Source of the DNA: Labilithrix sp. | Lineage (GTDB): Bacteria; Myxococcota; Polyangia; Polyangiales; Polyangiaceae | Direction: 5' to 3' | DNA: 53,925 bases | Assembly: GCA_028287035.1 (NCBI GenBank) | Contig: JAQBQL010000147.1 | Coordinates: 1 to 53,925 of the forward strand | Part shown: positions 1-53,925 of the stretch, piece by piece | How positions within the stretch are numbered: position 1 is the stretch's first letter | Layout: the number at the start of each line of letters is the position of its first letter | Notes under the pieces: generated by a model | The model's database searches: none | What the model was told of the DNA's origin: nothing | What the model saw: only the letters and a program-made list of their open reading frames with translations | Made by a program: the position numbers and the translations under genes

Positions 1-1
1 G

Positions 2-1189
2 GCGGGGCTCGTGGTCGCGTCGGCCGTCGCGTGCAGCAGGGGCGCGCACGCCGGGACCGTCACGAGCGAGGTGCACCAGGGGCGCACCGTGCGGCTCTTC
101 GTACCGTCCGCGCCGAAGACGCCCACCTCGCTCGTCGTCATGCTGCACGGCTGCACGCAGTCGGCGGCGGCGTTCGCGGACGCCACCGGGATGGAGGCCC
201 TCGCCGAGCAGCAAGGCTTCGTGGTTGCGTATCCGGAGCAGTCCGAAGCGACGGTGAGCACGCGCTGCTTCCGCTGGTACGACCCGGCGCACCAGGCGCG
301 TGGTGCGGGCGAGCCGAAGGAGCTCGCGGACACGGCGAGCGAGATCGTGGCCGCGCACGGGGTCGACGCGCAGCACGTGTATGTTGCAGGCATCTCGGCA
401 GGCGCCGCGATGGCGGTCATCCTCGGGGCGACGTATCCGGACCGCTTCGCGGCGATCGGCGTCGTGGCCGGGCTCGAGTACCAGGCGGCCACGAGCCTGG
501 GCGCTGGCTACTCGGCAACGCAGAGCGGCGGGCCCGATCCGGCCGCGCAGGGGGCTCTGGCGTTCACGGCGATGGGCGCGCAGGCGCGCGTCGTGCCCGT
601 CTTCTCGGTGCAGGGCACCGCCGACGGCGTCGTCGCTCCGGTCAATGGGCAGCAGGTGGTCGCGCAGTGGCGGAAGACGAACGAGCTGACGCTCGCGCCG
701 CGCACCATGGATGCGCCGGCGAGCGCCACCGGCACCTCGGGCTACGGGTTCACGCACGCCGTTCACCGCGAGAGCGTCTCGCAGGTCTCCGTCATCGAGA
801 GCTACGTCGTGGAGGGGATGGGCCACGCGTGGCCCGGCGGCAAGGCGGGCGGCTCGTACAGCGACGCGAGGGGGCCCGATGCCACCGCGCTCATGTGGGC
901 GTTCTTCGAGGGACGCACGATCGCCGATCCGCTCGGCGTGCCGCCGGTGGCGCTGCCCGACGGCGGCGCCACGGAGGGCGAGGCGGGGACCGGACCCGGC
1001 GGGTCTTCCGGCTCTTCGGGCTCTTCGGGCTCCTCCGGCTCGTCGGGCTCCTCGGGGGAACCCGGCGGATCCGGCACGCCGACCGGCGATGGCGGCGGCT
1101 GCGCGGTCGCAGCGGGGGCAGGCGGGAGCTGGGCGCTCCTCGCGGCCGTGTGTCTCGCCTTCGTGCGGGCGCGGCGGCGCCGTCGTTGA
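2..1189 (+). CDS. Secreted PHB depolymerase-like esterase with MYXO-CTERM tail (5' partial)
   Basis: Alpha/beta hydrolase of the PHB depolymerase/LpqC esterase family, likely acting on extracellular esters or polyesters. Counting from the GTG at 11, the chain shows an oxyanion-type MLHGCTQ segment near residue 44, the nucleophile elbow GISAG with Ser129, a GTADG aspartate loop and a GMGHAWPGG histidine loop. The catalytic domain ends near residue 310. A Gly/Ser linker of repeated SSG units follows, then a Cys, a hydrophobic helix and a final RARRRRR cluster, which matches a MYXO-CTERM sorting tail. The frame is open to the window edge and the visible N-terminus looks like the hydrophobic core of a signal peptide without its basic n-region, so the true start lies upstream. 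The fold is clear from motifs; the substrate is not. Confidence 0.85.
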   Translation, partial: AGLVVASAVACSRGAHAGTVTSEVHQGRTVRLFVPSAPKTPTSLVVMLHGCTQSAAAFADATGMEALAEQQGFVVAYPEQSEATVSTRCFRWYDPAHQARGAGEPKELADTASEIVAAHGVDAQHVYVAGISAGAAMAVILGATYPDRFAAIGVVAGLEYQAATSLGAGYSATQSGGPDPAAQGALAFTAMGAQARVVPVFSVQGTADGVVAPVNGQQVVAQWRKTNELTLAPRTMDAPASATGTSGYGFTHAVHRESVSQVSVIESYVVEGMGHAWPGGKAGGSYSDARGPDATALMWAFFEGRTIADPLGVPPVALPDGGATEGEAGTGPGGSSGSSGSSGSSGSSGSSGEPGGSGTPTGDGGGCAVAAGAGGSWALLAAVCLAFVRARRRRR

Positions 1190-1224
1190 CGCAGCGGCGT
1201 GGTCCCCTAGCCTGAGCGGGATCC

Positions 1225-1782
1225 ATGGCCTCCCTCCTCCTGCGCGTCGCCCTCGTTGCTTCCTCGATCGGCCTCCCCACCGTGGTGGCCGCCGGCTGCA
1301 GCAGCAGCGACGACGGCTCGTCGTCCGGCAGCGGCGGGAGCAGTGGCAGCAGCGGCAGCAGCGGCGGGGGACCGGACAGTGCGGTGACCGGGGACGGCGA
1401 CACGCCGAGCGACGCGGCGCGCGACGCCGCAGCGGACGCGAGCGGCACGGGCGAGACCTGCGTCGGCTTCGCGAGGAGCATGCCCTGCGGGGCGGGCGGG
1501 CTGCCGCCCTATGGGTACGTGTGCTTCCACGGGAGCCCGCCCGGGATCGCGGGCTGCGTGCTCGCCTCGTCCACGGGATCCTTCGGCGACACCTACTGCT
1601 GCGCGGAAAACGCGTGCGTGGCGCAGCCCGATCAGGACAAGGAGTGCCCGTCGGCGGCCACCCCTCATCGTTTCCAGTGCCCGCCCGCCGGCGACGGCGG
1701 CGCGCTCGCACCCCCGCCGGGATGCGTGGTCGGCAGCGGCTCGGGCGGCAGCTCGGTGGAGTCCTTCTACTGCTGCCCGTGA
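1225..1782 (+). CDS. Small cysteine-rich lipoprotein, unknown function
   Basis: 185-residue exported protein. The N-terminus is a hydrophobic signal ending in VAAGC, a plausible lipobox with Cys25. A Ser/Gly-rich stretch and an Asp/Ala-rich tether run to about residue 75. The C-terminal 110 residues contain about ten cysteines, including two CC pairs (TYCCAEN and the terminal FYCCP), so a disulfide-stabilised periplasmic or surface domain is likely. No enzymatic motif is visible. It lies 36 bp behind the esterase gene on the same strand and may be co-transcribed with it. The start is the ATG at 1225; there is no strong ribosome binding site. No recognised family. Confidence 0.7.
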   Translation: MASLLLRVALVASSIGLPTVVAAGCSSSDDGSSSGSGGSSGSSGSSGGGPDSAVTGDGDTPSDAARDAAADASGTGETCVGFARSMPCGAGGLPPYGYVCFHGSPPGIAGCVLASSTGSFGDTYCCAENACVAQPDQDKECPSAATPHRFQCPPAGDGGALAPPPGCVVGSGSGGSSVESFYCCP

Positions 1783-1845
1783 GCGGAGATGTGACGCTCT
1801 ACAGCAGCGACTTTTCGAGGGCGGCCTCGTAGAGTGGTCCGCTTC

Positions 1846-3432
1846 ATGATCTTGCGCTCCCTTGCGTCCCGGCTCGCTGCAGGTGGCGCCGTCGTGACGA
1901 GCCTCCTCGTCTGCTCTCCCGCGACCGCGCAACCGACCGGTACCCCCGGCGGCCCGCCCCCTGCCTCGGCCGCGCCCGGCGACCCGAAGCCGTCCCACGA
2001 AGAGGCGGCCGCCGCCGAACGCGCGAAGGACGAGGCGACGGAGAAGAAGGAAGAGGACGACAAGAAGGCGGACGAGAAGAAGGACGACAAGAAGAAGGAC
2101 GACGAAAAGAAGAAGAAGGACGATGACGACGTCGTCCTGAACGGCGCGCCGCCGAAGGAGCAGGACGAGCGCAAGCCGATGGACTACGGCGGTCCGCCGC
2201 GCGAGACCGACGCCGGCGACGTCCTCGTGTGGCCGGCCCGGGTGGTCCTCTTCCCGCTCTTCATCGTCAACGACATCATCCTGCGGCGGCCGCTCGGGGC
2301 GCTCGTGAAGGCCGCGGAGTCCGGGCAGTGGATCGAGGAGGTGACGAGCTTCTTCACCTTCGGCGAACGCAAGCAGATCGTCGTCTTCCCGTCCGCGCTC
2401 TTCGACTTCGGCCTGAAGCCGAGCGTGGGCTTCAACGCCTCGTGGAAGTACTTCGGAGCCGAGCACAACACGGCGCGCCTGCACTTCGGCACCTGGGGCC
2501 CGAACTGGATCTCGGTGAAGGGCAGCGACACCTACGATCTGTCGAAGACCCAGCGCGTCTACTTCGAGGGCTCGCTCGTGCGGCGCCGTGACAATCCGTA
2601 CTTCGGATACGGGCCGCGGAGCACGCAGGACGACCGCGCTCGCTACCAGTCGACCGCGAGCGAGCTCGCCCTCGGCTACACGCACGACTTCTGGCGCTCG
2701 AGCACCTTCGCCGCGCGGGCCGGCTCGCGCACGCTGCTCTTCCAGGAGGGCACGTGCTGCGGCGAGGACGCGGTCGAGACCGCGCTCGAGCAACATCGCT
2801 TCACCGCGCCAGGCTACGGGCGCGGCTACGTGGCCGGCTTCCAGCGCGTCGACTTCGAGATCGACTCGCGAAGGCCCCGGCCGGAGCCGGGCGGCGGCAT
2901 CCGCGTCGAGGCTCACGAGGAGACCGTGTTCCCCGTCGATGCCGAGACGGGCGCGGCGAAGCGAAGCTGGGTCAAGTACGGCGGCTCGGTGGGCGCCGCG
3001 GTCGATCTCACCGGAACCCAGCGCGTGCTCGGCCTCACGCTCGCGACCGAGCTCATCGACCCCATCCAGGGCAGTGGCAACGACATCCCGTTCCCCGATC
3101 AGGTCACGCTCGGCGGCGACAACTGGATGCCAGGCTACCTCCGCGGCCGCCTGTACGGCCGCAGCTCGGTGGTCGGACAGCTCCAGTATCGCTGGCCCAT
3201 CTGGGTCTTCCTCGATGGCGTCGTGCACGCCGCGCTCGGCAACGTCTACGGCGCCGGGTACGAGGGGTTCGACGTGAAGTCGAGCCGCCTCAGCACCGGC
3301 CTCGGTGTCCGCTCGAACGGCGAACGTGACTCGGGCTTCGAGCTCCTCTTCGCCATCGGCAGCGATCCCCTCGACGAGGGCTTCGCCGTCTCCTCCTTCC
3401 GCCTCGTCTTCGGGTCCCATCATGGCTTCTGA
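1846..3432 (+). CDS. BamA/TamA-like outer membrane beta-barrel protein
   Basis: Predicted 528-residue outer-membrane protein. The ATG at 1846 gives a standard signal peptide ending ATA-Q near residue 28; an in-frame GTG at 1834 is less convincing. Residues about 45-110 are an extremely Lys/Glu/Asp-rich, probably coiled or disordered segment. The rest has alternating aromatic beta-strand patterns, with repeated strands such as KYFGAEHNTARLHFG and YFEGSLVRRRDNPYFGYG, in the style of Omp85/bacterial surface antigen barrels. The chain ends in Phe, as barrels recognised by the BAM machinery usually do. No clear POTRA domain is seen, so this is not a complete BamA. It overlaps the downstream lipoprotein gene by 11 bp, which suggests the two products work together. 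Confidence 0.7.
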   Translation: MILRSLASRLAAGGAVVTSLLVCSPATAQPTGTPGGPPPASAAPGDPKPSHEEAAAAERAKDEATEKKEEDDKKADEKKDDKKKDDEKKKKDDDDVVLNGAPPKEQDERKPMDYGGPPRETDAGDVLVWPARVVLFPLFIVNDIILRRPLGALVKAAESGQWIEEVTSFFTFGERKQIVVFPSALFDFGLKPSVGFNASWKYFGAEHNTARLHFGTWGPNWISVKGSDTYDLSKTQRVYFEGSLVRRRDNPYFGYGPRSTQDDRARYQSTASELALGYTHDFWRSSTFAARAGSRTLLFQEGTCCGEDAVETALEQHRFTAPGYGRGYVAGFQRVDFEIDSRRPRPEPGGGIRVEAHEETVFPVDAETGAAKRSWVKYGGSVGAAVDLTGTQRVLGLTLATELIDPIQGSGNDIPFPDQVTLGGDNWMPGYLRGRLYGRSSVVGQLQYRWPIWVFLDGVVHAALGNVYGAGYEGFDVKSSRLSTGLGVRSNGERDSGFELLFAIGSDPLDEGFAVSSFRLVFGSHHGF

Positions 3433-5188
3433 CCGCAGCTCCGGACGCCGTCGTCGGCTCTCCTCTCTCCTCCTCGCGTGCGCCGCGATCGCCGGCACCG
3501 CGGCCTGCGCGCACGACGATCCGCGCCGGTTTCGCCTGCGGGCGCCGGTCACGCGCGATCAGGATCTCGAGCCCTTCAACATCGAGTGCAAGGCCGAGAA
3601 GGGCGACGTGAAGAAGTGCGCGCCCGAGATCTACGAGTCGTCGTTCGCGTGGGACGCCGCGGACAACTCGGTGTTCCGTCCCGCGTCGGATGCGCTTCTC
3701 CTGAAGCGCGCCGGTGACGCACGGAACGTCAACGCGTTCGACGAGGTGCCCGACTCGAGCTGGTTCACGAACCGCATCGGCCAGAAGCCGCTCACCCCCG
3801 ACGAGGTCGAGGCGGGCTTCTGCAAGCCGGGAGTGATGCTCGATCCCGAGGCGGAGGACGGCAGCTGGGTCATCGACCACGGCAAGGACAACGGTGCGAA
3901 TCCTGGCTTCCGCGTGAAGTTCAAGGACACCAAGTTCATGATGAAGACGGACGAGAGCCAGGGCGAGCGCGCCACGGCCGCGACCGCCATGGCGACTCGT
4001 TTCTACTACGCCGCAGGCTGGTGGGCTCCGTGCGACGCGGTCGTCTACTTCCGTCGCGAGCTGCTCAAGCTGAAGCCCGGGCTCACGATCAAGGCGAACG
4101 TCGGGCCTCCGAAGAAGTTCGACGAGGCGCTTCTCGAGAAGATCCTCGAGAAGGTTCCGCGACGCGGAAACCTGCTCCGCGCGACGGCCTCGCGATGGCT
4201 GCCCGGCGCCCCGATGGGGCCGTTCATGTACGAGGGCCGGCGTGACGACGACCCGGGCGACGTCATCCCGCACGAGCACCGCCGCGACCTCCGCGGGGCG
4301 CGGGTCATCGCCGCCTGGCTGAACCACTTCGACTCGCGCGAGCAGAACTCGATGATCACCTGGGAGCCGACCGACAAGTCGCAGCCCTGGCGCGGCGTCA
4401 CGAGGCACTGGTACATCGACCTCGGCGATTGCTTCGGCAGCGAGTGGGCGGTCGACGCGATGTCGAAGCGGCTCGGGTACTCGTACCTGCTCGACTTCCG
4501 CTACATCCTGCAGGACTTCGCGTCGCTCGGGGCCATCTCGCGCCCGTGGGACGACAACGTGAAGCGCACGCCCGGCTTCGAGGACTACGGCTACTTCGGC
4601 GCGCGGTGGTTCGACCCCGACGAATGGAAGGGCGAGTACCCGAATCCGGCGTTCCAGAACATGCAGGAGGGCGACGCGGCGTGGGCGGCGCGCATCATCG
4701 CGCGCTTCGGCCCCGAGCACGTGATGGCGGCGCTGAAGGCCGGCGACCTCACGAAGCCGGAGGACACGAGGTTTCTCTTCGAGATCCTCATGCAGCGTCA
4801 GCACATCATCCTTGCGCGTTACTTCGCGAAGGTCTCTCCGCTGAGCGACGCGCGCCTCGAGGGCGACAACCTCTGCGCGACCGATCTCGCGCGGGCGACG
4901 AACACCTATCCGGGCGGCTCGTTCCGCTACCTGTCGCAGGTGCTCCGCGGCACGACCGACACAGACAAGGCGGAGCACCCGGCGGTCATGACGCAGGGCC
5001 AGGCGGGCCGCGTGTGCATCCCCGTCCCCTCGCGGCAGCCCGATGGCGGCGCGAGCGACGACGACAAGAGCCGCTACGTCACGGTGCAGGTCTCGAACGG
5101 CGCCTCGAAGGGCCCGCTCGTCGCCCACCTGTACGACCTCGGCCCGAAGCGGGGCCTGCAGCTGGTCGCCCTCGAGCGCCCCGAGTAG
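3422..5188 (+). CDS. Large lipoprotein of unknown function paired with the barrel protein
   Basis: 588-residue protein. The ATG at 3422 overlaps the end of the barrel gene and gives a strong lipoprotein signal: basic n-region SSGRRRRL, hydrophobic core, then GTAAC with Cys29. An open extension upstream to 3305 lies inside the barrel gene and lacks a signal sequence, so it is rejected. The mature chain is soluble in character with no membrane segments. I see no catalytic motif that I can name with confidence. The spacing NHFDSREQNSM followed later by YIDLGDCFGS resembles the catalytic and metal-binding loops of kinase-like phosphotransferases, but this is weak. Co-translation with an outer-membrane barrel suggests a periplasmic or outer-membrane partner. 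Confidence 0.75.
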   Translation: MASDRSSGRRRRLSSLLLACAAIAGTAACAHDDPRRFRLRAPVTRDQDLEPFNIECKAEKGDVKKCAPEIYESSFAWDAADNSVFRPASDALLLKRAGDARNVNAFDEVPDSSWFTNRIGQKPLTPDEVEAGFCKPGVMLDPEAEDGSWVIDHGKDNGANPGFRVKFKDTKFMMKTDESQGERATAATAMATRFYYAAGWWAPCDAVVYFRRELLKLKPGLTIKANVGPPKKFDEALLEKILEKVPRRGNLLRATASRWLPGAPMGPFMYEGRRDDDPGDVIPHEHRRDLRGARVIAAWLNHFDSREQNSMITWEPTDKSQPWRGVTRHWYIDLGDCFGSEWAVDAMSKRLGYSYLLDFRYILQDFASLGAISRPWDDNVKRTPGFEDYGYFGARWFDPDEWKGEYPNPAFQNMQEGDAAWAARIIARFGPEHVMAALKAGDLTKPEDTRFLFEILMQRQHIILARYFAKVSPLSDARLEGDNLCATDLARATNTYPGGSFRYLSQVLRGTTDTDKAEHPAVMTQGQAGRVCIPVPSRQPDGGASDDDKSRYVTVQVSNGASKGPLVAHLYDLGPKRGLQLVALERPE

Positions 5189-5225
5189 ACGGCGCTCGCG
5201 CCGCATGGGCGCGTGGCGGAGCGGG

Positions 5226-5345
5226 GGGAAATCGTTCGGATCCCCCTCCCATTCCGCAGCGACGGAGGGGGTGCGAAGGGCCCAAAGTCGTTCGGATCCC
5301 TGCCGTTCGCCGCGCGCCGCCGCCGTGAAGTCGTTCGGATCCCCC
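5226..5345 (+). repeat. Repeat array 1, left arm: three forward copies of the TCGTTCGGATCC core
   Basis: The core TCGTTCGGATCC occurs at 5232-5243, 5288-5299 and 5331-5342. Each copy is preceded by a purine run (GAAA, AAAG or GAAG) and followed by C-rich sequence. The spacing is 56 then 43 bp. The sequence between the copies is only loosely conserved. The arm starts about 40 bp after the stop codon of the lipoprotein gene. Open frames cross it on both strands, but they have no credible start and contain only repeat-derived residues. Confidence 0.9.
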
Positions 5346-5394
5346 GCCATTCTCGGCGCGTGGCCCCCGTCTCTTCGGCCAGAGCGGCCCGCGC

Positions 5395-5540
5395 GGAAGT
5401 CGAAGGGGGGATCCGAACGACTTTCACCGCCCGACACACGCCGCGCCGCGCCGAAGTCGAGGGGGGATCCGAACGACTTTCGCCGCCCGACACACGCCGG
5501 GGCGCGCGGAAGTCGAGGGGGGATCCGAACGATGCGCGCG
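5395..5540 (-). repeat. Repeat array 1, right arm: three inverted copies, 56-bp period
   Basis: The inverted core GGATCCGAACGA occurs at 5409-5420, 5465-5476 and 5521-5532, spaced exactly 56 bp apart. Here the whole unit is conserved: GAAGTCGA, a G-run, the core, CTTTC, then CCGCCCGACACACGCC. Within a unit, GAAGTCG before the core can pair with CGACTTTC after it, so each full unit can form a small hairpin with the core in its loop. The third unit is cut short after the core. From 5541 to 5690 I see ordinary GC-rich sequence leading to the next start codon. Confidence 0.9.
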
Positions 5541-5690
5541 AGCGTGGCGTGGGCGCGTCAGCGGCATGGCGACGGCATGTCGTTGACGCTGCCGGCGCCA
5601 CCCGGATGGCGCACGGGGCGGCACGATCCGCGCGTGATCCTGAGCGATCTGCGGAGCGCTACGGGGCGCGAGCCTTGCAGCATCCTCCTC

Positions 5691-7352
5691 ATGCAGGGGA
5701 ACGGTCGAGGACGCTCGCGGTGGCAGCGGCGGGCGTGGCTTCCCGCGCTCGTGGTCGCCTCGTCAGCATGTGGTGGCGGCGCGAACGGAGATCCGTCCGC
5801 GCCCCCGCCCGCAGCGCCGCCTGCCGCGCCGGATGCGGGCGCGATGACGACCTTCTCGCCGGACCCGACCGCGATCGGGATCCGGCGGCTGAGCGGCGCC
5901 GCGTACGACAACACCGTCCGCGATCTGATCGGGACGACGGCGCGGTTCGCCGCGACGTTCCCCGACGACGAGCCCGAGCCGCCCAGCACCAACGTGCCCG
6001 ACGCGCTGACGCTCGGGCCGCGCCTCCGCGCAGCCTACGACGCCGCCGCCGACCAGCTCGCCGGCGAGGCTCTGCAGGCGCCGCGCGTGATGATCTGTGA
6101 TCCCGTCCAGCTCGGGACCGACGAGTGCGCCACGAAGATCCTGGCGCGCTTCGTCACGCGGGCATGGCGCAGGCCGGCCGCAGCGGGCGAGGTCGAGCGC
6201 CTCGTGCAGGGCGTCCACGACGCGGCGGCCAATGGCGCTTGCTTCACGGAGGGGCTCCGCGCAGCGCTGAAGTCGACCCTCGTGTCCGACAGCTTCCTCT
6301 TCCGCATCGAGCGCGATCCGGATCCGACCTCCAACGCGATCCATCCGGTGAGCGAATTCGAGCTGGCGAGCCGCCTCTCCTACTTCCTGTGGAGCAGCAT
6401 GCCGGACGACGCGCTCTTCACCTACGCGGAGGCGGGCCGGCTCTCGCAGCCTGCCACCTTCGACCGTCAGGTCACGCGGATGCTGGCCGATCCGCGGGCG
6501 GCCGGCCTCGCGGAGGGTCTCGCCCGCGAGTGGCTGCTCCGCGCGCTCCCGCACGCCGCGCCGGACGCGGCGCTCTTCCCGACCTTCGACGACGAGCTGC
6601 GTGCCTCGATGGAGGCGGAGACGACCGACCTCCTCACCACGTTCCTGCTCGAGGACCGGAGCTTCCTCGATGTCCTCGATGCGCCGTTCACGTCGCTCGA
6701 CGGGCGGCTCGCCGAGCACTACGGCATCCCCGGCATCGTCGGCCCGCGGCGGATGCGCATCCCGCTGTGGGCCGCGACCCACCGCGGAGGCCTGCTCACC
6801 CATGCGAGCGTCCTCACGATGACCGCGCTGCCCGAGCGTACGTCGCCGGCGCAGCGCGGCGCGTGGGTCAACGCGGAGCTGCTCTGCGCAGCCGACGGCA
6901 CCCAGCCGGGGCTGCACCCCACCCTTCCCGCAAACACCTCCGCCGACGCGACGAGGCGCGCGATGACCGACGCCGCGGCGCACCCGTCGTGCGCATCGTG
7001 TCACGCCACGATCGATCCGCTGGGCTTCCCGCTCGAGCATTACGACGCGGTGGGCCGCTGGCGCGAGGCCGACCAGGGCGTGCCGGTCGACGCGACCGCC
7101 GAAGCTCGCGGAGGCGAGCACCTCGACGGCGCCGCGACGCTGGCGAGCGCCATCAAGAGCGATCCGCGCTTCCCCGCATGCGCTGCCCGGAACCTGTACG
7201 CGCACGCGACCGGTCAGGCGCCGCGACCTTCCGACGAGCCGGAGCTCGCCGGGCTGACGGCCACGTTCGTGCATGGAGGCCATCGCATGCGCGACCTCGT
7301 CATCGGCATCGTCCACAGCGACGGATTCTTGACGCGGCACGGCGGCACGTAG
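5691..7352 (+). CDS. DUF1592/DUF1588/DUF1585-type secreted heme lipoprotein
   Basis: 553-residue lipoprotein of the multi-domain family common in Planctomycetes and myxobacteria. The ATG at 5691 gives a signal ending ASSAC with Cys27. The characteristic blocks follow in order: GIRRLSGAAYDNTVRDLIG (DUF1587-like), FVTRAWRRPA (DUF1595-like), ELASRLSYFLWSSMPDD (DUF1592), HASVLTMTALPERTSPAQRG with ASCHATIDPLGFPLEHYD (DUF1588), and a terminal segment with CAARNLYAHATGQ and MRDLVIGIVHSDGF (DUF1585). The motif C434-A-S-C437-H438 is a canonical covalent heme c site. Biochemical function is unproven in this family. It is the first gene of a four-gene operon and lies directly behind repeat array 1. A longer open frame reaching back to 5043 runs through the array and is not used. 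Confidence 0.85.
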   Translation: MQGNGRGRSRWQRRAWLPALVVASSACGGGANGDPSAPPPAAPPAAPDAGAMTTFSPDPTAIGIRRLSGAAYDNTVRDLIGTTARFAATFPDDEPEPPSTNVPDALTLGPRLRAAYDAAADQLAGEALQAPRVMICDPVQLGTDECATKILARFVTRAWRRPAAAGEVERLVQGVHDAAANGACFTEGLRAALKSTLVSDSFLFRIERDPDPTSNAIHPVSEFELASRLSYFLWSSMPDDALFTYAEAGRLSQPATFDRQVTRMLADPRAAGLAEGLAREWLLRALPHAAPDAALFPTFDDELRASMEAETTDLLTTFLLEDRSFLDVLDAPFTSLDGRLAEHYGIPGIVGPRRMRIPLWAATHRGGLLTHASVLTMTALPERTSPAQRGAWVNAELLCAADGTQPGLHPTLPANTSADATRRAMTDAAAHPSCASCHATIDPLGFPLEHYDAVGRWREADQGVPVDATAEARGGEHLDGAATLASAIKSDPRFPACAARNLYAHATGQAPRPSDEPELAGLTATFVHGGHRMRDLVIGIVHSDGFLTRHGGT

Positions 7353-7408
7353 GCGTCGGCGCACGTCCGGCCGTGACTCACCCAAACAACTCGACGACGG
7401 GAAAAGAC

Positions 7409-9178
7409 ATGAATCGGCAGCCGCGGATGGGATGGATCGGCAGCGCGCTCGTGCTCGCGTGCAGCACGCTGGGCGCGGCGTGGCTGGGCGGCTGCAACAC
7501 GATGAACGGTCCGGACTTCGGCGTCCACGACGTGACCGCGTCCGATGACGACACCGCCGGCGACGGCGGCGCTGCGAACGCCGGGGGCTCCGGGATCCCG
7601 TGCGACGTCGGCGCGGTGCTGAAGTCACGTTGCCAGAGCTGCCACTCCTCGCATCCGTCGGCGCCGATGCCGCTCATCACGCTTGCCGATCTGCAGGCGC
7701 CCGCTCGCTCCGACGCATCGAAGAAGGTCTACGAGCTCGCGCTCGAGCGGATGACCAGCGCGACGAACCCGATGCCGCCGTCGCAGCCGCTCGCCGCGGA
7801 GGAGATCGCAGCCTTTGCCGCGTGGGCGCACGCCGGCGCCCCGAAGACCCAGTGCGCGACCGACACCGCGGAAGCCGGAACCGAATGCATCATCGCGAGC
7901 GACTGCCCGGGGGCGCTCGTGTGCCGAGCCGGCACGTGCGACGTCGAGTGCGTCACCGACAAGGACTGCACCGCGACCTGGACGTGTGAGGAGAGTCGCT
8001 GTCAGCCCCCCGCCGTGACCGCGGCGCCCACCTACAGCGCGGTCACCACCGTGGCCGCGTGGTCGACGACGAAGCTCACGCAGGTCGCCACCGAGTCCTA
8101 CAGCGGAACGGTCTTCGACGGACGGTACGTGTACTTCGCGCCCCAGTTCGGCGGGCCGGTCATGCGCTACGACACGAAGAGCGGATTCACCAGCGCGCGC
8201 GCCTGGGCGACCTTCGACGTGACGGCGCTCGATCCGAAGGCGCGAAGCTACCGCGGCGCCGTCTTCGACGGCCGCTTCGTCTACCTCGTCCCGAGCGGCG
8301 CAGGCGCGACCCTCGCGCGGTACGACACGCTGCAGCCCTATGCCGACCCGGCATCGTGGACGCTCTTCGACCTCAAGACGGTGACCCAGGCCGCCGGGTT
8401 CGTCGGAGCGACCTTCGACGGCCGCTACGTGTACCTGACGCCGTCCGACTCGACGGTGACCCTTCGCTACGACACGGCGGGCGCGATGACGAGCCCGACC
8501 TCGTGGTCGTCCTTCAAGATCTCGTCGGTCAACCCCGCCGCCATCTCCTTCGTCGGCTCCGTCGCTGCGGGTCGCTACGTCTACTACGTCCCGAACGGCG
8601 GCGCCGCCGGCCCGCGCGGCGTCATCGCTCGCTACGACGCCGACGCCTCCTTCACCAGCGCCGCCTCGTGGACGACGCTCGACCTCGCCACCTTCGATGT
8701 GCACGCTGCCGGCTACCGCACCGGAGCGTTCGACGGCCGCTACCTGTACCTCGTACCGGGCTGGACCGCCCCGACGCCCTCGTGGGCGACGAGCACCATC
8801 GCGCGCTACGACACCCTCGCCCCCTTCGCGGCGCGCGCCTCGTGGAAGTTCTTCGATACAAGCGCCGTCGACCCGGGGGCACGCGGCTTCAACGCAGCGG
8901 CCTTCGACGGGCGGCGCCTCATCCTGGCTCCCGGCTACAACGGCGCGTACCACGGCCTGACGCTTGCATTCGACACGACGGCCGACATCACGCTCGCCAC
9001 CTCCTGGTCGGTGTTCGACATGACGAGCCTCGACGGCGGCGTGCGGAACCTGCGAGGCGCCTCGTTCGACGGTCGCTACGTGTACTACGCGCCGGCCCTC
9101 GGCAATGCGGCGCGCTTCGACGCACGCCCCTTTGCTGCCGGCGCCGCGCTCCCCACCCTCGGCGGCTCCTTCTACTGA
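7409..9178 (+). CDS. Cytochrome c-seven-repeat beta-propeller fusion lipoprotein
   Basis: 589 residues. The ATG at 7409 gives a lipoprotein signal ending LGGC (Cys29), followed by an Asp/Gly/Ala tether. Residues about 63-148 are a planctomycete-type cytochrome c module: C75-Q-S-C78-H79 binds heme and NPMPP at Met122 supplies a likely sixth ligand, followed by EEIAAFAAWAHAGAP. Residues about 150-205 are a Cys-rich segment with eight cysteines. From about residue 225 to the end there are seven repeats of about 50 residues, each centred on a variant of FDGRYVYLVP and then RYDT, fitting a seven-bladed propeller. It lies 56 bp after the DUF1592 gene. Likely a surface or periplasmic electron carrier with a binding platform; the substrate is unknown. 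Confidence 0.8.
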   Translation: MNRQPRMGWIGSALVLACSTLGAAWLGGCNTMNGPDFGVHDVTASDDDTAGDGGAANAGGSGIPCDVGAVLKSRCQSCHSSHPSAPMPLITLADLQAPARSDASKKVYELALERMTSATNPMPPSQPLAAEEIAAFAAWAHAGAPKTQCATDTAEAGTECIIASDCPGALVCRAGTCDVECVTDKDCTATWTCEESRCQPPAVTAAPTYSAVTTVAAWSTTKLTQVATESYSGTVFDGRYVYFAPQFGGPVMRYDTKSGFTSARAWATFDVTALDPKARSYRGAVFDGRFVYLVPSGAGATLARYDTLQPYADPASWTLFDLKTVTQAAGFVGATFDGRYVYLTPSDSTVTLRYDTAGAMTSPTSWSSFKISSVNPAAISFVGSVAAGRYVYYVPNGGAAGPRGVIARYDADASFTSAASWTTLDLATFDVHAAGYRTGAFDGRYLYLVPGWTAPTPSWATSTIARYDTLAPFAARASWKFFDTSAVDPGARGFNAAAFDGRRLILAPGYNGAYHGLTLAFDTTADITLATSWSVFDMTSLDGGVRNLRGASFDGRYVYYAPALGNAARFDARPFAAGAALPTLGGSFY

Positions 9179-9213
9179 ACGCGCCGACCATGGCTCGCCC
9201 GCAGGACAGCACG

Positions 9214-11274
9214 ATGAACACGACGCAACGATGGCTTCCCGCCGAGCTCCTGCTCGCCCTCGCGCTCGCCGGGGCAGCAGCCTGCGGCGCCGCCGACGAC
9301 TCGCTCTCCGCGCCCCTCGTGCATCACGAGGAGCCGGCCGAAGCCGACGCAGGCACCGAGGTCGACGCCGCCCCCGGCGCGCCGCTGCCGCTCGACCTCG
9401 CCAAGGTGAAGAACATCCTGGTCGGTCTGCCGCCGACGGACGAGGAGCTCGTCGCGATCGAGCGTGACCCGGGCAGCCTCGGCACGCTGATCGACGGCTG
9501 GATGGCGACTCCCGACTACGAATCCAAGATGCTGCGGTTCTTCCAGCTCGCGTTCCAGCAGACGCAGATCTCGAGCATCGACCTGAACGCGCAGTTCTAT
9601 CCAAACTTCGCGGCGGCCAACCGGGTTATCGCGCCCCGCATGGTCCAGAACGTCGCCGAGAGCTTCGCCCGGACGGCGCTGGAGCTCGTTGCGCAGGATC
9701 GCCCGTTCATCGAGACCATGACCACGCAGCGCTTCATGATGACGCCTGCGCTCATGGAGCTCTACGCGTTCCTCGACGGGTGGCAGGTCAACAACGCAGG
9801 CCAGCCCCGTGACGTCTTCGCGGAGACGCACCCGAACGTCACGATCGTGGCCGAGGCCGCGCAGGGCCCCATCCCGATCAGCGAGACGCTCGACCCGTCA
9901 CATCCGAATTACATGCACTGGTACAATCCCGACGTCGCCACGACCGGCGCAGCCCACCCGGGTTGCGCGGCCGACCCGGTGGTCTTCCCGGACCGGCAGG
10001 TCGGGTTCACGCTGCACCTGCTCCTCGGCGGTACGCTGAACCGCCGGAGCGTGCTCTGCCCCCGTATCGACGGAAGCGCGAACGCCGCGCAGCTGACGGC
10101 CACCGATTTCACCACGTGGAAGATGGTGACGATCCGTCCTCCGCGCGCCGGCGAGAAGCCGACCGCGTTCTACGATCTCCCGCTCCTGCGCACGACCGGT
10201 GAGCTCGTCCTCGAGACGCCGCGCGTCGGCTTCTTCAGCACGCCCGCGTTCTTCGCGAACTGGCCCACCAATGCCAGCAACCAGATGCGTGTCATCGCGA
10301 ACCAGACGCTCATCGTGGCCACCGGCGCCGCCATCGACGGCACCGACAACACGCTTCCGCCGTCCGAGCCCGGTCTCGATGGCGTGCACGCCGGCAACCC
10401 CGCTTGCTTTGCCTGTCACAAGACGATGGATCCGACCCGCTCGATCCTCTCGTCGACCTATTCCTGGTATTACCACCGCCAGTCGGACCCGGCGCTCGTC
10501 GCCCAGAAAGGGCTCTTCGCGTTCCGCGGGGTCGTGACTCCCGTGAACGACGTCGCCGACCTCGGCGCCACGCTCGCCTATCACCCGCTGCTCGCTTCCG
10601 CGTGGGTGCAGAAGCTCTGCTACTACGCGAACTCCGCTCCGTGCTCCTCGGCGGATCCCGAGCTGCAGCGCATCGTCGATGGGTTCCAGGCATCCGGGTT
10701 CTCGTGGCGTCACCTGATCCGCGACTTCTTCTCGTCGCCGATGGTCACGAATGCGAACCGCACCGTCGCTGCCGGCAGCAGCGGCCCCGTCGTGGCGGTC
10801 AGCCGGCGCGACCACCTCTGCGCGACCTTGGACAGCCGCCTCGGCTTCGACGATGCATGCGGTCTCCGTCCGCTCTCGAAGCCCACGACGATCTCCAGGA
10901 TCGCCGCGGGGCTGCCGTCCGACGGCTATGCGCGAGGCACGGTCGCCCCGGTCCTCGCCAACGAGCCGACGCTCTTCTACCGCGCGGGCGCCGAGGCCAT
11001 CTGCGAGGCGGCCGCGACGGAGACCATCGACGCCCCCGCACCGCCGGCGCGCCTGAAGCAGTGGTCGAGCGCCGCCCCGGCCGCAGCGATCGGCGACTTC
11101 GTCCACCTCGTCATGGGCCTGCCCCCCGCCGACGCACGGTCGGCTCCGGCGCTCGGCGTGCTCCAGCGCCACTTCGATGACGCGCTCGCGACGGGCACGA
11201 CGCCTGCAGACGCATTGAAGTCCACGTTCGTCGTGGCCTGCCTCAGCCCGTCCTTCATCGGCATCGGGCTCTGA
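9214..11274 (+). CDS. CxxCH lipoprotein with DUF1549-like N-terminus
   Basis: 686-residue lipoprotein, third gene of the heme-lipoprotein operon. The ATG at 9214 is preferred because GCAGGAC lies just upstream and the signal then reads cleanly to AAAC with Cys24. The ATG at 9190 would add eight residues. Near residue 65, LVGLPPTDEELVAIERDPG and LIDGWMATPDYESKMLRFF resemble the start of DUF1549-type planctomycete proteins. C398-F-A-C401-H402, followed by KTMDP, is a second-type heme site like the one in the DUF1592 protein. No membrane segment follows the signal. Electron transfer or redox enzymology is inferred from the heme motif and neighbours only. Confidence 0.75.
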   Translation: MNTTQRWLPAELLLALALAGAAACGAADDSLSAPLVHHEEPAEADAGTEVDAAPGAPLPLDLAKVKNILVGLPPTDEELVAIERDPGSLGTLIDGWMATPDYESKMLRFFQLAFQQTQISSIDLNAQFYPNFAAANRVIAPRMVQNVAESFARTALELVAQDRPFIETMTTQRFMMTPALMELYAFLDGWQVNNAGQPRDVFAETHPNVTIVAEAAQGPIPISETLDPSHPNYMHWYNPDVATTGAAHPGCAADPVVFPDRQVGFTLHLLLGGTLNRRSVLCPRIDGSANAAQLTATDFTTWKMVTIRPPRAGEKPTAFYDLPLLRTTGELVLETPRVGFFSTPAFFANWPTNASNQMRVIANQTLIVATGAAIDGTDNTLPPSEPGLDGVHAGNPACFACHKTMDPTRSILSSTYSWYYHRQSDPALVAQKGLFAFRGVVTPVNDVADLGATLAYHPLLASAWVQKLCYYANSAPCSSADPELQRIVDGFQASGFSWRHLIRDFFSSPMVTNANRTVAAGSSGPVVAVSRRDHLCATLDSRLGFDDACGLRPLSKPTTISRIAAGLPSDGYARGTVAPVLANEPTLFYRAGAEAICEAAATETIDAPAPPARLKQWSSAAPAAAIGDFVHLVMGLPPADARSAPALGVLQRHFDDALATGTTPADALKSTFVVACLSPSFIGIGL

Positions 11275-11290
11275 ACCGAGACCATCCAGC

Positions 11291-12586
11291 ATGATCAGCC
11301 GTCGGCAAGCGCTCCTCACCTCCCTCTTCGGCGCCGGCTCGGTGGGTCTGCGCGCGCTCGCCACCGGGCTGCCCGCCGCGCTCCTGGTCAATCCGCGACG
11401 CGCGCTGGCGGACGGGAACGTGCCGTCGTGCGGGGTGGGCGCGCCCCAGTTCGTCATCCTCTCGACGTCGAGCCACGGCGACCCGCTCAACTGCAACGCG
11501 CCGGGCATGTACGAGGACGCACGCATCCTGCACCCGCAAGACGCTGCGATGGCGCCGCGCTCCCTGACGCTCGGCGGTGTGAGGCACACCGCGGCCGCCC
11601 CGTGGGCCACGCTCCCGCAGAGCGTCCTCGACCGCACCAGCTTCTGGCACGTCATGACCGACACTCCGGTGCACGGCAACGAGCAGGCCGTCCTCAGGCT
11701 CAACGGCCTCGTGCAGAGCAGCGAGATGCTGCCGTCGTTCCTCGCGCAGAAGCTCGCGCCCTGCCTCGGCACCGTGCAGGCAAAAGCGGTGAGCGTGGCG
11801 TCGTCACCCGCCGAGAGCCTCACGAGCGGCGGCAAGCAGCTCCCGCTGATCCCTCCACGCTCGCTGCAGGCCACGCTCACGAACCCCGGCGGACCGTTGA
11901 AGGATCTGCAGCCGCTGCGCGACCGTTCTCTGAACGAGCTCTATGGCATCTACAAGACGAGCGCGACGCCCGCCCAGAAGGCGTTCATCGACTCGCTCGT
12001 CACGTCGCAGCAGCAGGTGCGAAACCTCAGCCAGGATCTCCTCTCCCTCCTCGCCGGCATCAAGGACGACAGCACGAACGCGCAGATCATCGCGGCGGTC
12101 ACGCTCATCAAGATGAAGGTGGCGCCGCTCGTGTCGCTGAACATCCCCTTCGGCGCCGACAACCATTCGGACCCCGGCCTCGCGCTCGAGACCTCGCAGA
12201 CGATCTCGGGCGTCGCGTCGATCGCCTTTCTCATGCAGCAGCTGACGTCGGCCGGCCTGCAGGACCAGGTCACGTTCATGTCGCTCAACGTCTTCGGCCG
12301 CACGCTCGGCGCCGGCAACGACAACGGGCGGCAGCACAATGCCAATCATCAGGTGTCGATGATCATCGGCAAGCCGTTCCGCGGCGGCGTGGTGGGCGGC
12401 GTCGGTCCGGTCGACGGCGACTTCGGCGCTGTCGCGATCGAGTCGCAGACCGGCAAGGGAACGCCGGGCGGAGACATCAAGCCGCTCGAGGCGCTGCCCT
12501 CGCTCGCGAAGACGCTGCTGTCCGGCGTCGGCGTCGACCCGGGCGGGGTCGCCGCGGGCAAGGTCGTGCAGGCGGCGCTCGCCTGA
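11291..12586 (+). CDS. DUF1501-like Tat-exported protein
   Basis: 431 residues. The N-terminus SRRQALLTSLFGAG has the twin-arginine pattern and is followed by a hydrophobic stretch and an ADG cleavage region near residue 41, so export of a folded protein is likely. The body resembles DUF1501/DUF1552 proteins, which pair with DUF1592/DUF1549 proteins in many genomes. Visible segments are FVILSTSSHGDPLN near the N-terminus, PFGADNHSDPGL in the middle, and VFGRTLGAGNDNGRQHN then GGVVGGVGPVDGDFGAVAI late in the chain. DUF1501 proteins have a sulfatase/alkaline phosphatase-like fold, but I cannot verify metal ligands here. It closes the operon, 16 bp after the previous gene and 3 bp before the convergent transporter. 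Confidence 0.75.
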   Translation: MISRRQALLTSLFGAGSVGLRALATGLPAALLVNPRRALADGNVPSCGVGAPQFVILSTSSHGDPLNCNAPGMYEDARILHPQDAAMAPRSLTLGGVRHTAAAPWATLPQSVLDRTSFWHVMTDTPVHGNEQAVLRLNGLVQSSEMLPSFLAQKLAPCLGTVQAKAVSVASSPAESLTSGGKQLPLIPPRSLQATLTNPGGPLKDLQPLRDRSLNELYGIYKTSATPAQKAFIDSLVTSQQQVRNLSQDLLSLLAGIKDDSTNAQIIAAVTLIKMKVAPLVSLNIPFGADNHSDPGLALETSQTISGVASIAFLMQQLTSAGLQDQVTFMSLNVFGRTLGAGNDNGRQHNANHQVSMIIGKPFRGGVVGGVGPVDGDFGAVAIESQTGKGTPGGDIKPLEALPSLAKTLLSGVGVDPGGVAAGKVVQAALA

Positions 12587-12589
12587 GCG

Positions 12590-14104
12590 TCAGACGTCGA
12601 GGTCCTTCCAGCGCTTGCTCACCTGCGAGAAGGCGATGATCCCGATGACCGACGCGAGCCCCACCGCCGAGAACCAGTACCAGACGTGGTACGGCTTGTA
12701 CGTCGCCCACAGGAGATCGGTCGTCGCGTTCGCGTCCTGACCGAGCGTGCTCGTCAGCGTCTCGAACGCCGTCGTGCGCTTCACGCCGGTGAACGCCTCG
12801 AGGTGCGCGACGTCACCGTCCCAGACGCCGGCGCCGTGGTGCTCGGTGTTCTCGGCGAGGTACTTCATCGCGAGCACCGCCTTCTCCCCGTTCTTGCCGT
12901 ATTGCCAGCCCGCCAGCTTCGCCCCGAGCCCCTGACCGAGCGCCACCGGGATGTTCACGTAGCCGAGGTAGAGCGCCTTCTTGCCGGGCGGCGCGATGAG
13001 CGAGAAGAACTGCGTCTTCTTCGGGCCCGTCAGCATCTCGCCGGCCGAGAACAGCACGATGCCCGCGAAGAGCACGTACACGCTCGCCGACGTGCCGTAG
13101 AGGACGGTGCCGAGCGTCGCGATGAGGACGCCGAGCGCGATCGACGTCATGACGCGCAGCCGCGCCACGAGGAAGCTGACCAGCACCACGAACACCACGA
13201 CGAGCGTGGAGTTGAGGTTGAGGGCGATCTCCTGTTTCAGCTGCGTGCCGCGCGCGTCGGCGACGAGCCACGACGAAGGAAGCCAGTGAGCCGACCTCAC
13301 GAACGGGCTGGAGTCGATCCAGTCCGCGTAGAAGTTCGGCATGAGATCCCACAGCTGGTAGAGCATCATCCAGAAGCCGCTGAACAGGAAGATGACGGTG
13401 AGGAGCCGCACGTCCTTCAGGTTCGAGATGGTGTCGACGAGCACCCGCAGCGCGCCCTTCCGCTTGTCGGCGCCGGAGTCGACCTCCTTGTACGTGAACA
13501 GCATCAGGTAGTTCATCGCCATGGCGAGCGCCGAGCCGTAGAAGACGAGCTTCCAGTTGTTCGAGCGGAGGAACGCGCCGAACAGCGGGCCCATCGCGCC
13601 GCCCACGTTGACCAGCCAGTAGAAGAGGCCCCAGCCGACGCTGGAGCTCTCCTTCGTCATCGACTGCGCGAGCGTGCCCTGGATGCCCGGCTTGAACACC
13701 GCGGTGCCGACCGCAACGATCAGGTACGAGGCGAAGAACGCCGGGTAGCTGCGCACGTTCGCCATGAGCACGTAGCCGAGCACGTTGAGCGTGACCGCCG
13801 CCGCGATGGCCTTCTTGTAGCCGTAGCGGTCGGCGAAGCCGCCGCTCATCGCCGGCACGATCGCCTGCACCGCCGCGAAGACCGCAAAGATGGACGCCTT
13901 CTGCGCCTGGCTGAAGTGGAGGCCGCCCGGGTCGTCGGCCTGCGCGATGTAGAGCGGCAGGACGGTGCGGACGCCGTAGTACGAGAGGCGCTCGAACATC
14001 TCGACGCCGCAGCCGAGATAGAACGACCGCGGGAACGTCTTCACGGTCGCGAGGAAACCGGGCGGGTCAGCGGGCGGGACGGCGGCAGGCTCGTGGGCGC
14101 TCAT
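12590..14104 (-). CDS. Peptide MFS transporter (POT/PTR family)
   Basis: 504-residue inner-membrane proton-coupled oligopeptide transporter-like protein. The POT signature E-x-x-E-R-x-x-Y-Y-G is present as EMFERLSYYG near residue 30. GGFADRYGYKK is the MFS loop 2-3 motif, and LFYWLVNVGGAMGP matches the PTR2 signature helix. About a dozen hydrophobic helices are visible, with a soluble insertion of about 90 residues late in the chain (around EHHGAGVWDGDVAHLEAF) before the last helix. Initiation at 14104 (MSAHEP) is chosen over an upstream extension to 14215 that lacks membrane or family character. It is convergent with the DUF1501 gene and divergent from the L,D-transpeptidase gene. Substrate is inferred from family only. 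Confidence 0.88.
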   Translation of the reverse strand: MSAHEPAAVPPADPPGFLATVKTFPRSFYLGCGVEMFERLSYYGVRTVLPLYIAQADDPGGLHFSQAQKASIFAVFAAVQAIVPAMSGGFADRYGYKKAIAAAVTLNVLGYVLMANVRSYPAFFASYLIVAVGTAVFKPGIQGTLAQSMTKESSSVGWGLFYWLVNVGGAMGPLFGAFLRSNNWKLVFYGSALAMAMNYLMLFTYKEVDSGADKRKGALRVLVDTISNLKDVRLLTVIFLFSGFWMMLYQLWDLMPNFYADWIDSSPFVRSAHWLPSSWLVADARGTQLKQEIALNLNSTLVVVFVVLVSFLVARLRVMTSIALGVLIATLGTVLYGTSASVYVLFAGIVLFSAGEMLTGPKKTQFFSLIAPPGKKALYLGYVNIPVALGQGLGAKLAGWQYGKNGEKAVLAMKYLAENTEHHGAGVWDGDVAHLEAFTGVKRTTAFETLTSTLGQDANATTDLLWATYKPYHVWYWFSAVGLASVIGIIAFSQVSKRWKDLDV

Positions 14105-14217
14105 GCGGAGCGCGCTCTTAGCACCGCCGGCGTCACGTCGTGGCGGCACGAGCCCGGCGCACCCCCGAAAAGCGCCGATTTCTTGGCCCGCACCGTGGAT
14201 CGATGCACCTTGCACCG

Positions 14218-15918
14218 ATGAGGACCAAGGGCTCGAGGGTTTCCGCGCTGGCGGTCCTCGTCGCGCTGGCGGCGGCGAGCACGGCGGCGTGCAAGCACGA
14301 CGCGGCGCCCGCCTCGATCACGACCGTCACCGCGGCGCCGGCGGTGATCGACGCCGACAATCCCGTCCCCGAGATCTCGGCGAGCGCGAAGCTCGCGGCC
14401 GTCGCGCTGAGCGCGGTCGTCCACGCCGCGCCGAACGAGGCCTCGAAGAAGCTCGGCTACCTCCGCCTCGGGAGCGTCGTCGCGCGGTCGGACAAACCGT
14501 ACGGCACCGACGGCTGTCCCGGCGGTTGGTACGGCGTCGCCCCGCGCGGCTTCGTGTGCATCGGGAAGTACGCCTCGCTCGAGACGGACACGCCCCTGCT
14601 CCGCGCGGCGAGCGTGCGGCCCGACACCTCGCAGCCCCTCCCCTACGCCTACGGCTTCGTCCGCGCGGTCGCGCCGCTCTACCTCCGCGTACCGACGAAG
14701 GAGGAGATGCTGGCGACCGAGTTCAAGCTCGAGCCGCACCTGTCGTGGTGGAACCGGAAGGGGCACGCCGCCAACCGCATCCACCAGCTCGGCGCGAACG
14801 ATCTGGCGCACGAGATCATCCAAGATGCGAGGACGCCGCAACCCTCGAACGCCGTCGACGGCGTCCTCCTCCTCGGCGGCCATACCGAGCAGGACCCCGT
14901 GCCGTTCTGGCTGGAGGGCGGAGCGCGCGGCATCCCCAACGTGTCGGCGTTCGACGTCCCGGCGAGGGCGGTGTTCGCGAACCGCGTGCACCGGCACACC
15001 GGGATCGCGTTCATCGGCGCCTTCGCGAGCGGCCCCGCGCCCGACGACCGGCAGTACGCCGTCACCGTCGACATGCGCCTCGTGCCCGTCGACAAGCTGA
15101 AGCCCGAGGTCGGCTCCGCGTTCCACGGCGTCGAGCTGAAGGACGGCGAGCTCGGGCTGCCGCTCGCCTTTGCGCGGCCCTGCAACCCGAGCGCGAAGGG
15201 CACGCCGAAGCCGTGCGTCCACGTCTTCCGCGGCGAGGGCGAGGGCATGACGAGGACCGACGAGCTGCTGCCGACGCGCGGGATGCTCGCGCTCACCGGA
15301 CAGCAGAAGCGCATCAAGGACACCCGCTTCCTCGAGACGAAGGCGGGCACGTGGCTGCGGGCGAGCGACGTCGGCGTCGCCGCGAAGCCCGACGAATGGC
15401 CGCAGGCCGCGCAGCGCGGCGACCGGTGGATCGACGTGTCGATCGACGGTCAGACGCTCGTGCTCTTCGAGGGCAAGAAGCCCGTCTACGCCACCGTGGT
15501 CTCCACCGGGCAGGACGGGCTCGACGATCCGAAGACCACGAAGGCGACGCCGCGCGGCACCTTCCGGGTGAAGAGCAAGCACATCACGACGACGATGGAC
15601 TCGAACGGACGCTCCGCGCAGTCGGGCGGCGCCGCCCCCGAGTCCGGCGAGAGCAGCTCACCGACCGAGGACGACAAGCACGCCGGCAGCTTCGAGCTCC
15701 GCGACGTCCCGTACGTGCAGTACTTCCACGAGGGCTACGCGCTCCACTCCGCCTACTGGCACGACCACTTCGGGCTGCCGCGTAGCCACGGCTGCATCAA
15801 CCTGGCGCCCATCGACGCGCTCCGCGTGTTCCGGTTCACCGACCCGCCGGTGCCCGAGGGGTGGCACGGCACCAACGCGGAGCCGGGCAAGGGATCGGTC
15901 ATCGTCGTCCGCCGCTGA
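14218..15918 (+). CDS. L,D-transpeptidase (YkuD) lipoprotein with SH3-like domain
   Basis: 566-residue predicted lipoprotein that would cross-link or anchor peptidoglycan in the periplasm. The ATG at 14218 gives MRTKGSRVSALAV and a lipobox STAAC (Cys25); an ATG at 14203 would add five residues. A bacterial SH3-like stretch covers about residues 60-120 (VHAAPNEASKKLGYLRLGS to GFVCIGKYA). The YkuD catalytic domain is C-terminal, beginning near WIDVSIDGQTLVLFEG. It contains the conserved GTFRVKSKH segment, then HSAYWHDHFG and SHGCINL with catalytic Cys526. An acidic, Ser-rich insertion (about residues 465-485) sits inside the catalytic domain, which is a little unusual. The middle 250 residues are not assigned. 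Confidence 0.88.
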   Translation: MRTKGSRVSALAVLVALAAASTAACKHDAAPASITTVTAAPAVIDADNPVPEISASAKLAAVALSAVVHAAPNEASKKLGYLRLGSVVARSDKPYGTDGCPGGWYGVAPRGFVCIGKYASLETDTPLLRAASVRPDTSQPLPYAYGFVRAVAPLYLRVPTKEEMLATEFKLEPHLSWWNRKGHAANRIHQLGANDLAHEIIQDARTPQPSNAVDGVLLLGGHTEQDPVPFWLEGGARGIPNVSAFDVPARAVFANRVHRHTGIAFIGAFASGPAPDDRQYAVTVDMRLVPVDKLKPEVGSAFHGVELKDGELGLPLAFARPCNPSAKGTPKPCVHVFRGEGEGMTRTDELLPTRGMLALTGQQKRIKDTRFLETKAGTWLRASDVGVAAKPDEWPQAAQRGDRWIDVSIDGQTLVLFEGKKPVYATVVSTGQDGLDDPKTTKATPRGTFRVKSKHITTTMDSNGRSAQSGGAAPESGESSSPTEDDKHAGSFELRDVPYVQYFHEGYALHSAYWHDHFGLPRSHGCINLAPIDALRVFRFTDPPVPEGWHGTNAEPGKGSVIVVRR

Positions 15919-16040
15919 CCGCCGGTCATGGATCGGCGAACCCCCGAGGGCGGGCCTCGCGCGGCGCGCCTACACCGAAGATCGCCGGTAAATCGCGGGC
16001 TGCGTGCCCGGCCCCGGCCTTGCAACGTCCCCTGGACGTG

Positions 16041-16592
16041 ATGGGTCCGTCGCCGTTCGTCCGTACCGAGGCGCAGCGGGGAGACCGCCTGTCCGAGGCC
16101 CCGCACGTCCTCGACAGCGGCGCCTCGCTCCTGCCGCCGGCGCTCGGCACCGCGTCCACGCGGCTGCTCGAGCGGTGGCGCGAGCTCGTCTCCGGAATGC
16201 CGCGGCTGCCGCGCGCGTGGGTGGCGATGGCCGGCTACCTCGCGACGGGCGTCGCGCTCGGCCTCGTGCTCATCCTGCTCGTCTCCGTTCTGGCGGGCGA
16301 CGGCACAGGCGTGAAGAAGACGGCGGCAGCGCTCGCGGTGACCGACGACGTCGTCCATCTCCACGCCCGTGACATCGGCACCACGTGCTGGCGCGGCGCT
16401 CCGGACCCGTCGCTCGCGAAGCTCACCGTCGCCCTCGAGGTCGGCCTCGACGGCAAGGTCAGGAGCGCGCAGGCGCGCGGCGATTCACCGGTGATGCGCG
16501 GCTGCGTCGAGTCGCACGTGAGGGCGTGGGAATTCCTGCCGCAAGCGCAGAGCTCGCAGATGGTGCTGCCGTTCGAGGTCGACGCGCGCTGA
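16041..16592 (+). CDS. Single-pass membrane protein with AgmX/PglI-type C-terminal domain
   Basis: 183 residues from the ATG at 16041 (a GTG at 16038 adjoins it). About 55 N-terminal cytoplasmic residues are followed by one strong transmembrane helix, [19 protein letters not shown]. The periplasmic C-terminal domain reads [17 protein letters not shown] and then [14 protein letters not shown]. This is the TonB-C-like fold named AgmX/PglI C-terminal in myxobacterial gliding and spore-coat proteins. Two cysteines in this domain (in GTTCW and GCVES) could form a disulfide. It lies 25 bp before the cyclophilin gene. A structural or envelope-spanning role is inferred from the domain, not demonstrated. 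Confidence 0.7.
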
Positions 16593-16617
16593 CGGTCCGT
16601 CTACCGTGCGATCTGCC

Positions 16618-17130
16618 ATGGCAAATCCCACTGCGACCCTCGAAACCTCGCTCGGAAACATCGAAATCGAGCTGTTCGTCGACCAGATGCCGGTGACGGC
16701 CGGCAACTTCGTGAAGCTCGCCAAGAGCGGCTTCTACGACGGCCTGCACTTCCACCGCGTCATCAACGGCTTCATGCTCCAGTTCGGCTGCCCGCACAGC
16801 AAGGACCCGAAGAGCCCGCGCGCCGGCACCGGCGACAGCCCCGAGGGCACCATCAAGGACGAGCACACCGCGAAGCTCTCGAACGAGCCCGGCACGCTCT
16901 CGATGGCGAACACCGGCCGGCCGAACAGCGGCTCGTGTCAGTTCTTCATCAACACGGTCCACAACTCGTACCTCGACTGGTTCTCGCCGGGCGCCTCGAA
17001 GCACCCGGTCTTCGGCAAGATCACGTCCGGCATGGACGTCGTGAAGAAGATCGAGACGACGAAGACGGACGCGGGCGACCGCCCCCTCACGCCCGTCAAG
17101 ATGAACAAGGTCACCGTCCACGAGTCCTAA
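16618..17130 (+). CDS. Cytoplasmic cyclophilin-type peptidylprolyl isomerase
   Basis: 170-residue single-domain cyclophilin that catalyses cis/trans isomerisation of Xaa-Pro bonds. It has no signal peptide, so it acts in the cytoplasm. Typical motifs are present in order: LGNIEIELF at the start, [28 protein letters not shown] with the catalytic Arg region, [19 protein letters not shown], and [17 protein letters not shown]. Length matches bacterial PpiB-type enzymes. The ATG at 16618 is chosen; an upstream GTG at 16606 adds four residues. It sits between the AgmX-domain gene and the FHA-GGDEF gene, but nothing specific links them functionally. Confidence 0.93.
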
Positions 17131-17267
17131 GACCGCGCAACTGTCCAGCATTGGGGTGCGGGGCGGTCCAGGGAACCCGAACGGGAGCCTGCGCGCCCCT
17201 CCTCGCCCGACGCCGCGCGCGGGCGGGCACCCTTGACCCCCACCCCAAAGGCCGGCACGCTGGTGCC

Positions 17268-18245
17268 ATGGCGAGTGATCCGCCCTCACGGTGGGGGCCT
17301 GGGCGGCCGAGCGCGCGTGGGGCGGGGGCCGCCGCGCACGAAGACGAGGGGGAGTCGACCAGGATCACCAACCTGTCGAGCCTCGAGTCCGAGCTGCGCG
17401 CGCGCCGCCAGCAGGTGCACGCGTACCTGGTCGTGCTCGCCGGCACGAACCTCGGCGAGATGTACAAGATCGAGGGTCCGGAGTCGGTCGTAGGCCGCGC
17501 GATGAGCGCGCAGCTCCGCCTCAACGACGACGGCATCTCGCGGCGTCACTGCCGCGTGCTGTCGATCGGCGGGCGCGTGATCATCGAGGACCTCGGCAGC
17601 GCGAACGGCACCCTCGTCAACGGCGAGATGATCCAGCACCAGGAGCTGAAGGAGGGCGACAAGATCCGCCTCGGCGCCAACACGATGCTGAAGTTCACGT
17701 ACCAGGACAAGCTGGACGAGACGTTCCAGCAGCAGATGTACGACGCGGCTCTCCGCGACGGCCTCACGAAGATCTACAACAAGAAGTTCTTCATCGACCG
17801 CCTCGACACCGAGTTCGCGTACGCGAAGCGGCACAAGTCGATGCTGTCGCTCGTGATGTTCGACGTCGACCACTTCAAGCGCGTGAACGACAACTTCGGG
17901 CACCTCGCGGGTGACGCGGTTCTCGTGCATCTTGCACGCATCGCGCAAGGCATGCTGCGCACCGAGGACGTGGCGGCCCGCTACGGCGGCGAGGAGTTCG
18001 CGATCATCTGCCGGGGCATCCCGCTGCTGAACGCCGGGATCGTCGGCGAGCGCATCCGCACCGGCGTCGAGTCCCACAACTTCGACTTCCAGGGCAAGCG
18101 CCTCCCGGTGACGATCAGCGTCGGCGTCGCGGCGCTTCCGGAATCGAACGCGATGAGCCCGGCCGACCTCGTGGCCGCCGCGGACGGCGCCCTCTACGAA
18201 GCGAAGAGCAGCGGCCGCAACCGCGTCTGCCTGCACGGGCTTTAG
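17268..18245 (+). CDS. FHA-GGDEF diguanylate cyclase
   Basis: 325-residue cytoplasmic enzyme predicted to make cyclic di-GMP. An FHA domain covers about residues 50-145, with VVGRAMSAQLRL, ISRRHCRV and LGSANGTLVNG giving the Gly-Arg, Ser-x-x-His and Asn residues that bind phosphothreonine. The GGDEF domain follows, with DGLTKIYNKKFF, MFDVDHFKRVND and the active-site GGEEF at 240-244. The product-inhibition I-site R231-x-x-D234 lies exactly five residues before GGEEF, so feedback inhibition is expected. FHA input implies control by Ser/Thr kinase phosphorylation, and the window encodes three such kinases. It is convergent with an EAL gene whose stop lies 14 bp away. Confidence 0.92.
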   Translation: MASDPPSRWGPGRPSARGAGAAAHEDEGESTRITNLSSLESELRARRQQVHAYLVVLAGTNLGEMYKIEGPESVVGRAMSAQLRLNDDGISRRHCRVLSIGGRVIIEDLGSANGTLVNGEMIQHQELKEGDKIRLGANTMLKFTYQDKLDETFQQQMYDAALRDGLTKIYNKKFFIDRLDTEFAYAKRHKSMLSLVMFDVDHFKRVNDNFGHLAGDAVLVHLARIAQGMLRTEDVAARYGGEEFAIICRGIPLLNAGIVGERIRTGVESHNFDFQGKRLPVTISVGVAALPESNAMSPADLVAAADGALYEAKSSGRNRVCLHGL

Positions 18246-18259
18246 GCCCGGAGGGCGCC

Positions 18260-19075
18260 CTAGCGTCGCGGTTTGGTCGGGATCAGCGAGCCGTCGGCCG
18301 AGCGACGGATGGTCTGCTTGCGCGTCGACGTGACGGCGCCCGGCCACGTGATGCCGGGCGGCGGGAAGGCCGGCTTCGCGAGCAGGTAGCCCTGGCCGAA
18401 GTGCGCGCCCGCCTCCTGCACCGCCTCGAGCTCCTCGGGCGTCTCGATGCCCTCGGCAACGACGAGCGCGTCGAGATCGCGGCAGAGCACCACGATGGCC
18501 GACACGAGCTTGAACATCCGCGTGTCCTTCACGAGCCCCATGATGAGGTCGCGATCGAGCTTCACCACCTTGGGATGGAGGTCGGCGATGTACTTCAGGT
18601 TCGAGTAGCCCGCGCCGAGGTCGTCGACGACGAGGTACACGCCGCGCCCGCGCACCTCGCGCAGCACGCTCTGGCAGAGCCGGAAGTGCGAGAGCGGCAC
18701 GCCTTCGGTGATCTCGAGGTAGACGTCCTCGCCGTGCTGGAAGATCGGATCGTCGGGCTGAACGACCCACTTCTCGTTCAGCTCCGCGGGATGGATGTTG
18801 AGGAAGAGCGGATGCGAGGGGCAACCCTCGACCGCCATCTCGCGGATCATCCGCCCGAGCTCGCCGGTGCAATTGTGCTCGACCGCCGCCGCGAAGAGGC
18901 TCATCGGGCTGTCGAAGTCGGACGGCTTCGATCGGACGAGGGCCTCGTACGCGAAGATCTTCCGCGTCGTGAGATCGACGAGCGGTTGGTACACGACCTT
19001 GATGTCACGCGCGTCGAGGACGCGGCGAATCACGGCGGTGTCGTGACGAGGTTCTCCGGTCGCGGCCTTCGACAA
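18260..19075 (-). CDS. EAL-domain cyclic di-GMP phosphodiesterase
   Basis: 271 residues, essentially a stand-alone EAL domain that hydrolyses cyclic di-GMP to pGpG in the cytoplasm. The metal and catalytic set appears complete: EALVRS near residue 44, the Asn in FLNIHP, the Glu in LEITEG, the Asp pair in VVDDLGAGYSNL, the Lys in VKLDRD, the Glu in AEGIET and the Gln in GQGYLLAKP. There is no sensor domain and no membrane segment. After GYLLAKP there is a tail of about 40 residues without recognised function. It faces the FHA-GGDEF gene end to end, so opposite activities for the same messenger are encoded back to back. Confidence 0.92.
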   Translation of the reverse strand: MSKAATGEPRHDTAVIRRVLDARDIKVVYQPLVDLTTRKIFAYEALVRSKPSDFDSPMSLFAAAVEHNCTGELGRMIREMAVEGCPSHPLFLNIHPAELNEKWVVQPDDPIFQHGEDVYLEITEGVPLSHFRLCQSVLREVRGRGVYLVVDDLGAGYSNLKYIADLHPKVVKLDRDLIMGLVKDTRMFKLVSAIVVLCRDLDALVVAEGIETPEELEAVQEAGAHFGQGYLLAKPAFPPPGITWPGAVTSTRKQTIRRSADGSLIPTKPRR

Positions 19076-19123
19076 GCCATCCCATAGTAGAGAGGCTTGC
19101 CGCGGAAGTCAGCGGAAGTTCCG

Positions 19124-19906
19124 TCAGGACTTCAGGGTTCTCGCGAGCTGCCCTCGCCGGAAGACCCACATCTCGCCGGGCCGGCCCATCGTCCACGTCT
19201 CGTCGCGCGTCAGCGGCGCGGTCGCGACGACCGCCACGCGGTCACGGGGCGTCGTCACCTCCGCGAAGTCGACGGTGAGATCGTCGTCGGCGAGCGTCGC
19301 GCGCGTGAAGGGCGCTTTTCTGACGATGTAGCAGAGCTTGGTCGCGCACCGCGCGAACAGCTGCTCGCCGTCGCCGAGGAGGAAGTTGAACGTGCCCGCG
19401 TCACCGAGCTCCTTGCCGACCTTGGCCACGAGGCGCCACAGGCGTTCGCGCTCGGCGGGGTAGCCGCGCGGGAAGGCGTGCGCGAGCCGATCGAGGATGA
19501 TGCAAAATGCACGTTCGCTGTCGGTCGTGCCGATCGGGAAGAAGCGCGTCAGCGGATGCTTCTTCACGCCGCGCACCGTGCCGTTGTGCGCGAACGTGAA
19601 GTGCCGGCCCCACAGCTCGCGCACGAACGGGTGCGTGTTGGCGAGCGAGACGGGGCCTCGCGTGCGCTTCCGCACGTGCGCCACGGCGAGGAGCGTCTTG
19701 ATGGGATGGCTTCGCAGGTACGCCGCGAGCTTCGAGTCGGCCGCCGCCGACGGCTCGAGGAACGACCGCACCGCCTTGCCCTCGTAGAGCGACAGGCCCC
19801 ACCCGTCTGCATGGGGGCCACGCGCGCCGCCGCGGAGCGCGAGGCCCGAGAACGAGAAGACGATGTCCGTCGGGACGTTGCACTCCATGCCGAGGAGCTC
19901 GCACAT
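19124..19906 (-). CDS. Class II glutamine amidotransferase (YafJ-like)
   Basis: 260 residues. The ATG at 19906 places the nucleophile Cys at position 2 (MCELLGMECN), as needed after Met removal in Ntn hydrolases. Family landmarks follow: HADGWGLSLYEG, AHVRKRTRGPVSLANTHPF, FTFAHNGTVRG and GTTDSERAF. The family hydrolyses glutamine amide groups or related gamma-glutamyl substrates; the acceptor here is unknown. A longer open frame continues upstream to 20347 inside the oppositely oriented exported-protein gene and is rejected because it would bury the catalytic Cys. The intergenic side upstream holds an AT-rich patch (about 19919-19927) that could be a promoter element. Confidence 0.88.
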   Translation of the reverse strand: MCELLGMECNVPTDIVFSFSGLALRGGARGPHADGWGLSLYEGKAVRSFLEPSAAADSKLAAYLRSHPIKTLLAVAHVRKRTRGPVSLANTHPFVRELWGRHFTFAHNGTVRGVKKHPLTRFFPIGTTDSERAFCIILDRLAHAFPRGYPAERERLWRLVAKVGKELGDAGTFNFLLGDGEQLFARCATKLCYIVRKAPFTRATLADDDLTVDFAEVTTPRDRVAVVATAPLTRDETWTMGRPGEMWVFRRGQLARTLKS

Positions 19907-20009
19907 TCGATGATCCCGGAAAAATACCACGCCTCCCGGTCCGCGGAGACGGAAGACCGGCGGAGGCGTATCGTTCCCTCCGGCCCGAATGGCGAGCGAG
20001 GTGCCACCG

Positions 20010-20927
20010 ATGAACGTGCGGCGATCGAGGAGCTCACGGGGAGTGACGGGCGCAGTCGCGGGCGCTGGCCTCTTGCTCGCGTCGACGGCGTTCGCGAGTG
20101 ACGAGCTCGGGCTCCTCACGTTCCGCATCGCCGATCCGGCGCCGCGCGGCTTCGATGCGACCGCCCTCGGCCGCGCCACCCACCAGTTCCGCGTCACGAT
20201 GGCGAACCCCACGAAGGCAGCCCTCGAGGTGAAGCCGCTGGTCGTGCGCTTCGTGCCGACGCGCGATGGCACCTCCTTCGCCTGCGACGAGCCGCACGTG
20301 AAGGACGACCGCTGGCCCGCATCGCTCGAGGCGGGCGGCTCGTTCACGTTCCTCCGCGAGGTCGCCTGCGAGACTCCTCTGCCCGGCCGCTACCTGGTCG
20401 AGATGCGCGGGCGCCCGCGCGGTGCGCCGGCCGGCGAGGAGCGTTCGCTCGGAGCCTTCCCGGTCCAGATCGATCCGGGGCCGAACCCGCCCGTGCACCT
20501 TCCCTGGGACGCGTCGCTCTTCGGGGCCGCGGCCGGCACGAAGGACATGCGTCCGGCGCGCGGGCCCGACGCGGCGCGCCTCGTCATCGCCATGATCAAC
20601 GGCGGGAAGAAGGACCTCGTGCTGGGGCCCGTGCGGGTCGCTCTGCGCGTGACGAGGCGGGGCTACGCGACCCCGGTGTGCCCGGAGCGGACCGTCGATC
20701 TCGCGTTCGCGGGCACCCTTGCGCCGGGTCGCGTGCAGTCGCGCGGCCTGCCGCTGGGTTGTGACATACCGGCCGAGGCCCAGTACGACGTCGACGTGCT
20801 CGTGAGCGGCGGAGCGAGTGGCGAGCGCGTGCGCATCGCCACGCATCCCATCCGGGTGCGCGTGAATGCGCCCGACTCGCCGGGACCTCAGGACTGGGCG
20901 GCGACGCAGTTCACGGGAGGCTCGTGA
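20010..20927 (+). CDS. Exported protein of unknown function
   Basis: 305-residue secreted or periplasmic protein. From the ATG at 20010 the N-terminus has a basic region (NVRRSRSSR), a hydrophobic core and a cleavage site near AFA-S at residue 27. A GAGCGAGG stretch lies just upstream; the ATG at 19989 would add seven residues. The mature chain is beta-rich, with repeated segments such as FRVTMANPTKAALEVKPL and LVIAMINGGKKDLVLGP that look like two immunoglobulin-like sandwich domains. Three or four cysteines could form disulfides. No catalytic motif is recognised. It overlaps the convergent carboxylesterase by 17 bp. Confidence 0.7.
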   Translation: MNVRRSRSSRGVTGAVAGAGLLLASTAFASDELGLLTFRIADPAPRGFDATALGRATHQFRVTMANPTKAALEVKPLVVRFVPTRDGTSFACDEPHVKDDRWPASLEAGGSFTFLREVACETPLPGRYLVEMRGRPRGAPAGEERSLGAFPVQIDPGPNPPVHLPWDASLFGAAAGTKDMRPARGPDAARLVIAMINGGKKDLVLGPVRVALRVTRRGYATPVCPERTVDLAFAGTLAPGRVQSRGLPLGCDIPAEAQYDVDVLVSGGASGERVRIATHPIRVRVNAPDSPGPQDWAATQFTGGS

Positions 20928-21639
20928 GCCACGTGCCGAGGCCGCGGAGCACGCCGGGCGGGATGCCGTGGCCGCCCTCGAACGGCACGAACGTCGTCGC
21001 GAGCCCCGCCTCCGTCAGCGACTGAGCGACCGCCTCGCCGATCGGGAACGGCAGGACGGGGTCCTGCGTCCCGTGACTCTGGAACACGGGCAGCCCCTTG
21101 CGCGAGGCGAAGGCCGGCAGCCACACGTCGGCCGCGAGCAGCGTCCCCGACAGCACGACGAGGCCGGCGAGCTTGCGCGTGCTCCGGAAGGCGACGTCCA
21201 TCGCGATCATCGAGCCCTGCGAGAAGCCGCCGAGCACGATGCGCGTGCCGGGCGTCCTCGCCTCGATCGCGTCGAGCAGCCCGTCGACCTGCGCGCGTGC
21301 CTCGGCCATGCCGGCGGGCTCGTCGCGTACGAGCTCGTCGAGCTTGCCCTGATGCATCGCTCGCTCGAAGCGGCCCACGTCGATCATCCACCAAGCGCGC
21401 GCGTCCTGCAGGAAGGGCATGCTGGGGTCGGAGAGGGCGAGCGGCGCCTCCGGGAAGACGAACGTGGTGCCCGCGGGCACGTCGAGCGCGCTGCCGAGCC
21501 CGGCGAGGTCGTCACCCGGCGCACCGAAGCCGTGCAAGAGGACGACTGTGAGCGGCGGAGCGCCGGCGCTTTTCGGCGTGGTTCCGGTGGTCTTCAGCAT
21601 CGTCCGCGCGCGGAGCGGACCGAGATCCTGGGCTTCCAT
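20911..21639 (-). CDS. Phospholipase/carboxylesterase-type alpha/beta hydrolase
   Basis: 242 residues from the ATG at 21639. It belongs to the small carboxylesterase/acyl-protein thioesterase family. VVLLHGFGAPGDD supplies the oxyanion region, GGFSQGS carries the nucleophilic Ser, GTQDPVLPF the catalytic Asp and EGGHGIP the catalytic His. No signal peptide is visible, so a cytoplasmic role is likely. Alternative starts are 21600 (MLKTTG) or 21656. The gene points away from the Ser/Thr kinase gene that begins about 150 bp downstream of its start. The natural ester is unknown. Confidence 0.88.
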   Translation of the reverse strand: MEAQDLGPLRARTMLKTTGTTPKSAGAPPLTVVLLHGFGAPGDDLAGLGSALDVPAGTTFVFPEAPLALSDPSMPFLQDARAWWMIDVGRFERAMHQGKLDELVRDEPAGMAEARAQVDGLLDAIEARTPGTRIVLGGFSQGSMIAMDVAFRSTRKLAGLVVLSGTLLAADVWLPAFASRKGLPVFQSHGTQDPVLPFPIGEAVAQSLTEAGLATTFVPFEGGHGIPPGVLRGLGTWLTSLP

Positions 21640-21789
21640 CGCGCGATCATCCCACATTCCCCGGGGTGAGCGTCCCTTCAGTGATCGGTCCGCGAGCGGG
21701 GCGAAGACGCCTGGATCGAAATGTCCATCCCATCGAGATCGCTTGGCTTTGCTTGCTGGTCTCGCGCGTGGAACGTAAGCTTCGTGCTG

Positions 21790-23247
21790 ATGTCCACCGT
21801 CCGTCCCGGCGATGTGCTCGCGGGCAAGTACCGCGTCGAGCGCGTACTCGGGAGCGGCGGCATGGGCTACGTGGTGGCGGCACGTCACCTCCAGCTGGAT
21901 CAGCTGGTCGCGATGAAGTTCCTCCGCAAGGGAGGCAGCCAGCTCGACGAGACCGAGGCGACGGGCCGCTTCCTCCGCGAGGCGAAGGCCGTGGTGCGCC
22001 TCAAGGACGAGCACGTCGCGCGCGTGTTCGATGTCGGCACGCTCGAAGGCGGCGAGCCGTACATCGTCATGGAATACCTGGACGGGCAGGACCTCTCGGC
22101 TCTGACGAAGGCGCGCGGGGCGCTGCCGGTCCAGGAGGCGGTCGATTACATCCTCCAGTCGTGCGAGGCGCTGGCCGAGGCGCACAGCCTCGGCATCGTC
22201 CATCGCGACGTGAAGCTCGCGAACCTCTTCGTGACGCGCGGTCATGCCGGGTCGCCGCTCGTGAAGGTGCTCGACTTCGGCATCTCGAAGGTGAATCCGT
22301 TCGGCGAGTCCGAGCACGAGATGACGCGCACCTCGTCGATGCTCGGCAGCCCGCGGTTCATGTCGCCCGAGCAGATGCGCGACCCCCGGACCGTCGATCC
22401 GCGCAGCGATATCTGGTCGCTCGGCGTGGTGCTCTACCGGCTCGTGTCGGCCCGGCCGCCGTTCGAGGCCGACACGCTGGGACGCCTGCTCACGATGGTC
22501 ATGCACGAGGCGCCCGATCCGCTCGCCATGGTGCGTCCGGATCTTCCGCCCGGCTTCTCGGAGACGGTCGGTCGCTGCCTCGAGAAGGATCCCGCCTACC
22601 GGTATCCGAACGTCGCGGAGCTCGCGTACGCGCTCGCGCCGTATGCCGCCGACCCGGTCCGCGCTCGCGCCGCTGCCGATCGCGCCGCCGGCACGCTGAA
22701 CCTCGCGCAGCTTCCGCGCTCCGGCGAGATCGCCTATCCGCGGTCGCAGCACGGCAGCGGGAGCGTCTCGCTGCCGGCCGGCCAGAGCGACACGGGGACG
22801 GCGGCGCCTTGGGTCGGCACGCACGGCGAGGGCCGGCGCGACCCGCGCAACGTGGTCATCTGGGCGGCGACCGCCCTCGCCGCGCTCGCGGGCGTCATCC
22901 TGATCGCCGTGGCGCTCACGCGTCACCCGGCGCGGCCAGCGGCGGCCGGCCAGGGCGCCGATCCCGTCGCGGTCGTGAACGCGCCCACCGCGGTCGCCAA
23001 CCCCGGCGGCGCGCTCGTCGATGCGGCGGCGGGCGGGGCCTTCGACGACCCGAACGGCGCGGCCCTGACGCCCCTCACGTCGCCTTCGCTCCTGCCCAGG
23101 GCGCCCGCCGCGCCGGTCGACACGGGTCGCTCGCGCGCCGCCGCCGTCGGCAGCGGTGGCCGGAAGGGTCGACCCGCGGCAGCCCACGACCCCGCCGCCC
23201 CGACCGCGAAGAGCGCCGGCGACGGAATTCCGTCTACCCGAGACTGA
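21790..23247 (+). CDS. Transmembrane Ser/Thr protein kinase
   Basis: 485 residues. The ATG at 21790 (MSTVRPGDVL) starts just ahead of the kinase domain. The catalytic set is complete: glycine loop GSGGMG, Lys43, H138-R-D140 with KLAN, D162-F-G and a SPEQ motif in place of APE. The domain ends near residue 290. A linker of about 65 residues leads to a single transmembrane helix (about 355-378), then an Ala/Gly/Pro-rich extracytoplasmic tail of about 105 residues without a recognised sensor domain. It is the first gene of a run with the TPR/PEGA-like and RCC1 genes. Targets are unknown; the FHA proteins of the cell are candidates. Confidence 0.93.
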   Translation: MSTVRPGDVLAGKYRVERVLGSGGMGYVVAARHLQLDQLVAMKFLRKGGSQLDETEATGRFLREAKAVVRLKDEHVARVFDVGTLEGGEPYIVMEYLDGQDLSALTKARGALPVQEAVDYILQSCEALAEAHSLGIVHRDVKLANLFVTRGHAGSPLVKVLDFGISKVNPFGESEHEMTRTSSMLGSPRFMSPEQMRDPRTVDPRSDIWSLGVVLYRLVSARPPFEADTLGRLLTMVMHEAPDPLAMVRPDLPPGFSETVGRCLEKDPAYRYPNVAELAYALAPYAADPVRARAAADRAAGTLNLAQLPRSGEIAYPRSQHGSGSVSLPAGQSDTGTAAPWVGTHGEGRRDPRNVVIWAATALAALAGVILIAVALTRHPARPAAAGQGADPVAVVNAPTAVANPGGALVDAAAGGAFDDPNGAALTPLTSPSLLPRAPAAPVDTGRSRAAAVGSGGRKGRPAAAHDPAAPTAKSAGDGIPSTRD

Positions 23248-23272
23248 CCTTCTGGGTGAGACTCGGAGCGGA

Positions 23273-24268
23273 ATGCTTGGCAAGGCCCGCGCTCTCGCGA
23301 TGATCCTCTCGGCCTCTGTCTTCGCCGGCGTCGTCGGGCACGCCGGCGACGCGTGGGCCGAGGCGAGCGAGAGCCAGTCGGCCGCCGCGGAGTCGCTCTT
23401 CCAGGAAGCCCGCAAGCTGATGGACGCGAAGCGCTACGGCGAGGCGTGCCCGAAGCTCGCCGCCAGCCACAAGCTGGCGCCGGCGGTCGGCACGCTGCTG
23501 AACCTCGCCGACTGCTACGAGCGGAACAACCAGCTCGCCAGCGCCTGGGTGCGCTTCCACGAGGCGGTCGGGCTGGCGCAGCGCCTGGGCCGACCCGACC
23601 GCGAGAAGACCGCCCGTGACCGCGCCGACAAGCTGGAGCCGCGGCTGCTCAGGCTCACCATCAACGCGAAGGATCCGTCCGTCGAGGTGAAGCTCGATGG
23701 CACCGCGCTCGACGCGGCGGCGCTCGGCACCGCGGTGCCCGTCGATCCCGGCAAGCACACCGTCGACGCGTCGGCGAAGGGCAAGAAGCCGTACGCGACG
23801 AGCGTCGACGTCAGCGAGCGATCGCGGAGCCCCTCGGTGGACATCCCGGCGCTCGAGATCGATCCCGACCATCCCGAGAAGGCGCCGGTGGTTGCCGCGA
23901 CCGAGGAGCCCGCGCGGAGCCCGGATCCCCCGCGCGGTGACGACGGCGGGACGCAGCGCCTGCTCGGCGGCGTGGCGATGGGCGTCGGCGGCGTCGGCCT
24001 CGTGCTCGGCACGATCTACGGCCTGCGCACGTCGTCGAAGTGGTCCGAGGCGCAGGACCACTGCACCGGCACCGATTGCGACCGCACCGGCGTCGAGCTC
24101 GCGACCTCGGCGAAGAACGCCGGCACGGTCTCGACGATCACCTTCATCGCCGGCGGCGTCTTCGTCGCGGGCGGCGCGATCCTCTTCTTCACGGCGCCGA
24201 GCGGCAAGAAGAGCGCCGCGCAGGTGGGCGTCGGTCCCGGGTCGATCCAGCTCCGCGGAACGTTCTGA
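23273..24268 (+). CDS. TPR/PEGA-like envelope protein
   Basis: 331 residues with a signal peptide ending DAWA-E near residue 30. Residues 35-115 contain helical TPR-like hairpins (ESLFQEARKLMDAKRYGEAC, then LNLADCYERNNQLASAWVRF). A PEGA-like beta domain follows (VEVKLDGTALDAAALGTAVPVDPGKHTV). Two hydrophobic helices near the C-terminus (about 229-251 and 286-308) flank a loop with two cysteines (CTGTDC). This architecture recurs next to Ser/Thr kinases in polyangial myxobacteria. It starts 25 bp after the kinase gene with GGAG upstream of the ATG and overlaps the next gene by one base (TGATG). Function unknown; a scaffold in the envelope is the inference. Confidence 0.8.
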   Translation: MLGKARALAMILSASVFAGVVGHAGDAWAEASESQSAAAESLFQEARKLMDAKRYGEACPKLAASHKLAPAVGTLLNLADCYERNNQLASAWVRFHEAVGLAQRLGRPDREKTARDRADKLEPRLLRLTINAKDPSVEVKLDGTALDAAALGTAVPVDPGKHTVDASAKGKKPYATSVDVSERSRSPSVDIPALEIDPDHPEKAPVVAATEEPARSPDPPRGDDGGTQRLLGGVAMGVGGVGLVLGTIYGLRTSSKWSEAQDHCTGTDCDRTGVELATSAKNAGTVSTITFIAGGVFVAGGAILFFTAPSGKKSAAQVGVGPGSIQLRGTF

Positions 24269-25521
24269 TGCGCGCGGGCCGCACGCTGCTCGCGGTGGCG
24301 GCGCTGACCGCCCCGGCAGCGCTCGTCGCCTGCGCGAGCCTGGTCGGCGTGGAGGACGTGCGCCTCCGCCGCGACGGCGGCGCGAGGGTCGACGGCAGCG
24401 GCGGCGGAGAGAGCGGCGCCGATGCCGACGCGCCGGTCCTCGAGAACGTGCTGGAGGTGGCGCTCGGGCTCGCACACACGTGCGCGCGCAAACCCGACCT
24501 CACCGTGAAGTGCTGGGGGGACGACAGCGCCGGCCAGACGGGCACCGGCGGCGCGAGCGACGGAGGCATCGTGCTCGTCCCCGCCCCCGTGAACGTCACC
24601 GATGCGGTGCGCATCGCCTCCGGCAAGAACCACACGTGCGTCGTGCACGCGGGCGGCACCGTCTCCTGCTGGGGCGACGACTTCGACGGCCAGCTCGGCG
24701 ACGGCAAGACGAACACGCGCTCCAACGTGCCGGTCGACGTCACGGGCGTGACCGGCGCGACCGCGATCGCCTGCGGAGCGAGCTTCTCGTGCGCGGTGCT
24801 CGCCTCGGGCGGCGTCACGTGCTGGGGCAACGGCCTCGCCGGGCAGCTCGGCAACGGCGGAGCGCAGGTGCAGCCGACGGCGACGCCGGTGACCGGCCTC
24901 GATCATGTCGTCGCGATGACGGCGGGTGAGTCGCACGCCTGCGCCGTGAAGGACGACGGCTCGCTCCTGTGCTGGGGAGACGGCTTCGACGGCCAGCTCG
25001 GCAACGGCGAGCAGCAGAACAAGCTCGTGCCGACGCCGGTCCCGGCGATCAGCGACGTGCGCGCGGTGGCCGGCGGCGCGCGCTCCACGTGCGCGCTGAA
25101 GAACACCGGCGAGGTGTACTGCTGGGGCGAGAACTCGGTCGGTCAGCTCGGTAGCGGCGCCGCCAACAGCACGCCCAACCCTTCGCCGAGCCTCGTCGGC
25201 AACCTCGACGCCGTCGCGCTCTGGGCCGGCGCCGATCACGCGTGCGCAGTCCGTCGGGGCGGCGCGGTCTCGTGCTGGGGCCTCGGTGAGCACGGCCAGA
25301 TCGGCGACGGTCAGGCGCGCGACGCCGGCGCGGCGGTCCCGCAGCCGACCGGCGTGCTCGGCGTGAGCAGCGCGGTGAAGATCGGCACGGGCGGCAACCA
25401 CTCGTGCGCGACGACGCCGAACACGATCCTCTGCTGGGGAGCGAACGACCGCGGCCAGCTCGGCACCGGCGTCAGCGGGGGCGACCTCCTCTCCCCCGAG
25501 AGCGTCATGGGCTATCCGTGA
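24268..25521 (+). CDS. RCC1-repeat beta-propeller lipoprotein
   Basis: 417-residue lipoprotein; signal ends LVAC (Cys22), followed by an Asp/Gly tether. The rest is built from seven or so RCC1-type repeats of about 50 residues, each with a CA-V segment, an S/V-x-CWG segment and GQLGNG or a close variant. This predicts a disulfide-rich seven-bladed propeller outside the cytoplasm. Each blade carries two cysteines in fixed positions. Start and stop codons overlap with the upstream gene as TGATG, which indicates translational coupling to the TPR/PEGA-like protein. Likely a binding platform; the ligand is unknown. Confidence 0.85.
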   Translation: MRAGRTLLAVAALTAPAALVACASLVGVEDVRLRRDGGARVDGSGGGESGADADAPVLENVLEVALGLAHTCARKPDLTVKCWGDDSAGQTGTGGASDGGIVLVPAPVNVTDAVRIASGKNHTCVVHAGGTVSCWGDDFDGQLGDGKTNTRSNVPVDVTGVTGATAIACGASFSCAVLASGGVTCWGNGLAGQLGNGGAQVQPTATPVTGLDHVVAMTAGESHACAVKDDGSLLCWGDGFDGQLGNGEQQNKLVPTPVPAISDVRAVAGGARSTCALKNTGEVYCWGENSVGQLGSGAANSTPNPSPSLVGNLDAVALWAGADHACAVRRGGAVSCWGLGEHGQIGDGQARDAGAAVPQPTGVLGVSSAVKIGTGGNHSCATTPNTILCWGANDRGQLGTGVSGGDLLSPESVMGYP

Positions 25522-25614
25522 TCGCGTGGGTCCGCGAAGATCCAGGCGCGCCCGGAGCAACGCGTTGAAATCGTTGAGCGGGCGCGTCGGCACGCGGTGC
25601 GCAGGTGTAGGGAC

Positions 25615-27402
25615 GTGAATCGATTGCCGTTGCGCGGCGCGCTGCTCCTCGCGCTCGCCGCCCTGCCCACGCTCGCCGCCTGCTTCAACCCGCAGGGCGC
25701 CTCGCCGCCCGAGGCCTCCAGCGAGGACGAGCTCCGCTTCCGCGCCACCACCGTCGACACGTCGCTGCCCGACGTCGACGCGATCGGCTACGAGGTCGAC
25801 CTCGCGGTCAGCGGCGATCCGGGCAGCGAGACGTTCGCGGCCGACGTGAAGGGCACGTACGTGGCGACGCGCGATCTCGCGGAGCTGTCGCTCGACTTCG
25901 AGGGCAACACGATCGAGGACGTCACCGTCGGCGGCCGCAACGCGACCTACCGGCACGACGGGAGCAAGCTCGTCGTGCAGCTGCCGGCGCGCGTCGCGAG
26001 CGGCAAGACGTTCACCTCGCGCGTCCGCTACCACGGCGCGGTCGTCCAGGCGGACGGCGCCGACCCGAACGACTTCGCGGCCTTCGGCGGCTTGAACGTG
26101 CGCCAGCACAACGCCGAGCAGAAGCGCATCTTCTCGAGCCTCAGCTGGCCGCGGAAGGCGCGGCGCTGGCTGCCGCTCCGCGATCACCCGAGCGACGGCG
26201 CGATGGTCGCGATGAACCTCACGTTCCCGAAGACCTTCACGGTGCTCTCGAACGGCCGGAACGTCGGCATGAAGAACAACGACGACGGCACGGCGACGTG
26301 GCGCTACGAGTCGCTCACGCCCATGCCGGCGTACGACTTCCACGTCTCGGCCTACGAGAACTGGACGCTCGACAAGACCGAGAGCAGGTCGGGCATTCCC
26401 ATCTCCACGTACGTCTACGGCGGCTCGCACCGCGTGCAGCATCAGGTCTACGACGATCTTCCGAAGGCGCTCGACTTCTACGAGACGACGTTCGGCAGAT
26501 ACCGGTGGCCGGCGGCGAGCTTCATCGAGGAGCCGATCTTCGGCGGCGGCATGGAGCACGCGACCGTCATCAGCATGGACGAGACGCTCTTCCCGTCGCC
26601 CGCCGAGGCGCGCACGACGGCCTTCCACGAGCTCGCGCACCACTGGAGCGGCAACCTCGTGCGCATCCGCACGTGGAACGACTTCTGGCTGAGCGAAGGC
26701 TTCACCGAGTACCTGACCGCGCGCTTCCTCGCGGCGAACGACGGCCCCGCCGCCGGCACGAAGGCCTTCCGCGGCTACCTCACCCAGGCGCTCGACGCCG
26801 ATCGCGACAGTGGGCATCCCGTGAGACCGGCCGATCCCGAGGTCGACGTGCTCACCATCTTCGACGCGACGAGCTACCAGAAGGGAGCGCTCGTCCTTCG
26901 CGCGCTCGAGGGCATCGTCGGCGCCGACACGCTCACCGGGTTCCTCGCGGGCTGGTTCGATCGTCACGCCTTCGGTGCGGTGACGACGGCCGATCTGCAG
27001 AAGGAGCTCGAGGCGAAGACCGGCAAGGATCTCTCGAAATTCTTCGCCGGCTTCGTCTACGGCACCTATCACCCCGAGGTGAAGGTCTCGCTCGCCGCCG
27101 CTCCGGGCGGCGACGTCGAGGTGACCGTCGAGCAGCTCCAGACGCGAGGGCCGAGCGGCGGGTTCGTCTTCCCGCTCGCCGTGGACCTCGTCGACGCGAG
27201 CGGTCAGCGTGAGCGCGTGACCGTCGACGTGACGGGCAAGACCGCGAGCAAGCGCCTCCACCCGAAGAGGGCCGCCGCCTCCTTCGTGGTCGATCCCGAC
27301 GAGACGCTGCTCGGCACCGTTGCCTGTGGCAGCGGCGTCGCCTGCAAGGACGGATTCCGCTGCCAGGCCGGCAGCATTGCCGTCTGCGTTCCGGCACCCT
27401 GA
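25615..27402 (+). CDS. M1-family zinc metallopeptidase lipoprotein
   Basis: 595 residues. The GTG at 25615 is chosen because an AGG-rich site lies upstream and the signal then runs directly to LAAC (Cys23); a GTG at 25597 is possible. N-terminal beta domain, then the thermolysin-like domain with GGGMEHAT (equivalent to the GAMEN exopeptidase loop), the zinc site H338-E-L-A-H342 and the third ligand Glu361 in SEGFTEY. The final 40 residues carry four cysteines. It probably removes N-terminal residues from peptides outside the inner membrane. The GGMEH form deviates from GAMEN, which may alter specificity. It follows the RCC1 gene after 93 bp. Confidence 0.9.
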   Translation: MNRLPLRGALLLALAALPTLAACFNPQGASPPEASSEDELRFRATTVDTSLPDVDAIGYEVDLAVSGDPGSETFAADVKGTYVATRDLAELSLDFEGNTIEDVTVGGRNATYRHDGSKLVVQLPARVASGKTFTSRVRYHGAVVQADGADPNDFAAFGGLNVRQHNAEQKRIFSSLSWPRKARRWLPLRDHPSDGAMVAMNLTFPKTFTVLSNGRNVGMKNNDDGTATWRYESLTPMPAYDFHVSAYENWTLDKTESRSGIPISTYVYGGSHRVQHQVYDDLPKALDFYETTFGRYRWPAASFIEEPIFGGGMEHATVISMDETLFPSPAEARTTAFHELAHHWSGNLVRIRTWNDFWLSEGFTEYLTARFLAANDGPAAGTKAFRGYLTQALDADRDSGHPVRPADPEVDVLTIFDATSYQKGALVLRALEGIVGADTLTGFLAGWFDRHAFGAVTTADLQKELEAKTGKDLSKFFAGFVYGTYHPEVKVSLAAAPGGDVEVTVEQLQTRGPSGGFVFPLAVDLVDASGQRERVTVDVTGKTASKRLHPKRAAASFVVDPDETLLGTVACGSGVACKDGFRCQAGSIAVCVPAP

Positions 27403-27431
27403 CGCAACAAGGTTGATATACTCGCCGCGCG

Positions 27432-28424
27432 ATGAGCGAACACGGCGAGGAGCACGGCACCGGGCACATCATCCAATCGCTCCTCGTGAACGTGGCGATC
27501 GCGATCGTGAAAGCGATCGCGGCGTACTTCACGAAGTCGGGCTCGATGCTCGCCGAGGCGCTGCATTCGTTCAGCGATTGCGGCAACCAGATCCTGCTGC
27601 TCATCGGCGTGCGCCAGGCGCGCAAGCCCGCCGACCAGAAGCATCCGTTCGGGTACGGCCGGGCCATCTACTTCTGGTCGTTCATGGTCGCGATGATGCT
27701 GTTCCTCGGGGGCGGCGCCTTCTCGATCTACGAGGGCGTGCACAAGGTCCGCGACCCGGAGCCGGTGGAGCACGTGTGGCTCGGCGTCGGCATTCTCGCG
27801 GTGTCGCTCGTGCTCGAGGGCGGGGCCTGCCTCTCGAACGTCCGCGAGCTGAACAAGCGGCGCGGAAAGAAGGCGTTCATGCAGTACCTGCGCGACACGA
27901 CGGACTCCGATCTCGTCGTCGTGTTCGGCGAGAACTCGGCGGCGGTGCTCGGGCTCGCGTTCGCGATCATCGCGCTCGGCGCCGCGTCGTTGACCGGTGA
28001 CGGGCGCTGGGACGGCATCGGGAGCATCGCCATCGGGCTCGTGCTCGTCGGCGTCGCCATCTTCCTCGCCACCGAGGTGAGCTCGCTGCTGCTCGGCGAG
28101 GCGGCCGACCCCGAGGTCGATGCGGTGACGCGTCAGGTGGCGAAGGAGTCGCCGGAGATCGAGCGCGTGCTCAACGTGCTCACGATGCAGCAGGGCCCCG
28201 GCGAGGTGCTCGTGCACGTCAAGATCGCCTTCGTCGCCGCCTGCAGCATCGAGGAGGTGTGCGGGGTCATCAACGCGTTCGAGGACCGCCTCCGCCGGGC
28301 GCGGCCCGAGATCCGGTGGGTGTTCGTCGAGCCCGACATCGTGAAGACGCCATCGCAGCTCCAGGCGAGCGCCTGGGGCGGAGCGGCGGGAGCGAAGGCC
28401 GGCCTGCAGCGGCCCGCGCTCTGA
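27432..28424 (+). CDS. Cation diffusion facilitator transporter (SLC30A9-like)
   Basis: 330-residue inner-membrane metal efflux protein. Six hydrophobic helices are followed by a cytoplasmic C-terminal domain. The second helix has H45-x3-D49 (HSFSD) and the HPFGYGRAIYFWSF segment follows. The fifth helix region has DGRWDGIGS, which gives an Asp-x3-Asp pair in the position of the usual His-x3-Asp. Sequence style resembles the SLC30A9/ZnT9 branch more than FieF. The metal cannot be decided from these residues. An AT-rich TATACT hexamer lies at 27417-27422, only 10 bp before the ATG, in an otherwise GC-rich spacer; it may be a promoter element but I see no clear -35 partner. Confidence 0.9.
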   Translation: MSEHGEEHGTGHIIQSLLVNVAIAIVKAIAAYFTKSGSMLAEALHSFSDCGNQILLLIGVRQARKPADQKHPFGYGRAIYFWSFMVAMMLFLGGGAFSIYEGVHKVRDPEPVEHVWLGVGILAVSLVLEGGACLSNVRELNKRRGKKAFMQYLRDTTDSDLVVVFGENSAAVLGLAFAIIALGAASLTGDGRWDGIGSIAIGLVLVGVAIFLATEVSSLLLGEAADPEVDAVTRQVAKESPEIERVLNVLTMQQGPGEVLVHVKIAFVAACSIEEVCGVINAFEDRLRRARPEIRWVFVEPDIVKTPSQLQASAWGGAAGAKAGLQRPAL

Positions 28425-28442
28425 GGTACGATCCAGGGCGCG

Positions 28443-29630
28443 ATGAGCAGTGTGCGGCCGAAGCGCGCCGGCGACGGTCTGACCGGTGATCCCCTGAGCC
28501 CCGAGGAGGGGTTCGTGCTGTCACGCATCGATGGGAACCTCTCGGTCGACGATCTCGGGATCCTGACCGGGATGGGCGGCGCGCAGGTCGAGGAGATCGT
28601 CTCGCGGCTCGCCTCGCGCGGGGCGGTGGTGCTCGACGCGGGCGGCGCGGCGCCCCCGGAGCGCGCGCTGGAGGAGGTGAGCCCCGCATCCCTCGCCGAC
28701 TTCGCGGCGTCGCTGTCGGTCGCCGAGGACGAGGTGGATGACGGCGCGGTGCCGCTCGCCACGCGGAGCGCCCGCCCTGCGCCGCGGCCTGCGGAGGCGA
28801 ACGAGCTCGTCGAGCTCGGGCCCGAGCACGAGGTGCACGAGGAGGACGCGCCGGCCGAGAGCGAGGACGACGAACGCGCCGCCAACGCCGCCGCCGACGC
28901 CGAGGAGTCCGAGGAGCTTCGCAGCGCGAACGAGCAGGATTACCGGAAGATCTACGAGACGCGTTTCCACGCGCTGCCCCCCGACGCACGGGTCGGGCTC
29001 GCGAAGGTCGCGCACGGCAGCGATCTGCTCGCGCTGTGCCTCGACGTGGATCCCCGGGTGGTCGCCGCGGTGCTCGAGAACCCGACGTGCGGCCTGTCGC
29101 ACGTGCGGCTCATCGCGCTGCACCATCGCACCGCCACCGGGCTCGAGATCATCACGCGGCGCACCGAGCTCCTTCGCGACATGCTCGTCGAGCGGCGGCT
29201 CCTCAAGAACCCGATGTCGGGCGACACGGTGCTCGGCCGCGTGCTCGGGAGCAAACGCCTCTTCCAGACCTACAAGATCGCGATCGACCGCGACGTGCCC
29301 GAGCTCACGCGCGTGAAGGGCCGCGGCTTCCTCCGTCAGAAGTGGGGAAAGGCGGCGTCCGACGAGCGGGCCGACCTGATCCTGAAGACCGAGGGCCGCT
29401 GTCTCGTGCTGATGACCGGCTGCACCTTCGACGCGCGCACCACGAGCATCCTGTGTGGCAAGCAGTACAACTCGATCCTGTTCATCCAGAACTACGCAAA
29501 ATTCCCGGCGACCCCGCCGGCGCTGCTGGCGCACCTGTACAAGACCCCGTTCGTCCGCAAGATCCCGCCGCTCCGCAAGCTCCTCCTGCAGCACCCGAAC
29601 ATGCCGGGCGAGGTGAAGCGGCAGGGGTGA
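28443..29630 (+). CDS. Unknown protein with N-terminal winged-helix-like segment
   Basis: 395 residues, cytoplasmic in character. The N-terminal part (LSPEEGFVLSRIDGNLSVDDLG, then MGGAQVEEIVSRLASRGAVVL) resembles the small helical or winged-helix modules found at the start of many myxobacterial proteins. A strongly acidic Ala/Glu-rich linker occupies about residues 75-165. The C-terminal 230 residues look like a folded all-alpha region (SHVRLIALHHRTATGLEII, MLVERRLLKNPMSG) and contain a TGCTFDARTTSILCG segment with two cysteines. It starts 18 bp after the transporter gene, so co-transcription is likely. I do not recognise the family. Confidence 0.65.
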   Translation: MSSVRPKRAGDGLTGDPLSPEEGFVLSRIDGNLSVDDLGILTGMGGAQVEEIVSRLASRGAVVLDAGGAAPPERALEEVSPASLADFAASLSVAEDEVDDGAVPLATRSARPAPRPAEANELVELGPEHEVHEEDAPAESEDDERAANAAADAEESEELRSANEQDYRKIYETRFHALPPDARVGLAKVAHGSDLLALCLDVDPRVVAAVLENPTCGLSHVRLIALHHRTATGLEIITRRTELLRDMLVERRLLKNPMSGDTVLGRVLGSKRLFQTYKIAIDRDVPELTRVKGRGFLRQKWGKAASDERADLILKTEGRCLVLMTGCTFDARTTSILCGKQYNSILFIQNYAKFPATPPALLAHLYKTPFVRKIPPLRKLLLQHPNMPGEVKRQG

Positions 29631-29639
29631 GACGCGCGG

Positions 29640-30158
29640 CTAGTTCGTCGGGAACGACATCGGGATGGTCAGCGTACGGCCCGGGCACTTCGAGGCGTCG
29701 GGGAGCGGGGTGGCCTTCAGGACCTTCAACATGCACTGCGTGACGGCGTCGGGGAGCGTCTTCTCGGCGACCTTCGTGGACTTCACCTTGCCGGTGGGGC
29801 CGATCTCGACCGCGAGGCGGACCGTGCCCGTGAGGTTCGGGTCCTTCTTCTTGCCCTGCGCGTAGCAGTCCTTCAGCTTCGGCCGGGCGCGCTTCTCGAA
29901 GTCGACGCCCACCGGCGTGCAGTCGTCGGGCGGCGACGCCGGGCCGGAGGACGCCGAGGACGACGACGACGCGGCCGGCGCAGGCGCGCTGCCGGCGTCG
30001 AGCTCCGCGAGGTCGGCCGGGTTCACCTCGGCGAACGTCTCGGGCGGCGCCGCGTCCTTCGCGTGGGTGCTCGCCGCGGGCTTCTTGCCGCCGCCACACG
30101 CGCCGCACGCGAGAAGGACGAGAGCGAGGACGGAGGAGACAGACAGACCGGGGCGCAT
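29640..30158 (-). CDS. Lipoprotein with AgmX/PglI-type C-terminal domain
   Basis: 172-residue lipoprotein; the signal contains LLAC (Cys18) and CGAC (Cys21), either of which could be lipidated. An Ala/Ser-rich linker with a poly-Ser run follows. The C-terminal 95 residues read KRARPKLKDCYAQG, then TVRLAVEIGPTGKVKSTKV and VTQCMLKVLKATPLPD. This is the TonB-C-like AgmX/PglI fold, with the two conserved cysteines placed as in the membrane protein at 16041-16592. It is downstream of, and 15 bp from, the unknown gene at 30174-31580 on the same strand. Likely a periplasmic binding or assembly protein; no partner is known. Confidence 0.75.
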   Translation of the reverse strand: MRPGLSVSSVLALVLLACGACGGGKKPAASTHAKDAAPPETFAEVNPADLAELDAGSAPAPAASSSSSASSGPASPPDDCTPVGVDFEKRARPKLKDCYAQGKKKDPNLTGTVRLAVEIGPTGKVKSTKVAEKTLPDAVTQCMLKVLKATPLPDASKCPGRTLTIPMSFPTN

Positions 30159-30173
30159 GGCCCCGAGTCTACC

Positions 30174-31580
30174 TCAGCTCTGCGGCAGCGAGCGGCTCGA
30201 CCCGGGCGCCGCCGGAACCACCGAAGGCGACGCGCTGGGAAGCGCCGCGGCCGATGGCGGCGGAGGCGCCACGCCCGGTGAGGTCGACGACGATCCCGGC
30301 GAGAGCACCGGAGCCACCGCTCCGGCGATCATCGGCGGCGCGACGCTCCGGGCCGGCAGGACCGCGGGCGGAACGGACGTGACGCCCGGCACCCAGGTGT
30401 CGAGGCCGAGCGGGGCGAACACCTCGCGTCCGACCGACGAGAGCGGCTGGAGCCGGCTCACGAGCTGCTCCTTCTTCAGGTAGACCTCCTCGCGGCGGCC
30501 GCCGTCGTGCTCCTGCTTCAGCGACAGCTCGAACTCGTTCGGGCTGCGCTTCGCGATCTCCTGCACGGTGGGCGCGAACATCGCGACGAGGCGCACCACG
30601 AACGGAATGACGAGGCCGCCCTCGAAGACCGGCGTGCCGTCGAGGCTCACCGTGAGGAGCTGCTCCTTGCTGTCGAGCACGTCGAGCGAGGCGCTGGCGA
30701 TGGCGACCCAGAGCCGATCGAGCGACGCCGCGTCGGAGCTCGCGAGCTGACCGTCGAGCGCCTCGGCGTTGGTCGCGTTCGGATGCTCGACGGTGCCGGT
30801 GATGCCCTGCTCGGTGCGGCGAAGCTCGAAGTGGAGCGTCTCGCGCTCGGTGAGCTTGCGACGGATGGTGAGCCCGAACGTCTGGTCCGACAGGTCGAAC
30901 TGGGTGATCACCCAGTCATCGACGCTCACGAGCTTGGGGGTGACGGTGCCGCGCAGCCAGCTCTTGTCGACGCCGACCGACAGCTCGATGCCCGGCGCGA
31001 GCTCGCCGACCCGGCGCGGCATCGACCACGTCGAGGAGCGCGACGTGCCGACCGCGAAGGCGGTCTGGATGCCGTCCGGGTTGTCGAAGATCGCGCTCAT
31101 CGTGTTCTGCGCGTCCTTGCCCTCGACGACGAGCTGCATCGAGATGCGGCTCGCGAGGACCGGCAGGCGCGCGGCACGCAGGAAGGTCTCGAGCTGCGTC
31201 CGCTGCTCCTGGACGCGGCGGTCGTTGTCGCCGCGGACCTGGGCGTGCTCCCGCTCGTTGGTGGTGCTGGCGGTGCGCCGGTGCTCGTCCACGTACGACG
31301 ACGCGAAGCCGGCGACCTGGCGCGCGTACTCCAGCGCGTGGACGTGCTGGACCTTCTGGGCGGTCTCCTGCACGGCGCGCATGACGACGTTGTGGAACTG
31401 CTCGAGCGCCTCGAGCCCTTTGATGCGCGCGTTCCCCATCTCCTCGGCGCGCACCGCGCTCTCGCGAGCATCGCTCTCGAGCTGCACGATCCGCGTCGCC
31501 GAGGTCATGAAGACCTCGAGCGTCGCGAGGAAGTTGTAGTTCAGCGGGAACGGCGCCGAGTCTCCATAGAGGAAGCGCAT
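30174..31580 (-). CDS. Unknown myxobacterial-type protein, helical N-terminus and Pro-rich tail
   Basis: 468 residues beginning MRFLYGDSAPFPLNYNF. There is no signal peptide and no membrane segment. Residues about 25-155 are long amphipathic helices rich in Glu, Gln and Arg, probably coiled coil. The middle domain has alternating strands (LRGTVTPKLVSVDDWVITQF, LHFELRRTEQGITGTVEH). The last 75 residues are Pro/Ala/Ser-rich and low complexity. It starts within 1 bp of the divergently transcribed 7TM kinase gene, so the two share a promoter region and may be functionally linked. I do not recognise a family. Confidence 0.65.
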   Translation of the reverse strand: MRFLYGDSAPFPLNYNFLATLEVFMTSATRIVQLESDARESAVRAEEMGNARIKGLEALEQFHNVVMRAVQETAQKVQHVHALEYARQVAGFASSYVDEHRRTASTTNEREHAQVRGDNDRRVQEQRTQLETFLRAARLPVLASRISMQLVVEGKDAQNTMSAIFDNPDGIQTAFAVGTSRSSTWSMPRRVGELAPGIELSVGVDKSWLRGTVTPKLVSVDDWVITQFDLSDQTFGLTIRRKLTERETLHFELRRTEQGITGTVEHPNATNAEALDGQLASSDAASLDRLWVAIASASLDVLDSKEQLLTVSLDGTPVFEGGLVIPFVVRLVAMFAPTVQEIAKRSPNEFELSLKQEHDGGRREEVYLKKEQLVSRLQPLSSVGREVFAPLGLDTWVPGVTSVPPAVLPARSVAPPMIAGAVAPVLSPGSSSTSPGVAPPPPSAAALPSASPSVVPAAPGSSRSLPQS

Positions 31581-31581
31581 C

Positions 31582-34155
31582 GTGTTTCTACCGTATCATG
31601 GTCCGGTGCCTTCGAGGTCCGAAGCGCCGCGCCCGTTCGCGGCGAGGCTCGCGCGCCTCGTCCTGGGGCTGGCGTGCATCGTTCTGGCTGCAGGATGCAC
31701 GGATCGTGCATCGGCCGGGCCGGTCCGGGAGCTCGCGGTCCCCGCCTGGACGTCGGAGCTCCCCGGACGGGCCGCGCCCCTCGGCGTGACGCTGCCCATC
31801 CACCTGGACGCGCTCCTGCCGCGCAGCCCGGTGGCGTACACGCTGCGCGCGCGGGTCGAGGTGCCCGAGGACATGCGCGGGCTGCCGCTCACGCTGGTCG
31901 TGCCCCACCTCTGGGCGCTCGCCACCCTGCGGGTCGACGGGAACCTGGCGACGCCGATCGACGCCGGCAGCCTCGATCGCTACCGCGCCTCGAACCCGCA
32001 CCGCTGGCGCGTCACCGAGGATGCCTCGCGCGACGGCCACCTCGACCTCGAGCTCGTGATCGCCCACCGCTTCGTGCAGAGCGCGTGGATCGATGGCGCG
32101 CCGGTGCTCACCACCGATCTCCGCGGCGGAGCGCGCCTCGAGATCATCCACCAGATCGTCGTCGCGGCGGCGATCGGCGCGCTCGCCGCCGGGCTCGTGG
32201 TGGCGCTGCTCTACGGCGTGCTCTTCGTGTCGCTGCGCGATCGGCGCCGCGCCGTCTACGGGTGGTTCGCGCTCGGGGCGGTCTGCGGCATGCCCTACCC
32301 CGCCTTCCTCCTCGGCATCGGTCAGCCGGTGCTCGGGGTCCACGAGGTGCCCTTCATGATGGCGGCGCTCGGCCTCGGGTCGATCGCCGCCATGTTCTTC
32401 GCGCGCGCCTACGTCGGAGAGCCGCCGCCGAGCCGTCTCTGGTTCGCGGCCTTCGGAGCGCTCGTGGTGGCCGCGGTGGTCGCCCGCAGCCCGTTCGTCG
32501 CCATGCTGGTCCTCGGGCCGCTCGTCCTTCTCCTCACCTTCGCGAACGCCGTCGCGCAGCTCGTGTTCCTCGCGCGTTGGGGACGCGAGAAGCGGACGCA
32601 GCGCGTCTTCGTTCACGCGCTCGCCCTCGCGTGGCCGCTCACGGTCCTGCTCGGGCTCCCCGATCTCCTCGCGTGGCTCGGCCAGGGGGAGCTCACGTCG
32701 GGCGTGCGCACCGCGTGCCTCGGCATCCTCGGGATCTCGCTCTACCAGGCGACCGCGCTCACGCGGGAGCACCTCGTCTCGCTGAAGCGCGCGGGCGAGC
32801 TGAACGCGGAGCTCGAGGAGCGGCTCGCGCTGCTCGCGGCGAAGAACCGCGAGGTCGAGCTCCTCAACGACGAGCTCCGTCGCCAGATCGCCGCGCGCAG
32901 CCGCGAGCTCGCCGAGAAGCTGGCGAGCCGCGGGGACGAGGAGCTCGGGCCGCCGCCGGAGCTCTCCTCGGGCGACGTCATCGAGGACCGGTACCGCGTC
33001 GTCTCCGTCCTCGGCGCGGGCGGCATGGGCACCGTGTACGAGGTCGAGCGACTCTCCGACCAGAAGCACTTCGCCCTCAAGGTGCTGGCGGCCGGCGGCG
33101 GCGGCGAGGCGCGGGCGCGGTTCGCGCGCGAGGCGCAGATCGTCGCGAACGTCAGCCATCCGAACGTGATCTCGATCGTCGACATCGACGTCGCCGAGGA
33201 GGGCTTCATCTTCCTCGTGATGGAGCTCGTCGCGGCCGGCAAGACGCTCCACGACGTGCGCCGGCGCGAGCACGACGTGCCGTGGAGCCTCGGCGTCCTC
33301 GCCCAGGTCGCGGCCGGGATCGATGCGGTGCACGAGGCCGGCATCATCCACCGTGATCTGAAACCTGGAAACATCCTCTTCTCGCGCGGCGATGACGGGC
33401 GGCGGCCGCTCGTGAAGATCACCGACTTCGGCATCTCGAGCCTCGCGCCGGACGGGACGCGCATCTCGGCGATGGAACGGGCCGCGATGATCGCGCAGCA
33501 CGCGGGCGACCACGACGAGCTCGATCCCTTCTCGGTGCGCCCGCCGCCTCCGGTGCGCGTCTCCGACCTCGAACGCGCGCGGGCCGCGCCGGCGACGGGA
33601 CCGCGCGCGTCGGCGCCGCCCGACTCCGAGACCGGCGTCATCACGAGCGTCCGCCCCGAGGCGCTCCCGACCACGCACGTCGACGAGGACGCGCTCACCG
33701 AGGTGGCGACCGAGCGCGAGCACCGGGCGCCGCCCCCCGACGCCTCGTCCGCCAGCGCGCCCGCTGCAGGACGGCCGCGCAGCAAGCGCGTCCCCGACAC
33801 CCCGCTCACCGAGGCCGGCCTCATCTTCGGCACGCCGCAGTACATGGCCCAGGAGCTGACGACCGGCACGAAGAACGCGACGCGCGCGTCCGACGTGTTC
33901 AGCCTCGGGATCATCGCGTTCGAGGTGCTCACCGGGAAGCGCCCCTTCGCGGAGGCGCCCGTCACCGCGAAGCTGAACGGCCACGAGCTGCCCCGTGCCT
34001 ACCCGTTCGCGGAGGCCTGCCCCACGCTTCCCGCCGCCATCGGAGCGCTGCTCGATCGGACGCTCTCGCACGACCCGCGCGACCGCCCGACGGCGAAGGA
34101 GCTCGCGATCGCCCTGCGCGAGGCGGCCCAGCTGCTCGCCGGCCTCGAGGCCTAG
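31582..34155 (+). CDS. 7TMR-DISM-like sensor Ser/Thr protein kinase
   Basis: 857-residue receptor kinase. The GTG at 31582 has GAGGAAGC at suitable distance; a GTG at 31606 is the alternative. The signal contains LAAGC (Cys39), so the N-terminus may be lipidated. Residues about 45-185 form a beta-rich extracytoplasmic domain like 7TMR-DISMED2, residues about 190-400 carry seven hydrophobic helices (7TMR-DISM-like), and a coiled coil follows (about 400-445). The kinase domain has GAGGMG, K500, H590-R-D592 and D615-F-G. About 132 residues, Pro/Ala/Ser-rich, separate DFG from GTPQYMAQE, far more than the usual 20-35. DISM receptors normally feed histidine kinases or cyclases. It overlaps the convergent rsgA gene by 4 bp. 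Confidence 0.85.
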   Translation: MFLPYHGPVPSRSEAPRPFAARLARLVLGLACIVLAAGCTDRASAGPVRELAVPAWTSELPGRAAPLGVTLPIHLDALLPRSPVAYTLRARVEVPEDMRGLPLTLVVPHLWALATLRVDGNLATPIDAGSLDRYRASNPHRWRVTEDASRDGHLDLELVIAHRFVQSAWIDGAPVLTTDLRGGARLEIIHQIVVAAAIGALAAGLVVALLYGVLFVSLRDRRRAVYGWFALGAVCGMPYPAFLLGIGQPVLGVHEVPFMMAALGLGSIAAMFFARAYVGEPPPSRLWFAAFGALVVAAVVARSPFVAMLVLGPLVLLLTFANAVAQLVFLARWGREKRTQRVFVHALALAWPLTVLLGLPDLLAWLGQGELTSGVRTACLGILGISLYQATALTREHLVSLKRAGELNAELEERLALLAAKNREVELLNDELRRQIAARSRELAEKLASRGDEELGPPPELSSGDVIEDRYRVVSVLGAGGMGTVYEVERLSDQKHFALKVLAAGGGGEARARFAREAQIVANVSHPNVISIVDIDVAEEGFIFLVMELVAAGKTLHDVRRREHDVPWSLGVLAQVAAGIDAVHEAGIIHRDLKPGNILFSRGDDGRRPLVKITDFGISSLAPDGTRISAMERAAMIAQHAGDHDELDPFSVRPPPPVRVSDLERARAAPATGPRASAPPDSETGVITSVRPEALPTTHVDEDALTEVATEREHRAPPPDASSASAPAAGRPRSKRVPDTPLTEAGLIFGTPQYMAQELTTGTKNATRASDVFSLGIIAFEVLTGKRPFAEAPVTAKLNGHELPRAYPFAEACPTLPAAIGALLDRTLSHDPRDRPTAKELAIALREAAQLLAGLEA

Positions 34156-35234
34156 CGCCCGCGTTTCTCGACGAGACGCTTCCGGAGGAGGACGGCGTTC
34201 GAGCGAGCGCGACGGCTCTCCTGCAGCTGCGCGAAGACCCCCTGGCGGGCGGCGCGCTCGGCCCGCTCGGTCTCGAGCTTCTCCCACGAGCGGTACCGCT
34301 CCTCGGAGATCGTACCGGCCGCGATGGCGGCGCGGATCGCGCAGCCGGGCTCGCTCACGTGGCGGCAGTCCGTGTACTTGCACGCGACGCTGAGCTCGGC
34401 GACGTCGGCGAAGGCGCGCTCGGCGTCCTCGTCCGCGGCGCCCGCTTGCCAGGGCTTGAGCTCGCGCATCCCCGGCGTGTCGACGAGCAGGCCCGCGCCC
34501 GGCACCGCGAAGAGCGCGCGGCGCGTCGTCGTGTGGCGCCCGCGCTTGTCGTGCTCGCGGACCGCGCCCTCCGGCTGGGCGGGGCGGCCGAGCAGCGCGT
34601 TGACGAGCGCCGACTTGCCGACGCCGGAGGAGCCCACGAGCGCCGCGGTGCTTCCCGGAGGCATCGCGGCCCGGAGCTCGCCCAAGCCCTGACCGGTGCG
34701 CGCGCTCGTGAGCAGGGTCGGCCCCATGCCGGCGCTGCGGGCGGCGAGCGCCTCCGCCTCCTCGGTGAGGTCGGCCTTCGTGACGACGATGAGGGCATCG
34801 GCGCCGCTGGTCGCGATGGCGACGAGGTAGCGCTCGAGGCGCCGCTCGTTGAAGTCGCCGTCGACCGAGGTGACGACGAGCACGCGGTCGACGTTGGCGG
34901 CGATGGCCTGCGGCTCGGACCGCTCGCCCGCCGCCTGCCTCACGAAGGCGGTGCGCCGCGGGAGGATCCGCTCGAGGACCACGTCCTCCGAGCCGGCGAC
35001 GGTCGCGCCCACGAGCGCCCAGTCGCCGACCGCGATGCCGCCCTCCGGCGCGTCGCGGAGCGCCCGGCCACGGAGCGTGATCATCTGCGGCTCGGCGTGA
35101 GGCAGCCACACCTCGACGTGTGCACTGTACACGGACGCGACGCGCGCCGGACGCAGCCCGAGGGCGCGATCCTCGTCGGTCACGTGCTCGGCGACCCGCG
35201 CGGACCAGCCGAGCTCTTCGAGCGAGAGCGTCAC
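34152..35234 (-). CDS. rsgA: Ribosome small subunit-dependent GTPase RsgA
   Basis: 360-residue circularly permuted GTPase that assists late maturation of the 30S subunit. An OB-fold region is N-terminal. The G motifs then appear in the permuted order: the G4-type TKAD near residue 155, the P-loop GSSGVGKS near residue 210 and DTPG near residue 255. The zinc-binding segment CKYTDCRHVSEPGC is near residue 290. Length is typical for the family. Initiation is placed at the GTG at 35234; no ATG in frame gives a better start, and longer open frames upstream lack similarity. Its 3' end overlaps the kinase gene by 4 bp. Confidence 0.93.
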   Translation of the reverse strand: MTLSLEELGWSARVAEHVTDEDRALGLRPARVASVYSAHVEVWLPHAEPQMITLRGRALRDAPEGGIAVGDWALVGATVAGSEDVVLERILPRRTAFVRQAAGERSEPQAIAANVDRVLVVTSVDGDFNERRLERYLVAIATSGADALIVVTKADLTEEAEALAARSAGMGPTLLTSARTGQGLGELRAAMPPGSTAALVGSSGVGKSALVNALLGRPAQPEGAVREHDKRGRHTTTRRALFAVPGAGLLVDTPGMRELKPWQAGAADEDAERAFADVAELSVACKYTDCRHVSEPGCAIRAAIAAGTISEERYRSWEKLETERAERAARQGVFAQLQESRRARSNAVLLRKRLVEKRGR

Positions 35235-35430
35235 CGGCCCAGGTTTGCATTCCCGCCCCGACCCGGCAAGCGGGGTGCGGCCGCGTGGCAGGATGATCGG
35301 ATCGTTCGCATGGTCGACGCCTTGGCCCGGAGCCGGACCCGGGTCCGTGCTTCCCTGAGGCGAGGGCCCGTGAATCACGGCGGATCCCGCGCCTCGGCGA
35401 GCGGCACGCGCGCTGCAGCAGACCCGCTCG

Positions 35431-35829
35431 ATGTCCGAAACGCCGTCGCTCGCGAGCCGCCTCACCCTTTCGCCGCGCCACATCCCGGGGCGCTCGCTGT
35501 TCGTCGCCCGCGCCGCCGCGTACTTCAGCGTCTCGGGCGGGCCGAAGGTCGACCTCGCCTCGAAGGGCCCGCTCCGGCGCATCTTCCAGCGGCTCGTCGA
35601 GGCGCACCGCGAGCAGCCGCTGCGCGGCCTCACCGTCGCCGAGGTGTGGGCGGCCGGGTGGCCGGGCGAGGTCACCGTCGATCCCGCGGGCCGCGTCTAC
35701 TCGGGCATCTCGAAGCTGCGGCGGCTCGGGCTCGCCGATGTCGTCCGGCGCAGCGACGCCGGCTACCAGCTCGATCCGCGGGTGTGCGTCCTCGAGGAGG
35801 TCGCCGTGTTCACGCGGCTCGCGTCCTGA
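35431..35829 (+). CDS. Orphan winged-helix DNA-binding protein
   Basis: 132 residues. The C-terminal two thirds look like an OmpR/PhoB-type winged helix: LTVAEVWAAGWPGEVTVDPAG, then RVYSGISKLRRLGLADVVRRS, then the terminal hairpin GYQLDP. There is no receiver domain and no obvious ligand domain, so it may be a minimal DNA-binding protein or be controlled by protein partners. The stop codon lies at the very end of the convergent amidohydrolase gene, where the two stop regions abut. The 196 bp between it and rsgA contain no other gene that I can see. Confidence 0.6.
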   Translation: MSETPSLASRLTLSPRHIPGRSLFVARAAAYFSVSGGPKVDLASKGPLRRIFQRLVEAHREQPLRGLTVAEVWAAGWPGEVTVDPAGRVYSGISKLRRLGLADVVRRSDAGYQLDPRVCVLEEVAVFTRLAS

Positions 35830-37470
35830 TCAGTTGCACTTCACGAGCGGCGCGAGCGGGGCGAAGTCGTAGCCGTCGGGCGTCACCGCATCGACGTCGG
35901 TGAGCGCCGCCTCGAGCGCCGCCTTGATCATCGCGTGCGTCTGGTTCAGCTTCGACGCCGCGCTGTCCTCGGCGACGCACAGGAACTTCGCCGTGCCGCA
36001 GAGGGTGATCGACTCGCACCCGGGCGCCGTGGGCGCGGCGGGCTCGAGGGCCTTGTCGCCGAAGAGCACGCGCCCACCGACAATGGTGAGGCGCACGTCC
36101 TTCGGCCGCGCGGCGACGATCGACGCGTACGGGTCGGCGCTCGCCGCGGTGACGACCATGAGGTCGGCGAGCCCGCCCACGACGAGGCTCCCGATCCGGC
36201 CGGTGAGCCCGAGCGCGGCGGCGGCGCTGGTCGTCGTCATCGCCACGAGCTCGCGCGCGCCGAGCCGGTTGCCGAAGTGAGCGTCGTCCCACGCGTCGGC
36301 GAAGCGCAGCTCGTCGAGCAGGTTCTGGCTGCCGCCCATCGACCAGTCCGGCGCGAGCGCGATGCCGACCCCGGCGTCGAGCGCGGCCGGGATGTCCGTC
36401 GTCGTCCCGTAGAGGGCGACGTTGGAGGCGGGCGACCACGTGAGCCTCATGCCCGCGGCGGCCATCTGCGTGAACTCGGCGCTGCCGAACGCTGTGCCGT
36501 GGGTGATCGTCGTCTGGCCGGCGTAGAGGCATCCCGCCGAGGTCGACGCCGTGCCGAGCCGCGCGAACTCGGCGCGCGCGGCCTCGTCGGTGCCCTCGCC
36601 GACGTGGATCAGGTACGCGTCGGTCTTGCCTGACGTGTAGTTTGCACATACCCCGTCGGCCGCCGACTTCGAGGGCGGAAACAGCGCGCTCGTCTGCACC
36701 TTGTCCTGCCCGAGGCCGCTCTGGACGGCGTCGATGCTGCGCGCAACGGAGCCGAAGCAAGCCGAGGTGGTCCCGGCCAGCCCGACGATCGAGGTCGTGC
36801 CGGCGACGAGCCCCTTCAGCTCACCCCACTTGTCCATCTCGCACTTCAGGCTGCCGGGCCCGTCGTACGTCGACGGGCACCAGGTGGGCTTGCCCTGCGA
36901 GGCGTCCTCGAGGCACTGCTTCACGTCGAGCATCGCCTGGTAACGCGGCTCGGCGGTCCACGCGTTGTGGTTCGTGTACGTCTGCGAGGGCAGCCAGTCC
37001 TGATCGTCGAAGATGTCGAACAGGATGTGGTTGTGCGTGTCGATGAGGCCGGGGGCGATGACGCCGTGGGTGTCGATGATCGTCGCGCCCGTCGCGCCCA
37101 CCTGACCCTGGCAGCCGAGGCCGGGGGCCACGCACGTGATGAGCGTCCCCTCGACCAGCACCTGTCCGGCGAAGCTCGCCGCGCCCGTCACGACCGTACC
37201 GTTCAGCAGGATGCGGTCGGCAGCGCCAGGCGTGACCGTCGCCGGCTCACCGCCGGGAAGGCCGCCGTCGCTCGCGTCCACGTCGGGGCCGGCGTCGGTC
37301 TCCGCCGCGTCGCCGACCGCGGCCTCGGGGGCTCCGGCGTCGGTCTCACCACCATCGCTCGCGGGCGGCGGCGGGGGCGGCGGTGACGCACCCCCCGGGA
37401 GGTCGGCCGAGCCGCACGCGGCCACGACGAGGAGGGAGCAGACCGCGGCGAACAGACGAACGCGCGGCAT
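35830..37470 (-). CDS. Amidohydrolase-family lipoprotein
   Basis: 546-residue lipoprotein; signal ends VAAC (Cys19), then a Pro run and an Asp/Ala/Gly tether to about residue 75. The metal-dependent amidohydrolase domain follows, with GLIDTHNHI supplying the two N-terminal His ligands, LIHVGEG a third His, ITHGTAFG a fourth and LAPDWSMGG the catalytic Asp region. The C-terminal beta piece ends in GRIGSLVVGGLADLMVV, typical of the adenine/guanine deaminase-chlorohydrolase branch. Extracytoplasmic lipid-anchored amidohydrolases are less common than cytoplasmic ones. The substrate cannot be assigned. Confidence 0.85.
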   Translation of the reverse strand: MPRVRLFAAVCSLLVVAACGSADLPGGASPPPPPPPASDGGETDAGAPEAAVGDAAETDAGPDVDASDGGLPGGEPATVTPGAADRILLNGTVVTGAASFAGQVLVEGTLITCVAPGLGCQGQVGATGATIIDTHGVIAPGLIDTHNHILFDIFDDQDWLPSQTYTNHNAWTAEPRYQAMLDVKQCLEDASQGKPTWCPSTYDGPGSLKCEMDKWGELKGLVAGTTSIVGLAGTTSACFGSVARSIDAVQSGLGQDKVQTSALFPPSKSAADGVCANYTSGKTDAYLIHVGEGTDEAARAEFARLGTASTSAGCLYAGQTTITHGTAFGSAEFTQMAAAGMRLTWSPASNVALYGTTTDIPAALDAGVGIALAPDWSMGGSQNLLDELRFADAWDDAHFGNRLGARELVAMTTTSAAAALGLTGRIGSLVVGGLADLMVVTAASADPYASIVAARPKDVRLTIVGGRVLFGDKALEPAAPTAPGCESITLCGTAKFLCVAEDSAASKLNQTHAMIKAALEAALTDVDAVTPDGYDFAPLAPLVKCN

Positions 37471-37559
37471 CGTGACGATCGTACGCGCCCGGCCCCCTGC
37501 CCTCCCCCGGGATCACGAGCGCGGTCGAAGAACGCGGGGGCCATGTGGTATCGAAGGGC

Positions 37560-38123
37560 ATGTCGACCTCGCCGCGCTCGCGCGTCTCGTCCGTCCTCCT
37601 CCTCGGCCTTCTCGTGGTCGCCGGCGCGCCGTTCGGCTGCTCGCGGAGCACGCAGGAGGAGGAGCCCCGGCCGAGCAGCCGCCAGACGCAGCAGCTCGAC
37701 GAGGCGGTGGCATCGGCCGCCCACGCCGCTGCCGCCGCCTCCTCCGCGGCGGTGCTCGCACGGGGCACGGCTCCGCAAGCGTCGACCCAGGCGGCGCCCG
37801 ACGCGATCGCGGCGCAGCACGTCCTCGTCGCGTACAAGGGGGCCGAGCGCGCCCCCAAGGGCGTGACGCGGTCGAAGGACGAGGCAAGGAAGCGCGCCGC
37901 CGAGGTGGTGACGAAGGCGAGGGCCGGCGAGGACTTCAGCAAGCTCGTCGCCGAGTACTCGGACGATCCCGCCGCGAAGGAGCGCCAGGGCAGCCTCGGC
38001 AAGTTCACGCGGGACAAGATGAACAAGGCGTTCAGCGACGCCGCCTTCGCCCTCGGCGTCGACCAGACGAGCGACCCGGTCGAGACGCCGTTCGGGTTCC
38101 ACGTGATCCGCCGGAACCAGTGA
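37560..38123 (+). CDS. Parvulin-type peptidylprolyl isomerase lipoprotein
   Basis: 187-residue periplasmic or surface PPIase. From the ATG at 37560 the signal ends FGC (Cys27). A Gln/Ala-rich spacer leads to the rotamase domain: AQHVLVAYKGAERAPKG, DFSKLVAEYSDDP, RQGSLGKFTRDKM and FGFHVIRR. This matches PrsA/SurA-type parvulin modules, here only one, with no chaperone domain. It is followed after 12 bp by an unknown lipoprotein gene on the same strand. A GTG at 37545 would add five residues ahead of the signal. Confidence 0.88.
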   Translation: MSTSPRSRVSSVLLLGLLVVAGAPFGCSRSTQEEEPRPSSRQTQQLDEAVASAAHAAAAASSAAVLARGTAPQASTQAAPDAIAAQHVLVAYKGAERAPKGVTRSKDEARKRAAEVVTKARAGEDFSKLVAEYSDDPAAKERQGSLGKFTRDKMNKAFSDAAFALGVDQTSDPVETPFGFHVIRRNQ

Positions 38124-38135
38124 TAAGGTCTCGAG

Positions 38136-38996
38136 GTGCGTCTGCGCCTCACGGTTTTCGCCTTCTCGACCGGCCTTTGCGTCCTCGGCGCCGCCGGCGC
38201 GTGCAGCTCCTTCGGCGGTGAAGGCGAAGGCGGCGACGTCGTCCCCGACGCCTCGGGGCGCGACGCCGACGAAGTGGACGCAGTCGCCACGCGCGACGCG
38301 GCAGCGGCCGACGCGGAGGCAGGGCCGCTCGGTCCGTTCTGCGCGCGTCGGTCGGAGCCCGCCGCGCTGTGCGCCGACTTCGAGGACGGACGCGCGTTCA
38401 CCGCCGCGATCGGGCCCACCACCGGGACCGGCGTCATGGCCGTCGAGGACGCGGGGTTCGAGAGCGCGCACGCACTCCACGCGTTCTCACCGCAGAGCGG
38501 CACGATCATCTACGCATCCGCCGATACGCCGAAGGCAGGATCCCACTCGCGCACGCTCAGCTACGCGATGCGCATCGCGGCGAGCGTCGGGACGAGCGCG
38601 GTCACCACGGACCTCGTCCTCAACAAGGATGCGCCCATCACGTGCCGCTTCGGGCTCCGGCTGGGCAGCGACGTGAGCCGCGACCAGCTTGAGCCCGTCG
38701 GGCCGAGCGGGCAGTCGATGGGCAACGTCCCGATCACGCACAACCCGGCGAACGGCACGTGGTTCCGCGTGTCACTCAGGCTGTCGACCACCACCGCGGC
38801 CGGGGTCGCCTCGGCGAGCCTCGTCGCGCGCGTCACGATCGACGGGGCCGACGCCCTGAGCGCCGGCGAGGTGGTCACCAACTGCCCGTCGAGCACGCTG
38901 AACGCCGCCCCGGATCTGCTGCAGCTCGGCGTCAAGGACGTCGACAACTTCGGCGGCGACGTGTTCTTCGACGACGTGCTGCTCCAGGGCGACTGA
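38136..38996 (+). CDS. Lipoprotein with lectin-like beta domain, unknown function
   Basis: 286 residues from a GTG at 38136. The signal ends AGAC (Cys23) and is followed by a long Asp/Ala tether (about residues 30-65). The folded part begins with CARRSEPAALCADFEDG and contains strands such as ITCRFGLRLGSDV, TWFRVSLRLSTTTA and VFFDDVLLQ. The pattern is that of a jelly-roll or concanavalin-like domain in which FDDV closes the sandwich; this is inferred by eye. No catalytic residues are recognised. It is probably co-transcribed with the parvulin lipoprotein gene. Confidence 0.7.
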   Translation: MRLRLTVFAFSTGLCVLGAAGACSSFGGEGEGGDVVPDASGRDADEVDAVATRDAAAADAEAGPLGPFCARRSEPAALCADFEDGRAFTAAIGPTTGTGVMAVEDAGFESAHALHAFSPQSGTIIYASADTPKAGSHSRTLSYAMRIAASVGTSAVTTDLVLNKDAPITCRFGLRLGSDVSRDQLEPVGPSGQSMGNVPITHNPANGTWFRVSLRLSTTTAAGVASASLVARVTIDGADALSAGEVVTNCPSSTLNAAPDLLQLGVKDVDNFGGDVFFDDVLLQGD

Positions 38997-38998
38997 CC

Positions 38999-39991
38999 TC
39001 AGAGATTCACCGTTCGCATGCCCGCCTCGGCATAGCGCGGTCCCTCGGCGGCGCCGCGCGGGAAGACCCCCTCGATGGCCGCGAGGTCCTCGGCGGTGAG
39101 CCGCACGTCGAGCGAGCCGACGTTCTGCTCGAGATACGTGCGGCGCTTCGTGCCCGGGATGGGGACGATGAAGGGCTGCTGTGCGAGCACCCAGGCGAGA
39201 GCGAGCTGCGAGGCGGTGGCGCCCTTCTGCTTCGCGAGCTCCTCGACCTTCGCGACCAGCGCCAGGTTCCTCGCGAAGGCCTCGCCCGCGAAGCGCGGAT
39301 TCGTCCGGCGGAAGTCGTCTGCGGCGAGGTCCTCGGGCTTCTTGATCTGCCCGGAGAGGAAGCCGCGGCCGAGCGGGCTGTAGGCGAGGAAGCCGATGCC
39401 GAGCTCGCGGCACGTGGCGAGGATGTCGTCCTCGGGGTCGCGGCTCCACAGCGAGTACTCCGTCTGCACCGACGCGATCGGGTGCACGGCATGGGCACGG
39501 CGCAGCGTCGCCGAGCTCGCCTCGGAGAGCCCGATGGCGCGCACCTTTCCGGCCTTCACGAGGGAGGCGAGCGCCTCGACCGACTCCTCGATGGGCGTCG
39601 CCGGGTCCACGCGGTGGAGCTGGTAGAGATCGATGACGTCGGTTCCGAGGCGCTTCAGGCTGCCCTCGCACGACGCCTTGATGTACGCGGGCGTGCCGTT
39701 GATACCGCGCTTGGTCGGGTCGTTGGGGTCGCGGACGATCCCGCATTTCGTGGCGACGAGGAACTGCTCACGCTTGCCGGCGATGGCTTTGCCGACGAGC
39801 TCCTCGTTGGTGTGCGGACCGTACATGTCCGCGGTGTCGAGGAGGTTCACGCCGAGCTCGAGGCTGCGGTGGATGGTTGCGATCGACTCGGCGTCGTCGC
39901 GCGTGCCGTAGAAGTCGCTCATGCCCATGCAGCCGAGGCCGAGCGCCGGGACCTCGAGGGTGCCGAGCTTGCGGGTGGGAACGGTCGTCAT
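38999..39991 (-). CDS. Aldo/keto reductase
   Basis: 330-residue cytoplasmic NADPH-dependent oxidoreductase of the AKR superfamily. The catalytic tetrad is visible: Asp52 and Tyr57 in LLDTADMYG, Lys82 in VATKCG, and His126 in LYQLHRVDP. Cofactor-binding segments near the C-terminus ([16 protein letters not shown]) fit the family. The ATG at 39991 is used; the frame is open further upstream but overlaps the reductase gene behind it. It is the last gene of a five-gene minus-strand operon and is 23 bp from the FMN reductase. Substrate unknown. Confidence 0.93.
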
Positions 39992-40014
39992 GCTTTCTTC
40001 TCCTCTTCGATGGC

Positions 40015-40584
40015 TCAGCGGGCGTGACCGCGCTGGGTGAACTTCATGACCTGCTGGCCGACCATGCGTAGCTGCTCGTGCATGGCGGGCACGCTGCAGG
40101 GCCCGCCCGGGGCGAACGTCGCCTCCGTCGTGTTGATCGCGGCGCCGAGCGGCGTCGGCCAGCCGCGCAGCGCGTGCACCACGTCGCGGAGGGACGTCAT
40201 CGTCGTCATCGTGGCCTGCCAGCCCCCGCCGGTGGCGATGCAGCCGACCGCCATCCCGTCGAGGTACGGACGCGCGTCGGTGCGCGTCTCCTCCAGCCAG
40301 TCGAGCGCGTTCTTGACGAGGCCCGAGATGGCGCCGTGATAACCGGGCGAAGCGATGATGAGCGCGTCGGCGCCGCGGACCTCGCCGAGCAGCCGCGCCG
40401 GCGCCGCGGCCAGCTCCTGACCGGGCGGGCCCGGCCGGTACATCGGAAGATCGAGCGCGTCGGCGCCGAGGAGCGACGTCTCCGCGCCCAGCTCGGCGCA
40501 CGCCGCGAGCGCGATGCGGAGGGCCTGCTCGGTCGACGATTGCGGGCGATGGGTCCCGCCGAGACCAACGACGCGGATGCTCAT
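40015..40584 (-). CDS. NADPH-dependent FMN reductase-family flavoprotein
   Basis: 189 residues with a flavodoxin-like fold. [12 protein letters not shown] at the N-terminus is the FMN phosphate-binding loop, and [19 protein letters not shown] is the conserved segment that stacks on the flavin in NADPH-dependent FMN reductases and chromate/quinone reductases. No membrane or signal sequence. It lies between the aldo/keto reductase and the enoyl-CoA hydratase with gaps of 23 and 16 bp, so these are co-transcribed. It may supply reduced flavin or detoxify quinones; the context does not decide. Confidence 0.9.
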
Positions 40585-40600
40585 GACGTCATGCCTTCCT

Positions 40601-41365
40601 TCACGTGCCACTCCAGCTGGGCGGGCGCTTCTCGGCGAAGGCGCGCGCGCCCTCCTTCGCGTCGGCGCTGCCGAGCACCTCGTCGACGATGGCGCGCTGA
40701 CGGGCGAACTGCTCACCGGGCGGCCAGCTGCGCGCCCCGGCGACGATCGCCTTCGAGGCCGCCACCGCGAGCGGCCCGTTCGCGGCGATCTTGCGGGCGA
40801 GCTCGCGCGCGCCGTCGAGCGCGCCGCCCTTCGGGGTGAGCACGTTGACGAGGCCGTGCCGGTGGGCCTCGGTCGCGGGGTAGAAGTCGCCGGTGAGGAT
40901 CCACTCGAGGGCGACGTTCGGCGGCAGCCGCGACGGCAGGCGGAGGAGGCCGCCCGCGCCGGCGACGAGGCCGCGCTTCGTCTCGGGCAGGCCGAGCTTC
41001 GCGTCCTCGGCGGCGACCACGAGATCGCACGCGAGCACGATCTCGAACCCGCCCGCGAGCGCGTAGCCCTCGACCGCGGCGAGCAGCGGCTTCTTCGGCG
41101 GCGCCTCGACGAGCCCCGCGAAGCCGCGGCCGGGGACATGCGGACGCTCGCCGCCGAGGAACGCCTTCAGGTCCATGCCCGCGCTGAAGGTGCCGCCGGC
41201 GCCGGTCAGGATTCCGATGACGAGGGAGGGGTCGCCGTCGAGCTGGTCCATCGCGCGCGCGATGCCCTCCGCGACGGCGCGGTTGATGGCGTTCCGCGCG
41301 TGCGGACGGTTGATGGTGACGAGGAGCACCGCCCCCTCGCGGGTGACCTCGACCTCGCTCTCCAT
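40601..41365 (-). CDS. Enoyl-CoA hydratase/isomerase (crotonase family)
   Basis: 254 residues. Crotonase motifs are clear: the SAGMDLKAF loop for the CoA and oxyanion site, ALAGGFEIVLACD containing the first catalytic Glu position, and GLPETKRGLVAGAGG containing the second. Both acidic residues of true hydratases are present, so hydration of a trans-2-enoyl-CoA is plausible. The enzyme is cytoplasmic. It sits 19 bp from the aminotransferase gene, within the minus-strand operon. A link to branched-chain acid metabolism through that aminotransferase is possible but unproven. Confidence 0.92.
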   Translation of the reverse strand: MESEVEVTREGAVLLVTINRPHARNAINRAVAEGIARAMDQLDGDPSLVIGILTGAGGTFSAGMDLKAFLGGERPHVPGRGFAGLVEAPPKKPLLAAVEGYALAGGFEIVLACDLVVAAEDAKLGLPETKRGLVAGAGGLLRLPSRLPPNVALEWILTGDFYPATEAHRHGLVNVLTPKGGALDGARELARKIAANGPLAVAASKAIVAGARSWPPGEQFARQRAIVDEVLGSADAKEGARAFAEKRPPSWSGT

Positions 41366-41384
41366 GGGCGCACTATAGCCCGGG

Positions 41385-42290
41385 TCAGACCGGGTGGAGC
41401 CAGGCGGCGTGCGCCGGGTCCTCGCCGGCGAGCACGCGGCGGAGGCGGTCCGACAGGCGCCGCGTCAGCGGTCCCTCGCGACCGTCGCCGAGCGAGCGTC
41501 CGTCCACCTCGCCGACGGCGCGCAGCGGAAGCGGCGTGCCCGTGAAGAAGGCCTCGTCGGCCTCGGTCAGGGCACGTGCGGGCAGCGAGACCTCCTCGGC
41601 GCGGAGCCCCTCCTCGCGCGCGAGCTCGAGGACCGTCGCCCTCGTGATCCCGGGGAGCACGCTGCCGAGCGCCGGCGTGCGGATGACGCCGTCCTTCACC
41701 ACGAACACGTTCGCGACCGGCGCCTCGGCAAGGTTGCCGTCGCGATCGAGCAGCACCACGTCGTCGGCGCCCGCCGCCTGCGCCCGTCGACGAGCGAGCA
41801 TCGGACCGAGATACGCCGCCGCCACCTTCGCCTCGGGCGGGAGCACGTCGGCGCTCGCCTTCCGCGCGTCATCGAACATGGCGACGCGGAGCGGCCGCGC
41901 CGGGGCGGTGTCCTCGAGCAGCTGCGCCGCGACCACCACGCGGGTGCGCGCGTCGCGGGGCAGGAGGTCGGACTCGCCCGAGGCATAGAGCACCGACCAC
42001 CGCACGAGGCCCGCCTCGCCCCCGCAGCGCGCGACCACCAGGGCCGCCGCGTCGACGAGCGCGGGCACGTCGAAACCGACCCCGAGCCCCACGATGCGTG
42101 CAGATTGCACCAGTCGCTCGACGTGCTCGCGCGGGCGGAAGAGCGCCACGCCGTGCCGCGTGCGGTGGAAGGAGCCCACGTCGAACACGAGGCTCCCGCG
42201 CTGCGCCGCATGGCCCAGCAGGGGCGTCGTCGCCGCGCTGACGTCGACGAGCTCGCCGTCGAGCCACAGGAGAGGCGCGGTGATCGCCAC
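41385..42290 (-). CDS. Class IV PLP aminotransferase (branched-chain/D-amino acid type)
   Basis: 301 residues from the GTG at 42290, which lies one base after the stop codon of the upstream M15-like gene. The fold-type IV features are LWLDGELVDVSAATTPLLGHA, Arg-rich FRPREHVERL, the likely PLP lysine in EAKVAAAYLGPM, DGNLAEAPVANVFVV and LPGITRATVLELA. This fits branched-chain amino-acid aminotransferase-like or aminodeoxychorismate lyase-like enzymes. The cytoplasmic enzyme is encoded directly after an exported protein, which is an unusual pairing. A much longer open frame in the same frame runs through the upstream gene and is rejected. Confidence 0.88.
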   Translation of the reverse strand: MAITAPLLWLDGELVDVSAATTPLLGHAAQRGSLVFDVGSFHRTRHGVALFRPREHVERLVQSARIVGLGVGFDVPALVDAAALVVARCGGEAGLVRWSVLYASGESDLLPRDARTRVVVAAQLLEDTAPARPLRVAMFDDARKASADVLPPEAKVAAAYLGPMLARRRAQAAGADDVVLLDRDGNLAEAPVANVFVVKDGVIRTPALGSVLPGITRATVLELAREEGLRAEEVSLPARALTEADEAFFTGTPLPLRAVGEVDGRSLGDGREGPLTRRLSDRLRRVLAGEDPAHAAWLHPV

Positions 42291-42291
42291 G

Positions 42292-43362
42292 TCAGCGGCG
42301 GCGTCGCCGGCGGCGGGCGCCGAGGCCGACCGCGGCGATGGCCAGCGCGGTCCCGGCGGTGCCGAGCGGCGACGACGTGCCCGAGGACGTGGAGCAGCCC
42401 GCGTTGGCGATGGTGGGGCTGTCATCGGCGCCGTGTCGCGTGGGACGGCTCGGCAGGGAGTTCTCCTCGCCGGACTCGTCGTCGGCGCTCGACTCGCCGT
42501 AGTCGCCGGTCTCCTCGCCCTCGGGGACGGGCGCCTCGGCGCCGCTGTCCACGTCGGGCGCCGCGTCGCTTTCCGGGGCGGCGTCGGGCGGCGGGCTCGA
42601 GGCGTCGGGCGGCGGGGTCGAGGCGTCGGGCGGCGGGCTCGAGGCATCGGGCGGCGGGCTCGAGGCGTCGGGCACGGTGCTCGCGTCGGCGCTCCCGTCG
42701 TCGGCCGTGGAGCCGTCGTCGGTGCCGGCGTCCGCGGTCATGGATCCTGCGTCGGTGCCGTCGTCCGCGTCCGTCGGCTCGAACCAGAGGGCGGTGTTGG
42801 CCGCCGCCTCCTCGGTGAGCTCGACGTGCAGGTGATCGATGTGCGGGACGGGTCCGCCGTAAGGGACGTCGTTGGTGCCGTTCGACCGCCACATCGAGCG
42901 ATCCCAGATGACGAGCTGGACGCCCGCGGCCTGCGCGTTGCGCACGAGCCAGTTGGCGACCTTGTCGCCCTTCGGGTTGGGCTTCCCGGCCACCATCGGG
43001 ATGAAGACGTCGAGCGCCCGCCCCGTGCCGTGCACGCTCATGCGGCCGACGTCGGCAGTGTTGCGCCGGCACGCGTAGCCGCCGACCGAGCTGATGGTGC
43101 CGAACGAGTCCATCAGGAGCTCGCCGAGGATGCGGCCGCCCGGTCGCAGCTTGCCTCCGCAGGCGGCAGCGGTGGTCCACTTCGGGGCGGGGTCGTAGAC
43201 GAGGCGGACCTTGGCGCCGGCGGCCTTGACGTCCGAGGGCAGCGTCCAGCGCCCGTTGCTCGCGGCGGCAGCGCTCGAGTCGTCGTCCTCGACGGACCCC
43301 GAGCAGGCGGCGACCGCCGCGACGAGGACGCTCAGGGCGGCGCCGGTGATCCACCGGGCCAC
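42292..43362 (-). CDS. M15-like peptidase lipoprotein with MYXO-CTERM tail
   Basis: 356 residues from a GTG at 43362, giving a signal that ends VAAC (Cys20). Upstream TTG extension to 43452 only adds non-signal residues. The catalytic domain carries SVHGTGRALDVFIP, the His and Asp zinc ligands of M15/VanY-like peptidases, and HIDHLHVEL with the third His. This predicts a peptidoglycan or surface peptide hydrolase. Residues about 195-310 are a low-complexity Asp/Ala/Pro linker with repeated DASSPPP units. The end, a Cys followed by a hydrophobic helix and RRRRRRR, is a MYXO-CTERM sorting signal. An N-terminal lipobox with a C-terminal sorting tail is unusual. Confidence 0.82.
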   Translation of the reverse strand: MARWITGAALSVLVAAVAACSGSVEDDDSSAAAASNGRWTLPSDVKAAGAKVRLVYDPAPKWTTAAACGGKLRPGGRILGELLMDSFGTISSVGGYACRRNTADVGRMSVHGTGRALDVFIPMVAGKPNPKGDKVANWLVRNAQAAGVQLVIWDRSMWRSNGTNDVPYGGPVPHIDHLHVELTEEAAANTALWFEPTDADDGTDAGSMTADAGTDDGSTADDGSADASTVPDASSPPPDASSPPPDASTPPPDASSPPPDAAPESDAAPDVDSGAEAPVPEGEETGDYGESSADDESGEENSLPSRPTRHGADDSPTIANAGCSTSSGTSSPLGTAGTALAIAAVGLGARRRRRRR

Positions 43363-43502
43363 TCGCCCGCGATCCAGGGGCCCCGCCTCGATCGTCAGGG
43401 AATCACGGGAGATCAGGGGTGCCGAACCGGTGTTGCGCGAGCCCACGCACAATGTGCGAGCACGGCTCGTGCCGGCCGCAGGCGACCCGGCTGACCCGTG
43501 CT

Positions 43503-43510
43503 AAGGAGGG
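43503..43510 (+). promoter_or_regulatory. Strong Shine-Dalgarno site of the S1-domain gene
   Basis: AAGGAGGG, almost fully complementary to the 16S rRNA 3' end, with a 10-bp spacer to the ATG at 43521. Most genes in this window have weak or no such site, so this fixes the start of the S1 protein and suggests high expression. Confidence 0.8.
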
Positions 43511-43520
43511 CGTCCCCGTC

Positions 43521-44969
43521 ATGACCGAAAAACAAGACTCGTTCGCCGCCATGTTCGAAGAGGCCTCCGTCCCCGCGCGCAAGCGTCGGGAGGTGCGCGT
43601 TGGCGACCGTCTGGAAGCGGTCGTCGTCCAGGTCGGCCGCGACGCGGTCTTCGTCGAGCTCGACGGAAAGCAGCAGGCGTTCCTCGAGGCCGCGGAGCTC
43701 CGCGACGAGGACGGCACGATGAGCGTGAAGGAGGGCGACAAGGTCACCGCCCACGTCATCGAGATCGACGAGGCGCGGGGCGCCATCCGCCTCGGTCGCT
43801 CGATGGGCAAGCCGGGCAGCGTCGCGGCGCTCGAGCAGGCGAAGGCGGCGGGCGTCGCGGTCGAGGGCAAGGTCACGAACGTCAACAAGGGCGGCCTCGA
43901 GGTCGAGCTCGCCGGCGTCCGCGCCTTCGTGCCGATGTCCCAGATCGACGCGCGCCGCATCGAGGAGGCCGAGGCCAAGGCGCTCGTCGGCCAGTCGCTC
44001 CGCTTCCTCGTCACCGACATCAAGGACGGCGGCAAGAACGTCGTCCTCTCGCGCCGCGCGCTCCTCCAGCGCGAGGCGAACGAGTCGGCGACGCGCGCGC
44101 TCAGCGACATCGTCCCGGGCGCGGTCCTCCGCGGCACGGTCACGGGCGTCCGCGACTTCGGCGCGTTCGTCGACCTCGGCGGGCTCGAGGGCCTCATCCC
44201 GCGCTCCGAGGTCTCGCACGACCGCAGCGTCCAGCTGAACGACGCGCTCAAGGCGGGCGACACCGTCGAGGTGCAGGTCCGCGAGGTGAAGGACGTCGAG
44301 GCGGCCCGCCCCGGGGCGCCCACGAAGAAGATCACGCTGTCGCTGAAGGCGCTCACCGCCGACCCGTGGGCCGAGCTCGACATCGCGGAGGGGCGCGTCA
44401 TGAAGGGCACGGTCGTGCGCAGCACCGAGTTCGGTCGCTTCGTGCGCCTCGCCCCGGCCATCGAGGGCCTGCTCCACGTCTCCGAGCTCGGCAAGGCCAC
44501 GAAGGCGGACGAGGGCGAGGAGATCCTCGTCGTCGTGAAGAAGATCGACAAGGTCGCGAAGAAGGTCTCGCTGGTCCTCGCGCCCGATGGCGCCGAGGCG
44601 GGCTCGACGATCGCCGGCGCCGGGACCGTCTCGGTGAAGGTCAACGCGGTCGTCACGGGCGTCGTCGAGCGCATCGAGACGTACGGCGTGTTCGTCCAGA
44701 TCGACGGCACCAAGGGCCGCGCCGGTCGCGGGCTCGTGCCGGTCGGCGAGCTCGGCGTCGCGCGCGGCACCGACCTCCGCAAGGTGTTCCCCGAGGGCAC
44801 GAAGGTGACCGCCAAGGTGCTGGAGACCGGCGAGGGCCGCCTCCGCCTGTCGGTCAAGGGCGCGAAGGACGCCGAGGAGCGCGCCGACTTCGAGGCGGCG
44901 CGCGGGCGGGCCAATGCGCCGGCGTCGCTCGGCACGTTCGCGGACCTCCTGAAGGGCCGCAAGCTGTAG
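43521..44969 (+). CDS. Multi-S1-domain RNA-binding protein
   Basis: 482 residues with about five S1-type OB folds: VGDRLEAVVVQVGRDAVFVEL (about 26-90), VAVEGKVTNVNKGGLEVEL (112-178), GAVLRGTVTGVRDFGAFVDL (197-275), VMKGTVVRSTEFGRFVRL (292-355) and VNAVVTGVVERIETYGVFVQI (373-450). The third and fifth repeats have the classic FGAFV or YGVFV core. Cytoplasmic RNA or ribosome binding is predicted. It is shorter than typical RpsA (six S1 domains), so I do not call it ribosomal protein S1; it may be an accessory S1 protein. It stands alone between divergent and convergent neighbours. Confidence 0.85.
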   Translation: MTEKQDSFAAMFEEASVPARKRREVRVGDRLEAVVVQVGRDAVFVELDGKQQAFLEAAELRDEDGTMSVKEGDKVTAHVIEIDEARGAIRLGRSMGKPGSVAALEQAKAAGVAVEGKVTNVNKGGLEVELAGVRAFVPMSQIDARRIEEAEAKALVGQSLRFLVTDIKDGGKNVVLSRRALLQREANESATRALSDIVPGAVLRGTVTGVRDFGAFVDLGGLEGLIPRSEVSHDRSVQLNDALKAGDTVEVQVREVKDVEAARPGAPTKKITLSLKALTADPWAELDIAEGRVMKGTVVRSTEFGRFVRLAPAIEGLLHVSELGKATKADEGEEILVVVKKIDKVAKKVSLVLAPDGAEAGSTIAGAGTVSVKVNAVVTGVVERIETYGVFVQIDGTKGRAGRGLVPVGELGVARGTDLRKVFPEGTKVTAKVLETGEGRLRLSVKGAKDAEERADFEAARGRANAPASLGTFADLLKGRKL

Positions 44970-44981
44970 GTCGGCGTCGCG

Positions 44982-45533
44982 CTACTCGGTGATCTGCTTG
45001 AGGGCCGCGATGACGTCGGGCTCGTCGAGCAGGTCGCAGGCGAAGAGGTCGCCGACGCGCTGCAAGCTGGCGTGCGTCGGGACCTTCCCGGCGCGGATGC
45101 CGCGGGCGATCTGATCGGCGGACACGGGGCCGACGGGATCGGCATCGTCGACCCACACCATGAACTGACGGACCTGCAGGCCGGGTGAGGCCGAGGAGGG
45201 CACGGCGGAAGGCGGCGGCGGCTCGCTCTCGAGGCTGACCGCCTTGAGGGCGGCGACCATGTCCGGGACGTCCAGCAGGTCGGTCCAGAAGAGATCGCGC
45301 TCGTGGTGACGCACGCTCGCGTCGCTCGGCACCTTGCCGGCGCGGAGGCCGCGCGCGACCTGGTCGGCGGAGACCGGGCCGACCGGCTCGCCGCCGTCGA
45401 CCCAGACCAGCCACACCGGCTCGAGGAGCTTCGGGTCGACCGGCGGGGCCGCGACCGCCGTGCGCAGACCGACGAACGAGTGAGGCCGCGTGATCTTGCG
45501 GATCCTCGGGACGTCTCTGCGGACAGGCCTCAT
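44982..45533 (-). CDS. Protein with two GYF_2-like domains
   Basis: 183 residues from the ATG at 45533; a TTG at 45578 would add 15 residues. Two copies of the same module are visible, about residues 39-98 and 125-180. Each has VWVDG or VWVDD, then PVGPVSADQ, then ARGLRAGKVP or ARGIRAGKVP, then a DLF-x3-LLD-P end. This is the GYF_2-like pattern, normally a small protein-interaction fold. A Pro/Ser linker joins the copies. No signal peptide or enzymatic residues. It is convergent with the S1-domain gene, 12 bp away. Function unknown; binding of a proline-rich partner is possible. Confidence 0.75.
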   Translation of the reverse strand: MRPVRRDVPRIRKITRPHSFVGLRTAVAAPPVDPKLLEPVWLVWVDGGEPVGPVSADQVARGLRAGKVPSDASVRHHERDLFWTDLLDVPDMVAALKAVSLESEPPPPSAVPSSASPGLQVRQFMVWVDDADPVGPVSADQIARGIRAGKVPTHASLQRVGDLFACDLLDEPDVIAALKQITE

Positions 45534-45630
45534 GCGAGGCGCAAACGGTAGCTCCGTCCTCGACCTTGTCGATTTCAAAGGCGTCTCCGCCGACCTTCTG
45601 GCGCGCGACGTTCGCTGCTAGACGTCGCGG

Positions 45631-46422
45631 ATGCATCCTTCCGTTCGGCGCCTCTTTCCTGCGGCCCTCGGGCTCGCGCTTGCCTCGTTCGTCGCCTGCT
45701 CCGGCAGCTCGACGGCGACGACCACCGGCGGTGATCCTGACGCCGGGAGCGACGCCGGCTCCTCCGGCGACGCGGACGGCTCCGTTTCCGAGGCGGCGCT
45801 GCCGAGCCTCCTGCCGGGCTGCACGCAGGATCCCGGAGCGACGCCGCCGTCGTTCGATCCGAAGTCCGCCGCGGACCCCATCGGCGAGGGCAAGCTCACG
45901 CTCGCGATGGCGCTCGCCGGGTTCCCGTCCGGCGGCGGCACGTTGACCGCGGCGATCGCGACCGAGAAGGGCGTCATCAAGTGCACGCTCGACGAGGCGG
46001 CGGCGCCGATCAGCGTCGCGAACTTCGTCGGCCTCGCCCGCGGCACGCGCCCCTACAAGACGACCGGCGACTGGCAGGTCGGCCGCTTCTACGACGGCCT
46101 CGTGTGGCACCGGGTGATCCCGGGATTCGTCATCCAGGGTGGCGACCCGGAGGGCAGCGGCTTCGGCGGCCCCGGGTTCGACCTGCCGGACGAGAACCAC
46201 GTCGACGAGCCGCTCGGCACCCTGGCGATGGCCGCCTCGAGCAAGGCGAGCGGCAGCCAGTTCTACATCGTGGTCGGGACCGGCCCCGCCGCCGACTACA
46301 ACGTGTTCGGCACGTGCGAGACGGCGACCGCCATCGCCGTCGCGGCCTCGCCGCGCGACGCGAACGACAAGCCGCTCACCAGCGTCCACATGCTGCGCGT
46401 CGAGATCGGCCGCTGCCCCTGA
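45631..46422 (+). CDS. Cyclophilin-type peptidylprolyl isomerase lipoprotein
   Basis: 263 residues. Signal ends FVAC (Cys23), then an Asp/Ala/Ser tether to about residue 55. The cyclophilin domain follows: ISVANFVGLARGTRPYK, FYDGLVWHRVIPGFVIQGGDP with the catalytic Arg, LAMAASSKASGSQFYIV and YNVFGTCE. It therefore acts outside the cytoplasmic membrane on folding or maturation of exported proteins. It is the third PPIase in the window and the second lipid-anchored one. Repeat array 2 begins about 30 bp after its stop. Confidence 0.9.
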   Translation: MHPSVRRLFPAALGLALASFVACSGSSTATTTGGDPDAGSDAGSSGDADGSVSEAALPSLLPGCTQDPGATPPSFDPKSAADPIGEGKLTLAMALAGFPSGGGTLTAAIATEKGVIKCTLDEAAAPISVANFVGLARGTRPYKTTGDWQVGRFYDGLVWHRVIPGFVIQGGDPEGSGFGGPGFDLPDENHVDEPLGTLAMAASSKASGSQFYIVVGTGPAADYNVFGTCETATAIAVAASPRDANDKPLTSVHMLRVEIGRCP

Positions 46423-46452
46423 GCCCCCGGGCGCCGCGGGGCTCGCCAGCGG

Positions 46453-46640
46453 CGAAACTCGTTCGGATCCCTCACGGTCGGCGCGCCCGCCGGCGCCTCG
46501 GGCACCCCAAAACTCGTTCGGATCCCTCACTGTCCGCGCGCTCCCCGGCGCCTCGGGCACCCCCAAACTCGTTCGGATCCCTCACGGTCCGCGCGCTCCC
46601 CGACGCCTCGGGCACCCCCAAACTCGTTCGGATCCCTCAC
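46453..46640 (+). repeat. Repeat array 2, left arm: four forward copies, 55-bp period
   Basis: The core TCGTTCGGATCC occurs at 46459-46470, 46514-46525, 46569-46580 and 46624-46635, each exactly 55 bp apart. The whole unit is conserved in the first three: core, CTCAC, a GTC-GCGCGC-CCCC segment, GCGCCTCGGGCACCCCAAAAC or close variants. The fourth unit keeps only the core and CTCACGGT before the orientation switches. The array lies between two convergent genes. Confidence 0.93.
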
Positions 46641-46669
46641 GGTGCTGCGCGACAGGCGCGCGCCGAGGC

Positions 46670-46970
46670 GATCGACAGGGATCCGAACGAGTTTCGGCGC
46701 CCCGACCCCGCCCGGGTGACGTGGAGATCGACAGGGATCCGAACGAGTTTCGCCGCGCCGAACCCCCCGGGCGACGTGGTGAATCGACAGGGATCCGAAC
46801 GAGTTTCGGCGCGCCGAACCCCGGTGACGTGGGGATCGACAGGGATCCGAACGAGTTTCGGCGCGCCGCCCCCCCCGGGGACGTGGAGAATCGACAGGAA
46901 ACCGAACGAGTTTGCGTGCCTCGGCCCCCCCGCGTGCCGCGAGCATCGAGAGGGGATCCGAACGAGTTTC
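46670..46970 (-). repeat. Repeat array 2, right arm: six inverted copies, about 55-bp period
   Basis: The inverted core GGATCCGAACGA occurs at 46679-46690, 46735-46746, 46791-46802, 46843-46854 and 46954-46965. A degenerate copy, GGAAACCGAACGA, lies at 46897-46909. Start-to-start distances are 56, 56, 52, 54 and 57 bp, and the distance from the last forward core is again 55 bp. Units share ATCGACAG before the core and GTTTCGGCGCGCCGAACCCC after it, then GACGTGG. The flanking text differs from that of the left arm; only the core region is shared. The arm ends about 20 bp before the stop codon of the beta-helix gene. Confidence 0.93.
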
Positions 46971-46987
46971 ACGCGCCCGCCCGGCGC

Positions 46988-48132
<1,145 letters not shown>

Positions 48133-48136
<4 letters not shown>

Positions 48137-49503
48137 TTGCAGGTGCGCTCCGTCAGGACGAGCGGCGGCAGCGGGGTCTGGTTGAAGTCGAAGGCGCCCA
48201 TCAGGTCGTTCGCCTGCGCGTCCTGCGCGGCCGGGTCGATGTCGTGGAGCGTCTTCGTGGCGCCGAAGATCTTCTCGATGAAGCGCGGGATGCTGGCGTG
48301 CTCCGCGACCTCCTTGAACACGAACCCGGGCTTCGCGTAGGGCGAGATGACGATGAGCGGAAGGCGGAAGCCGAGGCCGTAGGGCTGCGCGGGATCGCAG
48401 CCGTACTTGCGCGGCGGCGGGACGTGGTCGTACCAGCCGCCGAAGTCGTCCATCGTGAAGATGACCGCCGTGTCCTTCCAGTACTCGGACTCCATCAGCT
48501 TGTTCAGCTTGTGGACCGTCCAGTTCTCACCGCGGCAGGGCGTGGTGAGCGGGATGCCGGGGTGCTCGGAGTTGATGTCCTGGTTCACGAGCCAGGAGAC
48601 CGCGGGCAACGTCTTGTTGGCGATGTCCTTCTCGAACTCGTCGGTGTGCACGACGTTCGCCCAGCCGGGACCCTGACGGATCGACCTCACGGCGTTGAAC
48701 ATCGACCAGATCTCGTTGAGGACGTAGAAGTTCGTGCCGTAGAACTTCCAGTCGGTTCCCGCGGGCAGCACGTCGGGGACGGTCGGGATGTCGAAGCACG
48801 GGAAGACCGACTTCGTCATGCACGTCACGTCGTCCTGGATCTCGATGCGCGTCGTCGCGAGCTCGTCGCATCCCCAGAAGGGCGTCCCGTTCGGATTACC
48901 GATCGCGCCGCCCGCCTGCGCCGCGAGCACCGCGAGGTGGCCGGGGAAGCTCGGGCCGATCATGGCCGAGAAGAAGTGATCCCCGAGCGTGAAGTGCCGC
49001 GCGTACTGCCAGTAGTTCGGGATGTCCGACTCGCGGTACTGGTTGTACGCGAGGTCGTCGCCCTTCGAGCTCGAGCCCGGCAGGTCCCACCCGTTCATCT
49101 GCCCGTTGTTCCAGTCGATGAGCCCGGCGGAGTGCGCGTGGCTCAGGTCGTGGCTCGTCTGGCTCATCGAGTAGGGGACCGGGACCGTCTCGCCGGTCGA
49201 CTTCTTGTACGTGGTCGTGCCCTCGGCGCCGGGGAACGAGCCGAAGTAGTTGTCGAACGTGTGGTTTTCCTTCACCACGATCACGACGTGCTTGATGGGA
49301 TACGTCTTCGGCCCCGCGTCGGCGCCCCCGTCGCGCGGCGGCGGCGGGGTCGTCCCGGTGCCGGTCGCCGTGCCCGTCGGCCCGGGTCCCGGTCCGCCAT
49401 CGGGGGTCGGATCGAGCGGCGTGTCACCGTCGCTCCCGCACGCCGCGAGCGGCACACCAACCATCGTCGACAAGCAGAGGAGGAGGGAGAGGCGCCGGAG
49501 CAT
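48133..49503 (-). CDS. Phospholipase C/phosphoesterase-family lipoprotein
   Basis: 456 residues from the ATG at 49503 (MLRRLSLLL), with a lipobox LAAC (Cys22) and a Gly/Pro/Thr linker. Upstream open frame to 49566 lacks signal character. The phosphoesterase domain (acid phosphatase/phospholipase C type) begins [19 protein letters not shown], which contains the Glu-Asn motif of this family. [12 protein letters not shown] and [16 protein letters not shown] supply further metal and phosphate site residues. It probably hydrolyses phosphate esters or phospholipids outside the inner membrane. It is translationally coupled to the beta-helix gene by the 4-bp overlap. Confidence 0.88.
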
Positions 49504-49607
49504 GGGGTGAACCGTTATGCCATCAGGCCGGTCTCCGCACCAGCCGCCCCCCTGAACGCGACCCACACGGGACTTTGACGCACGAGGTCGCGCACCTCGC
49601 CGCCCGG

Positions 49608-49629
49608 GACGAATTTCTGAAATTTCGTC
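49608..49629. promoter_or_regulatory. AT-rich dyad, candidate operator
   Basis: GACGAATTTC, T, GAAATTTCGTC: a near-perfect inverted repeat (one extra T in the right half) in the 168-bp spacer between divergent genes. It is one of the few AT-rich patches in the window. It lies 42 bp before the lipoprotein ATG at 49672, where a repressor or activator could bind. The one-base centre argues against an RNA hairpin of that exact form. Confidence 0.4.
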
Positions 49630-49671
49630 ACAACTCGCGGCGACTGAGTCTCACCCCGCGAGGAGACGATC

Positions 49672-50334
<663 letters not shown>

Positions 50335-50343
50335 GCCCGGATG

Positions 50344-50955
50344 CTACTCGGGAGCGATCGCCTTCTTCAGATCGAGGAGCTGCTCCTTGATGTGCTGGAA
50401 GCGCTTCCGCAGCCGCGCGGCCTCGCGCTTCGTCGTCACCTCGTCGAGCGCGCCGGCATCCTCGGGATGCATCACGCGCGCGAGGTCGTTCCAGGCGAGC
50501 CCCTTGTCGACGCGGAGGACGAGCAGCATGCGATCATCCTCGGGCAGCGAGTCACGGAGAGCGCTGAACCGGTCACGCGCCGACGTGCGGAGCCACTCGG
50601 CGGTGTCGGTACGGACCTTGATGGCGACCTCGGCCTGCGACTCGTCGGGGAGCGGGTCCTCGTTGCGGCGCCGCCTCTCCTGGCGGTAACGGATCGACGT
50701 GTTGCGGGCGATGGCATAGATCCAGGTGCGGAACGAGGAATGCCAGCCGAAGCGATCCAGCCCGTTCCAGAGGCGCTCGGTCACGCGGGACCACACCTCG
50801 GAGGCGTCCTCCTCGTCCCGATGGAAGGCAACGAGGAACCCGTAGACCTCCGCCCCGTACCCGCGTACCGCGAGATCGGCGGCGCCCGCGAGGTCGCGCT
50901 GCTCCCACCTCTCGCGGATACCCTTCTCCAGGTTCTCGCGCTCGGCCGGGTCCAT
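50344..50955 (-). CDS. Sigma-70 family (ECF-like) RNA polymerase sigma factor
   Basis: 203 residues. The region 2 segment is visible as EVWSRVTERLWNGLDRFGW, then SSFRTWIYAIARNTSIRYRQ. After an acidic linker, region 4 reads FSALRDSLPEDDRMLLVLRV, then LAWNDLARVM as the first part of the helix-turn-helix. Length suits an ECF-type factor lacking region 3. No anti-sigma factor gene is adjacent. It is transcribed away from a Ser/Thr kinase gene with only 26 bp between the two start codons, so shared control is likely and regulation by that kinase is a possibility. Confidence 0.88.
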   Translation of the reverse strand: MDPAERENLEKGIRERWEQRDLAGAADLAVRGYGAEVYGFLVAFHRDEEDASEVWSRVTERLWNGLDRFGWHSSFRTWIYAIARNTSIRYRQERRRRNEDPLPDESQAEVAIKVRTDTAEWLRTSARDRFSALRDSLPEDDRMLLVLRVDKGLAWNDLARVMHPEDAGALDEVTTKREAARLRKRFQHIKEQLLDLKKAIAPE

Positions 50956-50981
50956 CGCTACAGCAATACAAAGGCCCGCGT

Positions 50982-53925
50982 ATGAGCACCATCCCTCCCG
51001 AGCATCCGGACGAAGACTTCGACGACGAGGACGACGCGTCGGACGATTTCTTGCGCGAGGTGGCCCGGGTCGAGGATCGCCGCCCCCCGAGTGCCGGCGA
51101 CCGCGTGCGCCTCGAGGGCACGAACATCGGGCGCTTCAAGGTGGTCTCCGAGATCGGGCGGGGCGGCATGGGCATCGTGCTGCTCGCCGAGGACGACAAG
51201 CTCCGCCGCAAGGTCGCGCTCAAGCTGCTGCCGCCCTCCTTCGCCGCCGACGAGGAGCGCCGCCGCCGGTTCTTCCGGGAGGCGCGCGCCGCCGCCGCGG
51301 TCAGCCACCCCAACCTCGTCACCGTGTACGACGTCGGCGAGCACGAGGGCCGCGCGTACATCGCGATGGAGTATCTCCGCGGGCGTAGCCTGCGCGAGCT
51401 GATGGCCGAACGGCAGCTGTCGGTGGACGAGGCCGTCGACCTGGCGCGGCAGATCCTCGCGGGCCTGGGCCACGCCCATGCGGCCGGCCTCCTGCATCGC
51501 GATCTCAAGCCCGAGAACGTGCTCGTCGAGAAGGAAGGCCGCGTGCGCCTCGTCGACTTCGGGCTCGCGAAGCTCGACGGCGACACCGGCGGCGAGGGCG
51601 GCGAGCAGGGCGCGGGGACGGCCGGCACCCACGCCACGCGCGACGGCCTCGTCATGGGCACCCCCGGGTACATGTCCCCGGAGCAAGCGCGCGGGCAGGC
51701 GGTCGATGCGCGCTCCGACATCTTCTCGTTCGGCGTCCTCTTCTTCGAGATGCTGTCGCGGAAGCGTCCGTTCACCGGTCCGTCACGCGCCGACGTGGTG
51801 ACGTCGCTCCTCCGCGATCCCGCGCAGCGTGTCGACGTCCTCCGCCCCGAGGTCGGCTTCGCGCTCGGTGAGGTCGTCGACCGCTGCCTCGCCAAGTCGC
51901 CGGACGACCGGCACGCCTCGGTGAAGGTGCTCGAGCAGGCGCTCGAGGACGCGTGGGTCACCTCGAAGCGCGAGCAGCGCACGGTGCCGACGCCGACCCC
52001 GGCAAGCGGCGGGGCGCCCCCCGTGACGCCGCGGCGACGGCTCCTCGCGTATGCCGCGCCGGCCTTCGGGCTCGCGGCAGCGATCGCGCTCGCCCTGACG
52101 ATGCGCCCCCTCCGCAACCCGAGCCCCGTGGCTTCCGCCGCGGCCGCCGCCAGCGCCGACGGAGGCGCCGGTGCGAAGAAGGGCCTCGCCATCACCGACA
52201 TCCCGCTCCCCCGCTCGAACAGCCCGCAGGCGCTCGCCGAGTACCGCCAGGCGCTCCAGTCGATCCGCGACGCCGACTGGGCGAACGCCGAGGAGCACCT
52301 CGACGAGGCGGTGAAGGCCGACGCGGAGCTCGGGGCCGCGCACCTCCGTCTCGCGATCATCGGCGGAACGAACAGCTACGCGCCGCTCAAGGCCCGCGCG
52401 GCGCTCTCGCGCGCCATGACCCTGCGCGGCACCCTCTCGGAGCGTGACCAGCTGCTCATGATGGCCATGGAGCCCATCGTGATGCGCGAGCCGCCGGACA
52501 GCCGGCTCTTCCGCGAGCGCATGAAGGCGCTCCTCGAGACGCACCCCGACGACGCCGAGCTCTGGCACTACCTCGCCGACTTCGGCGCCGGCAGCACCGC
52601 GCTCGAGGCGGCGCGCAAGGCCGTCACCATCGACCCGCAGTTCGCCGACGCCTGGCAGGTGATGGCCCAGTCGCTCACGAACGAGGGACGCACCGAGGAG
52701 GCGTTCGCCGCCATCGAGCACTGCATGAGCGTCTCGCCGCTCAGCCCGGACTGCCTCGGCGAGCGCGCGCACATCTACGGGATGCTCGGCGACTGCGCCC
52801 GCATGGACGAGGACCTCCGGCGCAGCGTGACGAGCTCCTCGCGGGCCGCACACATCTGGCACGAGGCGCGGGCCGCGGCGCTGGTCGCGACCGGCAAGAG
52901 CGACGACGCGGTCCTCGAGGCGTTCCACCAGAAGTGGTCGGTCATGCCCGACGACGACAAGCGGCGGGCGCTCGAGGCGCTCGAGCGCGCGCATCTGCTG
53001 CTCGCCCGCGGCCGGTTCGCCGAGGCCGAGGCGCAGATCGCGATCGGCGAGAAGGCGGTCGCCGACGATCCCGTCGTCCTCATGCACAAGAACTTCGCGG
53101 GGCTGCGCGTCCTCATCGACGTCGAGCTCGGGAAGTCCCGCGAGGCGGCGCAGGTCGCGCAGAAGTTCCTCGCCAAGCGCGACGCGTGGATCCCGACCCG
53201 CAAGGGCACGGATATCGTGATCCCGCTGCTCCGCGTGATGCAGCGCGGCGGTCTCACCTCCGCCAGCGAGCTCACCACCCAGCGCGACGCCTGGTACGCG
53301 AAGACCGTGGCGTCCGGGCAGCCGCTCGATCTCGCGTGGACGCTCGGCTGGGGCGTCGCCATCACGACGCCCGCCGAGGCCAAGGAGGCGATCCGCACCT
53401 ACGAGACCATCTCCAGCGAGCAGCCCTCCGGAAAGCTGATCTGCCGTGACCCGCAGGCGTCGGGCACGCTCGGCCACGCGTACCTGCTCGCCGGGCAGCC
53501 GCACGAGGCGCTCGCGCCGCTCGAGAAGACCGCCAACAACTGCAGCTGGATGTGGGACGCGATCGAGCACACGTGGTCGCTCGTCGACCTCGGCAAGACG
53601 CACGAAGCGCTCGGCAACACCGAGCACGCGTGCGAGGCCTACCAGCGCGTCATCGCGCGCTGGGCGGCCGCCCCGCGGTCGGTCTCGCGGGACTTCGCGA
53701 AGGCGCGCGTGAAGGCGCTCGGCTGCGGGACGGAGGCGCAGCGCGCGCCGATGGCGATGGCCGCGGCGACTCCCGTCCCGGCTCCGGCGGCGCACGGCCC
53801 GGGCGGCTTCGACGAGGCCGAGGACGCCCTCGAGGACGCGCGCCTCGCGGCGGAGAGCGCCCGCGCCCTCGGCCTCACCGAGCCCGCTCCGCCCGCCGCG
53901 CCCAGGCCTGCGCCGCCCGCGTCGG
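50982..53925 (+). CDS. Transmembrane Ser/Thr protein kinase with TPR tail (3' partial)
   Basis: At least 981 residues from the ATG at 50982; the frame stays open to the window end. An acidic N-terminus (residues 10-25) precedes the kinase domain: GRGGMG, K81, H172-R-D174 with KPEN, D192-F-G and GTPGYMSPEQ. A short Gly-rich insertion lies after DFG. One transmembrane helix follows (about 354-376). The extracytoplasmic part, from about residue 410, is built of TPR-like helical repeats (EYRQALQSIRDADWANAEEHL, AELWHYLADFGAGSTALEAA, AHLLLARGRFAEAEAQIAIG), then an Ala/Pro-rich tail. Pknb-type kinases with TPR tails are common in myxobacteria. The divergent sigma factor gene is 26 bp away. Confidence 0.93.
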   Translation, partial: MSTIPPEHPDEDFDDEDDASDDFLREVARVEDRRPPSAGDRVRLEGTNIGRFKVVSEIGRGGMGIVLLAEDDKLRRKVALKLLPPSFAADEERRRRFFREARAAAAVSHPNLVTVYDVGEHEGRAYIAMEYLRGRSLRELMAERQLSVDEAVDLARQILAGLGHAHAAGLLHRDLKPENVLVEKEGRVRLVDFGLAKLDGDTGGEGGEQGAGTAGTHATRDGLVMGTPGYMSPEQARGQAVDARSDIFSFGVLFFEMLSRKRPFTGPSRADVVTSLLRDPAQRVDVLRPEVGFALGEVVDRCLAKSPDDRHASVKVLEQALEDAWVTSKREQRTVPTPTPASGGAPPVTPRRRLLAYAAPAFGLAAAIALALTMRPLRNPSPVASAAAAASADGGAGAKKGLAITDIPLPRSNSPQALAEYRQALQSIRDADWANAEEHLDEAVKADAELGAAHLRLAIIGGTNSYAPLKARAALSRAMTLRGTLSERDQLLMMAMEPIVMREPPDSRLFRERMKALLETHPDDAELWHYLADFGAGSTALEAARKAVTIDPQFADAWQVMAQSLTNEGRTEEAFAAIEHCMSVSPLSPDCLGERAHIYGMLGDCARMDEDLRRSVTSSSRAAHIWHEARAAALVATGKSDDAVLEAFHQKWSVMPDDDKRRALEALERAHLLLARGRFAEAEAQIAIGEKAVADDPVVLMHKNFAGLRVLIDVELGKSREAAQVAQKFLAKRDAWIPTRKGTDIVIPLLRVMQRGGLTSASELTTQRDAWYAKTVASGQPLDLAWTLGWGVAITTPAEAKEAIRTYETISSEQPSGKLICRDPQASGTLGHAYLLAGQPHEALAPLEKTANNCSWMWDAIEHTWSLVDLGKTHEALGNTEHACEAYQRVIARWAAAPRSVSRDFAKARVKALGCGTEAQRAPMAMAAATPVPAPAAHGPGGFDEAEDALEDARLAAESARALGLTEPAPPAAPRPAPPAS

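Follow-up and report, generated by a model that had tools for sequence, protein, structure and literature searches.

Two Opposed-Arm Tandem Arrays Sharing a Conserved Core Behind Genes of a Labilithrix sp. Contig

Introduction

What is the short repeat that fills most of the space between two convergent genes of a Labilithrix sp. contig, and does such a repeat serve the cell or only itself? The locus lies in a 53,925-nucleotide stretch of contig JAQBQL010000147.1, the whole of which was analysed and is referred to here as the window. Its layout, in which a short core recurs first in one and then in the other orientation, would offer a way into the question if the family proves genome-wide, as opposed tandem arms set the conserved part (the core) apart from the part that changes more freely (the spacer), and the two possibilities could be told apart by comparing arms and arrays.

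Organization of the Arrays

The array between the convergent genes, termed A2 (46455–46970), contains ten copies of the 12-mer TCGTTCGGATCC, nine exact and one, at 46898, with 2 mismatches (TCGTTCGGTTTC); four forward cores are followed by six inverted ones, exactly as the initial annotation had described. The left arm (46455..46651, + strand) carries forward cores at 46459, 46514, 46569 and 46624 in 55-bp steps, and the right arm (46671..46970, − strand) inverted cores at 46679, 46735, 46791, 46843, 46898 (the degenerate copy) and 46954 in 52–56-bp steps. The limits of the switch between them (46652..46670) were taken from Tandem Repeats Finder, which scored the arms as 55–56-bp tandem copies; the left-type spacer text may already stop near 46643. 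Start-to-start steps along the array were 55, 55, 55, 55 (the switch), 56, 56, 52, 55 and 56 bp, a range of 52–56 bp where 52–57 bp had been given. The previously proposed 12-bp core was recovered exactly in nine of the ten copies, but the exact word common to those nine is longer, with 17 bp (AAACTCGTTCGGATCCC). A2 occupies most of the 565-bp gap separating the two genes.

When mismatches were allowed, searching the window brought to light another array belonging to this family, A1 (5228–5532), which had been overlooked in the initial annotation. Its left arm (5228..5342, + strand) holds three forward cores (5232, 5288 and 5331; preceded by G in two of the three) and its right arm (5409..5532, − strand) three inverted cores (5409, 5465 and 5521) in 56-bp steps, the successive intervals being 56, 43, 78 (the switch), 56 and 56 bp. 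The claim that the spacing is kept across the switch point thus holds for A2 (55 bp) but fails for A1, with its 78-bp switch and an additional 43-bp step. The arm order is forward-then-inverted in both arrays, and the same 12-mer occurs in 15 of the 16 copies although the arrays lie 41 kb apart. Immediately before TCG, all ten A2 copies have C and four of the six A1 copies have G, in the left and right arms alike, so that arrays of this family can be described as TCGTTCGG-cored. All 15 exact 12-mers of the window fall into these two clusters, with no exact TCGTTCGGATCC found elsewhere in the window. With up to 2 mismatches, 29 matches to TCGTTCGGATCC were counted against 9.7 expected (sd 2.95; shuffle maximum 17, n = 100); of the 14 inexact ones, 13 were scattered singly outside the arrays and the fourteenth was the degenerate A2 copy. 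The family is known from this contig only.

Conservation of Core and Spacer

The core is asymmetric, conserved and 16–17 bp long. When the four arms were pooled, 9 of 69 core columns varied compared with 61 of 156 spacer columns (p = 8e-5), the signal being carried by the A2 right arm (p = 0.009) and the A1 left arm (p = 2e-5). The A2 left arm also had a core more conserved than its spacer, but with p = 0.16, and the A1 right arm displayed the reverse (4 of 17 core and 4 of 39 spacer columns variable, p = 0.23), because its outermost copy lacks the AAAG end. The two complete units of the A1 left arm have the core in common, while their spacers are identical in 26% of columns when a 13-base gap is counted as mismatch.

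Mean within-arm spacer identity was 90% in the A2 left arm (three units) and 73% in the A2 right arm (five units). The consensus spacers of the two A2 arms aligned no better than shuffled sequences (z = 1.24, p = 0.15), which bears out the earlier statements that spacers are conserved within an arm and differ between arms, and that A2 is not a simple inverted duplication but two arms sharing little other than the core; an inverted duplication of one arm was rejected on the same value. A protein-coding repeat was also rejected, as the 55–56-bp steps shift the reading frame. Between arrays, the spacers of the A1 right arm weakly resembled those of the A2 right arm (z = 3.15, p = 0.005) and the A2 left arm (p = 0.025), in tests that covered 15 pairs, were uncorrected and used consensus or chosen strings. 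With one representative per arm, the values were p = 0.42 for the two A2 arms, 0.09 for A1 right and A2 right, 0.35 for A1 right and A2 left, and, for the A1 arms compared with each other, 0.004. The weak resemblance of the A1 right arm to each of the A2 arms, which loses significance with single representatives, leaves room for a distant common unit. A profile built from one arm recovered the other arm and A1 mainly through the core and the stretch after it.

Flanking Genes

A2 is preceded by a gene for a cyclophilin-type peptidyl-prolyl isomerase (45631..46422, + strand; PF00160), whose stop codon lies 32 nt before the array, and followed by a gene on the − strand (46988..48136) with its stop 17 nt away; searches with the product of the latter against Pfam (E ≤ 0.001) and NCBIfam gave no match, and on reading its start appears rich in Ser and Gly and lipoprotein-like. 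A second cyclophilin gene (PF00160) is present in the 54 kb, at 16606–17130. A1 follows a + strand gene (3305..5188; no Pfam match at E ≤ 1) whose stop codon lies 39 nt before it, and precedes a PSD-type protein gene in the same direction (5691..7352, + strand; DUF1592, 1588, 1595, 1585 and 1587), the start of which, picked by eye, lies 158 nt after the array. Gene calls were obtained from a simple codon-score script and Pfam matches, the start at 5691 being placed by reading.

Both arrays therefore begin 32–39 nt past a stop codon. Of the four gene ends that face the arrays, three are 3' ends, each at a distance of 17–39 nt, and one is a start, 158 nt away. The convergent-gene setting reported for A2 (45631–46422 on the + and 46988–48136 on the − strand) was correct, but it does not extend to A1; as A1 lies between two + strand genes, a position behind a gene, rather than between convergent genes, is the setting common to the two arrays (n = 2). 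Scanning 45600–47200, around A2, detected no intrinsic terminator. A C-rich, G-poor stretch of the kind favored by Rho was found behind the cyclophilin gene only and was absent at the other two 3' ends.

Predicted Folding

Single units folded poorly for the most part: ten single-unit folds gave z values from −2.49 to +1.98, with a median of about −0.3 and eight within −1.5 to +2.0, and the A1 right unit gave z = −2.5 and −1.9 on its two strands, with 4 and 10 of 200 shuffles as good. Whole arrays had fold energies with z = −8.5 (A2) and −5.7 (A1) over 100 shuffles each. In a scan of 134 consecutive 400-nt windows (16 shuffles per window), the array-bearing windows ranked first and second (z = −7.2 at 5201 and −7.1 at 46401), the next lowest value being −4.1 at 37601. 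The segments that follow the arrays in this ranking, 37601–38000 (−4.1) and 23201–23600 (−3.8), lie in or near called genes.

In the predicted minimum-energy folds, identical in pairing scheme on both strands, left-arm cores pair with right-arm cores over 12 of 12 bases each, as L4:R1, L3:R2, L2:R3 and L1:R4 in A2 and as L3:R1, L2:R2 and L1:R3 in A1. The pairing is nested in both arrays and would form a ladder; with four cores facing six in A2, its two outermost right cores have no partner. Flipping the right arm in silico raised the energy by 55 (A2) and 22 (A1) kcal/mol. The ladder follows from the inverted layout and is therefore not independent evidence or proof of function; it describes what the molecule could do and not that it does so. 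Fold prediction is also poor for long G+C-rich sequences.

Search for Relatives

No relatives were found among genome contigs (searched with one tandem-pair pattern), viral contigs, plasmids, phages or predicted proteins. Absence elsewhere is weakly tested by this search, because Myxococcota genomes were covered by one narrow tandem-pair pattern, outside which fall opposed pairs, the A1 variant and looser cores. The genome-contig scan for two core-like words 41–71 bp apart returned two loci, in Arthrobacter and Oceanobacillus. In the former, the two words lie inside a stretch that reads by eye as coding. The latter is a one-way 52-bp array that at first sight has two blocks in common with the A2 right unit, a relationship that was rejected because the likeness is within chance. 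Among 120 genomes from the family of Oceanobacillus, 4 contained the core-like pair and 3 a reversed control word; among 398 from the class, the numbers were 3 and 10, respectively, the two samples overlapping (G001 and several others are in both). When the flanks of the nine inverted cores of the window were compared with the commonest Oceanobacillus flanks, none of 18 comparisons reached p < 0.05 (lowest 0.0525).

On the Oceanobacillus salinisoli contig (L002), the large 52-bp tandem array runs in one direction and extends from a point before 1500 as far as about 3170, with 22 exact CCGAACGAG words and none reversed, behind a gene that on reading resembles uracil phosphoribosyltransferase. 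A CCGAACGAG pair has a 52-bp step in three of the four such family genomes (G001, G034 and G077; 39–69 bp allowed); G001 also has a 51-bp step, and the units of the three otherwise differ.

Viral contigs gave no match for the 12-mer pair or for a further pair pattern. A looser pair matched 7 viral contigs, but their 150-base surroundings comprised two kinds of sequence, neither like A1 or A2. Short degenerate repeats are abundant around the match in IMG/VR L025–L027 and L029, perhaps belonging to a repetitive gene. The 17-mer AAASTCGTTCGGATCCC (C or G at the fourth base) was present in 13 viral contigs (IMG/VR L036–L048), with one copy each; 11 of the 13 are 27–30 kb records, perhaps of one phage group. 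By blastn, 21 plasmid and 4 phage records had matches, all of them short (best E = 0.04). The array read-through, compared with 764 candidates for mispredicted proteins, had no match at E ≤ 10, which is a weak test. Rfam gave no matches at gathering score in the window. A literature search brought up no description of the A1/A2 repeat; the one paper that it listed with the 12-mer concerns vertebrate receptors, and terms relating to myxobacteria, to tandem copies and to convergent copies do not occur in PMC12306157.

Possible Function and Origin

In both arrays, a conserved asymmetric core recurs as a tandem repeat in opposed arms, a short distance past gene 3' ends. The explanation tentatively preferred, plausible though short of probable, is that A1 and A2 are REP/BIME-like post-gene intergenic elements with a foldback layout that act at RNA 3' ends. 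A transcript would run out of the flanking gene into the array, where left-arm cores of the RNA could pair with right-arm cores into a long helix ladder. Such a ladder may shield the mRNA 3' end from 3'–5' exonucleases or define it by offering a double-strand RNase a place to cut, and might dampen read-through, from either side where genes converge. These protection and termination steps are modeled on accounts of REPs, as given in PMC3733652 and PMC2817692. Each array may have grown from one inverted core pair by the addition of core-plus-spacer units within each arm, accompanied by selection on the core. The preferred explanation is weakened by the poor folding of most single units, the lack of an intrinsic terminator in 45600–47200, the two partnerless A2 cores, the presence of a Rho-type stretch at one of three gene 3' ends, and the two of four arms whose core is not significantly better conserved when taken singly.

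Alternatively, the arrays may be neutral or selfish minisatellites, in which template switching generated an inverted word pair and slippage lengthened the arms, the product being tolerated between genes without function. This origin is possible, if on the unlikely side. Tandem arrays of the same period exist elsewhere, such as the one-way 52-bp Oceanobacillus array, and the reversed control word paired about as often as the core word in the family sample (3 vs. 4) and more often in the class sample (10 vs. 3). The arms themselves are 55–56-bp tandem copies by Tandem Repeats Finder, and the spacers of the A2 left and A1 right arms are kept as expected of recent duplication (90%). This origin is countered by the pooled conservation of the core over the spacer, which includes A1 left units with largely unlike spacers, and by the fact that all but one of the 16 copies have an identical 12-mer, with 41 kb between the two arrays.

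The core might instead be kept as the site of a DNA-binding protein (a nucleoid protein, a gyrase-like enzyme, or a fork or polymerase barrier) that works from both sides by means of the inverted arms. An asymmetric conserved core of 16–17 bp has the size of a protein site, steps of 55–56 bp make up 11 of the 14 intervals over A1 and A2, and the orientation is opposed in both arrays. The other three intervals, however, are 52, 43 and 78 bp, so that helical phase is not kept, and no exact copy occurs beyond the arrays in the window; an oriented array of binding sites is regarded as unlikely. The role that the initial annotation had derived from fixed phase and spacing likewise finds little support, given the 78-bp switch and 43-bp step of A1.

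Opposed arms also recall a non-autonomous mobile element of the foldback type, whose outward cores would act as terminal inverted repeats, present in several copies and recognized by a transposase. Each array starts and ends with an outward-facing core, the same architecture occurs twice in 54 kb, and the right-arm spacers of A1 and A2 are weakly alike (the z = 3.15 comparison, one of the 15 uncorrected pair tests). Even so, the ends of the arrays bear no target-site duplication (flank comparison p = 0.63 for A2 and 0.21 for A1) and no exact 4–12-bp repeat within 3 bases, the A2 arms are not recognizable as reverse complements outside the core, and no transposase family was detected by Pfam among 39 distinct translated stretches of the window, which represent part of the gene calls. 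Mobility is accordingly considered quite improbable. That the arrays arose in assembly, for example from a chimeric read that folds back on itself, is scarcely credible: the contig is probably metagenomic, and repeats and fold-back reads are known error sources (PMC6868369 and PMC12870357), but arms produced by such a read would be almost perfect reverse complements of each other, whereas the arm spacers differ and the two arrays are of different sequence.

In a further-reaching reading, which at present is doubtful, Labilithrix-like myxobacteria would possess a dispersed family of two-armed foldback arrays, in which some process keeps the 16–17-bp core identical in both orientations while spacers are replaced in each arm separately. 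Transcripts of the arrays would fold into ladders of paired cores where genes end, and the family would count as a class of bacterial intergenic repeat with a new structure. Should the family be genome-wide, two arrays per 54 kb would correspond to hundreds in a myxobacterial genome of roughly 10 Mb, as extrapolated from these two arrays, and this lineage, whose genomes are large and complex, would have a system comparable to REPs.

Comparison with Known Systems

REP/BIME bundles are the nearest known thing found. According to PMC3733652, most REPs follow coding regions and have convergent or co-directional genes as neighbors, with many in opposed pairs that may fold, and BIMEs are described in PMC2817692 as regularly spaced copies in alternating orientation. 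A1 and A2 resemble the GTAG and CGTC families of REPs, as presented in PMC3733652, in having a short conserved word, an intergenic position mostly behind genes, both orientations and a potential for folding between copies. The intergenic location near gene 3' ends is shared in all three cases (17–39 nt). In contrast to the 20–40-bp imperfect palindrome of a REP, which folds alone, most units fold poorly and the core is asymmetric; orientations do not alternate, but run as four forward and six inverted copies in A2 and three of each in A1; and the terminal GTAG or CGTC tag is lacking. Of the five complete spacers in the A2 right arm, four contain CGTC at one place; it also occurs a single time within the switch of A1, and not beside the other cores, while no GTAG was seen in the A1 and A2 units. 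Because the unit palindrome, the alternation and the tetranucleotide tag are missing, the arrays are not filed as REPs or BIMEs. The previous suggestion of a layout closer to BIMEs than to CRISPR stands in that the arrays are not CRISPR and REP/BIME is nearest, but not as regards hairpin units and alternation. A CRISPR has identical repeats in one direction with unrelated spacers, whereas the A2 spacers are 73–90% alike within arms and the orientation switches.

Other repeats share single aspects of this layout. MIRU-type intergenic minisatellites (VNTR) consist of non-coding tandem units of 50–60 bp between genes, and the head-to-tail units within each arm agree with them; A1 and A2 differ in having two opposed arms and a core kept better than the spacers. 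Inverted DNA-uptake-sequence terminators of Neisseria likewise place inverted copies of a word of about 12 bp behind genes, but as single pairs among very many scattered words, unlike the exact A1/A2 word, which is confined in the window to the two arrays. The FB and Galileo foldback transposons of Drosophila possess opposed arms of tandem sub-repeats, as do A1 and A2; they are eukaryotic, much larger and flanked by target-site duplications, which foldback and MITE-like elements have at their ends and A1 and A2 do not. A1 and A2 resemble known bacterial intergenic repeats, but with an unusual layout.
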